DNA from: Bacteroidota bacterium
GTDB taxonomy: Bacteria > Bacteroidota > Bacteroidia > B-17B0 > Aurantibacillaceae
DNA: 64,000 nucleotides
Direction: 5' to 3'
Assembly (NCBI GenBank): GCA_018267475.1
Contig: JAFDYI010000005.1
Location: forward strand, 62,001 to 126,000
The position numbers and the translations under genes are program-made. Of this stretch, positions 1 through 64,000 are shown piece after piece (the first letter of the stretch is position 1; each line of letters starts with the position of its first letter). The notes beneath the pieces were generated by a model that was not told the origin of the DNA, searched no databases, and saw nothing but the letters and a program-made list of their open reading frames with translations.

Positions 1-268
1 AGATTTTTCTTTTTACAACGTACCTCTTTCGCTTTACACAAGTACTTATGCCGAACTGTTTGACTCGCTGCTACCACACGTAGTGCATATTCTAAACTTA
101 GATTCAGGAAAAATATATGCGCTTCTATATCGAATTGACATTAGTGAAGAACAAATAAAAAGCGAAACAATTAAAAATTCAGATAAAAGTACCGAAGAAA
201 TTATTACGGCACTTATCATTAAGCGTTGTTTACAAAAAGTAGTATTAAAAAAGATATTTTCCTCATGA
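1..268 (+). CDS. C-terminal part of an unidentified protein (start outside window)
   Basis: An open frame enters the window at base 2 and ends at the TGA at 266-268, giving 88 residues of a longer protein. I do not recognise the family. The fragment has no membrane segment and ends in a lysine-rich stretch. The stop codon overlaps the ATG of the next gene in the arrangement ATGA (265-268), so the two are probably cotranscribed and translationally coupled. A GTG at 83 could be read as a start, but the frame is open upstream of it, so it is more likely an internal valine. Confidence 0.6.
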   Translation, partial: DFSFYNVPLSLYTSTYAELFDSLLPHVVHILNLDSGKIYALLYRIDISEEQIKSETIKNSDKSTEEIITALIIKRCLQKVVLKKIFSS

Positions 269-738
269 GTAGTCGCATTAGGCCCGGTACAAAAGCCGAT
301 TTACCCCATATATTAGTTTTAATAAAAGAATTGGCTCTTTATGAAAAAGCGCCCAACGAAGTAGAAGTAAGCGTACAAGAAATGGAACGATGGGGCTTTG
401 GCAACGAAAAGCTTTTTGATTTTTTTGTAGCTGAAGATAAAGAAAAAATAATTGGAGTAGCCCTGTATTACTACAAATACAGCACCTGGAAAGGCAAGTG
501 TTTATTTTTAGAAGACATTATAGTAACGCAAACACATAGGGGGTGCGGCATAGGCTCTGTATTGTTTGAAGAAGTAATAAAAGTAGCACAAAAACAACAG
601 GTAAGGCGTATGGAATGGCAAGTGCTAAACTGGAATAAACCGGCCATACGTTTTTATGAAAAATACCAAGCCCTGCTTGACGAGGAGTGGATAAACGGAA
701 AGCTTAACTACCAACAGTTGCAAAACACGATTAAATAG
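265..738 (+). CDS. GNAT acetyltransferase, spermidine/thialysine acetyltransferase (SSAT)-like
   Basis: A 157-residue single-domain GNAT protein that transfers acetyl from acetyl-CoA to an amine. Segments RIRPGTKADLPHIL, LIKELALYEK, LFLEDIIV and RGCGIGSVLF follow the layout of the SSAT family of polyamine and thialysine acetyltransferases; RGCGIG is the acetyl-CoA pyrophosphate loop (motif A). The C-terminal WNKPAIRFYEK is the usual motif B region. A start at 226 is possible, but the ATG at 265 matches the family N-terminus and overlaps the preceding stop codon. The exact amine substrate is not shown by the sequence. The last 8 bases overlap the convergent histidine kinase gene. Confidence 0.85.
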   Translation: MSSRIRPGTKADLPHILVLIKELALYEKAPNEVEVSVQEMERWGFGNEKLFDFFVAEDKEKIIGVALYYYKYSTWKGKCLFLEDIIVTQTHRGCGIGSVLFEEVIKVAQKQQVRRMEWQVLNWNKPAIRFYEKYQALLDEEWINGKLNYQQLQNTIK

Positions 739-1756
739 TAAGAGGTAACGTGATAAGCGTTTGTACTTTTCCACTTTCATTCGTGATGAACAAATCGGCC
801 TCGGCACCAAACACTAACTGCAAGCGGCTCCGTGAATTTTGAATGCCATAACCGGAGGCTGGGCGCTCGCCTCCTTCTACATACATTCCTGAGTTTAAAA
901 TTTGTATTTGCAGTTTTTTATCAGCTAGCTGCTTAGCCCGTATGCTTATAGTGCCTCCCTCTGTTAGCTTAGAGATGCCGTGTTTTACTGCGTTTTCAAC
1001 TAAGGTTTGCAAAATCATAGGAGGAATTTTATAGCTATATGCTTCGTCGCTAATGTCAAAAGAATAGAGCAATCTGTTTTCGTAACGTGTTTTTTCTAAA
1101 GATAGATAGTCATGAACTAAATTTATTTCGTCAGAAAAAGGGATTACTTTATTTTTTTCCAGATTAAGTGTTTGTCTTAATATATTTGCTAATTGAGTTA
1201 CTGCCTGTTTTGCTTTTTGAGGATTTTCATCTACCAAAGCCCTGATGCTGTTCATGGCATTAAACATAAAATGCGGATTGAGTTGCATTTTTAGTTTGTG
1301 AAGCTCCGCCTCTTTTAAAGCGGCTTGCATTTTTAGCTGCTCTATTTCTGTTTTTCGATAATTTACCACATAGTGAAATGAAAAATAAAGAATACCCCAC
1401 ACAAAAAACACAAACCAAAAATTAAACAGTGAGGTAAAAAAAGAAACCATAGTAAGCCCACCTGAGGCGCCAAAAACAAGTATATTAAATACCCATTGTA
1501 TCACTAAAAACAAAAAAGAAAGAAGCAAACTGCACAGGGCTACTATTATTATTTGAGCTGCTATATTTTTTTGCAACCACCCCTTCTTTATTATAAAATA
1601 CCGAAAACCATGCGTAAGCGCCATCACAGAAGGTATCAATAAAACATGAAATAAAGCATCTTTTAAGGTGGGCTTGTAAAAAAAGAAAAAATTAACAGAA
1701 AAATAAAGCAACCACCCACATAGCTGCACAATCCAATACATACGCTTTTTTTGCAT
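731..1756 (-). CDS. LytS/YehU-type sensor histidine kinase
   Basis: 341 residues: four hydrophobic segments in the first ~130 residues, a short coiled linker, then a His_kinase domain (LNPHFMFNAMN, phospho-acceptor about H162) and a C-terminal HATPase with an N-box near VENAVKHG and a glycine box GYGIQNSRSRL. The protein should sense a membrane or periplasmic signal and phosphorylate a response regulator. Family members normally pair with a LytTR regulator, but none is adjacent. The ATG at 1756 is preferred over the one at 1771 because a -7-like box TACTTTTA (1761-1768, minus strand) lies just upstream of it; the longer start would fall upstream of that box. Confidence 0.88.
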   Translation of the reverse strand: MQKKRMYWIVQLCGWLLYFSVNFFFFYKPTLKDALFHVLLIPSVMALTHGFRYFIIKKGWLQKNIAAQIIIVALCSLLLSFLFLVIQWVFNILVFGASGGLTMVSFFTSLFNFWFVFFVWGILYFSFHYVVNYRKTEIEQLKMQAALKEAELHKLKMQLNPHFMFNAMNSIRALVDENPQKAKQAVTQLANILRQTLNLEKNKVIPFSDEINLVHDYLSLEKTRYENRLLYSFDISDEAYSYKIPPMILQTLVENAVKHGISKLTEGGTISIRAKQLADKKLQIQILNSGMYVEGGERPASGYGIQNSRSRLQLVFGAEADLFITNESGKVQTLITLPLTI

Positions 1757-1760
1757 AGGG

Positions 1761-1768
1761 TAAAAGTA
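1761..1768 (-). promoter_or_regulatory. Predicted -7 promoter box of the LytS-like kinase gene
   Basis: TACTTTTA on the minus strand differs by one base from the Bacteroidota -7 consensus TAnnTTTG. It ends only 4 bases before the chosen ATG at 1756. Confidence 0.45.
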
Positions 1769-1787
1769 CACTTATTTTGCAGTAAAA

Positions 1788-1807
1788 TACCTCCTTAAAA
1801 AGAGGTA
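1788..1807. repeat. Inverted repeat between divergent promoters
   Basis: TACCTC (1788-1793) and GAGGTA (1802-1807) form a perfect 6-bp inverted repeat around an 8-base AT-rich spacer. It lies about 20 bases upstream of the -7 boxes of both the kinase gene (minus) and ccmB (plus), in the -33 region of each promoter, so it could be an operator. Function is inferred from position only. Confidence 0.35.
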
Positions 1808-1823
1808 GCACATTCTTTTTTTG

Positions 1824-1831
1824 TACTTTTG
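1824..1831 (+). promoter_or_regulatory. Predicted -7 promoter box of ccmBCD
   Basis: TACTTTTG matches TAnnTTTG exactly. The TTG start codon of ccmB follows 11 bases after the box, leaving a very short leader. Confidence 0.55.
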
Positions 1832-1842
1832 CGCTTATACAT

Positions 1843-2502
1843 TTGAATAGCGACCGCATCATAGCTTTATTAAAAAAAGAGTTTTTGTTAGAATTTAGAC
1901 AAAAAACTTCTTTAGCCAGCATTTTGCTATATGTGCTGAGTACGGTTTTTATTTTTTTTCTTAGTTTTAAAAGCAATATAAAACCCGACGCATGGGGCAT
2001 ACTGCTTTGGATTGTACTTTTTTTTGCCGCCATCAACGCTGCTTCAAAAAGTTTTTTTACCGAAGGCAAAGCCCGCAGCTTATACAACTATACGCTATAC
2101 CACCCCACCGAATTTGTTATCTCAAAAATTTTGTACAACATTTTGCTTCTTGCTTTAGTAGCCTTATGCAGCGTACTTTGCTTTGCCTGGCTGGTAAGCT
2201 ACCCCGTACAAAATTCGTTGTTGTTTTTCATTACGATAATAACCGGCATCATAGCGCTGGCAAGCAGCTTGACGCTGATGAGCTGTATTGCCTCTAAAAC
2301 AGGAAACAATTATTCTATCATGAGTTTGCTAAGCATGCCCGTGTGCATTCCTGTTTTATTGCTGTGTTTGCGCCTTACCCGAAACGCTATTGATGGCTTA
2401 GATTGGTCGGTATCGTACAAATACATTACAGGCCTGTGTTTAATAGATGTGTTAATTATAGGTCTATCTCTTTTTTTATTTAAATATCTTTGGCGCGAAT
2501 AG
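1843..2502 (+). CDS. ccmB: Haem exporter membrane protein CcmB
   Basis: 219 residues, about six membrane helices. The N-terminal pattern LLKKEFLLEFRQK followed by LYVLSTVFIFFLSF, and LASSLTLMSCIASK in the middle, are typical of CcmB from Bacteroidota. CcmB is a membrane subunit of the CcmABC(D) system that delivers haem to CcmE in cytochrome c maturation. The start is a TTG; no suitable in-frame ATG preserves the conserved N-terminus, and the promoter box lies immediately upstream. It begins a run with ccmC (2-base gap) and ccmD. The ATPase gene ccmA is not adjacent. Confidence 0.9.
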   Translation: MNSDRIIALLKKEFLLEFRQKTSLASILLYVLSTVFIFFLSFKSNIKPDAWGILLWIVLFFAAINAASKSFFTEGKARSLYNYTLYHPTEFVISKILYNILLLALVALCSVLCFAWLVSYPVQNSLLFFITIITGIIALASSLTLMSCIASKTGNNYSIMSLLSMPVCIPVLLLCLRLTRNAIDGLDWSVSYKYITGLCLIDVLIIGLSLFLFKYLWRE

Positions 2503-2504
2503 TT

Positions 2505-3185
2505 ATGAAGCATTTTTGGTGGAAATTAATATCTGTTATCCTTATTTTAGGCTCTATTATTATGGGCTTTCTGGGCGAAGTGCCTCGTTTAAACATCTTA
2601 AATGAAACCATTCGCAATTTATATTTTCATGTACCCCTGTGGTTTGCTATGCTGGTGCAGATGGGCGTTTCTTGCTTTTTTTCATTAAAATACCTCAGCA
2701 GCTACAAGCTAAAAAACGACCTTACAGCCTCTTGTGCCGCTTATGTAGGAGGTATGTTTGCTCTACCCGGCCTTATTACGGGCTCTATATGGGCTACTTA
2801 CACGTGGGGCAAACCCTGGGTAGCCGATGACCCAAAAATGCAGGGAGTAATGGCCGCTATGATTGTGTATATGGTATATTACTTGCTGCGCGCCCTCATT
2901 CCGGATATGCAAACCAAAGCCCGCATATCAGCCGTATATAATATCTTTGCGTTTTGTATGACCTTTGTGTTTATTATGATATACCCTCGCTTGGCCCCTA
3001 GCTCCTTACACCCCGGCAATGGAGGGAACCCTGCCTTTGGAAAATACGACATGGATAATAGCATGCGCGCCGTTTTTTATCCGGCATGCGTAGGGTGGAT
3101 TTTAATGAGTTTTTGGCTTTTAAACATTTTGAACCGATATAAAAAATTACAATATAAATTAGAACATCATGAAAATTTGGAATAA
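2505..3185 (+). CDS. ccmC: Haem exporter/handling protein CcmC
   Basis: 226 residues, about six membrane helices, of the CcmC/CcsA haem-handling family. Conserved histidines that ligate haem are seen at H42 (YFHVP) and in SLHPG near residue 165. The tryptophan-rich periplasmic loop between them reads WGKPWVADDPK, a form of the WWD motif. With CcmB and CcmD it loads haem onto the chaperone CcmE. The ATG at 2505 lies 2 bases after the ccmB stop; a TTG at 2490 would add five residues inside ccmB and is less likely. Confidence 0.9.
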   Translation: MKHFWWKLISVILILGSIIMGFLGEVPRLNILNETIRNLYFHVPLWFAMLVQMGVSCFFSLKYLSSYKLKNDLTASCAAYVGGMFALPGLITGSIWATYTWGKPWVADDPKMQGVMAAMIVYMVYYLLRALIPDMQTKARISAVYNIFAFCMTFVFIMIYPRLAPSSLHPGNGGNPAFGKYDMDNSMRAVFYPACVGWILMSFWLLNILNRYKKLQYKLEHHENLE

Positions 3186-3405
3186 TTTTAACACGAATAA
3201 AATTCTGTTTCTTGGTTTTATTTTTTTTACCGCCCCCTCTACATTCGCTCAACAAGCCGTGCCGCAAATGGCCGATACTTTTAGGGCCGAAGGAAAAATA
3301 TACGTAGTAGTTTCGGTACTTTCAGTCGTTTTTTTATGCTTAGCCGCTTACCTCGTCATTATTGACAGAAAATTAAAGAAGCTGGAAGATCAACATAAAA
3401 AATAG
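3169..3405 (+). CDS. ccmD: CcmD family small membrane protein
   Basis: 78 residues: a cleavable-looking N-terminal signal ending in TFAQQ, then one membrane helix (about residues 44-66) and a lysine-rich tail. This is the layout of CcmD-like proteins that follow ccmC in Bacteroidota; CcmD helps release haem-loaded CcmE from CcmABC. The gene overlaps the end of ccmC by 17 bases. Genes for CcmE and CcmF, which often follow, are absent here; the next gene is on the opposite strand. Confidence 0.75.
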   Translation: MKIWNNFNTNKILFLGFIFFTAPSTFAQQAVPQMADTFRAEGKIYVVVSVLSVVFLCLAAYLVIIDRKLKKLEDQHKK

Positions 3406-3418
3406 CGTATTATCTCTG

Positions 3419-3441
3419 AAAAAAAATGGGGCAACCCATTT
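3419..3441 (-). terminator. Intrinsic terminator of the PfkB kinase gene
   Basis: Stem AAATGGG/CCCATTT (3424-3430 with 3435-3441) closes a GCAA loop. Read on the minus strand it is followed by a run of T residues. The stem overlaps the kinase stop codon and may also stop transcription from ccmD on the other strand. Confidence 0.6.
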
Positions 3442-4363
3442 ACACCAGTGTGATATCCACTTGAACCAAGTCTAAAAACTGCTGCACCCTGTTTTCTACA
3501 TCGTGCTGTGTTAGACCTATTAAACGCTCGGTTCCAAATTTTTCTACTGTAAAGCTAGCCATAGCAGAGCCGTATATAATAGCGCGTTTCATATTATCGG
3601 CAGATATGTCTTTGGTTTTAGCTAAATAGCCGATGAAGCCTCCGGCAAAGCTATCTCCCGCCCCGGTAGGATCAAACACTTCTTCTAAGGGAAGCGCAGG
3701 CGCAAAGAACACTTCTTGCTTATTAAATAACAAAGCCCCGTGTTCTCCTTTTTTTATGATAAGCGTTTGTGGTCCCATAGCAATAATTTTTTGAGCGGCT
3801 TTTACTAATGAGTATTCGCCCGATAATTGGCGCGCTTCGCTGTCGTTTATGGTTAGTACATCTACTTGGGCAATTACTTTTTTTAAATCGTCCAAAGCTA
3901 TGTCCATCCAAAAATTCATCGTATCTAAAACAATCAGTTTAGGGCGTTTTTTTAGTTGCGCCAACACATTGAGTTGTAAAGAAGGCATTAAATTACCTAA
4001 CATTAAAAACTCACAATTTTGATACAATTCAGGCACGATGGGGTTAAAGTTAGCCAATACATTAAGTTGGGTATCTAAGGTATCTCTGTTGTTTAAATCG
4101 TTGTGGTATTTTCCTGCCCAAAAAAAAGATTTCTCTCCTTTTTTTATTTGCAGACCTTCTAAATTTACGCCCTGCGTTTGCAATAAGGCAAGAAAATCTT
4201 TAGAAAAATCGTCGCCCACAACCGATACTAAGTTTATGTTTTTAGAAAAATAAGAAGCAGCCAAGCTTATATAAGAGGCGGCGCCTCCTACTATTTTATC
4301 GGTTTTTCCAAAAGGGGTTTCTATGGCATCAAAGGCTACGGTGCCTATTACTAACAAACTCAT
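3440..4363 (-). CDS. PfkB/ribokinase-family carbohydrate or nucleoside kinase
   Basis: 307 residues. The N-terminal MSLLVIGTVAFD and the GGAASYISLAASYF glycine motif, with the C-terminal DPTGAGDSFAGGF (anion hole and catalytic aspartate), define the PfkB family of ATP-dependent kinases for sugars and nucleosides. The substrate cannot be told from the sequence. The ATG at 4363 is chosen over an upstream one at 4402 because a perfect -7 box lies between them. It stands alone between ccmD (convergent) and the flippase gene (divergent). Confidence 0.85.
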   Translation of the reverse strand: MSLLVIGTVAFDAIETPFGKTDKIVGGAASYISLAASYFSKNINLVSVVGDDFSKDFLALLQTQGVNLEGLQIKKGEKSFFWAGKYHNDLNNRDTLDTQLNVLANFNPIVPELYQNCEFLMLGNLMPSLQLNVLAQLKKRPKLIVLDTMNFWMDIALDDLKKVIAQVDVLTINDSEARQLSGEYSLVKAAQKIIAMGPQTLIIKKGEHGALLFNKQEVFFAPALPLEEVFDPTGAGDSFAGGFIGYLAKTKDISADNMKRAIIYGSAMASFTVEKFGTERLIGLTQHDVENRVQQFLDLVQVDITLV

Positions 4364-4374
4364 ATTTTTTTTCG

Positions 4375-4382
4375 CAAAGGTA
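4375..4382 (-). promoter_or_regulatory. Predicted -7 promoter box of the PfkB kinase gene
   Basis: TACCTTTG on the minus strand matches TAnnTTTG exactly, ending 11 bases before the ATG at 4363. It decides the start choice for this gene. Confidence 0.55.
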
Positions 4383-4523
4383 TGTTTTTTTATATTACAC
4401 ACTCTATAATTTTGTGGACTGAATAAGCAAAGAAGCGGTCAAAAATAAAACGTCCATTTGGGTTTAAAGGCCGTTAGGGGCATTTCTCAAAAAACCTTTT
4501 ATCGTCCTCACAACAAAATTTGC

Positions 4524-4531
4524 TACTTTCG
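4524..4531 (+). promoter_or_regulatory. Predicted -7 promoter box of the flippase gene
   Basis: TACTTTCG, a one-base variant of TAnnTTTG, ends 10 bases before the ATG at 4542. Confidence 0.4.
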
Positions 4532-4541
4532 TAAGCGGTAT

Positions 4542-5786
4542 ATGTTTGCTAAAATCATTCAAACCATATTCAGCAAAGGAATTATTTCTATTATCAATTT
4601 TTTGGTAGTGCTTATTACCGCTAATTGGTTGGGGGCGCAAGGCCGCGGCGAAATTAGTTTGATGTTTTTAAACATTACGGTGCTTTTGCTCTTTAACGAT
4701 ATTTTTGGCGGCAGCGCCCTAGTGTATGTTATTTCTAAAAAAAACACGTATGAATTGCTGCTTCCTGCCGTTTGCGTAGGAGTGCTTTGTGCCGCACTGG
4801 GTCCCCTGTTGTTTCATTTGTATTTTCATTTTTCCGTACAAGATTTAGGTTATTTTTTTCTACTTACTTTACTATCCAATTTAAGCAGTATTAGTAATGT
4901 TTTTCTAAATGGTTTAGAGAAGATTAAACAAAACAACTTGGCCAGCATAGCACAAAGCGTAGCTATTATAGGTAGTTTACTCGTACAGTTTTTTTTGCTC
5001 AACAGCATTTCAGTTCAGGCATTTTATCGTTCTTTAGCTCTGGGTTATTTTTTTAATTTACTGATCAGTGCTTACTATTTAAGGGGTAGTTTTTCTAAAA
5101 CTGTTTTTTCTTGGAAACAATCATTAAAAAAAATGGCGCGTTATGGCTTGGTGGTGCAGGCCGGTAACATTTTTCAACTGCTTAATTACCGATTTTGTTA
5201 TTATGTACTCAACAGCGCTGATGGCCTAAAAGATGTGGGCGTATTTTCTACAGCAGCCTCTATAAGCGAGGCGGTTTGGGTTATTATGAACGGCATTGCT
5301 ATGGTGCAATATGCTACTTTATCCAACAGAGGCAATCAGCTTTTGGCTCAAAACCTCACCATTAAATTAAGTAAAATAAGTTTTGCTCTTTCTTTAATAG
5401 CCCTTTTGGCGCTCAACTTACTACCTAACCAAGCATTTGTATTTTTGTTTGGTATTGAGTTTGTCGGCATCAAAACATATTGCTTGCTATTAGCTCCGGG
5501 CATTGCTTTTTGCGCTTTATCGGGTATTTACTCGCACTATTTTTCAGCAAGAGGCAACATGAAGATAAGCGCAGCAAGCGCTTTAATAGGTTTAGTGGCT
5601 ACTTTGGTGTGCTCGTTCACTCTTATACCCCGATATGGCGCTACGGGCGCGGCCTATACCTGTTGTGCTTCATACACCATATCTTCTTTATTTTTACTTT
5701 TGATGTTTAAAAAAGAGAGCGGCGCTACTTGGTTTCATTTGCTTTTTAAGATAAAAAAGATATTCCCTTTAGTTTCAAAACAATAA
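4542..5786 (+). CDS. Wzx-like polysaccharide/lipid-linked oligosaccharide flippase
   Basis: 414 residues with about 12 predicted membrane helices and the N-terminal pattern ANWLGAQGRGEIS seen in Wzx/RfbX-type flippases of the MOP exporter superfamily. These move undecaprenyl-linked sugar units across the inner membrane for surface polysaccharide assembly. An open frame extends up to 4458, but the ATG at 4542 fits the promoter box and the family N-terminus. It is followed after 4 bases by an asparagine synthetase-like gene, so the two form an operon. No glycosyltransferases are adjacent, which is unusual for a wzx. Confidence 0.82.
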   Translation: MFAKIIQTIFSKGIISIINFLVVLITANWLGAQGRGEISLMFLNITVLLLFNDIFGGSALVYVISKKNTYELLLPAVCVGVLCAALGPLLFHLYFHFSVQDLGYFFLLTLLSNLSSISNVFLNGLEKIKQNNLASIAQSVAIIGSLLVQFFLLNSISVQAFYRSLALGYFFNLLISAYYLRGSFSKTVFSWKQSLKKMARYGLVVQAGNIFQLLNYRFCYYVLNSADGLKDVGVFSTAASISEAVWVIMNGIAMVQYATLSNRGNQLLAQNLTIKLSKISFALSLIALLALNLLPNQAFVFLFGIEFVGIKTYCLLLAPGIAFCALSGIYSHYFSARGNMKISAASALIGLVATLVCSFTLIPRYGATGAAYTCCASYTISSLFLLLMFKKESGATWFHLLFKIKKIFPLVSKQ

Positions 5787-5790
5787 AGCT

Positions 5791-7734
5791 ATGTGCGGCA
5801 TTGCAGGAGTTATAAAATTAGAAAACAATTCGCTTGATGTGAGAGAGGCGGCTCAAACGCTTAGTAAGGCGCTGCGCCACAGAGGCCTAGACGATGAGGG
5901 GTTTTTTCTTTTTTCCGAAAAAGAGCATCAATGTGCCTATGGCAACGACACGCAGGAAACCTCCAAAAACAATGCCTTTGCTTTTTCAGCAAAAAAACAC
6001 ATTAACGAAGTAGAAAAAGAATACCACGGTGTGTTTATTCACCGCCGACTTTCTATTATAGACACCAGCCCCGGCGGCTATCAGCCCATGTGTGCAGCCC
6101 AAGAGCGCCTTTGGATATGCTTTAACGGAGAATTGTACAATTATATAGAACTGCGGGAAGAATTAAAAAAAGCAGGCTACACCTTTTATACCAAAAGCGA
6201 TACCGAGGTACTCTTAAACGCCTATCTTTTTTGGGGGAAAGATTGTTTGCAAAAAATAAACGGCATGTTTGCCTTTGCTTTATACGACGCCGAAAAACAA
6301 GAAATTTTTTGCGCCCGCGATAGAAGCGGCGTAAAGCCTTTTTACTATTATTACAAAAACGGCTTGTTTTGCTTTGCCTCCGAAATAAAAGCCTTACGAG
6401 CTTTACCCTTTGTAGAAACCCAGGTAAACGAACGAGCGTTGCAGCACTATTTGCTACACGATGCTCTTGAATATGAAGAAGAAAGCATGTTAAAAAACGT
6501 GTTTGAACTTTTCCCCTCGTATTATATAGTCCTAAACCTGCGCGAAAAAACGCTTCACAAAAAAAAGTATGCCGAGTGGCCATTTAACTCCGTATTTTCT
6601 TCGTTTAACGAATCGGATTTTGAGCAAAAAAAACAAGAAGCAGAACAGCTGGTGTGCGATGCCGTTGTAAAGCGCCTGCGCTCTGATGTGCCAGTAGCTT
6701 GTTGCCTAAGCGGAGGGATAGACAGTTCCATTATATCCGGTGTGATAGCGCAGCACCATACCCATTTTAAAGCCTTTACTGCTGTTTTTCCTAACGAGAA
6801 AATAGATGAAAGTTTTTATGCCAAAGAGGTGGTTGATTTTACACAAGCCCAATGGCACACCGTAAGCCCTACATCTACCGATTTAATAAACGATTTTGAA
6901 ACACTGGTGCAAGCCTTGGATATACCTATATGGAGCAGCAGCACCTACGCTCAATACAGAGTAATGCAGTTGGTAAAAGAACAAAACATAAAAGTAGTGC
7001 TTGATGGGCAAGGCAGCGACGAGCTTTTTGCCGGGTACACACACTACTACACCACCTACATAAATGAATTGTTGCGCCACAAACAATTTAGGCAAGCATC
7101 AACCGAAATAAAAGAAATAGGAAACCATTTTTGGTACCAATACACCAAAGAAAACGCTAAAAGACAGCTGCAATACAACCGAAATAAAAAACAACTTAAT
7201 GCCGATTTTGTAAAAGCACACAGCGCCCCTCAAGAGATAGAACAGCGGTTTAGCTCGCTTAACGAACATTTGATGTATGATTTTTACAACCACCGCCTCA
7301 AAACCTTTTTGCGTTGTGAAGACCGCTGTAGCATGCACCACTCGGTAGAAGCACGCACCCCCTTTGCCGACGATACCCCCTTAGCCCATTTTGCCTTTAG
7401 TTTACCCTCTTCTTACAAAATACAAAAAGGAGTGAGCAAGTACATCCTGCGACAAAGTATGCAAAAATACATGCCCGCAAGCGTGTATAACCGACGCGAT
7501 AAGCTGGGTTTTGCTACGCCACACAACCAATGGCTAAGCGATTTACTAGAAAAAAAACAAGATTTACTGCACTCAAGCCTGATAAAGCCCTACTTCGCCG
7601 ACCAATTTTTTGTTAAAAACGACCGGTTTTTTGCTCAAAACAACCGAAAAAAAAATAAACACCCCGAAAAAGAAAATACCCTTAGCTTCAAAGCCCTTGT
7701 ATTAGCAACGTGGCTGGCGCACATGAATTTTTAA
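5791..7734 (+). CDS. asnB: Asparagine synthetase (glutamine-hydrolysing)-like amidotransferase
   Basis: 647 residues. The N-terminal glutaminase domain starts MCGIAG with the nucleophile Cys2, followed by RHRG (29-32), FNGELYNY (about 111-118) and ARDRSGVKPFYY. The C-terminal synthetase domain carries the ATP-pyrophosphatase loop SGGIDSS (307-313) and DGQGSDELFAGY. The enzyme class uses glutamine nitrogen and ATP to amidate aspartate or, in polysaccharide clusters, a sugar carboxylate. Linkage to the flippase (4-base gap) leaves the second role open. Residues about 50-75 form a short insertion between conserved glutaminase motifs. Confidence 0.88.
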   Translation: MCGIAGVIKLENNSLDVREAAQTLSKALRHRGLDDEGFFLFSEKEHQCAYGNDTQETSKNNAFAFSAKKHINEVEKEYHGVFIHRRLSIIDTSPGGYQPMCAAQERLWICFNGELYNYIELREELKKAGYTFYTKSDTEVLLNAYLFWGKDCLQKINGMFAFALYDAEKQEIFCARDRSGVKPFYYYYKNGLFCFASEIKALRALPFVETQVNERALQHYLLHDALEYEEESMLKNVFELFPSYYIVLNLREKTLHKKKYAEWPFNSVFSSFNESDFEQKKQEAEQLVCDAVVKRLRSDVPVACCLSGGIDSSIISGVIAQHHTHFKAFTAVFPNEKIDESFYAKEVVDFTQAQWHTVSPTSTDLINDFETLVQALDIPIWSSSTYAQYRVMQLVKEQNIKVVLDGQGSDELFAGYTHYYTTYINELLRHKQFRQASTEIKEIGNHFWYQYTKENAKRQLQYNRNKKQLNADFVKAHSAPQEIEQRFSSLNEHLMYDFYNHRLKTFLRCEDRCSMHHSVEARTPFADDTPLAHFAFSLPSSYKIQKGVSKYILRQSMQKYMPASVYNRRDKLGFATPHNQWLSDLLEKKQDLLHSSLIKPYFADQFFVKNDRFFAQNNRKKNKHPEKENTLSFKALVLATWLAHMNF

Positions 7735-7776
7735 ATTACTGAAAACAAGCGAGTTAATAATTAACGAAAACTACTG

Positions 7777-7806
7777 TTTGTTTTCAAAAAAGATTTTATA
7801 CATTTG
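7777..7806 (+). promoter_or_regulatory. Promoter of the T9SS protein gene at 7848
   Basis: A -33 TTTG (7777-7780) and a perfect -7 TACATTTG (7799-7806) are separated by 18 bases. This is one of the clearest Bacteroidota-type promoters in the window. The leader would be about 35 bases and A-rich. Confidence 0.65.
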
Positions 7807-7847
7807 TGGCAACTAATACTTTAATGTTTAACCAAAAAACAAAAATC

Positions 7848-10013
7848 ATGAAAAAAACCTTATTATTAGGTACAGCGTTGATGGTTGGTGCAGCAGGTTT
7901 CGCACAAAGCGGAGCTAAAGCACGAGCTACAAACCCTAAATACCTAGAAAAAAAAGCAAATTACGGCACAACCGTAATGGTGGAGCCTCAACCATCGTTA
8001 GTATCAAATAACGCGAAAAAAGGGCAACACAATTCCGTACAATCTTCTTGTGGCTTACCCAAGTTCACAACGTCGTGGAACTGTTTTGGTACTGGAGGGG
8101 GATCTTCAACTTCTTCTCAAAGCTGCTTGTCGTACAACTCAGATTTAAACACACTTATCTGGACTCAGCGTGGCTCTAAAACATGGGCTATAAACGCTAC
8201 CAGCGGCTTTGTTCAAGCTACTTTGATAAACCCTACCACAAAGGTAAAAACAGATTCTATCAACATATTTAATGATGCAGGGGCTAACACGTACCATGCG
8301 CGTTACCCAAGCGGTGTTATATTAAACACGCCAGGAAACAACACCTTAGCAAACGCTTATGCGGTAGGATTTGCTCAGGTTACAAACGGTACTAACTGGA
8401 CGGGTACAGCTTACTCTGCAAAACCTTTATGGAGTGCAAGTGCGGTTGGGCACACTGTGGCCGGAGCTGATTCTTTGTATGCGGCAAGCGGTACTGTGTT
8501 TGGAAATAACGCATCTGCTAATCTAACTGGAGCCCCTGCTTATGACGTAGCTGCCTTACAAGGAACCAGCTCGATGGTTTCTATTGGTCAGCTTTTAGAC
8601 CCGAGCTTTACCGGTAGCGACAACGCATCTAGCAAAGGCTTTGTTTTTGTAAAAGGCACCATAAACAGCGGTACCAAATTAGTAAATTGGACCGTAGATT
8701 CTATTATGCCTGCTGTTCACAAAGGAGCTTTAGGTTATCAATTAGGATTGCCTCGTATGGCTTTTGGGCCTGATGGACAAACCGGTTATGTTGTGATGCT
8801 AGCAAGAATGGCCGCTACCTACAGCAACACAAGTGCCGATTCTGCTATGACTCCTATTGTTTACAAATCTACCGATGGAGGAAACACTTGGAATTTGCAA
8901 ACTGCTTTATTAGGATATAACTGGATGTGCCACCACCCAGAAGTAGAAAAAAACGTAGGCGAACTTGTACCTATGAAACGTTTTTATACATTTAACAACT
9001 ACGCTGAAGGCGCTGATGTAACAGTAGATAAAAACGGAATGTTACACTACGTTACTACCGTAACTGAAAGTACATTTAAAACAGGGAATATAGACTCTTT
9101 AGGAATTTATTCTCCTTTATATGATTACGATTTTTTACACCACCACCCTATCATTTGGGATTTTACCACTAATGGTTCTGACTGGGAAACCATGATGGTT
9201 GACTCTATTCTTTGCTCTTCTATTGGCAGCTCAAGCACCGATACAACTTCCAGCAAAAGTCCAATGGGAGGATCTCAAATTTTAGGTGTACACGCTCATA
9301 TTCAAGTAAGCCGTTCTGCTGATGGTTCTATGATTTTTTATGGTTGGGCCGATTCGGACACCAATGTTGTAGCGCCTAATGCGTATGGACAACGCCTTAA
9401 CACCAACCCTGATGTGATGATGAAAGCCTACAATGTTACTAGTGGAATGTTAACAGCCACAAAAAACACCACAGGCTCTTCTCCATATACAGGCACTTGC
9501 TTTTATCCATATCTGTCGGATATATCTATCAATACCGCCGGCACGAACTGGATGGTTCCAGCCGTGTTTACAACAGGCGATGTAGTTACCTCTTCTAGCG
9601 GCGGTTACCCTATTTACGACGCTAGCTCTCAAGCAGATTATTATTATTCTGATTGCGGTACTTTTATGGCTTCAGATTTTTCTCACCCTGCACATGTATA
9701 TACCTCTCCTATAGGCGGCCCTTGTACTGCTATGGGTATCAAAACAAACAATGCGTTTGAGTCGTCTATCATGAACTATCCGAACCCATTCAACGGTACT
9801 ACTACTATTGCAGTAACTTTAACCGAAGCTAAATCATTCAGCGTTAATGTATATAATGCTATTGGTGCTTTGGTTTACAGCAAATCTGTAAATGGTAACG
9901 TGGGTACTAACAATGTAACTTTTGATGGTTCTTCATTCAATGCCGGTGTTTACTACTATACTGTAAACGCAGGTAACCAACAAGCTACCAAAAAAATGAT
10001 TATTGCTAAATAA
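7848..10013 (+). CDS. Secreted T9SS sorting-domain protein with BNR/sialidase-like propeller features
   Basis: 721 residues. A Sec signal peptide (MKKTLLLGTALMVGAAGFAQ) is followed by a large extracellular region and a C-terminal type A sorting domain: NYPNPFNGTTTI, an NVYNAIGALVY strand, FNAGVYYYTV and a terminal KKMIIAK. The T9SS moves such proteins across the outer membrane and attaches or releases them at the surface. KSTDGGNTW is a BNR/Asp-box motif, suggesting a beta-propeller in the middle. Catalytic function is not evident. The ATG at 7848 is chosen because it starts the signal peptide; an in-frame ATG at 7824 and a GTG at 7806 precede it. A strong terminator follows. Confidence 0.85.
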   Translation: MKKTLLLGTALMVGAAGFAQSGAKARATNPKYLEKKANYGTTVMVEPQPSLVSNNAKKGQHNSVQSSCGLPKFTTSWNCFGTGGGSSTSSQSCLSYNSDLNTLIWTQRGSKTWAINATSGFVQATLINPTTKVKTDSINIFNDAGANTYHARYPSGVILNTPGNNTLANAYAVGFAQVTNGTNWTGTAYSAKPLWSASAVGHTVAGADSLYAASGTVFGNNASANLTGAPAYDVAALQGTSSMVSIGQLLDPSFTGSDNASSKGFVFVKGTINSGTKLVNWTVDSIMPAVHKGALGYQLGLPRMAFGPDGQTGYVVMLARMAATYSNTSADSAMTPIVYKSTDGGNTWNLQTALLGYNWMCHHPEVEKNVGELVPMKRFYTFNNYAEGADVTVDKNGMLHYVTTVTESTFKTGNIDSLGIYSPLYDYDFLHHHPIIWDFTTNGSDWETMMVDSILCSSIGSSSTDTTSSKSPMGGSQILGVHAHIQVSRSADGSMIFYGWADSDTNVVAPNAYGQRLNTNPDVMMKAYNVTSGMLTATKNTTGSSPYTGTCFYPYLSDISINTAGTNWMVPAVFTTGDVVTSSSGGYPIYDASSQADYYYSDCGTFMASDFSHPAHVYTSPIGGPCTAMGIKTNNAFESSIMNYPNPFNGTTTIAVTLTEAKSFSVNVYNAIGALVYSKSVNGNVGTNNVTFDGSSFNAGVYYYTVNAGNQQATKKMIIAK

Positions 10014-10030
10014 GCATAAGCGTTAATTAA

Positions 10031-10064
10031 AAAAAAGAGCGACTAAAAGTCGCTCTTTTTTTTT
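10031..10064 (+). terminator. Intrinsic terminator after the T9SS gene
   Basis: Stem AGAGCGACT/AGTCGCTCT (10036-10044 with 10048-10056) closes a 3-base loop and is followed by about nine T residues. Confidence 0.85.
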
Positions 10065-10209
10065 GCAGTATGGCTGCGATAATGCTTTGTAAAAACAAGT
10101 TGATGGCTTTTTTTTGAGAAAATAATACCCCGTTTTAGCCGCCTCACCTCTTGTTTCTTCAGAAAAAATTAACAAAAAAGAAGTCTGTAAGGGTTAATTA
10201 TGTTATATA

Positions 10210-10280
10210 ATGGTTATTTTTTGCGAAAAAATTTGGACGGAATAGGGAAAATGTACGACCTTTGTAGCGTAAATAACCAT
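10210..10280. repeat. Widely spaced 10-bp inverted repeat flanking the phaE promoter
   Basis: ATGGTTATTT (10210-10219) and AAATAACCAT (10271-10280) are exact inverted copies 51 bases apart. The predicted -33 and -7 elements lie between them, so the arms could be paired regulator sites. The rest of the 280-base gap between the terminator and phaE holds nothing I recognise. Confidence 0.4.
10232..10264 (+). promoter_or_regulatory. Predicted promoter of the phaE-like gene
   Basis: TTTG (10232-10235) and GACCTTTG (10257-10264, one base off TAnnTTTG) are 21 bases apart. The leader to the ATG at 10294 would be about 25 bases. Confidence 0.45.
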
Positions 10281-10293
10281 AAAATACAAAAAA

Positions 10294-11637
10294 ATGAAGA
10301 CCAACAATCCTTTCATCGATTCAATTATTGAAACACAGACCCAAGCTATCAACAACTGGGTAGATTCTACCAAAAAATTCCAATCCGCATTTGTAGGAGG
10401 CAATATGGCCGCCGACGGGCAAGGCATCTATAAAGATTGGCTGGAAAAGCAAATGCAAACCCTTAAAGGCATTCAGGGCTCTTTTTCTAATACCGATACC
10501 ACAAAACCCGAAGAGTTTTTTAAAAATTGGTACAACCAACAGCTGTCTGAAATAAAAAAAGTAACCGATTTTAATCAAAGCCTGTACAGCAGCATGGCTA
10601 ATTTTGGAAAATCGCCTGCCGACTATATGACCAATTTTAATGAAGCCAACCATGCTTGGACGCGCATTTACAACACCTGGATAAGCACGCTGAACGCCAC
10701 TTACGATACCTTTTCTAAAAACATACCCAGCGCCTTAAATAAAGATGCGTTTAAAAACATTTTTGAAGGCAACAAAGTATTTTTAAAATTGCAAGAGTTT
10801 TGGCAACCTGCTTTTAATGCCTTTCAAAATGGAAGTTTTTCGGCTGAAAATTTTAAAAACTACACCAACCCGGAAACCTATAAAGCCATTACCGAAGAGT
10901 TGTTTCAATCTATGTACGGGCAAGCTTCTTTAAAAGAAGTGTTTGAAGCCTCTATCAAAAACATTCAAGAGTTTTTTGTAAATCAAAATCATTTAACGAA
11001 AGAGTATGCTGAAACTTTTAAAAGTATTTCGGCGGAATATCCTCAACTTATATCAGGTGATTTTGCTAAGCTAAACGACCTGTTTAAAAACGCGCAAAAT
11101 GTATTTGCAAAAAGTTTTGAGCCCGTTTTAAAATTGGTACAACCCGGAAAAGAAAAAGAAGCTGTAGAGGCAAACTTGGTTCTATTAGATAAAATATCGG
11201 AATACGCCGTAAAACAAGCGCAAATGCAGCACTATATGTATAACACCACGCAAAAAGCATTGGAAGAAAGTGCCAAAAACACCTTCGGAAAATTAAAACA
11301 AGGCGAGGTGCAAAAACAAAGCTTTAATGAGTTTTACAACGAATGGTTAAAAACCAACGAGAGTTTATTTTTAGCCTTATTTAATTCGGACGAATACTCA
11401 AAACTAAAAGGGGAACTACTTACTACTTCTATGGACGTGAAAAAACAATTTGAAAAACAATTTGAAGGCGTTTACAGCATGTACCCGGTCGTTTTTAAAA
11501 GCGAAACAGAAGAACTTGCTAAAATGGTGTACGAATTAAAGAAACAAGTAAAAGCTCTTGAAACTCGCTTAGCTGCGCAAGGTGCTGCTTCTTTAAATTT
11601 TGATGATGAAACACCGGTGAAAACCAAAAAGAAATAA
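10294..11637 (+). CDS. phaE: PhaE-like class III polyhydroxyalkanoate synthase subunit
   Basis: 447 residues, soluble, almost entirely helical and rich in aromatic residues. The C-terminal third carries the PhaE pattern: FNEFYNEWLKTNE, a central FEGVYSMYPVV, and a terminal coiled coil ELAKMVYELKKQVKALETRL. PhaE partners the catalytic subunit PhaC to polymerise 3-hydroxyacyl-CoA into storage granules. The protein is longer than the usual ~360 residues, with N-terminal repeats of Trp/Phe-rich helices. No PhaC, PhaA, PhaB or phasin gene is seen here; the gene is bounded by its own promoter and terminator. It could instead be a PhaE-related granule protein. Confidence 0.75.
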   Translation: MKTNNPFIDSIIETQTQAINNWVDSTKKFQSAFVGGNMAADGQGIYKDWLEKQMQTLKGIQGSFSNTDTTKPEEFFKNWYNQQLSEIKKVTDFNQSLYSSMANFGKSPADYMTNFNEANHAWTRIYNTWISTLNATYDTFSKNIPSALNKDAFKNIFEGNKVFLKLQEFWQPAFNAFQNGSFSAENFKNYTNPETYKAITEELFQSMYGQASLKEVFEASIKNIQEFFVNQNHLTKEYAETFKSISAEYPQLISGDFAKLNDLFKNAQNVFAKSFEPVLKLVQPGKEKEAVEANLVLLDKISEYAVKQAQMQHYMYNTTQKALEESAKNTFGKLKQGEVQKQSFNEFYNEWLKTNESLFLALFNSDEYSKLKGELLTTSMDVKKQFEKQFEGVYSMYPVVFKSETEELAKMVYELKKQVKALETRLAAQGAASLNFDDETPVKTKKK

Positions 11638-11650
11638 TCAACCACTGTTA

Positions 11651-11690
11651 AACAAAAAAGCCTTTGCAAATGCAAAGGCTTTTTTGTTTG
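11651..11690. terminator. Bidirectional terminator between phaE and the universal stress protein gene
   Basis: Stem AAGCCTTTGCA/TGCAAAGGCTT (11658-11668 with 11671-11681) is flanked by A residues on the left and T residues on the right, so it can act for both convergent genes. Confidence 0.8.
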
Positions 11691-11705
11691 GAATAATGAG
11701 CACTA

Positions 11706-12608
11706 CTAATACTCAAGGCCGCCCATAGGCACACGCATCATATCCGGATTTAATGTGGGGGGTATGCACAACACGGGTATTTTGCTATAATTAGTTAATT
11801 GGTGTATGTAGTCGCCCAGCACAATGCTTGAAAACTCGGCGCTTTGATCGGTCATCGAAATAATTAAATCGGCTTTTACTTTCTTAGCAAAATTAAGCGT
11901 GGCTTTGCTGCGGCTATCGGTAAATTGCAAAGTGGTAACGCAACCTACGTTTTTTTTGTCGGCCAAGGCTTTTATTTGCGATAAAATAACCTTCATATTG
12001 TATTCGTAATTTTTCTCTCCTTCATTGCCTTTTTGCAACAAGCCTATTACTTGCAGCTTAGCATGAAAGGTATTGGCAAAGTCAATAGCTGCATTTACTT
12101 TTTGACGCGAATTTCTAGACGAGTCAATAGGCAACACAATAGTAGAAAAACCCAATTTTTCAGCTGCTGTTTGCACAGTCATTACCGGTATTTCTGCTTG
12201 AGAAAGCACGCGGTACGCATTGCTTCCTAAGAAAAAACCATTTTTAGAATCTTTTCCGTGTGTGCCCATTACTACCAGGGTAGCTTTGTATTCATCAGCT
12301 AGTGCTACAATTTCGGAAGTAATATGGCCGGTAGATACATTGGTGCTTACTTTTATACCATATCTGCTTTTTATATCGGCTGCTATTTTTTCTAATTTAT
12401 CCGAAAGGTATTTCGTTATCACAGAAACATCTTTTAGGTTTACAGCCGGCATGATAATATCTAATAAATCACTCTTGTTTTGCACGTGTATGAGCATCAA
12501 TTCGCCTTTAGTGAATTGCGCCATAAAAGCGGCGTATTTTATAGCGTTTAAAGAGGTTTTAGAAAAATCTACCGGAATTAAAATCTTGCTGGTTTTTACT
12601 TTGTTCAT
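11706..12608 (-). CDS. Tandem-domain universal stress protein (UspA family)
   Basis: 300 residues made of two UspA domains (about 1-148 and 150-285). Domain 1 begins KILIPVDFS and holds the ATP-binding motif G-2x-G-9x-G-S (GTHGKDSKNGFFLGS). Domain 2 begins TIVLPIDSSRNS and lacks the clear nucleotide motif. Tandem Usps are thought to act in stress and energy-limitation responses. The ATG at 12608 is chosen: the upstream ATG at 12638 would fall inside the promoter. Transcribed alone. Confidence 0.88.
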   Translation of the reverse strand: MNKVKTSKILIPVDFSKTSLNAIKYAAFMAQFTKGELMLIHVQNKSDLLDIIMPAVNLKDVSVITKYLSDKLEKIAADIKSRYGIKVSTNVSTGHITSEIVALADEYKATLVVMGTHGKDSKNGFFLGSNAYRVLSQAEIPVMTVQTAAEKLGFSTIVLPIDSSRNSRQKVNAAIDFANTFHAKLQVIGLLQKGNEGEKNYEYNMKVILSQIKALADKKNVGCVTTLQFTDSRSKATLNFAKKVKADLIISMTDQSAEFSSIVLGDYIHQLTNYSKIPVLCIPPTLNPDMMRVPMGGLEY

Positions 12609-12635
12609 AGCTCTTTTGTTTTTAGGGGTTATGCG

Positions 12636-12666
12636 CAAATGTACTCTTAATTACACAACTTACAAA
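12636..12666 (-). promoter_or_regulatory. Promoter of the universal stress protein gene
   Basis: Minus-strand TTTG (12663-12666) and TACATTTG (12636-12643) lie 19 bases apart, a full -33/-7 match. Confidence 0.65.
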
Positions 12667-12700
12667 AAAACCCTTTTTTTAACGTTTTTAAAGAAAAGCC

Positions 12701-14386
12701 TTACTTGCTAATGATAACTCGTTTTGTCAGCGCGCTTCCATCCGGCATTTTTATGCTAATGAAATACATGCCATCGCTTTGGTTTGAAAGATCTATTTCA
12801 TTATTCAATTTTCCTTCGAAGCATTTTTGTCCCATCATATTATACACTTCTGCCGTATAATCAAAACTATCGTTAGCCTCTTTTTTTACAACAAAAATAC
12901 CGGTAGATGGGTTGGGAAACAACTCTAAAGAGGTGCTGCCTGCTATGTAGTTGATAGATGCAGTGGTGCAAGAGGCGTGCGTATTGGTGTAGATATTGCT
13001 TTTGCTCAATAATAAATTAAAGATGTTCATGGTAATTTTTTTAATTTTTGAACTATCTCGTGCCCCCCAACCACCTGGCCAACCATTAGCCGAGGTATTG
13101 GCGCACCAATGAGTGCCTCCCACATTTACTACGTTCCCCGAAGCAGCACTTTTTTTAAAAGCAATAAACATACCGTGCCCCTTAGCAGGCGCGCTATGAA
13201 AATCTTCTTCGCCTTCATCGTAGCCAATTAGTTCTATTTTGCAAAAACCCAATGCATTGGTATCTAACACGGGATCTCCGTAAGTATTATAGTGGTGTAC
13301 CAAAGAGCCATCGTACTCTCTGGTTTTGCAAGCAATAGTATCATGAAAATGCAAGTTGGTGCCCGCCAGAAGGGGCGAGTTGGGCAACACTATTTTATAA
13401 CCACCCCAGCCGTGATAGGCGCCCGGTATGGGTGATGGAGGGTAGGCGCCGTGCGGCCAATCTACCCCTAAGCTTTTTAGTACCGGATAATTTAACGAAG
13501 GACTAGCCCACATAATGGTTTTTAATAAAAGGTTGGGCTCGGGATCGGCAGAGGCATCTTTGTAACAAATAATTTTTGTTTTATCGGTAGGGTGGTAGCG
13601 TACTTGCCAGCAAGAAGTATTGCCCGATAGCACTACGGCATCGCCTCCTGCGTTTACAAACTGGTCAAAATTTTCTCTTGCCTTTCTGGTCCAGTACTCG
13701 CTATGCCCTACCACGCAAATTAGCTTAGAATTTTGTATTTCCGAATAGTCATCTAAATCTTGATCGCAGATTACTTGAAAGTTATATTGGCTTTGGGTAT
13801 TGATCCATTTCATAAAAGGCTCCGAGTATTTTCTAGTGTAAGTTAAATTTGCTATGGTAAGCGGCCTAAGAAAAGAAAGCGTATCAGACTGCTGCCAGTC
13901 AGTAGATCCGTCGTTGTAAAAACATTTTCCACCTGCATTGCCATAAGCCGTTTCCGTATTAGATGGGTAAATAAAGGTAATGTCGGCGTTTTTCCGACTG
14001 TTTTTTACAATAAAAAACACTTTGTTTTCCCAACTATATATCCCGCTGGGTAAGTTATTCGGTATCATATATTTGAATGAAGGTGCATAGCCAAAACCTA
14101 AAGACCAAGGCCTGGCGGCATGGCTGGAGGCTATGTGTTGGTGCACTAAATTTACTACTACCGAATCTACCTTTTTACCGTTGATATTGCGCAAATACAT
14201 TTTTACATTGGTAAACGTATTTTGTGCGTTTATATAAGCTGTGGCGGTATCGCCCTGTGTGTACGAAAGCCTGCCCATATATCCATCAGCAATGTAGTTG
14301 GTAGAAAAGCCTTGCTTGGCCACAAAAAGCAGCCACATTGCAGCCAATACTTTACAAGAGTTTAAGCGTTTTTTATTGCTTATCAT
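12701..14386 (-). CDS. Secreted T9SS protein with N,N-dimethylformamidase beta-subunit-like domain
   Basis: 561 residues: signal peptide (residues 1-28), an N-terminal beta domain, then a long region like the C-terminal domain of N,N-dimethylformamidase large subunit, with FIYPSNTETAYGNAGG, QDLDDYSEI, GHSEYWT and NVGGTHWCAN, and finally a type A sorting domain (ELFPNPSTGIFVV to KRVIISK). Dimethylformamidase hydrolyses amides in the cytoplasm; here the domain is exported, so the substrate is unknown and the call is by domain resemblance only. Start at 14386 fits the signal peptide and the promoter; an in-frame ATG at 14404 would sit in the -7 box. Confidence 0.75.
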   Translation of the reverse strand: MISNKKRLNSCKVLAAMWLLFVAKQGFSTNYIADGYMGRLSYTQGDTATAYINAQNTFTNVKMYLRNINGKKVDSVVVNLVHQHIASSHAARPWSLGFGYAPSFKYMIPNNLPSGIYSWENKVFFIVKNSRKNADITFIYPSNTETAYGNAGGKCFYNDGSTDWQQSDTLSFLRPLTIANLTYTRKYSEPFMKWINTQSQYNFQVICDQDLDDYSEIQNSKLICVVGHSEYWTRKARENFDQFVNAGGDAVVLSGNTSCWQVRYHPTDKTKIICYKDASADPEPNLLLKTIMWASPSLNYPVLKSLGVDWPHGAYPPSPIPGAYHGWGGYKIVLPNSPLLAGTNLHFHDTIACKTREYDGSLVHHYNTYGDPVLDTNALGFCKIELIGYDEGEEDFHSAPAKGHGMFIAFKKSAASGNVVNVGGTHWCANTSANGWPGGWGARDSSKIKKITMNIFNLLLSKSNIYTNTHASCTTASINYIAGSTSLELFPNPSTGIFVVKKEANDSFDYTAEVYNMMGQKCFEGKLNNEIDLSNQSDGMYFISIKMPDGSALTKRVIISK

Positions 14387-14401
14387 ATTTAGTTGTTTGG
14401 G

Positions 14402-14432
14402 CAAAACTACTTGCCCCTGTTTCCTTTAACAA
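14402..14432 (-). promoter_or_regulatory. Predicted promoter of the dimethylformamidase-like gene
   Basis: Minus-strand TAGTTTTG (14402-14409) is a perfect -7 match; TTG at 14430-14432 lies 20 bases upstream and is part of a TGTTAAA box described separately. Confidence 0.5.
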
Positions 14433-14485
14433 GAAACTGAAGAAAGTTTAACACCATATTGTTAAAATCTGAAGAAAGTTTAACA
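14425..14485. repeat. Cluster of TTTAACA repeats in a divergent intergenic region
   Basis: A 17-bp exact direct repeat, CTGAAGAAAGTTTAACA, occurs at 14437-14453 and 14469-14485. The heptamer TTTAACA also occurs at 14425-14431, and its inverse TGTTAAA at 14460-14466 forms a perfect inverted repeat with the first copy (6-base spacer). The cluster covers the -33 region of the divergent T9SS gene and lies upstream of mdh, so it is a candidate regulator-binding array. Confidence 0.5.
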
Positions 14486-14616
14486 GAGTTCAATTAAACC
14501 TTTGATGTGTTTAGCCTTTTTCTACACAGAAAAAAATCAAGATAGAAGTCCAAACCGACTATTTTTCGTGCCTATTTTTCGTTTTTGTATCCGCGTTTTT
14601 GTATGCAAAAAAAATG

Positions 14617-14624
14617 TATTTTTG
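14617..14624 (+). promoter_or_regulatory. Predicted -7 promoter box of mdh
   Basis: TATTTTTG matches TAnnTTTG exactly. Two near-copies (CTATTTTTCGT at 14559-14569 and 14572-14582) precede it. Confidence 0.5.
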
Positions 14625-14649
14625 TAGCAAATTTTTAAAACCAAAAAAC

Positions 14650-15585
14650 ATGAAAGTATCTATTATAGGAGCCGGAAACGTAGGAGCCACCTGCGCCGAT
14701 GCCATTGCCTGCAGAAGCATTGCCTCTGAAGTTGTTTTGTTAGACATTAAAGAAAATTTTGCCGAAGGCAAAGCCTTGGACATGATGCAAACCGCTACCC
14801 TAAATGGGTTTAACACCAAAATAAGCGGAAGCACTAACGATTATGCCAAAACCGCCGGAAGCGATGTAGTAGTTATTACCAGCGGCATACCTCGCAAACC
14901 GGGTATGACACGCGAAGAACTTATTGGCATTAACGCCGGTATTGTAAAAAACGTTACCGATAACGTACTAAAACACTCCCCTAATGCCGTATTGGTTATT
15001 GTAAGCAACCCTATGGATACCATGACTTACTTAGCCTTAAAAGAAAGCAAATTACCCAAAAACCGCATTATAGGTATGGGCGGTATTTTAGATAGCGCTC
15101 GTTTTAAATGCTACTTATCTATGGCGCTTAATGCCGCTGCTAATGATATTGAAGGTATGGTTATTGGCGGGCATGGCGATACCACGATGATACCTCTTAC
15201 CCGTTTGGCTTCTTACAAAGGCGTACCTGTTTCTCAATTTATGGCCGCCGACGCCTTGAAAAAAGTAGCTGCCGATACCATGGTAGGAGGTGCTACTCTT
15301 ACGGCTATGCTAGGAACCTCTGCTTGGTATGCACCGGGCGCAGCAGTAGCCTCATTGGTAGATAGCATCTTAAACGACCAAAAACGCTTATTCCCTTGCT
15401 GTGTAGCATTAAACGGCGAATACGGGCAACAAGATATTTGCTTGGGCGTACCCGTAGTAATCGGAAAAAATGGCTGGGAGAAAATTGTAGATGTAAACCT
15501 AAACGACGAAGAAAAAGCGTTGTTTGCTAAATCTGCCGACGCAGTACGTAACATGAATAACGTGTTGAATGAAACCGTAAAATAA
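14650..15585 (+). CDS. mdh: Malate dehydrogenase
   Basis: 311 residues. The N-terminal Rossmann motif is VSIIGAGNVGATCA; NAD-binding Asp is in VVLLDIKE. Substrate-binding Arg residues appear in PRKPGMTREEL, and GGHGDTTMIPL holds the catalytic histidine. The sequence belongs to the LDH-like MDH group that oxidises malate to oxaloacetate with NAD in the TCA cycle. The ATG at 14650 gives the conserved N-terminus; longer starts at 14599 would place the promoter within the gene. Monocistronic, closed by a strong terminator. Confidence 0.95.
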   Translation: MKVSIIGAGNVGATCADAIACRSIASEVVLLDIKENFAEGKALDMMQTATLNGFNTKISGSTNDYAKTAGSDVVVITSGIPRKPGMTREELIGINAGIVKNVTDNVLKHSPNAVLVIVSNPMDTMTYLALKESKLPKNRIIGMGGILDSARFKCYLSMALNAAANDIEGMVIGGHGDTTMIPLTRLASYKGVPVSQFMAADALKKVAADTMVGGATLTAMLGTSAWYAPGAAVASLVDSILNDQKRLFPCCVALNGEYGQQDICLGVPVVIGKNGWEKIVDVNLNDEEKALFAKSADAVRNMNNVLNETVK

Positions 15586-15601
15586 ATTTTATCCTTTATA
15601 T

Positions 15602-15633
15602 AAAAAAAGCTGCCCTTTTAAGGCAGCTTTTTT
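15602..15633 (+). terminator. Intrinsic terminator of mdh
   Basis: Stem AAAAAAGCTGCC/GGCAGCTTTTTT (15603-15614 with 15622-15633) with a 7-base loop; it can also serve the convergent epimerase gene. Confidence 0.85.
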
Positions 15634-15666
15634 CATTGCTGTACCGTACAAAATACAGCCGAAAAG

Positions 15667-16680
15667 CTACAAAAAAGAATGAGGTTTTAGGACTAAATGC
15701 TGCAGCATCAAATTTCCTTTTTCTACTTGTATGCCCACAAAAGGGTCGTTGTCTATTAAATAGGGCCCATCTAAATCAAGCCAATGCGCTAAAGGAGCTA
15801 ACTGACCTGCCGCCCAGCACCCCACAGAAGATTCGCTCATACACCCAATAAGCGTTTTTACGCCCAACTCTTGCGCTTTTTGTAACATTTGATATGCAGC
15901 AGTAAGGCCGCCGCACTTCATTAATTTTATATTTACTCCGCCAAAATTTTCGGCAACAAGCTCCATATCTTCTATTCCTTGGCAACTTTCATCGGCATAC
16001 ATAAGACTTTGAGTTTTTTTTCTCACGTTCAAAGTTTCTGTTCCCTGTGTTTTTCCCATGGGTTGCTCTATTACTAAAGCCCCTTTTTCTTTTACAAAAC
16101 GAATAAAGCGAATAGCCTCCTCCTCGCTGTGGTAAGCGCCATTCATATCTACTCCAAAGCCTTTATTACACAGCGAAGTAAAATCATGTACCGTGGTATA
16201 ATCATATTCTGTTCCGGTAAGTTTTAATTTAAAAAGTTCGAAACGATAGCGCAAACCCTCTGCTATCTTTTCTTGCATCTCTCTTTTTGTTCCGGAACTA
16301 ATGGTATAAAAACTATTAGGTTGCAGAACGACTTTTTCTTCCACGTTTAAAAGCTGACGGATGCTTTTTTGCATTATTCTCGCTTTTATCTGCCACAAAG
16401 CCATATCTAAAGCTGCTTTTGCAGGCATGTTGCTTTTTTCGTGCAACAATTTTTCTATCCACTCTTCTAATTTACGAGAGGAAACATCTTTGTTAAATTT
16501 TTCTAAAAAAGTGATTACCGATTGCTGCGTTTCCTTTAAGTATGGAGGAAGGGAGGCCTCGCCCCAGCCAACCAACCCTTCATGCTCTACCTTTACATAT
16601 ACCACCGGTGTATGTGTGCGGGTTCCATGCGCTATTTTAAAAGGAAACTTAAACTGAAGTTGATACGGAAACCACGACAT
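15667..16680 (-). CDS. Enolase-superfamily dipeptide epimerase (L-Ala-D/L-Glu epimerase-like)
   Basis: 337 residues of the mandelate racemase/muconate-lactonising enzyme group. The KxK motif in FKLKLTG, metal ligands in FGVDMNG, VIEQPM and YADES, and the second catalytic Lys in VNIKLMKCGG are visible. The DLDGP motif near the C-terminus is typical of dipeptide epimerases, which invert the alpha-carbon of murein-derived L-Ala-D-Glu for peptidoglycan recycling or process other dipeptides. Start at 16680 (MSWFPY) is preferred; an ATG two codons upstream would be within about 7 bases of the -7 box. Confidence 0.82.
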   Translation of the reverse strand: MSWFPYQLQFKFPFKIAHGTRTHTPVVYVKVEHEGLVGWGEASLPPYLKETQQSVITFLEKFNKDVSSRKLEEWIEKLLHEKSNMPAKAALDMALWQIKARIMQKSIRQLLNVEEKVVLQPNSFYTISSGTKREMQEKIAEGLRYRFELFKLKLTGTEYDYTTVHDFTSLCNKGFGVDMNGAYHSEEEAIRFIRFVKEKGALVIEQPMGKTQGTETLNVRKKTQSLMYADESCQGIEDMELVAENFGGVNIKLMKCGGLTAAYQMLQKAQELGVKTLIGCMSESSVGCWAAGQLAPLAHWLDLDGPYLIDNDPFVGIQVEKGNLMLQHLVLKPHSFL

Positions 16681-16693
16681 CTGCATAACAGCG

Positions 16694-16701
16694 CAAAGAT
16701 A
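16694..16701 (-). promoter_or_regulatory. Predicted -7 promoter box of the epimerase gene
   Basis: TATCTTTG on the minus strand matches TAnnTTTG exactly, 13 bases before the ATG at 16680. Confidence 0.5.
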
Positions 16702-16741
16702 CTAAGAAACAAGTGATTTTACATTTTTTGTTAAAAAAAAC

Positions 16742-16757
16742 ATTTGTTTAAACAAAT
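16742..16757. promoter_or_regulatory. MarR operator copy 1 (palindrome)
   Basis: ATTTGTTTAAACAAAT is a perfect 16-bp palindrome. It includes the TTTG that would be the -33 element of the marR promoter, so binding here would block transcription. An identical copy stands before the pirin gene. Confidence 0.6.
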
Positions 16758-16762
16758 AAATG

Positions 16763-16770
16763 TAATTTTG
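16763..16770 (+). promoter_or_regulatory. Predicted -7 promoter box of marR
   Basis: TAATTTTG matches TAnnTTTG exactly and ends only 4 bases before the ATG at 16775, so the transcript is probably leaderless. Confidence 0.55.
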
Positions 16771-16774
16771 CGGT

Positions 16775-17221
16775 ATGAAAATAGAAGAAGCTATTAAACA
16801 AAAAAAGTTTGAGTCGTTGCAACAAAAAGCTGTAATTAACCTAATATACACATACCATTATATGATGGATAAACAACAAGCTATTTTTACTAAAAACGAC
16901 CTAACAGCGCAGCAATTTAATGTACTCCGTATATTAAGAGGCAAGCTCCCCAATTCAATGGGTGTAGGCGAAGTAAAAGAAGTTATGTTGGATAAAAATC
17001 CTGATTTAACCAGACTTTGCGACAGACTTTTGAAAAAAAAATTAATAGAACGGTTTCCCAACAAATTTAACAAAAGGCAGATGCTACTAAAAATAACAAA
17101 AGAGGGATTGCATCTATTAAAAAAAATAGACCCACACATAAAAAAACAACAAAAAAAGATGCCAATATCAAACAAAGAGGCTGAAATTTTGTCAGATATT
17201 TTAGATAAATTAAGAAAATAA
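16775..17221 (+). CDS. MarR-family transcriptional regulator
   Basis: 148 residues with the MarR winged helix: an N-terminal dimerisation helix, the recognition region LTAQQFNVLRILRG, then VKEVMLDKNPDLTRLCDRLLKKKLIER and the wing NKRQMLLKITKEG. MarR repressors are released by small aromatic or oxidising ligands. The gene is preceded by a 16-bp palindrome and an identical palindrome precedes the next gene, so it very likely represses itself and the pirin-YceI genes. Lysine-rich at the C-terminus. Confidence 0.9.
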   Translation: MKIEEAIKQKKFESLQQKAVINLIYTYHYMMDKQQAIFTKNDLTAQQFNVLRILRGKLPNSMGVGEVKEVMLDKNPDLTRLCDRLLKKKLIERFPNKFNKRQMLLKITKEGLHLLKKIDPHIKKQQKKMPISNKEAEILSDILDKLRK

Positions 17222-17236
17222 AAAAATAGGAATGAT

Positions 17237-17252
17237 ATTTGTTTAAACAAAT
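17237..17252. promoter_or_regulatory. MarR operator copy 2 (palindrome)
   Basis: ATTTGTTTAAACAAAT, identical to 16742-16757, ends 3 bases before the pirin ATG. The flanking T/A pair extends the palindrome to 18 bp. Confidence 0.6.
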
Positions 17253-17255
17253 AAT

Positions 17256-17987
17256 ATGACTAACACATCAAAAAACAGCCTGATACATAAAGCCAACACC
17301 CGCGGGCAAGCAAACCACGGTTGGCTGCATACGCATCACACTTTTAGCTTTGCGGGTTACCATAACCCTGAGCGCGTTCGTTTTGGGGTATTGCGTGTGC
17401 TTAACGACGATACCGTTGCTGCCGGTATGGGTTTTGGAACTCACCCGCACGATAATGTGGAAATTATTACCATTCCTTTATCCGGTGCTTTGCAACATAA
17501 GGACAGTATGGGCAACAGTTCCATAATAAAAGCAGGCGAGGTGCAGGTAATGAGTGCCGGTTCGGGCATTACACACAGCGAGTTTAATCCCAGCACTACC
17601 GAAGATGTAAAACTGTTGCAAATTTGGCTATTTCCAAACAAAAAAGGCGTAGAACCTCGATACGGGCAAGCCGCCTTTAATATAGGCGAAAGAAAAAATA
17701 AATGGCAACAAATTATATCGCCTCATGCTGATGACGCCGGCCTATGGATTCATCAAAATGCATGGTTTAACCTAACCTCTTTAGAGAACGGAAAAGAATT
17801 AAACTACTCCTTACATGATAAAAACAACGGTCTGTATGTTTTTGTGATAGAAGGAGTCATAACAATAAACTCCACCAAACTAGAACCACGCGATGGCATG
17901 GGGCTGTGGGATATAGAACAGATAACCATAAAAGCAGAAAAAAAAGCGGAAGTACTTGTAATGGAAGTGCCTATGCGACAATCATAA
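17256..17987 (+). CDS. Pirin family protein (cupin; possible quercetin 2,3-dioxygenase)
   Basis: 243 residues, bicupin of the YhhW/pirin type. The N-terminal cupin holds HTFSFAGYHNPERVRFG and the metal-binding GTHPHDNVEIIT, with a further histidine in SGITHSEFN. Members are iron enzymes; some oxidise quercetin, others have redox-sensing roles. The gene lies 34 bases after marR and 19 before the YceI gene, in the same direction, so it is part of the MarR-controlled unit. The start codon is immediately after the second operator. Confidence 0.9.
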   Translation: MTNTSKNSLIHKANTRGQANHGWLHTHHTFSFAGYHNPERVRFGVLRVLNDDTVAAGMGFGTHPHDNVEIITIPLSGALQHKDSMGNSSIIKAGEVQVMSAGSGITHSEFNPSTTEDVKLLQIWLFPNKKGVEPRYGQAAFNIGERKNKWQQIISPHADDAGLWIHQNAWFNLTSLENGKELNYSLHDKNNGLYVFVIEGVITINSTKLEPRDGMGLWDIEQITIKAEKKAEVLVMEVPMRQS

Positions 17988-18006
17988 CCTAATAAAAATA
18001 AAACCA

Positions 18007-18540
18007 ATGAACAAAACAAAATGGGTAATAGACCCTACACACAGCGAAGTGGGCTTTAAAGTAAAGCACCTAATGATTACAAATGTAAACGGAAGTTTCG
18101 CTAGCTTTAGCGGGCAAGCCGAAACCGAAGATGAAACCAGCTTCAAAAACCCCAGTATTTCTTTCGAGGCCGATATAGCCTCTATCAACACCGGTAACGA
18201 ACAACGAGATGCGCATCTTAAATCCCCTGATTTTTTTGATGCAGAAAAATTTCCTAAGCTGCAATTTATTTCTTCTCATACCGAAAAAACAGATGATGGC
18301 TTTGTGCTTCACGGCACGTTCACCATACACGGTATAAGCAAACCTACCCAACTAAACGTATCCTTTAGCGGTATAGCTAAAGACCCTTGGGGAAACACAA
18401 AAGCAGGCTTCTCTATTGAAGGGAAAATAAACAGAAAAGATTTTGGTCTTACCTGGAACGCTCCTACCGAAACAGGCGGTGTATTAGTAAGCGAAGAGGT
18501 AAAACTACAAGCCGAAGTACAATTAGTAAAACAAGGATAA
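18007..18540 (+). CDS. YceI family lipid-binding/stress protein, cytoplasmic form
   Basis: 177 residues, one YceI beta-barrel domain: WVIDPTHSEVGFKVKHLM at the N-terminus, DAEKFPKLQF, and the C-terminal FGLTWNAPTETGGVLVSEEV. YceI barrels bind long isoprenoid or fatty chains. No signal peptide is present, so unlike periplasmic E. coli YceI it should stay in the cytoplasm. It ends the marR-pirin-yceI unit. An AT-rich gap without a clear terminator follows. Confidence 0.9.
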   Translation: MNKTKWVIDPTHSEVGFKVKHLMITNVNGSFASFSGQAETEDETSFKNPSISFEADIASINTGNEQRDAHLKSPDFFDAEKFPKLQFISSHTEKTDDGFVLHGTFTIHGISKPTQLNVSFSGIAKDPWGNTKAGFSIEGKINRKDFGLTWNAPTETGGVLVSEEVKLQAEVQLVKQG

Positions 18541-18649
18541 CAGCCGCCTCATTTCGCTTTTAGTAAAAAATAAGATGAAATTAAGCACACGGGTATTTAA
18601 CTCATTATTTATTCGTGAGGATATAAGATAATGGTTCGCTAAAAACTGC

Positions 18650-18657
18650 TATTTTTG
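18650..18657 (+). promoter_or_regulatory. Predicted -7 promoter box of the gene at 18681
   Basis: TATTTTTG matches TAnnTTTG exactly; the ATG follows 23 bases later. Confidence 0.45.
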
Positions 18658-18680
18658 CCTAAATATTTTTCTTTTTTACT

Positions 18681-19250
18681 ATGCACGATATAGAGCCTTA
18701 TTACAATTGGAGGCATTTATATATAGCTTCTGAAGATGAACGCTCGCCTTTTTACGGGCGCGCCTACAGCGAATTGGAATTTACTAACCAAATATATAAT
18801 TACGTACTGCACCCTCAATGGGATTTTTTTGGAAGCGAAACATTATGTCTAAAAATTTTATTTGTAGATTATGATGAGAAATATTGTTTCATAGAATTGA
18901 TAGGCGAATGGAACGACGCCATCAACAACGATATTATGCTATTAAAACGCGAGTTGATAGACGAGTTGCTGGCTGTAGGCATTACCAAATTTGTTCTTAT
19001 GGGAGAAAATGTACTCAATTTTCATGCCTCAGACGATAGCTATTACGAAGAATGGTTTGAAGACCACGGCGAAGAGGGCTGGATTGCTTTTGTGAATTTT
19101 AGAGAGCACGTACTCAAAGAGTTTCAACAGTATAACTTAGATTGCTATTTTTATTCGGGTGGTGAGTTAGATGATTTTAATTGGCGTCGCTTCAGCCCCG
19201 GACAAGCTTTTGGCAATATCCAAAAAATAATTCAAAAAAGATTGCAATAG
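18681..19250 (+). CDS. Conserved-looking hypothetical protein
   Basis: 189 residues, soluble, acidic, rich in Asp/Glu and aromatic residues, with no signal peptide or membrane helix. I do not recognise a domain. The sequence reads as a compact globular protein (segments LCLKILFVDYDEKYCFIEL and GITKFVLMGENVLNF look like beta strands). It has its own promoter and precedes pfkA by 39 bases in the same direction, so cotranscription with phosphofructokinase is likely. Confidence 0.6.
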   Translation: MHDIEPYYNWRHLYIASEDERSPFYGRAYSELEFTNQIYNYVLHPQWDFFGSETLCLKILFVDYDEKYCFIELIGEWNDAINNDIMLLKRELIDELLAVGITKFVLMGENVLNFHASDDSYYEEWFEDHGEEGWIAFVNFREHVLKEFQQYNLDCYFYSGGELDDFNWRRFSPGQAFGNIQKIIQKRLQ

Positions 19251-19289
19251 AAAAATGTATTCGTTCTTTAACAAAAAATACACGTACGC

Positions 19290-20258
19290 ATGAAAAAAAT
19301 AGCGGTTTTAACCTCAGGAGGAGACGCCCCCGGCATGAATGCCTGCATACGTGCAGTAGTGCGCACGGCCCTGTATCATCACATAGAGGTAATTGGTTTT
19401 AAACACGGGTACGAAGGCCTTATCAACGATGAATGTGTGCAGTTGGTACACCAGTCTGTAGCCAACATTATTCAGCGCGGAGGCACTATACTTAAAGCTT
19501 CGCGCAGCTTGCGTTTTAAAACCGAAGAAGGCATGCAGCAAGCACTTAACAACTTACAAAAACACCATATAGAAGGATTGGTCGTTATAGGGGGCGACGG
19601 AACCTTTGCGGGCGCTATAGCCTTATCAAAAAAAACAAACATACCTATTGTAGGTTGCCCCGGCACCATAGATAATGATTTAGTAGGAACTGATTTTACC
19701 ATAGGTTACGACACCGCCATCAATACCGTGATAGAAGCGGTAGATAAAATACGCGATACCGCCGAAAGCCACGACCGTGTTTTTATTGTAGAGGTAATGG
19801 GGCGCGACGCAGGCCTTATTGCCCTTAGAAGCGGCATTGGCTCTGGTGCCGAAGCCATTTTAATTCCGGAAACAAAAAACGATACACAAAAATTGATAGA
19901 GCGCCTTAGCAAAAGCAGAAAAAACAAATCCAGTAAAATAATTATAGTAGCCGAAGGCGATGAAAGCGGCGGGGCCTATCAAGTAGCCGAAAAAGTAAAA
20001 AAGCAATTTCCACAACTAGATGTACGGGTAAGCATATTAGGGCATATACAAAGAGGCGGCTCCCCTACCTGCATGGAGCGCGTAAACGCCAGCCTGATGG
20101 GTTACAACGCAGTACAAGCCCTTATAGCAAAAAAACAAAGTGTTATGATTGGTATCGTAAATAAACAAGTAAGCTACACGCCTTTTGAAAAAGCCATTAA
20201 GCACATAGAAGATTTAAACCCCGATATGCTGCAAATGATGGAAATTTTATCTATGTAA
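19290..20258 (+). CDS. pfkA: ATP-dependent 6-phosphofructokinase
   Basis: 322 residues of the PFK family. LTSGGDAPGMNACIR at the N-terminus, GGDGTFAGA (nucleotide loop, with the glycine that favours ATP over pyrophosphate), PGTIDNDLVGTD (catalytic Asp), MGRDAG and HIQRGGSPT are all present. It phosphorylates fructose 6-phosphate, the committed glycolytic step. A 3-base gap leads to the next gene, so they are probably cotranscribed. Length is standard for bacterial allosteric PFK. Confidence 0.96.
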   Translation: MKKIAVLTSGGDAPGMNACIRAVVRTALYHHIEVIGFKHGYEGLINDECVQLVHQSVANIIQRGGTILKASRSLRFKTEEGMQQALNNLQKHHIEGLVVIGGDGTFAGAIALSKKTNIPIVGCPGTIDNDLVGTDFTIGYDTAINTVIEAVDKIRDTAESHDRVFIVEVMGRDAGLIALRSGIGSGAEAILIPETKNDTQKLIERLSKSRKNKSSKIIIVAEGDESGGAYQVAEKVKKQFPQLDVRVSILGHIQRGGSPTCMERVNASLMGYNAVQALIAKKQSVMIGIVNKQVSYTPFEKAIKHIEDLNPDMLQMMEILSM

Positions 20259-20261
20259 AAC

Positions 20262-21002
20262 ATGTTGTTGCACACGTTACTTTTGTACTGGATTGTTTTA
20301 GGAATTATTTTATTTCCTATTCAATTATTGGTATCAGCACCTTATGGCAGGCACAGCAAAAAAACATGGGGAGTGATGATACCCAACAAGCTAGGCTGGG
20401 TGTTGATGGAAAGTTGGGCATTGATAGCCTTTGGGGCGGTTTATATAAACTATTTTAGTGTGAATGCCTATGCTCTTTTTTTTAGTGTTTTGTATGTTCT
20501 GCATTATATAAACAGAAGTTTTATTTTCCCTATTCGTACACACACTACCGGCAAGCAAATGCCCTTACTTATTGTTCTTTCGGCTATGTTATTTAATTCA
20601 GTAAACGCAAGTGTTATAGCCTATTACACAGCACAAGAACAATACCCGGATCGGTATTTTTTGCAATGGAATTTTATAACAGGCCTTATTTTATTTTTAT
20701 TGGGCTTTTACATCAACAACAAAGCCGATACCCTACTCATAAATTTAAGAAAGCCCAACGAAACAGGATACAAAATACCTCAAGGTTTTTTGTTTAAATA
20801 TATCTCTTGCCCAAACTTGCTGGGCGAGATAATCGAGTGGTTTGGTTTTGCACTGCTTATATGGAACATAGCGGGCTGGGCTTTTTTAGTTTGGACGGTA
20901 TCTAACTTATTGCCACGCGCCTGGCACCATCACAAGTGGTATAAAAAAACATTCCCCGATTATCCTATAAAAAGGAAAGCAGTCATACCTTTTGTCGTGT
21001 AA
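20262..21002 (+). CDS. Steroid 5-alpha-reductase-like membrane protein (SRD5A family)
   Basis: 246 residues, about six membrane helices. APYGRHSKKTWG and PNKLGWVLMES near the N-terminus, NRSFIFPIR in the middle, GYKIPQGFLFKYISCPNLLGE, and a basic C-terminal WYKKTFPDYPIKRKAVIPF are the hallmarks of 3-oxo-5-alpha-steroid 4-dehydrogenases, NADPH-dependent enzymes of the ER in eukaryotes and of the inner membrane in bacteria. The bacterial substrate is unknown; sterol, steroid-like or polyprenyl lipids are possible. It directly follows pfkA. Confidence 0.82.
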   Translation: MLLHTLLLYWIVLGIILFPIQLLVSAPYGRHSKKTWGVMIPNKLGWVLMESWALIAFGAVYINYFSVNAYALFFSVLYVLHYINRSFIFPIRTHTTGKQMPLLIVLSAMLFNSVNASVIAYYTAQEQYPDRYFLQWNFITGLILFLLGFYINNKADTLLINLRKPNETGYKIPQGFLFKYISCPNLLGEIIEWFGFALLIWNIAGWAFLVWTVSNLLPRAWHHHKWYKKTFPDYPIKRKAVIPFVV

Positions 21003-21142
21003 TGTACCTGCTAAAAAAACAAACCGAGTACAATCAATATCTCCTTATTAGATACAGGGTGTAAAATAACGGAAGGGTGATTCGCAAAAACAACCTGAAT
21101 GTCAGATATATATCGTATTTTTTCTATGTTATCACAATTTTA

Positions 21143-21150
21143 TATCTTTA
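21143..21150 (+). promoter_or_regulatory. Possible -7 promoter box of lpxD
   Basis: TATCTTTA differs by one base from TAnnTTTG and lies 19 bases before the ATG at 21170. Confidence 0.35.
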
Positions 21151-21169
21151 CCTACGTTTTTATACTCTG

Positions 21170-22105
21170 ATGAAAATAGAAAAAACTTCGGCCGGAAAAA
21201 TGGCCCAGCTTATTAACGCCGAAATTATCGGCGATACTACAAGTCGCATTTCAGGATTAAATGAAATACACTGTGTAGAAGAGGGGGATTTAATTTTTGT
21301 AGATCACCCCAAGTATTATAAAAATGCTTTGTTAAGCAAAGCTACTGCCATCATCATCAACCAACAAGTAGCTTGCCCTGATGGTAAAGTGCTGTTGCTG
21401 CACCCCGAGCCTTTTACGGCGTACAACAAATTAGTGCGCCATTTTAAGCCTTTAAAGTTTTCCAACCAAAATATAAGCCCCACAGCCAAGATAGGACAAG
21501 ACACCGTTATTATGCCGGGTGTTTTTGTAGGCAACCATGTGTCAATAGGTAATAACTGTATTATTTACCCCAACGTGGTGTTGTACGATGATACGCAAAT
21601 AGGTAACAACGTGGTAATACATGCCAACAGCGTGCTGGGTAGCGATGCTTTTTATTTTAAACGCCGCTTAGATAAACTGGAAAAACTAGAATCTTGCGGA
21701 AACGTGATAGTAGAAGACGACGTGGAAATAGGCGCTTCTTGTACCGTAGATAGAGGGGCTTCCGGCTCTACTATTATAGGAAAGGGCACTAAAATAGATA
21801 ACCTAGTACATATTGGCCACGATAGCGCTATCGGAAAAAACTGCACTATTGCGGCACAGGTAGGGGTAGCAGGGGTTGTGTCCATAGGTGATAATGTTAT
21901 TTTATGGGGGCAAGCAGGGGTAGCTAACGATGTAAAAATATCGGATAATGTAGAAGTATATGCCCAATCGGGTGTAGGGAAAGATTTGGAAAGCGGAAAG
22001 GTTTATTTTGGCAGCCCGGCATCAGAAGCTCGCGAAAAATTTAAAGAATTAGCCTATTTAAAAAAACTGCCTTCTTTTATAGAAAACATAAAAAACAACA
22101 CTTAA
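21170..22105 (+). CDS. lpxD: UDP-3-O-acylglucosamine N-acyltransferase-like (LpxD)
   Basis: 311 residues. The N-terminal uridine-binding domain (about 1-100) is followed by a left-handed beta-helix of hexapeptide repeats (about 100-275: IGQDTVIMPGVFVG, IGNNCIIYPNVVL, IGNNVVIHANSVL and so on) with the catalytic histidine in NLVHIGHDSAIGKN. It adds a 3-hydroxyacyl chain during lipid A synthesis in the cytoplasm. The ATG at 21170 is preferred to 21077; the longer reading adds an AT-rich hydrophobic stretch unlike LpxD. Bacteroidota often have two LpxD paralogues; which one this is cannot be told here. Confidence 0.85.
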   Translation: MKIEKTSAGKMAQLINAEIIGDTTSRISGLNEIHCVEEGDLIFVDHPKYYKNALLSKATAIIINQQVACPDGKVLLLHPEPFTAYNKLVRHFKPLKFSNQNISPTAKIGQDTVIMPGVFVGNHVSIGNNCIIYPNVVLYDDTQIGNNVVIHANSVLGSDAFYFKRRLDKLEKLESCGNVIVEDDVEIGASCTVDRGASGSTIIGKGTKIDNLVHIGHDSAIGKNCTIAAQVGVAGVVSIGDNVILWGQAGVANDVKISDNVEVYAQSGVGKDLESGKVYFGSPASEAREKFKELAYLKKLPSFIENIKNNT

Positions 22106-22198
22106 AGCGTATAAAGTCATTTTATATTCTTTCGGTTTAATGAACGTTTTTTTGTTAAAAAATGTAAAAATAAAATAGAATAATTAAAAAAAAGGTAG

Positions 22199-22206
22199 TA
22201 CTTTCG
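22199..22206 (+). promoter_or_regulatory. Predicted -7 promoter box of the DUF6089 gene
   Basis: TACTTTCG, the TTCG variant of the -7 box, ends 9 bases before the ATG at 22216. Confidence 0.4.
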
Positions 22207-22215
22207 CTGCACAAT

Positions 22216-23127
22216 ATGAAGAAAAGCATACTCCTATCCCTTTTTACATTACTTTCATTCGGTATTTTTTCTCAGTCTATCAACAAGGCTAAATGGGAAA
22301 TACTAGGGGGCATTGGCCCTACGGGTTTTTTGGGCGATTTAGGTGGTGGCGCCGGCAACGGTACTCACTTTGTTAAAGATTATAATTTCTCCACTACCCG
22401 TTTTAATATCTTTGCCGGCATTAGATACAGGCAGCCGCTCTCGCGCTGGGCTTTTAGAGGCAACTTATATTACGGAATGGTTTCCGGCGATGATACCCAC
22501 TCAAAAGAAGCTTTTAGAAGAAATAGAAATTTAAATTTTCGTTCCCCTATTTTAGAACTTAGCGGGCAAGTAGAATTTTATATTATACGAGAAAGAACCA
22601 AAAGAAATTACTCTATCAGTAGTTTGCGCGGCGGGAGAAGGAAAAGAAAATTTGGTATTTATTTATTTACCGGCATCGGTGTTTTTTACTACAACCCAAA
22701 AGAAGAATTAAATGGTAATTGGTACAATGTAAGAGATTATCACGTAGAGGGGCAAGGCTTGCCCGGTGGGCCTAAACAGTTTTCAAATTTTAATATAGCC
22801 ATTCCGATTGGGATAGGATACCGCTGTGCCATCAACAAAAAATGGAGTATAGGAGCCGAACTTTCTGTACGAAAAACCTTTACCGATTATATAGATGGAG
22901 TGAGCGGCAGGTACTACAATAAAGCCGCTCTGCAAGCAGCATACGGCTCTACCGCAGTTGCCCTTGCCGACCCTAGTTTAGGCACAATACCCGGCGCTAC
23001 TTCCCCCAATGCCGACGGTACCGGCGCACAACGCGGAGACCCAAAATACAAAGACTCGTATATGTTTTTTTCGGTAACGGTGGGTTACAAATTTGTAAAA
23101 CAACACCGCACCCGTGCCAAATTCTAA
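22216..23127 (+). CDS. DUF6089-like outer-membrane beta-barrel protein
   Basis: 303 residues with a signal peptide (MKKSILLSLFTLLSFGIFSQS). The mature part alternates hydrophobic and polar residues as in an outer-membrane barrel and ends in VTVGYKFVKQH. NIFAGIRYRQPLSRWAFRGNLYYG and IAIPIGIGYRCAINKKWSIGAELSVRKTFTDYIDGVSG match the DUF6089 pattern; role unknown. A basic loop (RGGRRKRK, about residue 140) and a Gly/Ala/Pro-rich insert near residues 245-275 look like extracellular loops. Its last 14 bases overlap the following acetyltransferase gene. Confidence 0.8.
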   Translation: MKKSILLSLFTLLSFGIFSQSINKAKWEILGGIGPTGFLGDLGGGAGNGTHFVKDYNFSTTRFNIFAGIRYRQPLSRWAFRGNLYYGMVSGDDTHSKEAFRRNRNLNFRSPILELSGQVEFYIIRERTKRNYSISSLRGGRRKRKFGIYLFTGIGVFYYNPKEELNGNWYNVRDYHVEGQGLPGGPKQFSNFNIAIPIGIGYRCAINKKWSIGAELSVRKTFTDYIDGVSGRYYNKAALQAAYGSTAVALADPSLGTIPGATSPNADGTGAQRGDPKYKDSYMFFSVTVGYKFVKQHRTRAKF

Positions 23128-23560
23128 TTTTATAGTAGAGCGGCCACTAAGCCCTCAAGATTTTGAGCGCTATTACAAGCTGCGTTACGATGTGTTGCGA
23201 AACCCTTGGTATCAACCTAAAGGGAGCGAGTTAGACGAAAGCGATGCTACCAGCATACATGCTTTTATACAGGAAAAAGGAGAGGCTATAGCCTGTGGCC
23301 GTTTGCACTTTATAGACGAACACACTGCGCAAATACGCTACATGGCGGTACATCCCAGCCACCAAGGCAAAGGACTTGGCAAAAGCATTTTATTGCATTT
23401 AGAGGCTAAAGCTCAAGAACAAGGCAGAAGCCTGGTAGTATTACACGCCCGAGAAAACGCATTGGAGTTTTATAAAAAGTGCGGTTATGCCGTGAAAGAA
23501 AAATCATACCTTTTATGGGACACCATTCAACATTTTTTAATGAAAAAAAACGTTACGTAG
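23114..23560 (+). CDS. GNAT family N-acetyltransferase
   Basis: 148 residues, single GNAT domain. The acetyl-CoA-binding loop is MAVHPSHQGKGLGKSILLHL, followed by LVVLHARENALEFYKKCGYAVKEKSYLLW. It probably acetylates a small amine or a protein N-terminus; no closer assignment is possible. The start is a GTG (23114) inside the end of the preceding outer-membrane gene, suggesting coupled translation. Confidence 0.85.
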   Translation: MPNSNFIVERPLSPQDFERYYKLRYDVLRNPWYQPKGSELDESDATSIHAFIQEKGEAIACGRLHFIDEHTAQIRYMAVHPSHQGKGLGKSILLHLEAKAQEQGRSLVVLHARENALEFYKKCGYAVKEKSYLLWDTIQHFLMKKNVT

Positions 23561-23628
23561 TTGTTTTTACGCCAAAGCAAACACCTATTTCCCTCTAATT
23601 AGTACTTTATGTTTTCATTATTTTGATG

Positions 23629-24207
23629 CTATTCCTGCAAACCTTTGCCTGCTATTATGTTAGGAATGCACCTTTCTATCCGGGTGCTGCGTGTAGCACT
23701 TTGCTTGGCCGAAGAAAAGTAAAGAACATAGCCTTTTTTCCTACCGGGACTCAATGCTTCAAAGGCTTTTTTTAGCGATTTATTTTTTTGAAAAGCAAGC
23801 TGTAATTCCTCAGGAAATTCATACTCTTCAGTTTTTTTAAGTACTACATGCAAGCCTTCTTTTTCTATCTCAATAGCTTCGTAAACATACGACTGTATGT
23901 CTTTTTTTAGCTTTTGTATTTCTTTTACAGATGCAAAGCGCAATTGCCTGGCTGCTTGCACATTTTTAGTTTGTTGAATTAGGTGTTTTTTAGCATCTTT
24001 CAGCAGTGCGCCCTTAAAAAACAAAACGGCGCAATACTCTTTAAAACCGTGCATAAGCACTACGTTGTGCTTTTGATACGTGTAGCAAGGCACGCCCCAC
24101 TTTAACTCCTCTTGCAAAAGACACTCTAATATTATTTCTCGTAAGGCTTTAAACTCGTGCTGCCACTTTTGGGCTTTTGCAAAGAAAAAATCAACTTTTG
24201 GATTCAT
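23629..24207 (-). CDS. YdeI-like protein (DUF1801 plus OmdA/YdeI C-terminal domain)
   Basis: 192 residues. The N-terminal half (VDFFFAKAQKWQHEFKALREII, KWGVPCYTYQKHNVVLMHGFKEYCAVLFF) is DUF1801, and the C-terminal half (EFPEELQLAFQKNKSLKKAFEALSPGRKKGYVLYFSSAKQSATRSTRIERCIPNI) is the bacteriocin-protection/YdeI domain. The combination is YdeI-like; the biochemical role is unknown. It is alone on this strand and converges with the GNAT gene. Confidence 0.85.
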   Translation of the reverse strand: MNPKVDFFFAKAQKWQHEFKALREIILECLLQEELKWGVPCYTYQKHNVVLMHGFKEYCAVLFFKGALLKDAKKHLIQQTKNVQAARQLRFASVKEIQKLKKDIQSYVYEAIEIEKEGLHVVLKKTEEYEFPEELQLAFQKNKSLKKAFEALSPGRKKGYVLYFSSAKQSATRSTRIERCIPNIIAGKGLQE

Positions 24208-24287
24208 AAAAAGGCTAACTTACAAAAAACACAACTTCATAACGTTTCTAAAAAGCGTTCGCTAAAAGGTTATTATTCCACCTTTCT

Positions 24288-24590
24288 TTAGCCGTTTTTT
24301 TCAATCACTTTTGGAGCTTTAAAATAATCGCTGTCCTTTTTTGCTGCGTTTTGCAGCGCTTCTTTTTGTGTAATATCTTGTATTATTTCGTCCGTACGCA
24401 AAGTATTGGCTTCTTCCGTCATATATATCAAGGGCTCTACGCCGGTAGTATCTACTTTATTAAGTTGCGCTACAAATGCCAACATATTATTCATATCCTT
24501 AGCAATCGCTTGCTTGGCTGCTTCGTCGGCAAACTCAAGCCGGGCTAAGTGCGCCACTTCTTCTACGGTTTTTAAATCTATTTTATCCAT
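24288..24590 (-). CDS. gatC: Aspartyl/glutamyl-tRNA amidotransferase subunit C
   Basis: 100 residues with the GatC pattern: VEEVAHLARLEF at the N-terminus, a helical MLAFVAQLNKVDTTGVEPL centre, and LRTDEI and APKVIEK at the end. GatC links subunits A and B of the GatCAB enzyme that converts Glu-tRNA(Gln) to Gln-tRNA(Gln) or Asp-tRNA(Asn) to Asn-tRNA(Asn). It follows plsC with only 1 base between them. gatA and gatB are not nearby. Confidence 0.93.
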   Translation of the reverse strand: MDKIDLKTVEEVAHLARLEFADEAAKQAIAKDMNNMLAFVAQLNKVDTTGVEPLIYMTEEANTLRTDEIIQDITQKEALQNAAKKDSDYFKAPKVIEKNG

Positions 24591-24591
24591 G

Positions 24592-25326
24592 CTATTTTAG
24601 TTGGGTAGCGATTATGCTATAAACCTGCTGCCGCAAAGGTACGATATTTTCTTCGCCCATACCTTTTGTGCTTATAGGGGGGTGCACAACCGCTTTAGAA
24701 ATACCGGGGCGGCCATAACTTTTAAAAAAGCCGCCGTTTTGCAGTAAACGCCAGTTATTTAAAAAAGTAATAGGCAACACCGGCACCTGTTTTTCAATAG
24801 CCAGCTTAAAGGCTCCGTTTTTAAAGTTTTTCAAAACCCCATCAGACGAGATGGTACCTTCCGGAAAAACAAACACACTGTGTCCCGCATCTATCTCTAA
24901 CCCTGCACGTAAAAAGGCTTTATGGCTGGCCGTTTTGCTAGCCCTATCTACCGAAATTTGCATGTCTTTAAAAAAGATATTGAACAAAGGAGCCTTATTT
25001 AGTTCAAACTTGGCCATAAACACAAAATAATTTTTAATAATAAAGTAACTTACAATAATATCCAAATAAGAAGCGTGATTAGAAACAATAACACAAGGCT
25101 GAGGAATGTCATTTATTGCCATTTTAAAAACTTTTTTTACCACAATACCCGAAAAAAAACAAATCCAAAAGGCCATTATTTTCTGACAAAAAAAAGCGTA
25201 ACGATAACGCTTGCGGTGGGATAAAAACAGCAATAAAAAAGGGTATATTAAAATAAGAATGCTTAAAAATGCCAGTAAAAACAAACATTTCCATAGCACG
25301 TATAATAAGCGAGCTATTATAAACAT
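24592..25326 (-). CDS. plsC: 1-acyl-sn-glycerol-3-phosphate acyltransferase (PlsC family)
   Basis: 244 residues: one or two N-terminal membrane helices, then the acyltransferase motif HASYLD (HX4D, H84-D89), a substrate motif near VSNH, and FPEGTIS around residue 155. The enzyme adds the second acyl chain to lysophosphatidic acid to give phosphatidic acid at the inner membrane. It is the first gene of a two-gene unit with gatC. A weak -7-like TATTTTTA lies just upstream at 25331-25338 on the minus strand. Confidence 0.9.
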   Translation of the reverse strand: MFIIARLLYVLWKCLFLLAFLSILILIYPFLLLFLSHRKRYRYAFFCQKIMAFWICFFSGIVVKKVFKMAINDIPQPCVIVSNHASYLDIIVSYFIIKNYFVFMAKFELNKAPLFNIFFKDMQISVDRASKTASHKAFLRAGLEIDAGHSVFVFPEGTISSDGVLKNFKNGAFKLAIEKQVPVLPITFLNNWRLLQNGGFFKSYGRPGISKAVVHPPISTKGMGEENIVPLRQQVYSIIATQLK

Positions 25327-25418
25327 GGGGTAAAAATACTAAAATTAGTGGTTTGCCAAATGACTATGATGCTTTGTACGTTTTGTTTAAAAAATCATTG
25401 TTAAAAACTATTTCAAAA

Positions 25419-25440
25419 CTCACTACTAATAGGTAGTGAG
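25419..25440. repeat. Inverted repeat upstream of dnaN
   Basis: CTCACTAC (25419-25426) and GTAGTGAG (25433-25440) are perfect inverted copies separated by 6 bases. The element is 18 bases upstream of the predicted -7 box of dnaN, at the -33 region, so it could be an operator for dnaN. No DnaA gene or origin-like repeats are nearby. Confidence 0.5.
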
Positions 25441-25457
25441 GAATACCACCATAAATA

Positions 25458-25465
25458 TAAATTTG
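25458..25465 (+). promoter_or_regulatory. Predicted -7 promoter box of dnaN
   Basis: TAAATTTG matches TAnnTTTG exactly; the ATG is 28 bases downstream. Confidence 0.45.
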
Positions 25466-25493
25466 TTCGGTAATAATAAAAGAAGTTTAGCGT

Positions 25494-26615
25494 ATGAATT
25501 TTGTAGTATCGGCCACGAGCCTTTTAAAACAGTTGAAATCAATAAATGGGGTATTAAGTTCCAGTAACACCATTCCTATTTTAAATAATTTTTTATTTGA
25601 AATAAGCCCCGGCAAATTAACGTTATATGCTTCTGATATGGAAACCACAGTTACCGTACAGCTGCCTGTAGAGTCTAAAGAGGCGGGCAGCATAGCCATA
25701 CCGGCGCGTACTTTATTGGATATACTAAGTAATTTTCCGGAACAACCGCTTACTTTCAGCATCGATAAAAAAACATTTGGCGTAAAAATAACAGCCGATA
25801 ACGGCGAGTACCAACTTACCGGGCATAACGCCGAAGAATACCCACGCACACAAAAACTAGATAACGCCTCTACCATAGAGATGAAAACCGATGTGTTGGC
25901 TCATGCTATCGGCAAAACCTTGTTTGCCACTAGCAGCGACGATTTACGTCCCTTGATGTGCGGCGTGTTTTGCCAGTTTTCTGAAAACGATTCTATTTTT
26001 GTGGCTACCGATGCGCACCGCTTGGTGCGTTACCGCCGTAGCGATGCCAAAGCCAGCCAAGCTACTTCTTTCATTATGCCTAAAAAACCTTTAAACCTAT
26101 TAAAAAATTTATTAACCGACTTAGACGACGTCATAAACATTGAGTACAACCAAACCAATGCTGTGTTTTCTTTTGGAAACACTACCTTAACATGCCGTTT
26201 AATTGATGGGAAGTATCCTAATTACGATGCTGTTATACCCAAACAAAACCCTAATAAACTTACCATTGATAGCGAAATGTTGGCAAGCGCACTAAAACGA
26301 GTAAGCGTTTTCTCTAACAAAACTACGCATCAAATTCGTTTTAAAATATCAGGCTCGCAAATAGAGCTCTCTGCCGAAGATTTAGATTTTTCTAACAACG
26401 CCAACGAACGCCTAACCTGCACCTACGCAGGCGAAGATATGGAGATAGGCTTTAACTCTAAATTTTTATTGGATATGATTAGCAACATGCACTGCGATGA
26501 AATAACCATAGAGATGAGTTCGCCTAACCGCGCCGGCATTATTACCCCCTCAAAAAAAGACAATCCAGCTGAAGATGTGTTGATGTTGGTAATGCCTGTA
26601 ATGCTGAATAATTAA
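25494..26615 (+). CDS. dnaN: DNA polymerase III beta subunit (sliding clamp)
   Basis: 373 residues in three clamp domains of about 120 residues. MNFVVSATSLLKQLKSINGVLSSSNTIPILNNFLFE and the IPARTLLDILSNFPEQPL region open domain 1; ATDAHRLVRYRR is the conserved patch of domain 2; ML(V)MPVMLNN closes domain 3. The ring-shaped dimer tethers polymerase to DNA. It is not linked to dnaA. Start ATG at 25494 gives the family N-terminus. Confidence 0.96.
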   Translation: MNFVVSATSLLKQLKSINGVLSSSNTIPILNNFLFEISPGKLTLYASDMETTVTVQLPVESKEAGSIAIPARTLLDILSNFPEQPLTFSIDKKTFGVKITADNGEYQLTGHNAEEYPRTQKLDNASTIEMKTDVLAHAIGKTLFATSSDDLRPLMCGVFCQFSENDSIFVATDAHRLVRYRRSDAKASQATSFIMPKKPLNLLKNLLTDLDDVINIEYNQTNAVFSFGNTTLTCRLIDGKYPNYDAVIPKQNPNKLTIDSEMLASALKRVSVFSNKTTHQIRFKISGSQIELSAEDLDFSNNANERLTCTYAGEDMEIGFNSKFLLDMISNMHCDEITIEMSSPNRAGIITPSKKDNPAEDVLMLVMPVMLNN

Positions 26616-26622
26616 ACTGTTT

Positions 26623-28353
26623 TTACTTCGCCGATTTTTTCCAAAGAGTATAATTTTCTTTTTCAAACAAGTTGGCTTTTCTATTAAAATCTACACAGTA
26701 GGTATAGAAAAAGTCGCCCTCTTCGGGCAAGGAAATAGGAATTTGCAGCAGTTGGTTGTTTCTAACTACCGTAAGCACGCATTTTTTTTCTTTTTCAGAA
26801 AAGTAGCGAAGCCAGGCATCTAAATCATTTTTTAGTGTAAAATTAGTTACAGCTATAATTTCGTCGTTTATAGCTATTTTTGCTTTCCACGCAGGCGAGT
26901 ACGGGGCCACCATGCTTACTTTTTTATGATGGGCAACATCGATGGCTTTGATGCCCAAGTATTTTTCATGAAAAGAAATAGAAGCTTGTTTGTGCAAAGC
27001 AAGCCCAAGATACTGAGCACATTCGTGCAACAAGGGTTCGTAGGCCTCTAAACCATATACATAATTGGTAAAAAAAGATTGCATATCAGTAGTGGCCGCA
27101 GCGCTGCATAAATCGCTAATATCTTGCTCGGTATAGCCTTTGTTTTTTTTATAAAAAAGTTCGTACAAATTTTTCATTACGGTTTGCAAATTATTTTGGT
27201 TGGCCGAGTGCTTCATAATAAGCACGTCCAGCATAAAAGCAATCAGGCATCCCTCATCGTATATATTTGTTTTTCTATAAGGTGCCCCGGGCACATAGCC
27301 ATCAAGCCAATTATCAAAGCTGCTGTCGCCTACCGATAAGTTGTAGCGCCCAAAACTATGCAAGTGTTTGGTCAGTCGCGATTCAAACGAGCGGAAATAC
27401 GTTTCTTCGCAAGTAACTCCGGAAGTCAGCAACAGTTTATCGCCGTAGTAAGTGGTAATGCCTTCGTACACAAAGCCGGTGCGCGCGTAGTTTTCTTTGG
27501 TATAATGGTAAGGAAACATCTCGGCAGGGCGAATGGTTTTAATATTCCATGTATGAAACAATTCATGGCAACACAATCCTAAAAATTCATTATACACATC
27601 GCCATGCATCAAGTGGTAGGCGGGGCCAAAAGCTATTACCGTATTTTGGGTATGCTCTACACCGTGATGAAATTTTTGAGGCAGTATCTGAAACAAAAAG
27701 TGGTATTCCGAAAAATGTACTTTTTCAAAAAAAGAAATTTGCTCCTCTATAAATTTTGAGAAATCAGCTAAAAGCGTTTTTTCTTCGGGGTTACATTCTC
27801 CATTAAAATGGAGGTAAAAAAGGGTATTTTGTACGGTTAGCGAATATGTTTTTATTGTTTCGGCGCAAATAAAAGGCGAGTCGGCAAGCTCTTCGTAAGA
27901 CGATGCACTTAGCTTATTTTCTTCTTTCTTTAAGGAGGTAGCTATGTTGTAATTTTTCGGTATTTCTAAGGTAAGGTAATGCGGCTCTTGCATTTTTTCG
28001 GGCACATACATCAAACAGTTGCAAGGGTTTACATACATTTGGTTTTCGTCCACATAGGTAGAGCCCGCATTTAGCTCGGATGCATAATAGCTATATGTTA
28101 TGGTAACTTGTTTGCTGCCTTGCGTTTGTATTACCCAAGTATCCTTACTTGTTTTTTTATAGGAAAGGGGTTTCCCTTCGGCGTCAAAAGCATCTACTTT
28201 TTTTATATTTTTTGAAAAATTACCCAATTCATAACGGCCCGGGCGCCACGCCGGTAGCTGCAAGGTGAGCTCTCTTGTATCTATATTTGAAATTATTACA
28301 TCAATATATAAATAGTGCGACGAGCTGTTTTTAATATATAATTTGTATTGCAT
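26623..28353 (-). CDS. M61 (glycyl aminopeptidase) family metallopeptidase with PDZ domain
   Basis: 576 residues. An N-terminal beta domain (LQLPAWRPGRYELGNFSKNI) leads to the zinc motif HELFH (about 263-267) in CCHELFHTWNIKTIRP and a downstream glutamate in EGITTYYGD (about 297). A C-terminal PDZ domain (about 470-550) includes MVAPYSPAWKAKIAINDEIIAV. M61 enzymes are aminopeptidases preferring N-terminal Gly or Ala. No signal peptide is seen from this start, so it is probably cytoplasmic. The ATG at 28353 or the adjacent one at 28356 is used; an upstream start at 28434 would run across two promoters. Confidence 0.88.
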   Translation of the reverse strand: MQYKLYIKNSSSHYLYIDVIISNIDTRELTLQLPAWRPGRYELGNFSKNIKKVDAFDAEGKPLSYKKTSKDTWVIQTQGSKQVTITYSYYASELNAGSTYVDENQMYVNPCNCLMYVPEKMQEPHYLTLEIPKNYNIATSLKKEENKLSASSYEELADSPFICAETIKTYSLTVQNTLFYLHFNGECNPEEKTLLADFSKFIEEQISFFEKVHFSEYHFLFQILPQKFHHGVEHTQNTVIAFGPAYHLMHGDVYNEFLGLCCHELFHTWNIKTIRPAEMFPYHYTKENYARTGFVYEGITTYYGDKLLLTSGVTCEETYFRSFESRLTKHLHSFGRYNLSVGDSSFDNWLDGYVPGAPYRKTNIYDEGCLIAFMLDVLIMKHSANQNNLQTVMKNLYELFYKKNKGYTEQDISDLCSAAATTDMQSFFTNYVYGLEAYEPLLHECAQYLGLALHKQASISFHEKYLGIKAIDVAHHKKVSMVAPYSPAWKAKIAINDEIIAVTNFTLKNDLDAWLRYFSEKEKKCVLTVVRNNQLLQIPISLPEEGDFFYTYCVDFNRKANLFEKENYTLWKKSAK

Positions 28354-28370
28354 CATGCGTTTTCTTTGCA

Positions 28371-28400
28371 CGAAAATACACATTCTTAATGCTATCTTTG
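28371..28400. promoter_or_regulatory. Back-to-back promoters of the M61 peptidase and SUI1 genes
   Basis: Minus-strand TATTTTCG (28371-28378) serves the peptidase gene; plus-strand TATCTTTG (28393-28400), a perfect match, serves the SUI1 gene. The boxes are 14 bases apart, so the two promoters overlap. Confidence 0.5.
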
Positions 28401-28404
28401 TACT

Positions 28405-28752
28405 ATGAGTAAAAAAAATAAAAAAACCGAACAAGATGGTTTCATCTATTCTACCAACGCCGCTTTCTCTTTACCCGAAAGGGAAGATGAAGGCAACGAA
28501 ACCTTAATTCCGTCTGAACAACATTTGCGTATTCATTTAGATAGATTGGGAGGGGGCAAAACGCTTACTCGCATAGTGGGTTTTGTGGGGGCTGATGAAG
28601 ATTTGATTTCTTTAGGTAAAGAGTTAAAACAAAAATGCAGTGTGGGAGGAAATGTAAAAGAGGGCGCTATTCTTATTCAGGGCGACCACCGCGACAAGGT
28701 GTTGCAACTATTACTTAAAGCAGGGTATCAAGTAAAAAAGGCAGGTGGATAA
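28405..28752 (+). CDS. SUI1/eIF1-like translation initiation factor (YciH family)
   Basis: 115 residues. The C-terminal 80 residues are the SUI1 fold: GGGKTLTRIVGFVGADEDL, LGKELKQKCSVGGNVKEGAILIQGDHRDKVLQLLLKAGY. Bacterial relatives of eIF1 affect start-codon selection or ribosome function. The ATG is 4 bases after the -7 box, so the mRNA is probably leaderless, which is notable for a translation factor. The first 35 residues are a polar, lysine-rich extension. Confidence 0.9.
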   Translation: MSKKNKKTEQDGFIYSTNAAFSLPEREDEGNETLIPSEQHLRIHLDRLGGGKTLTRIVGFVGADEDLISLGKELKQKCSVGGNVKEGAILIQGDHRDKVLQLLLKAGYQVKKAGG

Positions 28753-28758
28753 GCTGCT

Positions 28759-29712
28759 TTAATTGCCAAATAAAGAATCTACAAATTCATTGCGGTTGAA
28801 TACTTGCAGGTCTTCCATACGTTCGCCAACGCCAATATATTTTACGGGAATTTTAAACTGGTCGGATATGCCAATAACAACACCACCCTTGGCCGTTCCA
28901 TCTAATTTGGTAAGGGCTAAGGCACTCACCTCTGTAGCAGCGGTAAAATGCTTGCATTGTTCTATGGCGTTTTGTCCGGTGCTGGCATCAAGTACTAACA
29001 GTACCTCGTGCGGGGCATCGGGCAGTACTTTGCTCATTACTTTTTTTATTTTGCTTAACTCGTTCATTAAGTTAATTTTATTGTGCAGACGTCCTGCGGT
29101 ATCAATAATTACTACATCGGCATTTTGTGCTACAGCGCTGCTTACCGTATCGTAAGCAACAGAGGCCGGATCGGCATTCATACCTTGTGAAACAATGGGT
29201 ACTCCCACGCGCTGACTCCAAATAATAAGTTGTTCTACGGCCGCGGCCCTAAAGGTATCGGCAGCACCCAGTACTACTTTTTTTCCTTTTTGTTTAAGTT
29301 GATGTGCCAGCTTGCCTATGGTAGTAGTTTTGCCTACACCGTTTACCCCTACCACCATTATTACATACGGTTTTGAGGTATCAGGAATAGAAAAATCGCT
29401 TACATCGCTTGAATTATTTTCGGTAAGCAAAGAGGCTATCTCTTCTTTTAGCACCGCATTTAGCTGGGTAGTGCCTACATATTTATCTTTAGCTACACGC
29501 GCTTCAATACGTTCTATAATTTTCAACGTTGTGTTTACTCCTACATCGCCGCTTAACAGTACTTCTTCTAAGTTATCTAATACTTCTGCATCTACCGTAT
29601 TTTTTCCGGCAATGGCTTTTGCTATTTTACTAAAAAAGTTTTCTTTGGTTTTAGTTAATCCCTCGTTAAGTGCTTCTTTCTTATCCTTGCTAAAAAAGCT
29701 AAAAATTCCCAT
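28759..29712 (-). CDS. ftsY: Signal recognition particle receptor FtsY
   Basis: 317 residues: an N domain of helices (about 1-100), then the NG GTPase with GVNGVGKTTTIGKLA (P-loop), DTFRAAA, DTAGRLHNK and TKLDGTAKGG. FtsY docks SRP-ribosome complexes at the inner membrane for cotranslational insertion. It lacks a long acidic A domain. It follows the SIMPL gene by 5 bases and presumably shares its transcript. Confidence 0.95.
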   Translation of the reverse strand: MGIFSFFSKDKKEALNEGLTKTKENFFSKIAKAIAGKNTVDAEVLDNLEEVLLSGDVGVNTTLKIIERIEARVAKDKYVGTTQLNAVLKEEIASLLTENNSSDVSDFSIPDTSKPYVIMVVGVNGVGKTTTIGKLAHQLKQKGKKVVLGAADTFRAAAVEQLIIWSQRVGVPIVSQGMNADPASVAYDTVSSAVAQNADVVIIDTAGRLHNKINLMNELSKIKKVMSKVLPDAPHEVLLVLDASTGQNAIEQCKHFTAATEVSALALTKLDGTAKGGVVIGISDQFKIPVKYIGVGERMEDLQVFNRNEFVDSLFGN

Positions 29713-29717
29713 ACTTA

Positions 29718-30449
29718 TTATTTTATATCAAACTCTAGCTTTACGGTTACTGAGGCTGTTTTATTTTTATCTTTCGTATTAAAAGCGCCCTCCCACGATT
29801 GTTCTTGAGGCGAGTTTTGTCCGGTTATTTGTATTACCCCCATGTTGGCGCTTTTCATTTTTCCTACGCTGCCATCTGCATTTTCCGCCATTTTTTGCGC
29901 GCGGTTGTAGCCGTCTTTAGTAGCATCTGATAAGAGTTCTATTTTTAAATCAGATAATTTGGTGTAGTAGTAATCGGGTTGCTCGGCAACAAACTCTACT
30001 CCTTTATCAATCAAAGAGCCTGCGTTTTTATAGGCATTTTCTACGTTTGCTATTTTTTGAGAGGTTATAGAAACCGATTGGCGCAAGGTAAAACCAATAA
30101 ATTCTTGTTTTTTTAGGGCGCCGTCTTTGTCATATACGTTGTCGTAATCGCGGTTTATTTGCAAGGCCGAAAAATCTATCTCTTGCTCTTGTATGCCGTT
30201 TGACAGCAGGTATTGTTTTACCTCAGCAATATCTTTTTTTATTTGAGCATTCGCTTCGGATAGGGTATATGCTTTTCGTTCAAAAGAAGAAAACCAAATA
30301 ATTTTATCCGAAACAATGTCTTTTTGAGCCAAGCCGGTTACTTTTACCGATTGGTATGAGTAATGGGTTTTTTCCCACACTTTAGAGAATATCTTTACCG
30401 ATATGCAAATGCACAAACCGATGATGAGGTAATTAATAACTTTTGTCAT
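29718..30449 (-). CDS. SIMPL (DUF541) domain protein
   Basis: 243 residues. An N-terminal membrane anchor or uncleaved signal (about 4-22) leads to a DUF541/SIMPL domain: VTGLAQKDIVSDKIIWFSSFERKAYTLSEANAQIKKDI, the TLRQSVSITSQK strand and a C-terminal TASVTVKLEFDIK. These are periplasmic proteins of uncertain role, named for interaction with the mammalian kinase IRAK1 partner. It precedes ftsY by 5 bases. A terminator for the rpmG unit lies just upstream, with no clear promoter between them. Confidence 0.85.
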   Translation of the reverse strand: MTKVINYLIIGLCICISVKIFSKVWEKTHYSYQSVKVTGLAQKDIVSDKIIWFSSFERKAYTLSEANAQIKKDIAEVKQYLLSNGIQEQEIDFSALQINRDYDNVYDKDGALKKQEFIGFTLRQSVSITSQKIANVENAYKNAGSLIDKGVEFVAEQPDYYYTKLSDLKIELLSDATKDGYNRAQKMAENADGSVGKMKSANMGVIQITGQNSPQEQSWEGAFNTKDKNKTASVTVKLEFDIK

Positions 30450-30460
30450 ATTGTTTTAAA

Positions 30461-30497
30461 ATAAAAAAACTTCTTTCCGCATCACGAAAAGAAGTTT
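30461..30497 (-). terminator. Intrinsic terminator of the rpmG-DUF4295 unit
   Basis: Minus-strand stem AAACTTCTTT/AAAGAAGTTT (30467-30476 with 30488-30497) is followed by a run of T residues. It ends 12 bases before the SIMPL start codon. Confidence 0.75.
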
Positions 30498-30520
30498 GCT
30501 TGTAATGAAATTTAAAATGA

Positions 30521-30676
30521 TTATTTGTTTTTTAAGAAATCTTGTACGTGATCGTTGTGTACAATTTCTTCTTTAAACGTGTAAGCACCTGTTTTAGGTG
30601 ATTTTACCATTTTAATTACGCGCGTAAAATCTTTTCCTTTTCCGCTTTTTAATGTTGCTACTACCTTTTTTGCCAT
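30521..30676 (-). CDS. DUF4295 small basic protein, probable ribosomal protein
   Basis: 51 residues, read by direct translation of 30676 to 30521: MAKKVVATLKSGKGK, then IKMVKSPKTGAYTFKEEIV and a terminal VQDFLKNK. This matches DUF4295, a short basic protein found next to rpmG in Bacteroidota. I recall reports that a Flavobacterium ribosome structure contains such a protein (named bL38), but I could not check that. It follows rpmG by 9 bases and is followed by a terminator. Confidence 0.85.
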   Translation of the reverse strand: MAKKVVATLKSGKGKDFTRVIKMVKSPKTGAYTFKEEIVHNDHVQDFLKNK

Positions 30677-30685
30677 TGTGTTTTA

Positions 30686-30868
30686 TTATTTAATCTCTTT
30701 ATGAACGGTGTATTTTTTTAGGATAGAATTGTATTTTTTCAACTCTATTCGTTCTGAGGTGTTTTTTTTGTTTTTGGTTGTGATGTAACGCGAAGTGCCG
30801 GGCTGACCGCTGGCAGCGTGTTCCGTACATTCTAAAATTACTTGTATTCTGTTTTGTTTCTTTGCCAT
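30686..30868 (-). CDS. rpmG: 50S ribosomal protein bL33
   Basis: 60 residues with the bL33 pattern [41 protein letters not shown]. It lies near the E site of the large subunit. No zinc-binding cysteine pairs, so it is the zinc-independent form. In many Bacteroidota rpmB precedes it; here the upstream region holds a promoter instead. Confidence 0.93.
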
Positions 30869-30889
30869 GATTTCTTAAAATAAGGACTG

Positions 30890-30920
30890 CAAATGTACTA
30901 AATGTTTTTTAATTGGCAAA
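30890..30920 (-). promoter_or_regulatory. Promoter of the rpmG unit
   Basis: Minus-strand TTTG (30917-30920) and TACATTTG (30890-30897) are 19 bases apart, a full match. The 240-base gap up to 31107 shows only a short imperfect hairpin at 30941-30960 besides this. Confidence 0.65.
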
Positions 30921-31107
30921 AAATAACAGCATTTTTTATACCTCTATTTTAAAAAAGAGGCTTTGGAAGGCTAAAATACACCCGGAACGGCCCCTTTTCT
31001 GCGTCATAACCCTCTTTTTCTCTTGTAAATGCTCGCAAACAAGCCGATTTTAGCACCCATTATTTTATGTTTGTGCCCTACCTAATGATATAGCCGCTTG
31101 TTTTTAG

Positions 31108-31662
31108 CTATACGCGGGGAAACCAGGGTATTTCCGTTACAGCCAAATCTTGGGTAAGCTTGCGCGATAGCACAAACAAATAGTCGGAAAGGCGGTTGAG
31201 GTATTTATATACAAGAGGTGCTACGGTTTCGTTTTCAGCTAGCTTTAAAACAGAGCGTTCGGCGCGACGGCATACGCAGCGGGCAATGTGGCAGTACGAA
31301 ACACTAGAGTGTCCGCCAGGCAATACAAAATGTTTCATCGGTGCTAATGTTTCTTCCATCGCATCTATCTCTTTTTCCAACAACAGCACATCTGTTTCCA
31401 GTATTTCCGGCAACTTCATTTTATTTTTTTGGGGGTCGGCAGCCAGTATAGAACCTAAAGTAAACAAGCGGTCTTGTATTTCCAGTAAGATAGTAAGGTG
31501 TTGTTTGGCCGCCTCTTGGTCGCGCAGCAAGCCTACCCAGCTGTTTAGTTCATCAACCGTGCCATAAGCCTCTATGCGTATATGGTGCTTAGGCAAGCGG
31601 GTGCCCCCTATAAGGGAGGTTTCTCCTTTATCGCCTGTTTTGGTATAAACTTTAAAAGCCAT
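31108..31662 (-). CDS. Cob(I)yrinic acid a,c-diamide adenosyltransferase (PduO type)
   Basis: 184 residues. VYTKTGDKGETSLIGG is the N-terminal ATP loop; AYGTVDELNSWVG and the C-terminal CHIARCVCRRAERS, with the LNRLSDYLFVLSR end, are PduO-family motifs. The enzyme transfers adenosyl from ATP to Co(I) cobalamin to make coenzyme B12. No B12 pathway genes are adjacent; it follows the ABC ATPase by 3 bases. Confidence 0.93.
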   Translation of the reverse strand: MAFKVYTKTGDKGETSLIGGTRLPKHHIRIEAYGTVDELNSWVGLLRDQEAAKQHLTILLEIQDRLFTLGSILAADPQKNKMKLPEILETDVLLLEKEIDAMEETLAPMKHFVLPGGHSSVSYCHIARCVCRRAERSVLKLAENETVAPLVYKYLNRLSDYLFVLSRKLTQDLAVTEIPWFPRV

Positions 31663-31665
31663 ACT

Positions 31666-33465
31666 TTAAAATGCTAATTTCTTTTTATTTTCTATAGAAC
31701 GAATAATATCTTCCATCCTTCCTTTGGGAATGGAGTTAATCAGCTTGCAGGTGTATTCGCTTTGCGGATTGTCACAAATATCGTCGGCATCGCCCATCTC
31801 TTCTATCTGTCCTTTATTCATCACAATCATTCTATCGCTCATAAATTTTACTACGCTTAGGTTGTGCGAGATAAAGATGTAGGTAAACTTAAATTCTTTT
31901 TTTAAATCGTTCAGCAGGTTGAGTACCTGCGCTTGTACCGACACATCTAAAGCCGACACCGACTCATCGCAAATAATAAAGTGCGGGCTAAGTGCTAAGG
32001 CGCGCGCAATGCACACACGCTGTCTTTGTCCCCCGCTAAACTCGTGTGGATAGCGATAAAATTGTTTTTCGGTAAGGTTTACACGCCTCAACAAATCCAT
32101 TGCTTTTTCTTTGCGTTCTTTATCGTTTTTATACAGATTATGAACGCGCATAGGCTCTATAATAGCCTCGCCAACGGTTATTTGTGGATTGAGTGAGGAG
32201 TAGGGGTCTTGAAAAATAATTTGCATATCGCTTCTAAGAGCGCGCATTTCATTTGCCGGCAAAGCCGTGATGTCTTGTTTTTTAAACGAGATAAGGCCTG
32301 CCGTAGGTTCTACTAAACGTAAGATGGTGCGGCCAAGGGTGGTTTTTCCGCAGCCCGACTCGCCCACCAAACCTAATGTTTCGCCCTCGTACACATCAAA
32401 ACTTACATCGTCCACTGCCTTCACAAATTCGGTAGGCTTTCCAAAAAAACTTTTGTTTACCGGAAAATAGGTTTTTACATTTTTTACTTCTAAAATTTTG
32501 GGGCGGCTATACAACTCTGTATGCCACTGTTTGCGCTCTTCGGTCGTTATTTCGGCATGATACAGGGCTTCGTTTACGGTTTGTTCTTTTTCTACAATGG
32601 CACCGGCGGCATCTACCTCCATAAAATCGTTTATGGTAGGCAGGTGTTTTAGGCGCACATCTAAAGGAGGGCGGCAGGCCAAAAGTCCTTTGGTGTATGG
32701 GTGTTGTGGATTATTAAAAATATCAAGCACAGAGCCCTGTTCTACAATTTTGCCTTTGTACATTACCACTACTTTGTCAGCCAATTCGGCTATTACGCCT
32801 AAATCGTGTGTGATAAATAAGATACTCATCTCTTTTTCGCGTTGCAAATCCAGCATTAAATCCAATATGGTTTTTTGCACGGTAACATCAAGTGCTGTAG
32901 TAGGCTCATCGGCTATTAAAATGTTCGGGTTGCAGCTCATAGCCATAGCAATCATTACGCGCTGCTTTTGTCCACCCGAAATTTGATGCGGATAGGCGGT
33001 CATAATGTGCTCGGGGCGTGGTAATTTTACTTTTTTAAATAGCTCTAAGGTTTTTTGTTCGGCGTCTTTTTTCTTTATTTTTTGGTGCAACATAATGGCC
33101 TCTACCACTTGGTTGCCGCAGGTAATAACGGGGTTGAGCGAGGTCATAGGCTCCTGAAAAATCATGGCCAGCTCATTGCCGCGCAGCTTTCTCATTTCAT
33201 CGGCAGGGAGTTGAACCAAATCTACCGGACCCTTTTCTTTGGAGTGATAGGTAATTTGCCCCGAAACAATACGACCGGGCGGACTGGGTATTAAGCCCAT
33301 AGCCGACAAGGCGCTTACCGATTTGCCGGAACCCGACTCGCCTACAATACCAATGGTTTCGCCACGCCTTAAGCTAAACGAAATACCATCTACGGCGGTT
33401 ACCACCTCGTCTTCCGTTTGAAACTCAACTACTACATTTTTTACTTCTAAGAGCAACTCTTTCAT
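31666..33465 (-). CDS. Fused dual-ATPase oligo/dipeptide ABC transporter protein (Dpp/Opp/GsiA type)
   Basis: 599 residues carrying two complete ABC ATPases. The first (about 1-265) has GESGSGKS, the signature SGGQKQR and ILIADEPTTALD; the second (about 325-590) has GESGCGKTT, SGGQRQR and IICDESVSALD. The pairing corresponds to DppD and DppF fused in one chain, energising peptide or nickel uptake. No permease or binding protein is adjacent. It is the first gene of a unit with the cobalamin adenosyltransferase. Confidence 0.9.
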   Translation of the reverse strand: MKELLLEVKNVVVEFQTEDEVVTAVDGISFSLRRGETIGIVGESGSGKSVSALSAMGLIPSPPGRIVSGQITYHSKEKGPVDLVQLPADEMRKLRGNELAMIFQEPMTSLNPVITCGNQVVEAIMLHQKIKKKDAEQKTLELFKKVKLPRPEHIMTAYPHQISGGQKQRVMIAMAMSCNPNILIADEPTTALDVTVQKTILDLMLDLQREKEMSILFITHDLGVIAELADKVVVMYKGKIVEQGSVLDIFNNPQHPYTKGLLACRPPLDVRLKHLPTINDFMEVDAAGAIVEKEQTVNEALYHAEITTEERKQWHTELYSRPKILEVKNVKTYFPVNKSFFGKPTEFVKAVDDVSFDVYEGETLGLVGESGCGKTTLGRTILRLVEPTAGLISFKKQDITALPANEMRALRSDMQIIFQDPYSSLNPQITVGEAIIEPMRVHNLYKNDKERKEKAMDLLRRVNLTEKQFYRYPHEFSGGQRQRVCIARALALSPHFIICDESVSALDVSVQAQVLNLLNDLKKEFKFTYIFISHNLSVVKFMSDRMIVMNKGQIEEMGDADDICDNPQSEYTCKLINSIPKGRMEDIIRSIENKKKLAF

Positions 33466-33613
33466 TCGTTACGAATGTAAGCATAAAAAACAATACCCAA
33501 AATAAACTTAGACAAAAATAGTTTTTTAGCCTACTAAGAGTGCAAAGACAGCCTTTTCTTTTACCTTACCAACCCCCAGATCGAAGTATTCAAACATTTT
33601 TCAGATAAAAAAT

Positions 33614-36556
33614 CTATCTGCTAATAATCACCTTTCCGGTATTGGCGGTGCCGGCAGGGCTTAGCACTTTGTATATATACACTCCTTCGGTCAAATCGCT
33701 TATATCAAGCGTGGTGGTGCTAAAGTTGTTGGCCGAAGCATTGGCTTGAATGGTTTTAACGGTTTGCCCTAAAATGTTGTTTAACGCAATGCAGTACGAG
33801 CCGGGTTGAGCTGCTTGAAACGAAAAAACAAGAGTGCTTTGTGCTGGGTTGGGGTGCACCAAAAAGTGTTGCAAGGTTTTAATATCGTTTATACCTAAGG
33901 GAAGTCCGTTGTAGCGCGCATAAGCCGTATCAGACTGAACTTGCAAATCGGCTAAGTTATCGCCTGCTAAAAGGGCAAAGGCTATTTTTATAGAATCGCC
34001 GGAGGTAATAGTAAAGGGGCCGGAACTCATTACGTTGCATACATCATCTCCCGTAGATGCCGTATTTCCCGCTTGTGCCCGCATGGTGGATAGGGTAGTG
34101 TATTTTTGGGCTTTGGTAAAACCGGCCGACGTAGTAATATCTACACCGCCGCCGCCACCCGACACATTATCTATAGCATAAAAATTAGCAGGGGTATTGC
34201 TTACTAAACGAATGCCGGCATAATCGGGAGTGCCTGTGGTGGACCAAGAATAGCCCATTTTTCTACCTGTATCATAATTAGATTTATTGTTGGTAGCCGT
34301 AGAAGCATCAATATCCCAATCGGCAAAAATACCGGCGTACAAATTAGTAAGAGAGGAAGCGCCCGTGTTTTTTATGATATACTCTACAATAACAAACTTG
34401 CTGCTGCCAATAGACGACCAGGCATAGGCATTTTCGTGTACTAATACATTTTGTACAGGCGATGCGTGGCTGTCGTTTATCTTGGCCGACACATCAAAGT
34501 TAGACACTACAGAGGGTATCACTTTTTGAGCGATGGCTACCGTAGCAAAATCGGCATCAGAAGCCGAAGCGTTGGTGCCGCGTACGCAATCAGAAACGGC
34601 TGTGGCCGAGGTGCCTACCATTAAGCCTGCTTCGTACAACAAATTATCGTTATTATAAGCAAAGCCCATACCCCCTACTTCGCCATCTTGCCTCCATCCT
34701 ATTTTGCCATTGCTGGTAATGGTGGTATGCACGCTGTTAATGGTAATGTTTACATAATCCGGATTTAAGGTAAGGGTAATAAAATAGTTTCGGGTATAGG
34801 CCCCATCGGTTATTTGCACTTGAAAAACAGCGGCCGTGTTGTTGGGTACGTTTCCTATTTTATACGCAAAAGGAGTGCTGTGGTTGTTTTTAGACGTGCT
34901 GCTGCCCATTACCCCTAAAGCATACGAAGTATTGATAGCCGTAAGGTACGAGCCGCCCGCCACTACCGTGATATTAGCCATAGCCGCGCTGCTGGTAGGG
35001 TTTAAGTAATTTACAAAAGTACCTCCTATAAAAAGCGTATCGCCTTGAGTAAACATAAGGGCGTTGTGGTCGGTAATGCTATCGGCGGTGAACACTACCG
35101 ATTCGCCTTGTGCAGGCACTGCCGATGTTACCGCGGCAAATAAATTTAAACGACCGGTGCCCAACAAGTTGGTATAAGGGGCGTTGGCCGATACGGTATA
35201 GATGTTGTCGGTAGTAGAGATAACGCGCTGTGCTGCTTGCATGCCGGTATAGGTTGGGTACTTGGCCAGCACTAAGGCAATGCCTCCTGAAGTGATGGGT
35301 GTGGCCATGGAGGTGCCGCTTAGGTAGGTGTATGTTTGCGAGTACAAAGTATTGTATATGTTATCGCCGGGCGCGCATAAATCAACTGTATAATTAAAGT
35401 TAGAAAAACTGGCTTTGTTATCGTTGTTAGGCTCGGTAGCCCCTACCGAAACTACGTAGGTATATCCGGCGGGGTATGAAATTTCATTCATGCCATCGTT
35501 GCCTGCCGCCGCTACTACCACGCAATTATGGTTAATGGTAGCCGATGTAATGATAGATTGCTCGTAGCTGCTGCTGCCCGAGCCGCCCCAGGAGCAGTTA
35601 ATCACTTTTGCACCGTGCGTGGCTGCGTACTGTATGCCTTCATATCCTGTAATGATATAGCCCTCTCCGCCCGAACGGGTGTCGTTATCGGCAGCGCATT
35701 TCACTATAAGCAATTTGCATTTAAAGCCTACCCCTGCCACACCTATTCCATTGTTGGTGCAAGCGCTGGCATCGCCCGACACATGCGAGCCGTGTATGTT
35801 GTTGCTACCCATTATTTGAGGGTTGTTATCGCCTACAATGTTATTGTAATTGGCACCTGCCAAATCCCAACCGGTAAAATTATCGATGTAGCCGTCTAAA
35901 TCATTATCAATTCCATCAATAGTATCGTGGTAATTATGCTTGATGTTTCCCATCAAATCGGGGTGCGCTAAGTCAGAACCCGAATCTACAATGCCTATAA
36001 CCACGTTGGTATCGCCCTGGGTTCCGCCTGCCGACAAATCCCATGCGTTGTATGCTTTTATTTGGTTAAGGTAGTTGTATTGATTGGTTCCGCTGCCATT
36101 GGCATTGGGATCGTTGGGTGTAAAAACAGATGTTTTCCGTATGTATCTAGGTTCGGCATACTCAAAAATACCGGTGGCCAGCATGAGGTTGATGGCTTTT
36201 TCAATTCCGATGCTTTGGTTGCTAAAAAGCAGTTCGTAGGTAAGCGATAGGTCGGCGTAGGCTTGCCCCATTTTGTTATATTTTTCTTTTGGGGCTTGCT
36301 CCATTGGAAAAATTTTTGCCAACGAACTTACGCCTAGGTAATTTAATATCGGAGTAAGCTTGGAGTCGTTTATATAGCTAACGGTGCAATTGCTTCGGTA
36401 TGCTTCTTTTACTTTAAAAATAATATGCCCCCCCATGTAGTTTACCCCTTCTTTAAAAGAGGTATTAAGATGAAAAGGGGTGTGGATGGGCAGCCCATTG
36501 TGAGCAGTAAGTACGATACTAAACAACAAAGCCATTGAAATACTTATTTTTTTCAT
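33614..36556 (-). CDS. Secreted subtilisin-like S8 protease with T9SS sorting domain
   Basis: 980 residues. A signal peptide (about 1-20) and a propeptide (to ~150) precede the S8 domain. The catalytic residues are D191 in IGIVDSGSDLAHPD, H255 in NIHGSHVSG, and S416 in LSGTSMATP, with oxyanion N353 in AAGND. A long beta-rich region (about 480-890) follows, ending in a type A sorting domain (FLVHPNPAQSTLVF to KVIISR). It should be exported and act as a surface or extracellular protease. Promoter region includes an inverted repeat at 36584-36603. Confidence 0.92.
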   Translation of the reverse strand: MKKISISMALLFSIVLTAHNGLPIHTPFHLNTSFKEGVNYMGGHIIFKVKEAYRSNCTVSYINDSKLTPILNYLGVSSLAKIFPMEQAPKEKYNKMGQAYADLSLTYELLFSNQSIGIEKAINLMLATGIFEYAEPRYIRKTSVFTPNDPNANGSGTNQYNYLNQIKAYNAWDLSAGGTQGDTNVVIGIVDSGSDLAHPDLMGNIKHNYHDTIDGIDNDLDGYIDNFTGWDLAGANYNNIVGDNNPQIMGSNNIHGSHVSGDASACTNNGIGVAGVGFKCKLLIVKCAADNDTRSGGEGYIITGYEGIQYAATHGAKVINCSWGGSGSSSYEQSIITSATINHNCVVVAAAGNDGMNEISYPAGYTYVVSVGATEPNNDNKASFSNFNYTVDLCAPGDNIYNTLYSQTYTYLSGTSMATPITSGGIALVLAKYPTYTGMQAAQRVISTTDNIYTVSANAPYTNLLGTGRLNLFAAVTSAVPAQGESVVFTADSITDHNALMFTQGDTLFIGGTFVNYLNPTSSAAMANITVVAGGSYLTAINTSYALGVMGSSTSKNNHSTPFAYKIGNVPNNTAAVFQVQITDGAYTRNYFITLTLNPDYVNITINSVHTTITSNGKIGWRQDGEVGGMGFAYNNDNLLYEAGLMVGTSATAVSDCVRGTNASASDADFATVAIAQKVIPSVVSNFDVSAKINDSHASPVQNVLVHENAYAWSSIGSSKFVIVEYIIKNTGASSLTNLYAGIFADWDIDASTATNNKSNYDTGRKMGYSWSTTGTPDYAGIRLVSNTPANFYAIDNVSGGGGGVDITTSAGFTKAQKYTTLSTMRAQAGNTASTGDDVCNVMSSGPFTITSGDSIKIAFALLAGDNLADLQVQSDTAYARYNGLPLGINDIKTLQHFLVHPNPAQSTLVFSFQAAQPGSYCIALNNILGQTVKTIQANASANNFSTTTLDISDLTEGVYIYKVLSPAGTANTGKVIISR

Positions 36557-36583
36557 TTTAAAATGATTTTAATACTCGGCTAA

Positions 36584-36603
36584 TTTCGTAAAATTATACG
36601 AAA
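36584..36603. repeat. Inverted repeat at the protease promoter
   Basis: TTTCGTA (36584-36590) and TACGAAA (36597-36603) are perfect inverted copies with a 6-base AT spacer. The minus-strand sequence between reads like a -7 box (TAATTTTA), so binding there would block the protease promoter. Confidence 0.4.
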
Positions 36604-36625
36604 CAAAAAAATAGAGGGAGCTTAA

Positions 36626-36642
36626 AACCCAATAGGTGGGTT
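36626..36642 (-). terminator. Possible terminator of the HsdR-N-like gene
   Basis: Stem AACCCA/TGGGTT (36626-36631 with 36637-36642), followed on the minus strand by a short T run. The stem is only 6 bp, so it is weak. Confidence 0.35.
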
Positions 36643-36723
36643 ATTTTTTAAAAAATCCATTGCGAAATCCGCTCTATAAAGAGGCTCAACAAACCTTCTG
36701 CATTTGGGGTTTTAACCCATTTT

Positions 36724-37173
36724 TCACTTTATCTCGTTAAAGTCGGGCAGGTTTTCTAAAAAACGTATTTTATTTCCTTCGTTTTTCACCACCAAGTGAA
36801 ACATGCCATTGGTAAGCATGCTGTATGGTGCCTTTAAGCTAAGCTGATAGCGTGCCAGTTGGTTTGCTTCTTTTTGGGATAAATTTACTGATGGGGCCTT
36901 GCATTCCACCAACAAAAGAGGCTGCATGTTTTTATCGCGTGCCAAAATATCTACCCGCTTCGTTGTATTAAACAGTTCTATTTGTTTTTCTACTTCTATC
37001 AAACCGGGCATAAACTGCTTTCTCTTTATTAAAAAATAGAGCACACGCTGGCGCACCATCTCTTCGGGAGTAAAGGCTACATAGGTTTTTCGTATCAAAT
37101 CTAACACCTGCAACTGGTCTCCCTCTTTTTTTGTTTTAAAAGGGCAAGCCGGCATAGTAAAAAGTGCAAACAT
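36724..37173 (-). CDS. Lone type I restriction HsdR N-terminal (PD-D/ExK nuclease) domain protein
   Basis: 149 residues. The nuclease core is RVDILARDKNMQPLLLVECKAP, giving D75, E90 and K92 of the PD-(D/E)xK fold, with a following Gln in ARYQLS as in HsdR N-terminal domains. No helicase, methylase or specificity subunit is present, so it is not a full restriction system. Start 37173 is preferred over 37230. It diverges from AMP nucleosidase; the intergenic region is 47 bases. Small members of this kind are common in Bacteroidota and their role is not known to me. Confidence 0.8.
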   Translation of the reverse strand: MFALFTMPACPFKTKKEGDQLQVLDLIRKTYVAFTPEEMVRQRVLYFLIKRKQFMPGLIEVEKQIELFNTTKRVDILARDKNMQPLLLVECKAPSVNLSQKEANQLARYQLSLKAPYSMLTNGMFHLVVKNEGNKIRFLENLPDFNEIK

Positions 37174-37180
37174 TTTTTTA

Positions 37181-37188
37181 TATCTTTG
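37181..37188 (+). promoter_or_regulatory. Predicted -7 promoter box of amn
   Basis: TATCTTTG matches TAnnTTTG exactly; the ATG at 37221 follows after 32 bases. Confidence 0.5.
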
Positions 37189-37220
37189 AGTGCAAAGTAA
37201 ATCTAAAATTAAGACATAAA

Positions 37221-37997
37221 ATGAAAACAAAAGAAGAAATAGTGAACAATTGGCTGCCTCGCTACACAGGAGTGGCTATTGAAGATTTTGGCCAATATAT
37301 TATACTGGTTAATTTTAGCAGCTACGTGCACATGTTTGCCGAAAAGTATGGCGTGGAAGTAAAAGGAGGCAACCGTTCTATGATTAGTGCCACCGCCGAA
37401 AACATCAGTATTATTAACTTTGGTATAGGCTCGGCCAGCGCCGCCACCGCTATGGATTTACTTACTGCCATTCATCCCAAAGCGGTTTTATTTTTGGGTA
37501 AGTGCGGGGGCTTAAAAAAGAAAAACCACCTGGGTGATTTAATTTTACCTATTGCAGCCATTCGTGGCGAGGGCACCTCAAACGACTATTTTCCCGCCGA
37601 AGTACCTGCCCTACCCGCTTTTGCGTTGCAAAAAGTAATTTCGCATACCATACGTACCAACGCCCGCGATTATTGGACAGGCACCGTTTTTACTACCAAC
37701 CGCCGCGTGTGGGAACACGACGATGACTTTAAAGAGTACCTGCGCAAGTTGCGCTGTATGGCCATTGACATGGAAACCGCCACGATTTTCACCGTAGGCT
37801 TTCATAACGAAATACCTACCGGCGCCTTGCTTTTAGTGAGCGACCAGCCCATGATACCCGAAGGCGTAAAAACCGAAGAAAGCGATAAAAAAGTATCCGA
37901 AAAATTTCAAGAAGAACACCTGCGCTTTGGTATTGAATCGCTAAAAGAACTGATAAACAAAGGCGCTACCGTAAAACATTTAAAATTTGAAGAGTAA
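37221..37997 (+). CDS. amn: AMP nucleosidase (short Bacteroidota form)
   Basis: 258 residues of the purine phosphorylase/nucleosidase fold. INFGIGSASAATAMDLL, FLGKCGGLKKKNHLGDLILP and the C-terminal AIDMETATIF plus LLLVSDQPMIPEGVKT carry the base and ribose contacts. AMP nucleosidase cleaves AMP to adenine and ribose 5-phosphate and regulates adenylate pools. The form lacks the long N-terminal domain of the E. coli enzyme. Starts further upstream (37164) would precede the promoter; 37221 fits. Confidence 0.9.
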   Translation: MKTKEEIVNNWLPRYTGVAIEDFGQYIILVNFSSYVHMFAEKYGVEVKGGNRSMISATAENISIINFGIGSASAATAMDLLTAIHPKAVLFLGKCGGLKKKNHLGDLILPIAAIRGEGTSNDYFPAEVPALPAFALQKVISHTIRTNARDYWTGTVFTTNRRVWEHDDDFKEYLRKLRCMAIDMETATIFTVGFHNEIPTGALLLVSDQPMIPEGVKTEESDKKVSEKFQEEHLRFGIESLKELINKGATVKHLKFEE

Positions 37998-38072
37998 AAG
38001 CTGTTTTTAAACTGTACTTTTACCCCGCGAATAGAAATGTATATAGTGATCAAAAAAAAGGAATGTAGAGCT

Positions 38073-38819
38073 ATGAAAAAACGCATCGTGATGTTTTTAT
38101 GGAGTGTATTGGTGGTTAGCACGCTTTTAGCTCAAAGCAAACACAAAATAATGATTATTCCTTTTGAGTCAAAATTATATATGAGTCAGATAGACCACCG
38201 TATAAATGCAGAAACAAAACTAAACCAAAAGCAAATAAAAGATGAATTTAGAAGGTCTATAAATGTTGAATTAGCACAAGCTCTAAAACATCAGATGGAA
38301 TGCCTCGACCTACTAAAAGATACCATTAAATACAAAAAAGATTTAATAAACATATACAAAAACATTCGGTTTCATTACGAAAAAGTACCCAACCAAGCCA
38401 ACTACAAGCCACCCGTACCCGAAAAAAACAACAAAACAGCGAACATAAAAAACGGACAAGTGCTAAATGAAACCAGTACGGAAGAGCGTTTTATGAATGC
38501 AGAAATAACAAATGCAGCCCTCATTCCTACCTTATATGCTAAATATAAAACCGATTTATTTCTATTTATCAATCAGCTGGATATTATATCTACTGCCATT
38601 GATGAAATGGGCATGACATCAAACCGAAGCCTTAGCTTGCACTACACCGTTTACTCGGTAGATGCTAAAGAAATAAACTCCGGAATTAGTACGGTATCTT
38701 TTCCAAGCGATGCCAACAATCCGCGAAAAATAGCATCAGCATACATCAATAAAATAGCCTCCGAAATAGCGCAGCGCATTGCCCTTGCTTTAAATAAAAA
38801 AGACGCATTACCCCATTAA
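38073..38819 (+). CDS. Exported hypothetical protein
   Basis: 248 residues with a signal peptide (MKKRIVMFLWSVLVVSTLLAQS). The mature chain is polar and Lys/Asn-rich (about residues 55-140), then contains IINQLD, LHYTVYSVDAKEINSGIS and a C-terminal IASEIAQRIALALNK helix. I recognise no domain; by features it could be a periplasmic or outer-membrane-associated protein. It lies 75 bases after amn in the same direction and 56 before the DUF3108 gene, which has its own promoter. Confidence 0.6.
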   Translation: MKKRIVMFLWSVLVVSTLLAQSKHKIMIIPFESKLYMSQIDHRINAETKLNQKQIKDEFRRSINVELAQALKHQMECLDLLKDTIKYKKDLINIYKNIRFHYEKVPNQANYKPPVPEKNNKTANIKNGQVLNETSTEERFMNAEITNAALIPTLYAKYKTDLFLFINQLDIISTAIDEMGMTSNRSLSLHYTVYSVDAKEINSGISTVSFPSDANNPRKIASAYINKIASEIAQRIALALNKKDALPH

Positions 38820-38854
38820 CGTGTTTTTACCTGTTTTTTTAAAAAAAATGGCAC

Positions 38855-38862
38855 TACATTTG
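38855..38862 (+). promoter_or_regulatory. Predicted -7 promoter box of the DUF3108 gene
   Basis: TACATTTG matches TAnnTTTG exactly; the ATG at 38876 follows after 13 bases. Confidence 0.5.
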
Positions 38863-38875
38863 TATAACAAGAAAT

Positions 38876-39655
38876 ATGAGATGCCTGTTTACTTTTTTTG
38901 CCATCATGTTGTGTGTTTGTTCGAACCCCAAGGCACAAAGCCTGCCATTAAAAACAAATGCCGCCTTTAAAGAAGGCGAAACGCTAAGCTACCGTTTGCA
39001 TTACGGCTTAATTGATGCCGGTATTGCCACCATTCAAGTACTGCCCAATGTGCAATCTTTTGGGGGGCACCGTGTATATCATATTGTAGGCGATGGCTAT
39101 TCCCGCGGAGCGTTTAATTGGTTTTTTAAAGTGAAAGACCGCTACGAAACCTATATTGACGCTGATGCTTTAGTGCCTTGGTATTTTGTGCGGCACTGCA
39201 ACGAAGGGGGCTTTATCATCAATCAAAATTATGTGTTTAATCACTACGAAAAAAAAGTAGATATAGGCGATGGGAAAAACTATAGCGTTCCGCAAGATGT
39301 GCAAGATATGCTTTCCTCATTTTACTATGCACGCAACATCGATTACTCAAGTGCCAAAACAGGAGATGTTTTTTTAATTCCTAGTTTTGTAGATAAAGAA
39401 AATTGGACTCTAAAAATTAAATATGTAGGCAAAGAAACCATCAATACCGATGTGGGAAAATTTCGCTGCCTAAAGTTTAGACCTATTATACAAACAGGGC
39501 GTATTTTTAAAAAAGAAGAAGACCTAAATGTATGGATAACCGATGATAAAAACCACATTCCGATAAGGGCGCAAGCAAAAATTTTAGTAGGCTCCATAAA
39601 AATGGATTTAACCTCATACAACAATTTAGCCAACCCTCCTGCCCTAGAAAAATAA
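38876..39655 (+). CDS. DUF3108 domain protein, exported
   Basis: 259 residues with a signal peptide (about 1-20, ending in NPKAQS). The mature part matches DUF3108: FKEGETLSYRLHYGLIDAGIATIQVLP, YHIVGDGYSRGAFNWFFKVKDRYETYID, DVQDMLSSFYYARNIDYS and VGKFRCLKFRPIIQTGRIFKKEEDLNVWITDD. These are periplasmic beta proteins that resemble LolA-fold carriers; the role is not established. It has its own promoter. Confidence 0.88.
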   Translation: MRCLFTFFAIMLCVCSNPKAQSLPLKTNAAFKEGETLSYRLHYGLIDAGIATIQVLPNVQSFGGHRVYHIVGDGYSRGAFNWFFKVKDRYETYIDADALVPWYFVRHCNEGGFIINQNYVFNHYEKKVDIGDGKNYSVPQDVQDMLSSFYYARNIDYSSAKTGDVFLIPSFVDKENWTLKIKYVGKETINTDVGKFRCLKFRPIIQTGRIFKKEEDLNVWITDDKNHIPIRAQAKILVGSIKMDLTSYNNLANPPALEK

Positions 39656-39681
39656 ATTTTAAACAAGATTTTTGTTTTTGC

Positions 39682-39689
39682 TATCTTTA
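39682..39689 (+). promoter_or_regulatory. Possible -7 promoter box of the ABC permease gene
   Basis: TATCTTTA, one base off TAnnTTTG, ends 10 bases before the ATG at 39700. Confidence 0.35.
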
Positions 39690-39699
39690 CACTTTCATC

Positions 39700-40518
39700 A
39701 TGGAATTTGAAATAAAACCTCAAAAAAAATTCAGCTTAGGCTTGCGCGAACTATGGGAATACCGCGAGCTTTTCTATTTTTTTACTTGGCGCGACATAAA
39801 GGTAAAATACAAACAAACGGCTTTAGGGGTATTATGGGCTTTGTTTCAACCGGCTATTATGACCATGCTTTTTACCTTAGGGTTTGGAAAAATGATTTCA
39901 TCTAATTTTCATTTAGACCTACCCTACCCTATTTTTGCTTTAAGTGGATTTATATTGTGGAATGTTTTTTCAAGCGGTTTATCTAATGCCGGAAACAGCA
40001 TGGTAAATAATGCAAACATTATCAAAAAAATTTATTTTCCACGCTTGATAATCCCTATATCTTCTATTTTAGTTTCTGTAGTTGATTTTTTAATGGCTTT
40101 TTTAATATTTATTCCGGTACTTTATTATTTTAACTGCTCTTTTAATAAGTGGGCTATACTTTTTATTCCTTCAAGCGTTCTCTTAGCTTCAATAGCCACT
40201 TTTGGGTTAGGCACTTTTTTAGCCGCGGTAAACGTTAAATACCGCGATTTTAGATACATACTTCCTTTTTTTATCCAAGCTTTGTTATTTGCTACACCGG
40301 TTATTTATCCCATAAAGGTAAACGACAACCCCTTGTTTCAACTAATGCTAACGCTCAACCCGATGAATGCCCCTATTGCCTTTTTCAGAGCCGGAATAGG
40401 CACTAATTGTCTAGATGTATCTTCGGTTTTAAGCAGCTTACTGGTTTCTGTTTTGCTACTTGCTTTAGGTGTTTTTTACTTTAGAAAAACCGAGCATTAT
40501 TTTGCTGATTTAGCTTAG
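39700..40518 (+). CDS. ABC-2 permease for polysaccharide export (Wzm/KpsM/TagG type)
   Basis: 272 residues, about six membrane helices. The N-terminal ELWEYRELFYFFTWRDIKVKYKQTALGVLWALFQP and later IKKIYFPRLIIPIS and LNPMNAPIAFFRAG are conserved in Wzm-type permeases, which export O-antigen, capsule or teichoic-acid polymers with a Wzt-type ATPase. No Wzt gene accompanies it: the next gene is a convergent ATPase of a different type overlapping by 4 bases. Confidence 0.85.
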   Translation: MEFEIKPQKKFSLGLRELWEYRELFYFFTWRDIKVKYKQTALGVLWALFQPAIMTMLFTLGFGKMISSNFHLDLPYPIFALSGFILWNVFSSGLSNAGNSMVNNANIIKKIYFPRLIIPISSILVSVVDFLMAFLIFIPVLYYFNCSFNKWAILFIPSSVLLASIATFGLGTFLAAVNVKYRDFRYILPFFIQALLFATPVIYPIKVNDNPLFQLMLTLNPMNAPIAFFRAGIGTNCLDVSSVLSSLLVSVLLLALGVFYFRKTEHYFADLA

Positions 40519-41255
40519 GGTATCAAGTTTTTTACATACTCGTTATTCGGATTTTTTTTAATGCTTTTATAGGTTCCATACTGTATTATTTTTCCGTTTT
40601 TTACTACGCCTAAAAAATTTGCAGCACTCAGCACTTCGTCTAAGCGATGCGTAACAATGATACAAGAAGCCTTGTGTTGTTTTATTTTTTTCTTGATGTA
40701 TGTAAATATTTTTTCTTTCAGTATCACATCTAAGTTACTAAAGGGTTCATCTAATAAAAGAAGTTTGGGAAACACACACAAAGCTTTTGCTAAAGCCACT
40801 CGTTGCCTCTGTCCGTCAGATAAAGTGTTGGCTTTTTTATCTCTCAAAGATGTCATTTCTATAAGTCGTAATAATTCGTTTGCCTTTTTCATTTTATAGG
40901 CATCGCTAAAACCAACCAGGGGTTCTACCACATTTTCATACACCGTGTGATGTTCTAGCAGGGCGTATCCGGTGCTTACTAATTTCATGTTTTCATTACC
41001 TGGAATTAAATGAAAAGAGGGACCTAATACCGGCTTGTTTTCAAACAAAATAGTTCCCTCTTGCACATCGTGCAAGCCGTATATACATTTTAAAATGGTT
41101 GTTTTTCCGCTGCCGCTTTTACCAAGCAGTACTAAAGTTTCATTTTCTTGAAGCTGAAAAGAAATGTTTTTTAATCCTGAAAAAAGGGTTTCGTTTGGGT
41201 AATTAAAATATATTTTTTCTACAGATAGAAACTGTTTTTCTTTTTTGTTTTTCAT
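40515..41255 (-). CDS. ABC transporter ATP-binding protein, single domain
   Basis: 246 residues: Walker A GKSGSGKT (45-52), Q-loop region, signature LSDGQ (145-149), Walker B LLLLDE (165-170) and switch His in VTHRLDE. It reads like the PotA/MalK-like import ATPases but is short and lacks an extra C-terminal regulatory domain. No permease gene of matching type is in its unit: its start overlaps the stop of the upstream histidine kinase gene by 4 bases, so the two are translated together, an uncommon pairing. Its 3' end overlaps the convergent Wzm-like gene. Confidence 0.85.
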   Translation of the reverse strand: MKNKKEKQFLSVEKIYFNYPNETLFSGLKNISFQLQENETLVLLGKSGSGKTTILKCIYGLHDVQEGTILFENKPVLGPSFHLIPGNENMKLVSTGYALLEHHTVYENVVEPLVGFSDAYKMKKANELLRLIEMTSLRDKKANTLSDGQRQRVALAKALCVFPKLLLLDEPFSNLDVILKEKIFTYIKKKIKQHKASCIIVTHRLDEVLSAANFLGVVKNGKIIQYGTYKSIKKNPNNEYVKNLIP

Positions 41256-44200
41256 GCTTGATAGTTGTTTAATTTTACATAAAAAGTAGTGCCTATGCCC
41301 TCGGTACTCTCAAACCAAATGCTGCCGTTATGTTGTTCTATAATGCGCCTACAAATGGCAAGGCCAAGGCCGGTTCCGTACGATTTGGTTGAAAAATTTG
41401 GTTGAAAAATTTTAGTTTTCATTTCCTCTTTTATACCGGAGCCGTTGTCGCTTACAGAGAGTAAATAGGCTTGATGTTGTTTTTCTAAATGAAGTATAAC
41501 CGTTCCTTTTTTGTTTTCATCTATTGCTTGTACCGCATTGTTTATTAAATTATTTAGCACGCGCAGCAGTTGATCGGTATCGGCATGTACAAACGCCGGC
41601 CCTTCGCAAGGCGTAAATTGTATCGTAACCTTAGTATTTGTTTGATATAAAGGTACATTATTTTGTAAAAACAAGAGCAAATCTACCCTATCGAAGTTGG
41701 GCGCAGGCAGCTGGGCAAAACTGCTAAATTCAGTAGCTATATGGGCTAAAGCGTCTATTTGTTCTATTAAAATAGGGATAATTTTCTGGGCTTGTTTCCC
41801 GGCTTCTTCGGGTTGTATATGCAGCAACCGTTCTATGTGCTGAATACTCAGTTTCATAGGGGTAAGCGGGTTTTTAATTTCATGCGCTACTTGTCGCGCC
41901 ATTTCTTTCCACGCTCCTTCGCGCTCTGATTTTAGGAGTTGGTCGGCGCTTTGTTGTAGTTTTATCAACATACTGTTGTAAGATGCTATTAACAAACCTA
42001 TTTCATCGCTTTTGTTGTAATAGATGGGTTCGTTGTTTTGTTGTAAGGTTACTTTTTTTATTTGTGTTTGTAGTTTTTGCAAAGGAGTGGTAAGCCAGTT
42101 GGCCAAAAGGGCTGCCGCCACCACAATAAACATAAAAGCCAGTACGTATATATTAAACAAACTAGACAGATAGCCGAATAGCTGCGCTTGTATTTTATCT
42201 TGTTCAGAGAAATAAGGTAAATTTAAAATAGCCAATTTTTTCTTTTTAGCATTTGTTATATCACTGTAAGCAGAATAAAAGTGCAGGTTTCCTACATTTT
42301 CGTTATATACTTTTTTATCGTAATTTATATTTATCTGTGCAGCGTACACTTCCGGGTTTATTTTTTTTGATATAATTCCGTCATCAAACAAGCGGGGTAA
42401 GGCCGCCGTATAGTATTCACCATTTGTTTTAAACAAGGTAATATCACTTTTAAATATATCAGAGGCTTGACGCAGCACATAAGCGGTATATTCTTTATCG
42501 TCAGCATTAAGGGCTTCGTAGCTATTCAGCTGTACATTTATGTAGTTGCTTACTGTTTGAATTTTTTCGCGTATTACATCAATGTTTTGTGTCTCAATTT
42601 GTTTACGAGCTATAGTAAAAGCGGTTACCACCACAGGAATAAACAAAAACAAAACGCCTATACTTACATAGTGTTGAATTTTTATAGCTAAAGAATGTTC
42701 TTCATGAAACAACAACGTATTTAGGATGCTAAATAGCAGAAAAGCCATGCTGGCTAATAGGAACAAAAAACTAATAGTGGCTGATAAATCGTTGAAGTAG
42801 GTATAATTTTTTGACACAAGAATGGTTGTTTTATCATTAAAAGAATACACGATATGATTGTATCCATTTTTATTAAAAGATTTTTTTTGTTTGCTTTGGT
42901 AGTCGATATAATTAGCATAAGAATACACCCCTTGTTTTTCTTGCAGCCAACCCTCTTTGTAAATAGCATACGAATAATCTGCATTAATATTTTCTGCTGA
43001 TTGGTTTAACAGCAGATCAGGAAAGCCGTTGTAGGTGGGCGTATTTTTAGATTGAACTACTATGTACAACAAATAAGGCTTATGCGAAAAAGGTAAATTT
43101 TGTTTAAACAAATAATACGTTTTATCCTTTAATGCATTATTGAAATAAAGACCTTTACTATTGGTAGGAATGAGTTTTTGCAAAATAACATCATCAAAAT
43201 AGGCATTGTTATTGAAGTACTGATTGGTTTGCGGCACTAAAGGCATACATAAGGAATCAAACAAACAAACCGAAACTTGATAACGCTCCCAATAACCCAT
43301 AAAGTATTTTTGCAAAATATACTGTTCTGCGTTTAGGGTATTTGTATTTTTTGATTTTTTTACGATAATTTTTTTCAACTCTTTATCTAAAACAAGATTG
43401 CCACTAATGCTTTCAAAAAGATTTTCAACCACTTTATCTTTAGGGTTCAGCAAGCTTTTAGCAATGCTAATACGCTGCTTGTAATCTACTTTATTTTTTA
43501 GCTCCACAATAGTGTAAGCTCCTATAAAAGACAGAATTAAACACACTACGATGCCGTATAAAAACGGATTGTTTTTTAGTTGCTTTGCCGAAAAAACAAG
43601 CAACACAAAGAAAACACCTATCCAAATAAAAGAAATAGAAAAATACTTTTGCAGGCATAAACTAAATATGCTAGCAACTAAAAAAATAACTACATACTTT
43701 TTAAGATGAGTCGTTTTTGAAAAAAAAAGATAAAAGCCCACCTCGCAATACCATGCTGCGCACCAAAATAATAAAACAGCGCAGCTATAACACACATACA
43801 CGTAGGTAGATGGGTAAAAAAACACATCGGCCAAATCACTTAATAAAGATGCGTTTTTGAATATATGCAACAAAAACACATACGATAAAAAACCAAACAG
43901 ATAAAGCCCTGCCGTGTATAATGAAAAGAAAATGGAATAACAACTTCTCACTTGTACTTGCGCTTTTACCATTTGCTTTGTATCCCACAAAGCCCAAATC
44001 ATAAAGACTAAAGTGCAGCAAGCGAAAACAGGAAATATGCTATAAATTTCGCCACCGGCAGAGGGAATTAAAAGGCTGAACCCCTTTAAACAAAACAAAT
44101 ACACATACAAAAAAACAACACCAAAAGTAAGTAAGCCAAGCCATTTTAGATACGCTGTTATTGATTGTAAAACATTCCATTGTTTTTTAAACGCATACAA

Positions 44201-44863
44201 CAGCAAAAGCAATGCGATATACAAAAGCAAAAACGAAAAAAATGCGTACGTTCTATTTCTTTTTATGTGCGTAGCGTCGATTGAAAAAAGGTATTCGCCC
44301 TTTACGTTTGATATATTAAAAATAGTACTGCCTACAGCTTTGTTTTCTACAATTTCATAGTCGGAAGGTAATTCTAAATAGGGATTGAAGATATTTTTTA
44401 AATACTTATTTTGATACGCATAATTATTTTTTATCAATATCAGCGCGTATAATTGATGCGTGCTAAACGTGTTTTTATGGTGGCGCACTACTTGATAGTA
44501 CCCATTTTTCAATTTTACTATTTTTTTTTCTAAGCACACATTGAGCATGTAATTTTCTACCGCAGGGTGGTTATCTGTCCAAAACTGTAAACTATCGTTT
44601 TCGTAAACAAAAAAAGCTACTCCCGTTTTGTTAAAAGTATTAACAAAACGAGTGGACAAAAAATGAAAAAACTCCTTTTCGTTATTCTGATTTAGTTTCT
44701 CATAAATGCTGTCTAAGCTAATATTTGCTTGATATTCAAGCTCTTTTATTTTTTTTTGAGTGCTATTTTCTATTCTTTTTATAGAGGGGAAAGACAAATA
44801 GTAGCAGCAGCCTGCCAGCAGAAATAAAAAAAAAGAGAAAAAAAATAAACGCTTGCTTTTCAT
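41252..44863 (-). CDS. Large multi-pass sensor histidine kinase, NtrY-like
   Basis: 1203 residues. A single helix at the N-terminus and a periplasmic segment (about 30-200) are followed by a block of about eight to nine helices (about 205-460), a second periplasmic region (about 470-720), two more helices, a third loop, and a last helix (about 905-930). Then come a HAMP domain, the HisKA box VAHEIKNPLTPMKLSIQ (H about 994), the N box NNLINNAVQ and HATPase motifs DNGSGI and GTGLGLAICRR. The H-box is NtrY-like. No response regulator is adjacent; the gene is coupled to an ABC ATPase. Confidence 0.88.
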   Translation of the reverse strand: MKSKRLFFFSFFLFLLAGCCYYLSFPSIKRIENSTQKKIKELEYQANISLDSIYEKLNQNNEKEFFHFLSTRFVNTFNKTGVAFFVYENDSLQFWTDNHPAVENYMLNVCLEKKIVKLKNGYYQVVRHHKNTFSTHQLYALILIKNNYAYQNKYLKNIFNPYLELPSDYEIVENKAVGSTIFNISNVKGEYLFSIDATHIKRNRTYAFFSFLLLYIALLLLLYAFKKQWNVLQSITAYLKWLGLLTFGVVFLYVYLFCLKGFSLLIPSAGGEIYSIFPVFACCTLVFMIWALWDTKQMVKAQVQVRSCYSIFFSLYTAGLYLFGFLSYVFLLHIFKNASLLSDLADVFFYPSTYVYVCYSCAVLLFWCAAWYCEVGFYLFFSKTTHLKKYVVIFLVASIFSLCLQKYFSISFIWIGVFFVLLVFSAKQLKNNPFLYGIVVCLILSFIGAYTIVELKNKVDYKQRISIAKSLLNPKDKVVENLFESISGNLVLDKELKKIIVKKSKNTNTLNAEQYILQKYFMGYWERYQVSVCLFDSLCMPLVPQTNQYFNNNAYFDDVILQKLIPTNSKGLYFNNALKDKTYYLFKQNLPFSHKPYLLYIVVQSKNTPTYNGFPDLLLNQSAENINADYSYAIYKEGWLQEKQGVYSYANYIDYQSKQKKSFNKNGYNHIVYSFNDKTTILVSKNYTYFNDLSATISFLFLLASMAFLLFSILNTLLFHEEHSLAIKIQHYVSIGVLFLFIPVVVTAFTIARKQIETQNIDVIREKIQTVSNYINVQLNSYEALNADDKEYTAYVLRQASDIFKSDITLFKTNGEYYTAALPRLFDDGIISKKINPEVYAAQININYDKKVYNENVGNLHFYSAYSDITNAKKKKLAILNLPYFSEQDKIQAQLFGYLSSLFNIYVLAFMFIVVAAALLANWLTTPLQKLQTQIKKVTLQQNNEPIYYNKSDEIGLLIASYNSMLIKLQQSADQLLKSEREGAWKEMARQVAHEIKNPLTPMKLSIQHIERLLHIQPEEAGKQAQKIIPILIEQIDALAHIATEFSSFAQLPAPNFDRVDLLLFLQNNVPLYQTNTKVTIQFTPCEGPAFVHADTDQLLRVLNNLINNAVQAIDENKKGTVILHLEKQHQAYLLSVSDNGSGIKEEMKTKIFQPNFSTKSYGTGLGLAICRRIIEQHNGSIWFESTEGIGTTFYVKLNNYQA

Positions 44864-44869
44864 CTACTG

Positions 44870-44877
44870 CAAAAATA
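44870..44877 (-). promoter_or_regulatory. Predicted -7 promoter box of the large histidine kinase gene
   Basis: Minus-strand TATTTTTG matches TAnnTTTG exactly and ends 6 bases before the ATG at 44863. Confidence 0.5.
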
Positions 44878-44939
44878 GTGTTAATTATATTTTCTTGTAT
44901 ATATTTTTTGGTACTTTTACAAAGACAAAAAAATATTTT

Positions 44940-45344
44940 ATGCTGTTTAAAATAAGAGGAAAAAAAGATTTGTTTTTGGTTATCTTGCTTTTAATTGTTT
45001 TTAATGTAATAGAGTTGGTTATTCCTTCTCGCATAGGTAATAAAGCGGGCTACATTACGGGGACTCTTACCTTTATCGCTTTAACCGAGGTTATTCAGTT
45101 TATTTTTAAACAGTACGGGCGTGCGTTTTTTATTGCCTTAGTGTTAGTCCTTTTATTTTTATTTGCATACGCACCGCATATTGTACACATGGCTCTTGAA
45201 ACTGCTTACCTTATTGGTATTTACTGCGGTTTTATACTTACTATTTCGTTGCGTGTATATAACGAAGTAAGGAAAATAGTGCGTAGAAAAAAAAGAGAGG
45301 CGCTGAAAAAAGAAGTGATAAAAAAACAAAAGCATAGAAATTAA
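44940..45344 (+). CDS. Small membrane protein of unknown function
   Basis: 134 residues with three to four membrane helices (about 13-28, 42-60, 65-85, 92-110) and a strongly basic C-terminal tail (KIVRRKKREALKKEVIKKQKHR). I do not recognise the family. The ATG at 44940 follows TACTTTTA and removes an AT-rich upstream extension (from 44853). It diverges from the histidine kinase gene and its end overlaps the relA/spoT gene by 4 bases. Confidence 0.6.
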   Translation: MLFKIRGKKDLFLVILLLIVFNVIELVIPSRIGNKAGYITGTLTFIALTEVIQFIFKQYGRAFFIALVLVLLFLFAYAPHIVHMALETAYLIGIYCGFILTISLRVYNEVRKIVRRKKREALKKEVIKKQKHRN

Positions 45345-47569
45345 TTTTTTTCGCCTTCTCCGTCGGTGCGCTGTACGTTTTTCACTCCGGCCACTTTCTT
45401 TAAGTTATTTATAAGTTGGGTAAGGTGTTCGGTGCTGTGCACATAAACCAAAATAGTACCCTCAAAAATACCATAGTCGGTGCTAAAATTAATAGACCTC
45501 ATGTTCACATTATGCTGGGTAGAAATAACTTTTGTAATGTTATTTACAAGCCCCATAGCATCGGTTCCGGTAACTTTAATACCTGCCAAAAAGGTAAGTA
45601 GTTTATCACTATTCCATTTTGTTTTTATTACACGATAAGAATAGTTAGCTAATAATTTAGATGCGTTAGGGCAATCTACCCTATGAATTTTAATCCCCTC
45701 GCCTACTGTTACAAAACCAAAAACATCATCGCCTGGTATAGGGTTGCAGCAAGGAGCTAATTTGTAATCCAACTTCTGCATATCATCTCCAATAACCAAG
45801 GTATCCGTTTTATTATTGCCACGCGCTTGAGTTACAATCTCTTCTACCTTTTGTTGCTTTTCGATTTTTTTATTGATATAGGTTTCCGGCTTTTTTTTGT
45901 ACTTAATAAACTCTTTTAACTCTTGTGTACCTACTGCATCTTTAGCCGCTCTATAAAATAATTCTTGAGAAGATGGTAAGCTCAAAAAAACGGTAAAGTC
46001 TTGTATGTTTTGTATGGTAAATTCCATTTTTTGCCGATAAAATTTTCGTTCCAAAACTTCTCTCCCTTGTTCTGAAATTTTTTTTCGTTCCGCCTTTAAT
46101 GCGTATTTTATTCTTGACTTTGCTTTGGCCGTAATCACAAAATTTAGCCAATCTTCATTGGGCACCTGTTTTCCTGAAGTAAGAAGTTCTACCTGGTCGC
46201 CTCCCTTTAGTTCATAATTCAGTTTTTTTAGTTGATGGTTTACCTTAGCTCCTATGCAATGTTCGCCTATTTTGGTATGAATTTCAAAGGCAAAATCAAG
46301 CGCGGTAGCACCCGAAGGCATGGCTCGCATTTCACCTTTTGGAGTAAATACAAAAATTTCGTCAGCAAATAAGTTGAGTTTAAAATCATCAATAAAATCA
46401 AGCGCATTATCTTGCGGGTTTTCTAAAAGCTCTCTTATTTTTGCTATCCATTCTTCTAATTGATTTTCTTTTTCGGTTGCTTTATCTTTGTATTTCCAAT
46501 GGGCAGCATATCCTTTTTCGGCAATCTCATCCATACGTTCAGTACGTATCTGCACTTCTACCCATTTGCCATCAGGCCCCATAACTGTGGTGTGCAAGCT
46601 CTCATAACCATTAGCACGCGGGGTAGATACCCAATCGCGCAAACGTTCTGGACTTGGGTGATAAAAATCCGTAATAACCGAATAGACGTGCCAGCAATCT
46701 GATTTTTCATTTTCGGGCAAACTATTTATTACAATCCGAATGGCAAACAAATCGTATATCTCCTCGAAAGGAACATTTTTAGTTTTTATTTTATTATAGA
46801 TAGAGTACACCGACTTAGGTCGCCCAAAAATTTTGAATTTAAAATCCTGTTCTTTTAAAATTTCTTTAATGGGTTCAATAAATTTTTGAATGAATTTTTT
46901 TCGTTCGGGTTCGCTTTCTTTCAGTTTTTCAGCTATCTCATTATATGCTTCAGAGCTGGTGTATTTCAAGCCCAAATCTTCTAATTCTGTTTTTATGGCA
47001 TTAAGCCCTAAGCGGTGCGCCAAAGGAGCGTATAAATACAATGTTTCTGACGCAATTTTTATTTGCTTATCGTGCGCCATGCTTTCCAGTGTGCGCATGT
47101 TGTGCAGCCTATCTGCCAATTTTATCAGTATTACCCTAATATCATCACTAAGGGTAAGCAGCATTTTTTTAAAATTTTCAGCTTGAAGCGAAGATGTTTG
47201 GTCAAAAACACCCGATATTTTGGTCAGTCCATCAATAATTTTGGCCACCTTAGCCCCAAACATGCCTTCAATATCTGCAAGCGTTATTTCGGTGTCTTCT
47301 ACCGTATCATGCAACAGTCCGCAAATAATAGAAGTGGTACCTAAACCGATTTCTTCGGCACATATTTGTGCTACGGCAATAGGGTGGTAAATATACGGTT
47401 CTCCGCTTTTTCGGCGCATATCTTTATGCGCTTCTACAGCCAACTCAAAGGCTTTTCTTATCAATTCCCTATCGCCTTTTTCTAACCGGCGGCGCGATGC
47501 GTTAAGTAATTTTTTATACCTATTTAGAATTTCTTTTTTTTCTAACTCTTCGTTTATTACAGCTTTCAT
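45341..47569 (-). CDS. RelA/SpoT bifunctional (p)ppGpp synthetase/hydrolase
   Basis: 742 residues. The hydrolase HD domain is intact (YHPIAVAQICAEE with H62; LLHDTVEDTE with H87-D88). The synthetase domain follows (RPKSVYSIYNKI, YDLFAIRIV, TPRANGYESLHTTVMGPDGKWVEVQIRTERM). TGS (about 400-460) and a C-terminal ACT (about 665-740) complete a long Rel protein. It makes and breaks (p)ppGpp in response to starvation. A possible -7 box TATCTTTA lies at 47590-47597 on the minus strand. Convergent with the small membrane protein gene. Confidence 0.94.
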   Translation of the reverse strand: MKAVINEELEKKEILNRYKKLLNASRRRLEKGDRELIRKAFELAVEAHKDMRRKSGEPYIYHPIAVAQICAEEIGLGTTSIICGLLHDTVEDTEITLADIEGMFGAKVAKIIDGLTKISGVFDQTSSLQAENFKKMLLTLSDDIRVILIKLADRLHNMRTLESMAHDKQIKIASETLYLYAPLAHRLGLNAIKTELEDLGLKYTSSEAYNEIAEKLKESEPERKKFIQKFIEPIKEILKEQDFKFKIFGRPKSVYSIYNKIKTKNVPFEEIYDLFAIRIVINSLPENEKSDCWHVYSVITDFYHPSPERLRDWVSTPRANGYESLHTTVMGPDGKWVEVQIRTERMDEIAEKGYAAHWKYKDKATEKENQLEEWIAKIRELLENPQDNALDFIDDFKLNLFADEIFVFTPKGEMRAMPSGATALDFAFEIHTKIGEHCIGAKVNHQLKKLNYELKGGDQVELLTSGKQVPNEDWLNFVITAKAKSRIKYALKAERKKISEQGREVLERKFYRQKMEFTIQNIQDFTVFLSLPSSQELFYRAAKDAVGTQELKEFIKYKKKPETYINKKIEKQQKVEEIVTQARGNNKTDTLVIGDDMQKLDYKLAPCCNPIPGDDVFGFVTVGEGIKIHRVDCPNASKLLANYSYRVIKTKWNSDKLLTFLAGIKVTGTDAMGLVNNITKVISTQHNVNMRSINFSTDYGIFEGTILVYVHSTEHLTQLINNLKKVAGVKNVQRTDGEGEKN

Positions 47570-47623
47570 TCTACAAAAAAATATCTCTCTAAAGATACTT
47601 ATTTTTTTTGAAGCAATAAGGTA

Positions 47624-47995
47624 TTACGGTTTTTGATGTTCTTGTTGGTAATTTTGCAAGCCTTGCATATCCTGCTTATTTACTAAAATACGCTCGGTAC
47701 GTTGCCCATACAAGCCTGCTGTAATAAGAGTAAAAAATCCATCAAAAAAACCAAAACTTGATTTTACTTCATACCCAATTCCTGCCGGTGGAACGGATAA
47801 CACGGGGCGGTTTAAGGGGATAAGCCCAAACAAAATATAATGCTGCTTTGCCTTAACGTAGGTTTGATCGTGCATAGATGCCCCTACAGGGCCAATACCC
47901 ACGGTAGTACGGTTTACAAAACAAGAAGATAATAAAAATAAAGACAGGGTTGAGATAACAAACATCTTTACACCCATTTTTTTTAAAGCAGTCAT
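47624..47995 (-). CDS. Bor-like lipoprotein
   Basis: 123 residues. The lipobox LLSSC near residue 25 marks a lipoprotein. The mature part (KQHYILFGLIPLNRPV and the C-terminal SFGFFDGFFTLITAGLYGQRTERILV) resembles the Bor/Iss family known from phage lambda and virulence plasmids, and unnamed Bacteroidota relatives. Function in this group is unknown. Start could be 47995 or 47977. A -7 variant TATTTTCG is at 48015-48022 on the minus strand. Confidence 0.6.
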   Translation of the reverse strand: MTALKKMGVKMFVISTLSLFLLSSCFVNRTTVGIGPVGASMHDQTYVKAKQHYILFGLIPLNRPVLSVPPAGIGYEVKSSFGFFDGFFTLITAGLYGQRTERILVNKQDMQGLQNYQQEHQKP

Positions 47996-48113
47996 AAACT
48001 TTTCTTTTTAGATACGAAAATAAAAAAAAGGTTTAACGAGGCGCTTTGTTTAACGCTAATTAACTATTTCTTGTGTTTTTATCCTGCTTAGCAACTAGCC
48101 TCAACTGCTTCAC

Positions 48114-48539
48114 CTAAGGCCAAGTGCCGCTTAAAGAAATGACCAAACTGCCATTTTTAGTATCCATCTCTAAGGGATAAATAATCTTGTAGTCGCCCAT
48201 GTTTATTGAGGTGCTCCCTATAAAGGCGCTCGAATCTCCATATAACTGAAAAGAGTATGTATTGGTATAGAGGTTCATTTTTATAGGGGCGCTTAAACCA
48301 AAGGTAACGGGCAGGGTGTAGGCGCTGGGGTATTTTCCGGTGGTAGATAGCACTTGTTGTGTTCCATTTTGCATTTGCACTACCTTTAGATATACATTTT
48401 GGACAGGCAAACCCGCCATTTTTGCTGATTTTAAGGTAAGGCTATGCAAGGTAAACCCTACCGTTTTTTCAGATTTGCAAGCGGCCAAAACAAACATCGC
48501 GACGAGTAAACTTCCTATTTTTATTTTTATGCGATTCAT
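48114..48539 (-). CDS. Small lipoprotein of unknown function
   Basis: 141 residues with a lipoprotein signal (MNRIKIKIGSLLVAMFVLAAC, lipobox LAAC). The mature chain is beta-rich (FTLHSLTLKSAKMAGLPVQNVYLKVVQ, NTYSFQLYGDSSAFIGSTSINMG) with no recognised domain. It starts 1 base after the halogenase-like gene in the same direction, so it is probably its cotranscribed partner. Confidence 0.6.
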   Translation of the reverse strand: MNRIKIKIGSLLVAMFVLAACKSEKTVGFTLHSLTLKSAKMAGLPVQNVYLKVVQMQNGTQQVLSTTGKYPSAYTLPVTFGLSAPIKMNLYTNTYSFQLYGDSSAFIGSTSINMGDYKIIYPLEMDTKNGSLVISLSGTWP

Positions 48540-48540
48540 A

Positions 48541-49785
48541 TTACTGTTTTTCTAACTCAATGTATTTAGCAAAAGCGCATACTGTTTTATCTGATTTTAC
48601 TACAAAAGGATTCGTGTCGTCCCATACGTAGCCTGCCAGTACCGAGCATATTTTATTTTGCACATCTTCATTAGGATTCTTGGCAAAAAATATCTTAAAC
48701 AAGGTGCCATCGTACCAGCGGTTTACAAAAGTTCTAAACACATCTATACCTGTTTGCATATATTTTACGTATTCATTTTGCCAATCCACAGGTTCGCCTT
48801 TAAAGTGCTTAATAACTAGGTGAGCTGCTTTTTGTGCCGATACAGCGGCAAGCGTTACACCCGATGAAAACACCGGATCTAAAAATTCGGTAACGTTGCC
48901 TGTTAGCACAAAGCCGTTTCCAAAAAAAGTATCGGTAGTAGTGCTCCACCCTTGCAAAATTCGTGGTTCGTTCCATATCAACTTCAAATCTCTGAAACGG
49001 TTTTTAAATGTTTTTTCTGAAGCAATCATTTGTTGATACTGCTCGGATAAAGAGCCGGAAAATCCATCAAAAAAATCAGGGCTTCCTACAAATCCTAAAG
49101 AAGTGGTGCCGGTAGAAAATGGGATAACCCAAATCCATGTATTTAAATTGTGCACACAAATGGTGATGCGGTCGGGCTCGTCGGGCTCGTCGGTTTCGTG
49201 ACGATGCGGATCTTCTATGTGCGCAAAAACAGCCTTTCGTGTGTACTGGGTAGAGGCTTTGTTTAAGCCAAATAAAGTAGGCAATACCCTTCCGTAGCCG
49301 CTACCATCTACTATAAATTTAGCATGAATAAGATGCGTTGCTCCCTCTTTTGTTTTTACAGTGGTAACAGAAGTTCCGCCCGTTTGTATTTTCACATCTA
49401 TCACTTCCGTTTCGTAAGCTATATCAATTCCTTTTTCTTGGCAGGCATCAGCAAGGGCTTTATCAAAGTCGGCGCGTTGCACTTGATAGGCATGATCCCA
49501 GCCTTTGGTGTATTGTTGCGAAAATTTAAAATCGCATATTTTTTCTCCCCATACAAATTTAGCGCCTGTTTTTCGTTGAAACTTATTTTTCAAAACCGCA
49601 TCTAAGAGTTCCGCTTCTTCTAAAGCTTCCATGCATCGAGGCAACAAGCTTTCTCCTATTACAAAACGCGGAAATTTCATTTTTTCTACCACTTGTACCG
49701 ATAGGCCTGCTTTGTGCAAAATAGCCGCTGCAATGGTTCCTGAAGGACCTGCGCCTATAACCAACACATCTACTTTTGTTTTCAT
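48541..49785 (-). CDS. FAD-dependent monooxygenase, candidate flavin halogenase
   Basis: 414 residues. The FAD-binding GAGPSG (11-16) starts the chain; FPRFVIGESLLPR follows. WIWVIP (216-221) fits the WxWxIP motif of flavin-dependent halogenases, and FLDPVFSSG (297-305) fits the FxxPxxSxG motif also described for them. KTGAKFVWG (71-79) carries a lysine near the position of the catalytic lysine in CmlS-like enzymes. It could halogenate, or be a related hydroxylase or reductase; substrate unknown. A 9-base tandem duplication (49172-49193) creates a DEPDEP repeat at residues 198-203. It sits 36 bases after DUF488 and 1 base before a lipoprotein gene. Confidence 0.75.
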   Translation of the reverse strand: MKTKVDVLVIGAGPSGTIAAAILHKAGLSVQVVEKMKFPRFVIGESLLPRCMEALEEAELLDAVLKNKFQRKTGAKFVWGEKICDFKFSQQYTKGWDHAYQVQRADFDKALADACQEKGIDIAYETEVIDVKIQTGGTSVTTVKTKEGATHLIHAKFIVDGSGYGRVLPTLFGLNKASTQYTRKAVFAHIEDPHRHETDEPDEPDRITICVHNLNTWIWVIPFSTGTTSLGFVGSPDFFDGFSGSLSEQYQQMIASEKTFKNRFRDLKLIWNEPRILQGWSTTTDTFFGNGFVLTGNVTEFLDPVFSSGVTLAAVSAQKAAHLVIKHFKGEPVDWQNEYVKYMQTGIDVFRTFVNRWYDGTLFKIFFAKNPNEDVQNKICSVLAGYVWDDTNPFVVKSDKTVCAFAKYIELEKQ

Positions 49786-49821
49786 TATTTTATTTTTGTT
49801 GTTTGTTTTAATAAGAGAGTA

Positions 49822-50184
49822 TTAGCTGCATTGTTTTTGTAGGAAAGATTGCAATACTAAGGCGTGTGTATGCTCTACATCTTTAGCAGCATATACCAAG
49901 GTAACGTTTTTTTTCATTTTTATCAAATCTACTATTTCGGGTATGCACTTGTTTTGCTTTAGTTCATTTAAGTATTTTAGTTTAAAATCGGGCCAGAGCA
50001 AGGGATCGTGCGAGAACCATCTTCTTAATGGAGAAGAAGGGGCTATTCTTTTTTCCCATAAGTCTATATGAGCGTGCTCTTTTGATACGCCTCTGGGCCA
50101 AAGTCTATCCACTAAAATTCTGTACCCATCAGCTGTTTGCATGTCTTCATATACGCGCTTTATATTTATTTTAGGTGCTTTCAT
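49822..50184 (-). CDS. DUF488 domain protein
   Basis: 120 residues with the DUF488 pattern: YRILVDRLWPRGVSKE, DLWEKRIAPSSPLRRWFSHDP and VTLVYAAKDVEHTHALVL. Function is unknown; members often occur in stress or DNA-related contexts. It lies between the MFS transporter (34 bases upstream) and the halogenase-like gene (36 bases downstream), consistent with one transcript. Confidence 0.88.
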   Translation of the reverse strand: MKAPKINIKRVYEDMQTADGYRILVDRLWPRGVSKEHAHIDLWEKRIAPSSPLRRWFSHDPLLWPDFKLKYLNELKQNKCIPEIVDLIKMKKNVTLVYAAKDVEHTHALVLQSFLQKQCS

Positions 50185-50218
50185 GATATATGGTTTTTAT
50201 ATTTTTACAACACAAATT

Positions 50219-51808
50219 TTAGGCAGGCGATAGTACTCTTGATTTTAAATATACTACTGTTTTATTGAGATAAGGTACTGCCATTATTAGAATGATAGTA
50301 CCCACCAATACCCAAGATATCAGTTCATAATAGTCCATAGCGTAGCGTAGGTGGTTTTGCATGTTTACCGAATTTACCAACATTTTTCCAGATGCTTTTG
50401 TTGGTTTCAAAGATACAAAACCTTTGGTTATTAATTGATTAAAATGAGTAGATAAAGTATGTTTTACTACGGGATCAACCAAGGTTATTTTATCTTGAAA
50501 TGCGTTGTAATGCCTGCTTTTTTCGTATAATTCAAAATAGTTCATTAAAGCAATGCTTACACAAAAACCCAAATAACGAACAGCCAAACAAAGGGCCGCC
50601 GCAGAGGGACCTAAACTAATACGCACTGATGATATGGCATATACAATAGAGGGTACCATAATCATACCTACGCCCATACCTTGAATAAACAAGGGAATAA
50701 AGTAATTAAACTCATCAGCATACACATCGAAAAGATAAAACATAGACGTGTAAAAAACAAGCAACAGTACAAAACCCGGTATCCACATATAGCGAATAGG
50801 CTTCCGTTGCAAAAGCATAGCCGCACTTATAATAACACCCACTACCAGGCCAACCAAATTAAAAGCATTGATGTACGACACATGCAGGGGGTCAAACTTT
50901 AGTACATTGGCAAAATAATTATTGGTAATACCAATAGGAAAACGACACAAATACATGATAAACAGAAGTAAAATACCTACATTAAAATTACGATGCTTCA
51001 ACACTTCCAAATGAATGTAGGGGCGTTTCATACTGCGCTGTCTAAAAAAATACAAGACCGAAAAAAACAAAATAGCCATTACACTATACAAAATGCGCGC
51101 ATCTTCCAACCAATAGTATTCTTGTCCATATACCATAATGTACCCTATTAAAGTAAGAATAAGGCTGTAGCAAACAAAGCTTTGCCAATCAAGGCTGTAT
51201 AAAGGAAACCGCACGTTGAGTCTAATTTGATTCATCGAAATAATAAGCATAAGCAAACCCGGTATGTACGAGAAAATAGCAGCTTTATACACCACATTAA
51301 AATTGTACGCATCAATTACATCGGCGGTAATAAGGTTATTGAGAGGCAACGCACTAATAAGCATTCCAAAAAATACAGAAAAACCTATTTCGCGGGCGCG
51401 CTCGCTATGAAGCCTTGCGAATATAAGCGACAAAGATAAATTTACCGTGCTGGAAAACATCATGCCTTGAATAAAGCGCACCGGAAAAAAAATATAAATT
51501 TCGTGGGTATAGTAACATAATAAAGTAGCGGCTATATTTAAAAAAGTAAAAGCAATAAAATATTCTTTGGCGGCCAGATACGCAAAAAATCGCCGTTCGA
51601 GCGAATAAAAGCCAACATAACCGGCATAAAAAAGAGCCACTGAGAATTGGATGTCGGCGGGTTCGCTACCGTAATAACCCGCTGCAGCGTTGATGTTGGA
51701 TAGCGGTAAAAAAAACAGAACAACACTGGGCAAAAGAGTGCTAAACAAAATAATTTTTATCAACCACTCGGGTACCCATTTTCTAAATATAGGTAGGTTT
51801 TTATCCAC
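50219..51808 (-). CDS. MFS transporter, 14-helix drug exporter (EmrB/QacA-like)
   Basis: 529 residues with about 14 membrane helices. The N-terminal segments (LPSVVLFFLPLSNINAAA) and IYFFPVRFIQGMMFSSTVNLSLSLIFARLHSERAREIG fit DHA2 exporters that pair with a HlyD-type adaptor. The start overlaps the HlyD stop by 8 bases, indicating coupled translation. With HlyD and TolC it forms a tripartite pump across both membranes. Substrate not deducible. Confidence 0.85.
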   Translation of the reverse strand: MDKNLPIFRKWVPEWLIKIILFSTLLPSVVLFFLPLSNINAAAGYYGSEPADIQFSVALFYAGYVGFYSLERRFFAYLAAKEYFIAFTFLNIAATLLCYYTHEIYIFFPVRFIQGMMFSSTVNLSLSLIFARLHSERAREIGFSVFFGMLISALPLNNLITADVIDAYNFNVVYKAAIFSYIPGLLMLIISMNQIRLNVRFPLYSLDWQSFVCYSLILTLIGYIMVYGQEYYWLEDARILYSVMAILFFSVLYFFRQRSMKRPYIHLEVLKHRNFNVGILLLFIMYLCRFPIGITNNYFANVLKFDPLHVSYINAFNLVGLVVGVIISAAMLLQRKPIRYMWIPGFVLLLVFYTSMFYLFDVYADEFNYFIPLFIQGMGVGMIMVPSIVYAISSVRISLGPSAAALCLAVRYLGFCVSIALMNYFELYEKSRHYNAFQDKITLVDPVVKHTLSTHFNQLITKGFVSLKPTKASGKMLVNSVNMQNHLRYAMDYYELISWVLVGTIILIMAVPYLNKTVVYLKSRVLSPA

Positions 51809-52859
51809 GTTTTCGGGGTATATACACGTTTACGTTCATGCCTACTTTTAGTAGGTCCAGTTCCTCTTTAGTACCTTCTACCTTTATACGTACCGGCACG
51901 CGCTGTACAATTTTCACAAAGTTTCCGGTAGCGTTATCGGGAGGTAATAAAGAAAAGCTAGAGCCTGTTGCCGGTGAAAAAGAAATGATAGTACCCTTAA
52001 ATTTTTTATTGGGATAAGCGTCGGCTACAAACTGCACGGTGTCTCCCAATCGCATGCTTTCTATTTGGGTTTCTTTGTAGTTGGCTACCACCCATTTGTC
52101 GGTTTCATTATCTACAATAAAAGCAAGTACTTCGCCGGCATTTATCATCTGCCCTACCTCTACGGTGCGCCTTCCCATACGCCCGTTGTATGATGCGGTA
52201 ATGATGGTATAGCTTACATCTAGTTTATGGCGGTCGAGCAGGGCTTTTAGCCGAGCTATTTCTGCTTTTACCACTTCTTTTTCTGCTTTTACATCTTCTA
52301 TTTTATCTAGAGATGCTTCGTAGCTGTTGGTAGAGGCCAGTAAATCATTTTTATATACATCTAAAGAAGCTTGCACCGCTTCTAATTGTTGTTTGGTAGC
52401 CGACTCTTCTTTATATAATTTTTCGTATCGTTCATCTTCTAATTCTTGTTTCCACACGCGGGCTTTATTGGCTGCAATTTGGGCTTTACTGGCTTCGGCT
52501 ACATTTTCTAAGGTGCGTACATTGCTTTCTAATACCTGAAGGTGTGCGGTTTCTTTTTGTATAGATGCTTCGGTTTGCGCTTGCTGTATTACGTATTCTC
52601 TATTGTCAATAAGCAGCAGGGTATCTCCTTTTTTTACTATCTGGTTTTCTTCAAATTTTACAGCTACAATAAAGCCTCCCGCTCTGGATATTACCGGATT
52701 TACATATTCTTGTACTTGAGCATCGTTGGTATATTCATAATGATAATATTCCCAAAGGGTATATACTCCCCATAATAACAAACAGAGCACGGTAATGCCG
52801 GCTATCCAGCTGGTAATTTTAGTGATGAGGCGGTCTGTTACGGTGTATTTTGTTTTCAT
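51801..52859 (-). CDS. HlyD/EmrA-type membrane fusion protein
   Basis: 352 residues: one N-terminal membrane helix (about 13-32), a lipoyl half-motif (VNPVISRAGGFIVAVKFEENQIVKKGDTLLLID), a long coiled-coil hairpin (about 78-200), a second lipoyl half (SYNGRMGRRTVEVGQMINAGEVLAFI) and a beta-barrel domain. It bridges the inner-membrane MFS exporter to the outer-membrane TolC channel. It lies 6 bases after the tolC gene. Confidence 0.93.
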   Translation of the reverse strand: MKTKYTVTDRLITKITSWIAGITVLCLLLWGVYTLWEYYHYEYTNDAQVQEYVNPVISRAGGFIVAVKFEENQIVKKGDTLLLIDNREYVIQQAQTEASIQKETAHLQVLESNVRTLENVAEASKAQIAANKARVWKQELEDERYEKLYKEESATKQQLEAVQASLDVYKNDLLASTNSYEASLDKIEDVKAEKEVVKAEIARLKALLDRHKLDVSYTIITASYNGRMGRRTVEVGQMINAGEVLAFIVDNETDKWVVANYKETQIESMRLGDTVQFVADAYPNKKFKGTIISFSPATGSSFSLLPPDNATGNFVKIVQRVPVRIKVEGTKEELDLLKVGMNVNVYIPRKRG

Positions 52860-52865
52860 TTTTTC

Positions 52866-54191
52866 TTATAGTTTCCCTATTATGTTTAATAATAAATAGT
52901 ACTTGCTTTGTGCTTGAATTTTTGCTGATGCCAACTCAAACTGTGTTTGCAACACTTGTATGTCGGCATCTAACAAGTCGGTAATAAGGGCTGTTTGATT
53001 AAAATAATTGGCTTTTATTATGCGCGCGTTTTCTATGGCTTGTGTTACGTTTACTTTAGCAACCTCTATCTGCACTAAGGATTCTTCGTATCTCAAAAAA
53101 GATTCTTTTACTTGTTGCCGCACTTTATCTTCGGTATCTTTATGCGCTTCTTCTTCTTTATCTACCTCCAAGCGGGCAGCTCGTGTTTTATGTATGTTGT
53201 GATAAAAAGAAGATATGGGAAAGGAAGCTTTTACGCCCGCTAAACCTAATGAATATAGGTAGGGATTGTAAGGGTATAAAAATATCTGCGGGTTCATGTA
53301 GTAAAAATCGCCGGTGAGGCCTATTTTAGGTCGGGTATTGGCTTTTACCTGCCTTAAATGCAGCTTGCTTAGTTCGGTTTTTTGTTCGGATATGTGATAA
53401 GCAAAAGAGTAGTTGAGCGCTTCTTTTAAATACTGCCCATAATCTCCATTCATGTTTTCTAAGGTGTCTTTTAGCTTTTCGGGAAGTATCATTTTTTCAT
53501 CGGGTTCGCCAATCAAGATATTCAGCTTTTGAGTGGCTATCAACAAATCATTTTCTATTTTTACTAAAAGCAATTTTCTTTTTGACAGTTCTAATTCTAT
53601 ACGCAACACATCGCTTTTTAAGGTGGTTCCATTTCTGTGAAATGATTTTATTTCTTGCAACTGTTTTTCTTGATCGGCGATGTCTTTCTGTATTAAGTTT
53701 CTAAATATAAAGGCCTGTTGCAACTCTAAATACAAGGCGGCCGCCTTGTAGCGTATGTTTGATACGGCTTCGTCACGTTCAATTGTTTTTATTTCGTGTC
53801 GTATTTTTTCTTCTTTTATTTTTAAATTTAGTTTATTCCCGTTATATAGATTTAGATAAAAATCACCGCTTACGCGATATAAATTTTTTATTACTTCGTG
53901 GTACGAGGGAGCGGCAAACAAACCATGGTCGTACACAGGTATATTGGTAGCACGTTCATAACTGCCGCCCACCCCTATTTCGGGCAGACGCTCCATGATT
54001 ACATCTTTTACCTCTTCGTGGCTAATTTGTACTTCTTTATTTTTAATGTTTATGTGCCTGCTGGCCGTTTCGGCTTTTTTCCAAACATCGCTAAGGGTAA
54101 CTTTTAGTGTGTCGGTGCCTACTTTTGTAGAAGCGTGGGTGCTGAGCAAGTGTATGAGCAAAGATACACTTATTAAAAAAGATTTTTTCAT
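52866..54191 (-). CDS. TolC-family outer-membrane efflux protein
   Basis: 441 residues with a signal peptide (MKKSFLISVSLLIHLLSTHAS) and two homologous helical repeats typical of outer-membrane factors; the C-terminal repeat includes IENARIIKANYFNQTALITDLLDADIQVLQ. It is the first gene of the efflux operon. It forms the outer-membrane channel for the HlyD/MFS pump. Confidence 0.9.
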   Translation of the reverse strand: MKKSFLISVSLLIHLLSTHASTKVGTDTLKVTLSDVWKKAETASRHINIKNKEVQISHEEVKDVIMERLPEIGVGGSYERATNIPVYDHGLFAAPSYHEVIKNLYRVSGDFYLNLYNGNKLNLKIKEEKIRHEIKTIERDEAVSNIRYKAAALYLELQQAFIFRNLIQKDIADQEKQLQEIKSFHRNGTTLKSDVLRIELELSKRKLLLVKIENDLLIATQKLNILIGEPDEKMILPEKLKDTLENMNGDYGQYLKEALNYSFAYHISEQKTELSKLHLRQVKANTRPKIGLTGDFYYMNPQIFLYPYNPYLYSLGLAGVKASFPISSFYHNIHKTRAARLEVDKEEEAHKDTEDKVRQQVKESFLRYEESLVQIEVAKVNVTQAIENARIIKANYFNQTALITDLLDADIQVLQTQFELASAKIQAQSKYYLLLNIIGKL

Positions 54192-54202
54192 AAAATCGGC
54201 TG

Positions 54203-54210
54203 CAAAGGTA
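54203..54210 (-). promoter_or_regulatory. Predicted -7 promoter box of the efflux operon
   Basis: Minus-strand TACCTTTG matches TAnnTTTG exactly and ends 11 bases before the tolC ATG at 54191. No clear promoter is seen between the following five genes. Confidence 0.55.
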
Positions 54211-54360
54211 TAAGGTTTTCGTTTGCTTCATTTTCTTTAAACAGACAGTAATTTATTCATTCCGGACAAGATGTTTTTTTTGACCGTCATTCCTTTTTTT
54301 GTAAAACAAGCTCTTAGGTGCTTTCATTATTGCCAAAAAACAGGTTTGGTATATTTTTTG

Positions 54361-54368
54361 TATTTTTG
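54361..54368 (+). promoter_or_regulatory. Predicted -7 promoter box of the TPR gene
   Basis: TATTTTTG matches TAnnTTTG exactly; the ATG at 54388 follows after 19 bases. Confidence 0.5.
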
Positions 54369-54387
54369 TTTGATTAGAACAAGGCGC

Positions 54388-55521
54388 ATGCTATATAAAC
54401 TATTTTCTGTTTTTTATTTTTTCCTGTTTCCCGGCATGTTTTTAGTAGCTCAAGCGGATATTACTTCACTTTTACTTCAAATAAAAAAAGACAAAGAAGA
54501 TACGGCAAAGGCACATCATTTATTTTCATTATGCCATCAATATCGAGAAAAAGGGGCATTAGATAAAGGCTTGGCGTACGGGCAACAGGCTTTACAACTT
54601 TCTAAACAATTAAAATATGCTACGGGCGTTGTTTCTTCTTACCTAAATATGGGAAATATCTATTTTTCTAAAGGAGATTATCAATTGGCACGTCAAAATT
54701 TATTAGACGCCTTAGGAGCTTATGAAAACATGAATAATTTGCCTTTGTTGGCCGCCATATACAATAGTTTAGGTGCTACGTATATGTACGAAAGTAAGTA
54801 TGTACACGCCCTATCTTGTTACAAACGGGCTTTGCAAACCGAAGACAGTCTGCACGATGAGGTAGGAATAGCCGCGCTATATAACAACATGGGTATTATA
54901 TACGAAAAGCAAGGCTTTTACGACCAAGCGATGGATAGCTACAAAAAGTGCATAGAGGCGCAAAGCCACTGGACTGCTATATCTCCTAATTTATTTATTA
55001 ATTCCTGTATGAACATGAGTAATGTATGCTATAAAAAAAACAAATACGACCTATCTGTTTTTTATTTATCGGCTGCCTTAAAAGAGGCCAAGCTCATAAA
55101 AGATTATAGAAGTACAGCCGCCATATTTGATAATTGGGCTAACATATACGTAACGCAAAATAAAGACAGGAAAGCCTTAATAAAATATAAAAAATCGTTG
55201 CGCGAGCACGAAAAAATAAAAAACAAACAAGGCTTAACCGATGTATATAACAACATAGCTAATGTGTATGAAAAACTAAAAAAGCCGGCTAAATCGCTCG
55301 TTATGTATTTTGCCTCTTTACAAGTAGCACAGGAAATAGGCAATCAAGAAAGCATTATTACTTCCTATATTAATATAGGCTTGATGCAGCACAAACTTCA
55401 TCATCAAAAAGAGGCAAAAGAATACCTAAAAAAAGCCGAACAGCTAAGCGTTGATATCAACAACCCGACCTTAGTAGAAAAAAGCCGATGGGTTTTAAAG
55501 CAAACAACCGAATCGCATTAA
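54388..55521 (+). CDS. Exported tetratricopeptide repeat protein
   Basis: 377 residues with a signal peptide (MLYKLFSVFYFFLFPGMFLVAQA) and about seven TPR units (residues about 50-370), e.g. YLNMGNIYFSKGDYQLARQNLLDAL, ALYNNMGIIYEKQGFYDQAMDSYKKCI, VYNNIANVYEKLKKPAKSLVMYFASL. TPRs mediate protein contacts. Unlike many Bacteroidota TPR sensors it ends without a membrane helix, kinase or DNA-binding domain. The longer reading from 54271 would place the promoter inside the gene. It diverges from tolC. Confidence 0.85.
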   Translation: MLYKLFSVFYFFLFPGMFLVAQADITSLLLQIKKDKEDTAKAHHLFSLCHQYREKGALDKGLAYGQQALQLSKQLKYATGVVSSYLNMGNIYFSKGDYQLARQNLLDALGAYENMNNLPLLAAIYNSLGATYMYESKYVHALSCYKRALQTEDSLHDEVGIAALYNNMGIIYEKQGFYDQAMDSYKKCIEAQSHWTAISPNLFINSCMNMSNVCYKKNKYDLSVFYLSAALKEAKLIKDYRSTAAIFDNWANIYVTQNKDRKALIKYKKSLREHEKIKNKQGLTDVYNNIANVYEKLKKPAKSLVMYFASLQVAQEIGNQESIITSYINIGLMQHKLHHQKEAKEYLKKAEQLSVDINNPTLVEKSRWVLKQTTESH

Positions 55522-55717
55522 GGCTTTCTATACTTGGTGCCGTATTTTAGCAGCCACGCCACCTTCCAAACCGCAATAACGGCTTCTACACCATGCGCAT
55601 CATATTAGATATCACTCCTGTTACCATCTTTTTTTATTCGCCTCATGCCGTCACTCTAAGTATGAGTAACGGTATCGGTTTATTGGGCTGCGGTATTTTT
55701 ATTTATTCTGTTAAAAA
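55522..55717. other. Intergenic stretch with no recognised element
   Basis: I looked for genes, hairpins and repeats here and found nothing beyond the -7 box that follows. Confidence 0.5.
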
Positions 55718-55725
55718 TATTTTTG
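55718..55725 (+). promoter_or_regulatory. Predicted -7 promoter box of the LRR gene
   Basis: TATTTTTG matches TAnnTTTG exactly; the ATG at 55742 follows after 16 bases. Confidence 0.5.
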
Positions 55726-55741
55726 TATTTTTCTACCCATT

Positions 55742-56617
55742 ATGCGAAACTTTTATACTTTATTTTTTTTGTGTTGTGCTGCATTCAGTTTCTCTCAAGA
55801 AAAAATAAAAACTCCATTTGACCAGTACGGCCCTTATGGAGCAAGCGTTTTTACTTCACTAAAAGAAGCACTGAAAGAAGAGCAGGCCGTTTATAAATTA
55901 GACCTCAGCTATCAGCCCCTTGACCTAAAATTATGGCAAAAAATACCCAAACTAAAAAACTTACAAGCGCTGCAATTACAAAGCGTACAAGCCAATCAAT
56001 GGCCAGACGGCTTTGAAGAATTAAACAATTTGGTTTTTTTGGGATCGTACAACAATGAGTTTGCTGCATTTCCAAAAAACATAAAAAATTTTGGAAACCT
56101 GATGTACTTAGAATTCTATAACTCTAAGATAGACAGCGTGCCTCAGGATATTGCCTATTTGCGGCACCTAAAAACGTTTAAATTCTCAGGGAACAACGAC
56201 ACCTTAAAAATTTCAAAAAACATAAAATATTTAAAAGCACTACAAGATATTGTAATGGAAAGTGTGCTGTTAGACAGCTTGCCTCAACCCTTGTTTTCAA
56301 TTCCTTCGGCAAAAAAAATAATTATAGCGAACTGTGGCATACAAGCCCTACCCGACAGTATGGAAAAAACACCCAATGTGGAGGTACTGGTTCTTGACTT
56401 TAATAAACTTACGCAAATACCCTGGTCTATTTACAAATGTCAAAAACTGTTTGTGCTTTCGCTGCGACACAATGCGCTTACCAAAATACCCGACAGCATC
56501 TGCATGCTAAAAAACCTTACTAAATTAGATTTGCGCGACAACCCCATTTGCAGCGATGTACAAGCGCTTCAGGCGTTATCTATATTACTTCCGGGTTGCG
56601 AAATTATTGCTAAATAA
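55742..56617 (+). CDS. Exported leucine-rich repeat protein
   Basis: 291 residues with a signal peptide (MRNFYTLFFLCCAAFSFSQ) and eight to nine LRR units of about 23 residues, e.g. LQALQLQSVQANQWPDGFEEL, LKTFKFSGNNDTLKISKNIKY, LFVLSLRHNALTKIPDSICM, LTKLDLRDNPI. LRR proteins bind other proteins; partner and location (periplasm or surface) are unknown. No T9SS sorting domain. It converges with the lipoprotein gene, 12 bases apart. Confidence 0.88.
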   Translation: MRNFYTLFFLCCAAFSFSQEKIKTPFDQYGPYGASVFTSLKEALKEEQAVYKLDLSYQPLDLKLWQKIPKLKNLQALQLQSVQANQWPDGFEELNNLVFLGSYNNEFAAFPKNIKNFGNLMYLEFYNSKIDSVPQDIAYLRHLKTFKFSGNNDTLKISKNIKYLKALQDIVMESVLLDSLPQPLFSIPSAKKIIIANCGIQALPDSMEKTPNVEVLVLDFNKLTQIPWSIYKCQKLFVLSLRHNALTKIPDSICMLKNLTKLDLRDNPICSDVQALQALSILLPGCEIIAK

Positions 56618-56629
56618 TTTTTTTTACGC

Positions 56630-57175
56630 TTACTTTTCTCTATACACGTACATATCAATAACGGAGTTGGTGGCACCGCTATTATCGGTAAGCGTTATTA
56701 CAAAATTTCTTTTTTTGCTATCAAAACAATTAAATACAAAATAGCCTTTATCCATAAGAGGAGCCGTATATTTAGTTCGATAATAGTTTTTTAAATCGTT
56801 TAAAATTTGTACTCCCTCATCGGCATTTTTTGAGGTGATAATAACCTCTATTTCTGATATGGTATCGTTTTCAAAAGAGTACGTAATGCTGTATTTGGTG
56901 ATAGAATCAATAGCTTGCTCAAAGGTAAGATGCGAGGCATCTTTTTCTATGGCTTTTTTTGTTTCATTGGCCGCAATATTGTTTTTGTTTTGCCCCAGCT
57001 CTATCCCGCTTACCACGCCCTGCTCTGTTTTTATAATAGAATCTAAAGCAATATGATAATCAGGAAAGATGCGCTTTTTATTTATTTCTTCTGTATCTGT
57101 TTTATTACCACTACACGAAAAAACAGCAAACACAAGGCCTGCCAATAAACACATTATAAAGGTTTTAATTGCCAT
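56630..57175 (-). CDS. Lipoprotein of unknown function
   Basis: 181 residues with a lipoprotein signal (MAIKTFIMCLLAGLVFAVFSC). The mature part has an acidic KTDTEEINKK start, then FEQAIDSITKYSITYSFENDTISEIEVIITSKNADEGVQILNDLKNYYRTKYT; no known domain. The start at 57175 is chosen as it begins the signal; it overlaps the preceding gene by 11 bases. Last gene of a unit with lpdA and the Cys/His protein. Confidence 0.65.
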   Translation of the reverse strand: MAIKTFIMCLLAGLVFAVFSCSGNKTDTEEINKKRIFPDYHIALDSIIKTEQGVVSGIELGQNKNNIAANETKKAIEKDASHLTFEQAIDSITKYSITYSFENDTISEIEVIITSKNADEGVQILNDLKNYYRTKYTAPLMDKGYFVFNCFDSKKRNFVITLTDNSGATNSVIDMYVYREK

Positions 57176-57422
57176 TCCCGTGCCCATCTTCATATCCACA
57201 AATAGTTAAAGCTAAACCTGCCTGCGCTTCCCTCAACGATACTTTGTATAAGTCGCGTGTGCAACTTTTTAGACCTTGACAGTTTTTATCAAAGTGAAAT
57301 CTTTTAGCTCCATGGGGGCCGCATATCCACACATCTGTTTGCGCAGTCGTTTGTTTTGGAGTTTCTTTTTTAAAAGAAAAAAGCAGAAACAAGACAGATA
57401 AAAAATACAGATGTTTTTTCAT
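57165..57422 (-). CDS. Small exported Cys/His-rich protein
   Basis: 85 residues. A short hydrophobic N-terminus (about 1-16) and a linker precede a conserved-looking core: WICGPHGAKRFHFDKNCQGL, KSCTRDLYKVSLREAQAGLALTICGYED. Cys and His spacing could bind metal, and similar small proteins occur widely in Bacteroidota, but I know no function. It starts 4 bases after the lpdA stop and overlaps the next gene. Confidence 0.65.
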   Translation of the reverse strand: MKKHLYFLSVLFLLFSFKKETPKQTTAQTDVWICGPHGAKRFHFDKNCQGLKSCTRDLYKVSLREAQAGLALTICGYEDGHGNGN

Positions 57423-57426
57423 GTTT

Positions 57427-58815
57427 TTACAAGTGTATCACTTCACCGTAGGCGGCGGCAGTAGCTTCCATAATGGCTTCGCTCATGGTGGGGTGTGGGT
57501 GTACGGCTTTCAAAATTTCGTGTCCGGTGGTTTCTAGTTTGCGTGCCACTACAATTTCGGCTATCATTTCGGTAACGTTGGCTCCAATCATGTGGGCGCC
57601 TAACAATTCGCCGTACTTAGCATCAAAAATAAGTTTAATAAAGCCATCTGCTGCGCCTGCTGCCTTAGCTTTTCCGCTGGCGCTAAAGGGAAACTTACCT
57701 ACTTTTATGGTATAGCCGGCTTCTTTGGCTTTTTTCTCGGTAAGGCCTACCGAGGCTACTTCGGGCTGGCAATAGGTGCAGCCGGGTATGTTTCCGTAAT
57801 CAACAGGCTCTGCATGCTGACCTGCAATTTTTTCTACACAAGTAATGCCTTCGGCACTGGCTACGTGCGCCAACGCTTGCCCCCCTACACAATCGCCTAT
57901 GGCATAATAGCCGGGTATGTTGGTAGCATAAAATTTATCGGTTATTATTTTTCCTTTGTCGGTAGCTATACCTACCTCTTCTAAGCCTATGTTTTCCAAA
58001 TTGGATTGTATGCCTACGGCCGATAGTACTACCTCAGCCTCTATGGTTTTCATGCCTTCGGCTGTTTTTATGTGCACTTTGCAATCGGTTCCTTTGGTAT
58101 CTACACTTTCTACCGAAGCATTCGTAAGTATGTCAATGCCTATTTTTTTAAAGTTTTTTTCTAATTGTTTGGATACATCTTCATCTTCTACCGGCACTAT
58201 ATTGGGTAAAAACTCTACTACGGTAACTTTAGTGCCCATAGTAGCATAGAAGTAGGCAAACTCAACACCAATAGCGCCGGAGCCTACTACTACCATCGTT
58301 TTAGGCTGTTTGGGCAGCACCAAAGCTTGGCGATAGCCTATAATTTTTTTACCGTCTTGCGGCAAGTTGGGCAGTTCGCGGCTGCGAGCCCCTGTAGCAA
58401 TGATAATGTGTTTAGCTTCGTATAAAGTAGTTTTTCCATCGGCAGTTTTTACTTCTACTTTTTTTCCGGGTTTTACTTTGGCAATACCGTTTATAACGTC
58501 AATTTTGTTTTTTTTCATTAAAAACTGCACGCCTTTACTCATACCTTCGGCTACATCGCGACTGCGTTTTACTACAGCCGAAAAATCTGCCTTTATATTA
58601 TCGGCTCCAATACCGTATTCTTTAGCGTGATTTAAATACTCAAATACTTGCGCACTTTTTAGCAAGGCTTTGGTAGGAATACAACCCCAGTTTAGACATA
58701 TCCCACCCAAAGATTCGCGTTCAACAACGGCGGTTTTTAATCCTAACTGAGAGGCTCTAATGGCTGCCACGTATCCTCCCGGGCCGCTTCCTATAATAAT
58801 AACATCGTAATTCAT
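57427..58815 (-). CDS. lpdA: Dihydrolipoyl dehydrogenase (E3)
   Basis: 462 residues. FAD-binding GSGPGG near the N-terminus, redox pair C40 and C45 (GGICLNWGCIPTK), NAD-binding GSGAIGVEFA, and the C-terminal HPHPTMSE with the catalytic His. It reoxidises lipoamide in pyruvate and 2-oxoglutarate dehydrogenase or glycine cleavage complexes. A -7 variant TACATTCG is at 58842-58849 on the minus strand. Two small genes follow in the same unit. Confidence 0.96.
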   Translation of the reverse strand: MNYDVIIIGSGPGGYVAAIRASQLGLKTAVVERESLGGICLNWGCIPTKALLKSAQVFEYLNHAKEYGIGADNIKADFSAVVKRSRDVAEGMSKGVQFLMKKNKIDVINGIAKVKPGKKVEVKTADGKTTLYEAKHIIIATGARSRELPNLPQDGKKIIGYRQALVLPKQPKTMVVVGSGAIGVEFAYFYATMGTKVTVVEFLPNIVPVEDEDVSKQLEKNFKKIGIDILTNASVESVDTKGTDCKVHIKTAEGMKTIEAEVVLSAVGIQSNLENIGLEEVGIATDKGKIITDKFYATNIPGYYAIGDCVGGQALAHVASAEGITCVEKIAGQHAEPVDYGNIPGCTYCQPEVASVGLTEKKAKEAGYTIKVGKFPFSASGKAKAAGAADGFIKLIFDAKYGELLGAHMIGANVTEMIAEIVVARKLETTGHEILKAVHPHPTMSEAIMEATAAAYGEVIHL

Positions 58816-58892
58816 GTGCTGATATAATTTAAAAGATGCGGCGAATGTACATTTTTTTACTCATTTAGCAATATAAAATACCCTAAAATGCA

Positions 58893-58925
58893 TTTTGTAG
58901 ATCCCGTTTTTGAAGTGTACTTTTG
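58893..58925 (+). promoter_or_regulatory. Promoter of the lycopene-cyclase-like gene
   Basis: TTTTG (58893-58897) and the perfect -7 TACTTTTG (58918-58925) are 20 bases apart. Confidence 0.55.
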
Positions 58926-58973
58926 CACGGTTTTTGAGGCGGTGTTTTTACTTGTGCTTTAAACAATTTTATT

Positions 58974-59663
58974 ATGGATAAATTTACATTTTTATGGGTA
59001 GATATGCTATATGTAGCGTTTTTGCTTGTTCTTTTTTTTGCGCCCAAAATTTCTTTTTTTAAGCAAATAAAATTTACGTTTGCGCCCAGTATTCTTACTA
59101 CTTCTTTTTTTATTACCTGGAATTTGCTTTTCACGCAATATCACGTATGGGATTTTAACACTCAATACATACTGGGCATCCAGCTTTTTAAAGTGCCTTT
59201 AGAAGAAATTTTATTGCTCTTTTGCATGCCCTATATCAGCCTGTGGGCCTATTTTATCATAAAAAAACACCTACGCTTTGAGCGAGTGCAAAATGCTATT
59301 TTTTACTTTTCGTGGGTACTTATTGCCGGTTTGTTTATCTTAGGTTTTATTTATTACAACAAGCTATACACTCTGGTAGTTTGCTTTTCTTTAGGGCTTT
59401 GTTTAATGGTGGTAACCTTTAGAAAACAAGAAATATTGCTGCATTATTTTTTAAGTTGCGCCATTTTATTGTTGTTATTTTTTATACCTAATGCCTTTTT
59501 ATCCGGAAGCTTTTTGAACAAAACACTCCTTATATACAATAAGATGCAGCACCTTGATGTACATATATTAAGCTTGCCGGTAGAAACTTTTTTATATCAA
59601 ATGTTATTGGCTTTGTGCTGCATCGCTATATACGAGAAACGATTAAGCCTGGAGAACGCCTAA
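58974..59663 (+). CDS. Lycopene cyclase-domain protein (CrtYc/CrtYd-like)
   Basis: 229 residues, six to seven membrane helices, made of two related cyclase repeats; each carries a Pro-x-Glu-type motif (VPLEEILLLF about residue 76, LPVETFLYQML about residue 208) and the first contains the NTQYILGIQLF region. This is the membrane cyclase that turns lycopene or similar carotenoids into cyclic products. No crtB, crtI, crtZ or other pigment genes are adjacent. It diverges from lpdA with a long leader (about 45 bases). Confidence 0.8.
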   Translation: MDKFTFLWVDMLYVAFLLVLFFAPKISFFKQIKFTFAPSILTTSFFITWNLLFTQYHVWDFNTQYILGIQLFKVPLEEILLLFCMPYISLWAYFIIKKHLRFERVQNAIFYFSWVLIAGLFILGFIYYNKLYTLVVCFSLGLCLMVVTFRKQEILLHYFLSCAILLLLFFIPNAFLSGSFLNKTLLIYNKMQHLDVHILSLPVETFLYQMLLALCCIAIYEKRLSLENA

Positions 59664-59755
59664 GTTTTAAGCAAACGTAATTTCAAATAAAAGCATGTCG
59701 CAAGCAGCGCTATTTCTTTTGTGATTTATGACATACATTGTAGATTGAGTTCCAT

Positions 59756-60637
59756 TTATCCTATTTTTACAGAGGTCATGGTAAGCGAACCTGCTACCAT
59801 TTTATCGTTAAACAGGCTCACCGGTTCTTTTTCTCCTTTTAAGGCTAACGAATAGAGTAATGGCAAATAATGTTCGGGGGTTGGTATGGCTAAATCAAAG
59901 GCTTTGCCCTGCGAACGAAAATTAATAAGATCTTTATGGTTGCCATCAAGAATGCATTTTTTCATTTTTTCGTTGGCCTCAATGGCCCAATCAAAGCCAA
60001 AGTTTTCGTTTAAACGTTTCCATGCTACCATGCCTAAGTTATGCACCATATTACCGCTTCCGATAATGAGAACCCCTTTTTCTCTAAGTGATTTTATTTC
60101 TTGCGCCAACTCATAATGATGTTGCGGTGTTTGGCTATAATCAATGCTCATTTGAATAACCGGAATATCGGCATGAGGATATAAATGTTTAATAACACTC
60201 CATGCACCGTGGTCAAGCCCCCATTTTTCATCTAATCCTACTTGAGTTTTTGTGATTAGTGATTTTGTTTCTTTTGCCAATTCAGGACTACCCGGCGCAG
60301 GGTACTGCACTTCAAACAAATCTTTCGGGAACCCCCCAAAATCATGAATAGTAGGAGGGTTTTTCATAGCGGTTACAAATGTTCCTCTTGTTTCCCAATG
60401 TGCCGACACGCACAAAATAGCGCTAGGCTTTGGGATTTCTTTTGCTACATTTCTAAAGCCTGCTACAAATTCGTTTTCTTCAATCGCATTCATGGGGCTT
60501 CCATGCCCTATAAACAAAACCGGCATCGTAGTTGTTTTGCCCAAAGATTGCGTCAATTTATTTAATTCATTCAGTTTCATTGCGGCTGTAGTTAATGGCA
60601 AGGTTATTAATGATTTTAAAAATGTTTTCCGTTCCAT
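59756..60637 (-). CDS. 4,5-DOPA dioxygenase extradiol family protein (YgiD-like)
   Basis: 293 residues. The conserved motifs are LFIGHGSPMN (H45 metal ligand), CVSAHWETRG, DHGAW and GSGNMVHNLG of this class III extradiol ring-cleaving group. The N-terminal 30 residues (KSLITLPLTTAAM) could be a Tat/Sec-like signal or an extension. Known members cleave DOPA or related catechols. It is the last of a run gpmA-HAD-map-yggS-DOPA dioxygenase. Confidence 0.87.
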   Translation of the reverse strand: MERKTFLKSLITLPLTTAAMKLNELNKLTQSLGKTTTMPVLFIGHGSPMNAIEENEFVAGFRNVAKEIPKPSAILCVSAHWETRGTFVTAMKNPPTIHDFGGFPKDLFEVQYPAPGSPELAKETKSLITKTQVGLDEKWGLDHGAWSVIKHLYPHADIPVIQMSIDYSQTPQHHYELAQEIKSLREKGVLIIGSGNMVHNLGMVAWKRLNENFGFDWAIEANEKMKKCILDGNHKDLINFRSQGKAFDLAIPTPEHYLPLLYSLALKGEKEPVSLFNDKMVAGSLTMTSVKIG

Positions 60638-60655
60638 TAAAAAAACAACATCCTT

Positions 60656-61315
60656 CTAATGATATACTCTTTCTCCAAAAATAGAACTGCCTAAGCGAAG
60701 CATGGTACTTCCCTGCTCTACGGCTATACTATAATCGCTGCTCATACCCATACTTAGGGTTTGCAACAAGGGTTGCTGCTGCTGGTGTTTGCAAAAAAAA
60801 GCATGTAAGTTTTTAAACTCGTTTCTTATCTGCTCTTTATTATTCGTATTGCTGGCCATACCCATAAACCCTTGTATTTGCACGTGAGGCAATGAGTTAA
60901 GCATACCTGATGCTAATATGTTTTCACATTCGCTAAAGCTAAAACCAAATTTGGTTTCTTCTTGCGCTATGTGTATTTGCAATAAACATTTGATCATGCG
61001 TTTGTTTTTTTGTCCTTGCTTATTTATTTCTTTTAAAAGACTAAGACTATCCACCCCATGAATTAGATATACAAAAGGCGCTATGTATTTTACCTTATTG
61101 CTTTGTAAATGTCCAATGGCGTGCCAGCATATATCTTGGGGCAATTGTGCTTGTTTTTCCACTAACTCTTGTATATAATTTTCCCCAAAGTGGCGCTGCC
61201 CTTCCTGATAGGCTTCTTGTATCAAGGATATTGGTTTGGTTTTTGAAACAGCCACCAGTGTAACAGAGGGCGGAAGTTCGCTTCTTATTTTTTGTAATTG
61301 CAGGGCAACGCTCAT
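60656..61315 (-). CDS. YggS-family PLP-binding protein
   Basis: 219 residues, alanine racemase-like barrel. The PLP lysine is in VAVSKTKP (K25). FGENYIQELVEKQ, WHAIGHLQSNKVKY and SMGMSSDYSIAVEQGSTMLRLGSSIFGER are family hallmarks. It controls PLP availability and amino-acid homeostasis rather than catalysing a known reaction. It follows map by 21 bases in the same unit. Confidence 0.95.
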   Translation of the reverse strand: MSVALQLQKIRSELPPSVTLVAVSKTKPISLIQEAYQEGQRHFGENYIQELVEKQAQLPQDICWHAIGHLQSNKVKYIAPFVYLIHGVDSLSLLKEINKQGQKNKRMIKCLLQIHIAQEETKFGFSFSECENILASGMLNSLPHVQIQGFMGMASNTNNKEQIRNEFKNLHAFFCKHQQQQPLLQTLSMGMSSDYSIAVEQGSTMLRLGSSIFGERVYH

Positions 61316-61336
61316 TTCAAAATAAAAAAATAGTGC

Positions 61337-62134
61337 TTAAATATCCATTAAAAAATCATTTTTTTTCATAGCCTCTTCGGCATAAGAAAAGGTAGATAGA
61401 ATATCGGCTACTCCATTTACAATAGCTATATCGTGCTCAAAATGAGCAGATGGTTTTCGGTCGGCGGTAACAATAGTCCAACCATCTTTTAGTTGGGTAA
61501 CTTCTTTTTTTCCTAAGTTTATCATAGGCTCTATGGCAATGGTTAGCCCGTTTTGTATAAGGGGGCCGCTGCCTCGTTTTCCATAATTGGGTACTTCTGG
61601 TTTTTCGTGCAAATTTTTTCCTAAGCCATGTCCTACCAAATCGCGTACCACGCCGTATCCGTTTTTTTGTGCATGTTGTTGTATGGCGTAACTAACATCG
61701 CCTATTCGGTTTCCGGTTTTTGCCTGTTCAATACCTAAGTACAAGCACTCTTTCGTAACGCGCACCAGGCGTTGTACTTCTTGTGCAATGTCGCCGCAAC
61801 AAAAGGTGTAAGCGTGGTCGCCTACAAAATGGTTTTTTATTACGCCACAATCTACCGAAATAATATCTCCGCTTTGCAGTATTGTTTTATCAGAGGGAAT
61901 GCCGTGCACCACTTGCTCGTTTACAGAAAGGCAAAGTGTAGCCGGAAAGCCCCCATAGCCTTTAAAAACGGGTACTCCCCCGTTATCTCTAATAAACTGT
62001 TCGGCGCGGACATCTAAGTGCTTTAGGGTAACTCCTTCTTTTATTTCGGAGGCCACCAAGCCCAAGGTTTGCGATACCATTTGTGCCGATATGCGCATCA
62101 GCTCTATCTCTTCCGTTGTTTTTAGATAAATCAT
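61337..62134 (-). CDS. map: Type I methionine aminopeptidase
   Basis: 265 residues. The metal-binding residues appear in SVDCGVIKNHFVGDHAYTF, LVGHGLGKNLHEKPEVP (H), AIEPMINLG (E) and HFEHDIAI (E). It removes the initiator Met from new proteins. The start overlaps the preceding HAD gene by 4 bases (ATGA), giving coupled translation. Confidence 0.96.
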   Translation of the reverse strand: MIYLKTTEEIELMRISAQMVSQTLGLVASEIKEGVTLKHLDVRAEQFIRDNGGVPVFKGYGGFPATLCLSVNEQVVHGIPSDKTILQSGDIISVDCGVIKNHFVGDHAYTFCCGDIAQEVQRLVRVTKECLYLGIEQAKTGNRIGDVSYAIQQHAQKNGYGVVRDLVGHGLGKNLHEKPEVPNYGKRGSGPLIQNGLTIAIEPMINLGKKEVTQLKDGWTIVTADRKPSAHFEHDIAIVNGVADILSTFSYAEEAMKKNDFLMDI

Positions 62135-62580
62135 TTTCCTAGTATGCGTTTAAAAAAAGAACTTGTTCTCGGTTGAGAATTATAATGTGCTTCTTTGTTT
62201 TTTATTTGATGATTAAACTCGCCTCCTTCGGGGTGTAGGTTTTGCCACACTTCGCTCCAGCCTATAAAACCGCCTACATTACGGTCGTCAATAAAAATAT
62301 CGGCGTTTATTTTTCGGCTTATATTTGAGGCGTAATCCTCTTCGGGATAGCTTTTGTTTATTGCATAAAACTCAATGCCGTTTTGTTTGCAATAATCCAC
62401 CGCTTCTTGCAAGGTATCTCCCGCGCGAAAAGTCCATAAAATAAGCTTATGTCCTTTGGCTTGCAGGGCTTTTAGGGTGTCAAAAGCAAAGAGCATTTCT
62501 TTTCCTATCTTAGGGTATTTGTGCTCTACAATAGTTCCGTCAAAATCAACGGCAATTATTTTTCCTTCGTTGCTAATCAT
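62131..62580 (-). CDS. HAD-superfamily hydrolase, small
   Basis: 149 residues with motif I DFDGTIVEH (nucleophile and general acid Asp), motif II LWTFRAG, and motif IV DIFIDDRNVGGF. No cap domain; resembles BT-type small HAD phosphatases, though the C-terminal 40 residues are unrelated and basic. Substrate unknown. The ATG overlaps the gpmA stop by 1 base (TAATG) and its end overlaps map, so gpmA, this gene and map are tightly coupled. Confidence 0.85.
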   Translation of the reverse strand: MISNEGKIIAVDFDGTIVEHKYPKIGKEMLFAFDTLKALQAKGHKLILWTFRAGDTLQEAVDYCKQNGIEFYAINKSYPEEDYASNISRKINADIFIDDRNVGGFIGWSEVWQNLHPEGGEFNHQIKNKEAHYNSQPRTSSFFKRILGK

Positions 62581-63185
62581 TATAGATTGTGGGTTTTTAA
62601 CACATTAAGAGTCGTATCCAATTCATATAGGCGGGGCTGCGCGGTTCCAATTTCAAATTCTAAAATTTGGGCAGGCGTCATTTTTTCTAAGTGCATAATA
62701 AGGGCGCGCAAGCTGTTTCCGTGGGCCGCAATTACGATGTTTTTTCCTGCTTTTAGCTTGGGGGCTATCTCCGTTTCAAAATACGGGATTACACGTTCTG
62801 CGGTATCTTTTAGGCTCTCGCCGTGGGGCGGAGCTATATCGTAACTTCGGCGCCATATTTTTACTTGCTCATCGCCGTATTTAGCGGCTGTATCTGCTTT
62901 GTTCAACCCTTGCAAATCGCCATACATACGTTCGTTCAGTGCTTTGTTGTAGGTAAGCGGAATGTGGTTTTGGCCACAAACTTCAAGTGCTAATTGCAAG
63001 GTTTTTTGCGCACGCTGCAAGGCCGATGCGTACCCCTCATCAAAACAAAAATTCTTTAACTTTACTCCGGCGGCTTTGGCTTCTTCTATGCCCTTTTCGC
63101 TTAGCGCTACATCTACCCACCCGGTAAATTTATTTTCTAAATTCCAAACCGACTGCCCATGCCTAAAAATAACTAATTGAGCCAT
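62580..63185 (-). CDS. gpmA: 2,3-bisphosphoglycerate-dependent phosphoglycerate mutase
   Basis: 201 residues, shorter than the usual ~230-250. The phospho-histidine is H9 in FRHGQSVWN; FTGWVDVALSEKG, RMYGDLQGLNKAD and the second His in IAAHGNSLRAL are typical. It interconverts 3- and 2-phosphoglycerate in glycolysis. First gene of the unit; a perfect -7 box TACTTTTG lies at 63200-63207 on the minus strand. Confidence 0.93.
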   Translation of the reverse strand: MAQLVIFRHGQSVWNLENKFTGWVDVALSEKGIEEAKAAGVKLKNFCFDEGYASALQRAQKTLQLALEVCGQNHIPLTYNKALNERMYGDLQGLNKADTAAKYGDEQVKIWRRSYDIAPPHGESLKDTAERVIPYFETEIAPKLKAGKNIVIAAHGNSLRALIMHLEKMTPAQILEFEIGTAQPRLYELDTTLNVLKTHNL

Positions 63186-63199
63186 AAAAAATTTTTAGA

Positions 63200-63207
63200 C
63201 AAAAGTA
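63200..63207 (-). promoter_or_regulatory. Predicted -7 promoter box of the gpmA unit
   Basis: Minus-strand TACTTTTG matches TAnnTTTG exactly, 14 bases before the ATG at 63185. Confidence 0.5.
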
Positions 63208-63253
63208 CAAAAAAAATGTGAGGTGCCGGGACACAAAAAAGGGGTGATTTTTT

Positions 63254-64000
63254 CTACTTTTTTATATTTTGTATTACCCACTTGGCATCGCTGGCAAGCA
63301 TCGAATCAACACTTATGTTATTTTTCTTTGCTTTTTCTTCTATAACACGCATCCATTTTTCATCAGCTTTTATGCGTTTTTTTAATGCTTCTATATCTTC
63401 CTTAAATTTTTTTTGTGTATTTTCTCCCTTCAGGGTATAGTACATATTTTCTATAAAACCCCAACCAAAAGTAGGTAAGGTGGCTTCAGTTGCCATAATT
63501 ATAAACACATCATGCTTGCTAATTTCTTCTTGTAAATTTACTTCGCTGGCATCTAATGGTTTTATATAGCTATCAGGATATATTTGTCGATTGTAATACC
63601 AAAAATGACTTTTATCAAACACTTTAGATATGCCAAAATTGAAAATACCCCAGTAATAACTATCTGAAACGACTAATACAGAAGGTTTTATCTTTCCCGA
63701 ATCAGATTGGAACTGCACTTCAGGCCAAGCCATATCAAAAGATTTTAGTTTAAACAAGATGTTCATTCCATCAGCCACATCGTATTCGCCGTCTTTAGGC
63801 TGGCATATTTCTACCTTATTCCAAAACAGATTAGGCATGTCTATGTTGCGTTTTTTTTCCATAAAACGAATAAGCGAATCAGCAGCTATGCAAGAGCCGT
63901 AATAACTCCAGTGTATGCCGTATTGAGTGTATAAAGGGTACTTTGATTTATTTTTTTGTTGGGCAAAATAGGTATTAAAGTCTATGTGGTCTATCGCTAA
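63254..64000 (-). CDS. AlgX/AlgJ-like SGNH hydrolase protein, C-terminal part (gene runs off the window)
   Basis: The minus-strand frame is open from 64000 to the stop at 63254, so at least 248 residues belong to it and the Met at 63862 is internal. GIHWSYYGSC resembles the HW motif of AlgX/AlgJ-type SGNH domains, and VVSDSYYW further on resembles the serine block of these folds. Such proteins assist O-acetylation of polysaccharides next to MBOAT genes. The C-terminal 60 residues form a charged helix (KKFKEDIEALKKRIKADEKWMRVIEEKAKK). Neighbour upstream is outside the window. Confidence 0.65.
   Translation of the reverse strand, partial: LAIDHIDFNTYFAQQKNKSKYPLYTQYGIHWSYYGSCIAADSLIRFMEKKRNIDMPNLFWNKVEICQPKDGEYDVADGMNILFKLKSFDMAWPEVQFQSDSGKIKPSVLVVSDSYYWGIFNFGISKVFDKSHFWYYNRQIYPDSYIKPLDASEVNLQEEISKHDVFIIMATEATLPTFGWGFIENMYYTLKGENTQKKFKEDIEALKKRIKADEKWMRVIEEKAKKNNISVDSMLASDAKWVIQNIKK

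Follow-up and report, generated by a model that had tools for sequence, protein, structure and literature searches.

Adjacency of phaE and phaC is usual, though not obligatory, for class III PHA synthases, and it was not found in the genome considered here (G000; 99% complete, 37 contigs). The window, a stretch of 64,000 nucleotides from this Bacteroidota genome, carries a phaE gene which, as an earlier note on this DNA had said, stands alone, with no PhaC adjoining it. The locus raises the question of whether the phaE product serves a synthase encoded elsewhere or is a granule protein of another kind. Our analysis suggests that it is very probably a class III PHA synthase subunit that acts in trans with an unlinked PhaC. 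The features of the locus are as follows.

7806–10013, forward strand: secreted protein with a C-terminal sorting domain (profile match), upstream neighbour, not thought to be part of the PHA system
10232–10264, forward strand: promoter-like element of phaE (TTTG, 21 nt, GACCTTTG), from the GACnTTTG alignment of near relatives and a single-sequence scan
10294–11637, forward strand: phaE, PhaE-family (PF09712) subunit, an ORF of 447 aa with an ATG start, predicted to be all helical
11648–11691, readable both ways: terminator-like hairpin between phaE and the convergent Usp gene (folding)
11706–12638, reverse strand: Usp-family protein (PF00582, 123 bits), convergent neighbour, not thought to be part of the PHA system

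We know of no link to PHA for either neighbour of phaE, the secreted sorting-domain protein or the Usp protein. No ORF matching the Usp gene (E 1e-10) was found at 19 compared loci of relatives, and the upstream gene has a terminator-like hairpin of its own at about 10029–10063. Beyond the Usp gene, an ORF on the reverse strand (12701–14404) joins an N,N-dimethylformamidase beta-subunit-like domain to a C-terminal secretion sorting domain, which is an odd combination.

The ORF was recovered with exactly the coordinates, length and ATG start previously assigned to it. In a profile search, its product matched PF09712 (PHA_synth_III_E) with 73.3 bits (E 2.7e-20), above the curated gathering cut-off of 25.7 bits; the match covers residues 127–422 and reaches the model's end, and residues 1–126 are outside it. 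TIGR01834 gave 53.5 bits (E 2.6e-14), which is less favorable to our reading, and because this score is below the curated cut-off of 154.95 the protein was not filed in this narrow NCBI subfamily. The suspected likeness to PhaE was thus borne out by the Pfam model, and by TIGR01834 at a score below its cut-off. The protein had also been described as longer than usual. This is correct relative to the models (311 positions in PF09712 and 324 in TIGR01834) and incorrect within the window's family, where full-length PhaE have 438–461 aa (n=29); PhaE from other families of the phylum have 375–494 aa (n=6, by first start codon), and therefore a length of 447 aa is not peculiar to G000.

We aligned 30 PhaE sequences (alignment A1) from 30 of the 33 PhaE-containing genomes, omitting L020 (G036, cut at a contig end), L024 (G020, near-identical to L023) and G017. 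The 29 relatives share 35–74% identity over the whole length. P398, L415, K416, K417, K420 and L422 are invariant in all 30 proteins, and many of the invariant columns are C-terminal. The C-terminal stretch also aligns with six other PhaE of the phylum, the nearest being that of G075, and is a candidate 'PhaE box'. A PhaE box of bacterial PhaE is named in PMC2939530 and PMC7137286. Structural analyses gave no support to the assignment: the structure model was all helix with a mean pLDDT of 57.7, a low confidence too weak to interpret further, and the search of solved structures returned no PhaE relative (best E 0.045, unrelated proteins).

The earlier note had presented the gene as a PhaE without PhaC, which is false at the level of the genome, and had offered as one option that PhaC lies elsewhere, which is what we found. 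G000 has one PF09712 match (phaE itself) and a single class III PhaC, encoded on another contig (G000:C16:18931–19980; TIGR01836, 461 bits versus a cut-off of 365). The phaE gene is located on C33, a contig of 226 kb whose nearer end is 72 kb away, and phaC is on a contig of 79 kb with 19 kb between the gene and the end; given correct contigs, the two genes are therefore at least about 90 kb apart. PhaC matched solved PHA synthases in a structure search, and the motifs S-[IV]-C-Q-G-G and GGHIG were present in all 30 PhaC that were read, including that of G000 (35 were found). In the class III PhaC of the family, Ser thus replaces the first Gly of the customary motif G-x-C-x-G-G (30/30 read), and the same change has been described for PhaC of Halomonas (PMC7137286). 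PhaC from other families (G071, G092, G187, G339 and G331) retain G-x-C-x-G-G. That of G075 (L142, a related family) reads A-I-C-Q-A-G, with the first and a later Gly replaced.

A genome search for phaC, phaA and phaB, which had been proposed, was partly successful: in addition to the one class III phaC, G000 has three thiolases over cut-off, whereas the best candidate for acetoacetyl-CoA reductase, with 256 bits, fell below the PhaB model cut-off of 302, a point against our reading. A 3-hydroxybutyrate dehydrogenase (TIGR01963, 358 bits versus a cut-off of 307) is encoded 3.4 kb after phaC. The depolymerase model PF06850 matched PhaC itself and nothing else in G000, which again does not help the case. 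A phaJ-like gene for a MaoC-type hydratase is present at about 68.1–68.5 kb on C34, unlinked, and is ~78% identical to one located beside phaE in G013, G026 and G030. In these three genomes (L090, L089 and L088, respectively), the MaoC/PhaJ-like gene adjoins phaE divergently; in G026 and G030 it is followed by an SDR reductase, forming a compact PHA locus, and a single large gene separates phaE from phaC (L089 6351–8156 in G026, L088 5332–6732 in G030).

If PhaE and PhaC work together, their occurrence across genomes is of interest. Our sample of relatives comprised 60 genomes including that of the window, 37 of them from the window's own family. PhaE was detected in 33 of the 60, class III PhaC over cut-off in 35 and both in 32, all of the latter belonging to the window's family. 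Thus, 32 of 33 PhaE-containing relatives also have a class III PhaC that passes the cut-off. The remaining one, G002, is 58% complete and has PhaE together with a longer PhaC-like protein. Longer PhaC-like proteins of this kind (open frames of 590–644 aa, below the class III cut-off) were observed in G002, G003, G005, G032, G035, G041, G042, G043 and G051; judging by their length, they are perhaps class I. In the opposite direction, G001, G004 and G023 contain PhaC and gave no match to PF09712. A family profile revealed a piece of PhaE at a contig end in G001; in G004 and G023, both fragmented assemblies, PhaE was found neither by PF09712 nor by the family profile, which weakens the association.

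We also searched 296 genomes of the phylum, including that of the window. PhaE over cut-off was present in seven of them, and the identical seven have a class III PhaC over cut-off (Fisher p 2.7e-14, kinship not corrected for). Below the cut-offs, the PhaC model matched 42 further genomes and the PhaE model one (G202). It should be noted that in many genomes of this sample no more than six of the first-look PhaC candidates were scored, so a weaker extra PhaC copy could be missed.

The arrangement of the two genes varies among the relatives. Of the 32 genomes containing both genes, 19 have phaE directly upstream of phaC; in four (G026, G029, G030 and G033) it is ~2–2.6 kb upstream; and in nine (G000, G003, G005, G008, G009, G017, G028, G031 and G034) the genes are unlinked. 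For G017 this assignment is uncertain, as only 842 bases separate its phaC from a contig start; in the other eight the genes are well inside contigs. In G005 both genes share one contig, about 108 kb apart, and in G006, which is of the same genus as the window, they are adjacent. Outside the family, an adjacent pair with phaE upstream was found in G071, G092, G187 and G339, and G075 and G331 carry the two genes on different contigs.

Trees of PhaE and PhaC were built for 28 of the 32 genomes (G010, G017, G024 and G036 were omitted). The unlinked genomes fall at four places, G000 with G003 and G005, G008 with G028, G031 with G034, and G009 by itself. The trees were midpoint-rooted for drawing purposes only; we take adjacency as the older state because it is widespread, and not from the tree root. 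Within the family, the two genes seem to have separated on more than one occasion. PhaE and PhaC distances correlate (r 0.67; none of 2000 permutations was as high), which is as expected and fits shared descent alone as well as partnership.

How could phaE be separated from its partner? The signals around the gene are informative in this respect. The hairpin at 11648–11691, earlier described as a bidirectional terminator, folds well on both strands (-26.5 and -25.0 kcal/mol; z -7.2 and -6.0), and none of 200 shuffles was as good on either. It was revealed by folding; a motif scan for terminators found one site versus 1.9 expected, different from this hairpin, and the same scan placed sigma-70 promoter sites at chance level (5 versus 4.7 expected). 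Rfam gave no match at the gathering threshold. The proposal that phaE has its own promoter is backed not by the sigma-70 scan but by a GACnTTTG block upstream of phaE, which is invariant in nine distinct near-relative genomes (10 hand-chosen rows, G013 twice). These include genomes with linked genes (G006, G010, G013, G018 and G024), genomes with unlinked genes (G000, G003 and G005) and G002, in which no class III PhaC reached the cut-off. The element resembles the Bacteroidota -33/-7 consensus. Among more distant relatives, several have a similar block further upstream of phaE and in others none is visible. The best -33/-7 scores upstream of phaE averaged 7.9 versus 7.1 in shuffled sequences (31 genomes); because motif scans are near the shuffled level, the case for the promoter rests on the alignment of near relatives. 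For phaC, no promoter of its own was found by this score (mean 7.6 versus 7.2 shuffled, 30 genomes), a further point against our reading.

The hairpin could be followed through the family. In a survey of 32 of the 33 PhaE genomes (G017 omitted, G002 included), a terminator-like hairpin was present within 150 nt after phaE in 29, including G000, with 0.8 expected from dinucleotide shuffles. The count depends on loop size, as loops of up to 8 gave 4 of 17 adjacent pairs and loops of up to 16 gave the 29 of 32 genomes. Hairpins were missed in G010, G018 and G027, although by eye G018 and G027 have a longer-looped one. Because the rows are related (G014 and G020 are near-identical), the 29 hairpins are not 29 independent events. 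Adjacent pairs had the hairpin in 16 of 19 cases. As a yardstick, we applied the same criteria to 25 family loci, with rough gene calls and phaE genes kept in: a hairpin followed 7 of 54 genes with a co-directional gap of 79–171 bp, 3 of 92 with a gap below 50 bp, 2 of 23 with 50–78 bp and 4 of 42 with more than 171 bp, and was found for 28 of 86 convergent genes. The start and stop signals attributed to the gene thus occur also in relatives where phaE and phaC are still neighbors. Given the hairpin in most adjacent pairs and the conserved promoter-like block, phaE was, judging by these sequences, probably a separate transcription unit before it moved away from phaC.

It is possible, although we consider it unlikely, that the hairpin has a more specific role. 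Kept even where phaC follows ~80–170 bp on, it might be a partial terminator that keeps PhaE more abundant than PhaC and thereby sets granule number or size. The unlinked lineages would have exchanged it for two promoters, and PhaE would be a dose-setting, partly phasin-like protein and not a 1:1 partner.

A different view, which we regard as quite unlikely, is that PhaE has turned into a granule-coat (phasin-like) or nucleating protein outside the catalytic complex and that PhaC acts alone. The lost linkage and the N-terminal residues outside the Pfam match would agree with this, as would the fast divergence of PhaE relative to PhaC: mean pairwise identity is 54% for PhaE versus 78% for PhaC, and very long PhaE branches lead to G009 and to G008 with G028, although not to G000/G003/G005 or G031/G034. 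Because of this low conservation and the long branches in two unlinked lineages, a drifted role is possible. However, the C-terminal part with its six named invariant residues is conserved across 30 sequences, and the presence of PhaE coincides with that of class III PhaC in the phylum sample.

The separation might also be an artefact of assembly or binning, in the form of a foreign gene or misjoined contigs; all 23 named related loci come from Bacteroidetes/Bacteroidota metagenome assemblies, and the two genes of G000 are on different contigs. We think this very improbable, since both genes are well inside long contigs (72 kb and 19 kb from the ends), G000 groups with G003 and G005 in the PhaE and PhaC trees alike, and these two genomes are also unlinked, with the G005 pair on one contig (about 108 kb). 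It is barely credible that the ORF matches the PhaE profile by chance, through a helical or coiled-coil character. An all-helical protein with a TIGR01834 score below cut-off could invite this suspicion; against it are a Pfam score nearly three times the cut-off, the full-length identity of 35–74% to 29 relatives and the co-occurrence with PhaC.

We therefore return to a synthase subunit acting in trans as the preferred explanation. It is based on the family membership of the protein, a PhaC with the Cys and His motifs, the co-occurrence of the two and the conserved promoter-like and terminator-like signals; complex formation, catalysis, granules and use of the scattered monomer genes are what we infer. 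In such a scheme, phaE would be expressed from its own promoter and terminator, and PhaE would bind the catalytic PhaC made from a distant locus to give an active PhaEC complex, which would polymerize (R)-3-hydroxyacyl-CoA into storage granules. The monomers may be supplied by thiolase and reductase, or by a PhaJ-type hydratase, from genes at scattered loci. Separation may have been tolerated because phaE was already a separate transcription unit.

The protein resembles class III PhaE (PF09712; TIGR01834) in its profile match to the end of the model, in the class III PhaC of its genome and in the position of phaE upstream of phaC where the genes are linked. It differs from the class III PhaE models in being about 450 aa long, with an extended N-terminal region, and in scoring below the TIGR01834 cut-off, and from the usual class III arrangement in that phaE is unlinked from phaC and has a terminator-like hairpin of its own. 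Haloferax mediterranei offers a parallel (PMC2939530), as its PhaE can work with PhaC subunits other than the one encoded in its operon: PHBV was obtained in Haloarcula hispanica when PhaE was co-expressed with PhaC1 and PhaC3. However, these pairs came from one plasmid, so that they are a precedent for flexible pairing and not for subunits supplied from separate loci; in its native setting phaE is co-transcribed with the main phaC, and this archaeal PhaE is about 20 kDa. Rubrobacter, like G000, has a class III PhaC plus PhaE; the authors of PMC8146576 describe phaC and phaE as a single operon in all cases, and in Table 1 of that paper the locus tags listed for one species, R. indioceani, are far apart.

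A large survey found class III PhaC in 23 phyla (PMC8312272). PHA in Bacteroidota is already known, because two Saprospiraceae genera for which pha genes are predicted gave a PHA signal in situ (PMC9304909). Among open-licence papers searched by title and the start of the abstract, we found none on unlinked phaE and phaC in Bacteroidota. The PHA system described here is ordinary, and the way its genes are split is slightly unusual. Two minor features stand out, namely the repeated parting of phaE and phaC and the almost family-wide hairpin after phaE. Few genomes of the phylum sample combine PhaE with class III PhaC (7/296, G000 included), and the open-licence papers searched contained little on this combination. 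A lone PhaE need not imply an absent synthase, and searches for PHA producers that demand phaE–phaC linkage would overlook such genomes. The family is also a reasonable testing ground for control of granules by PhaE dose.
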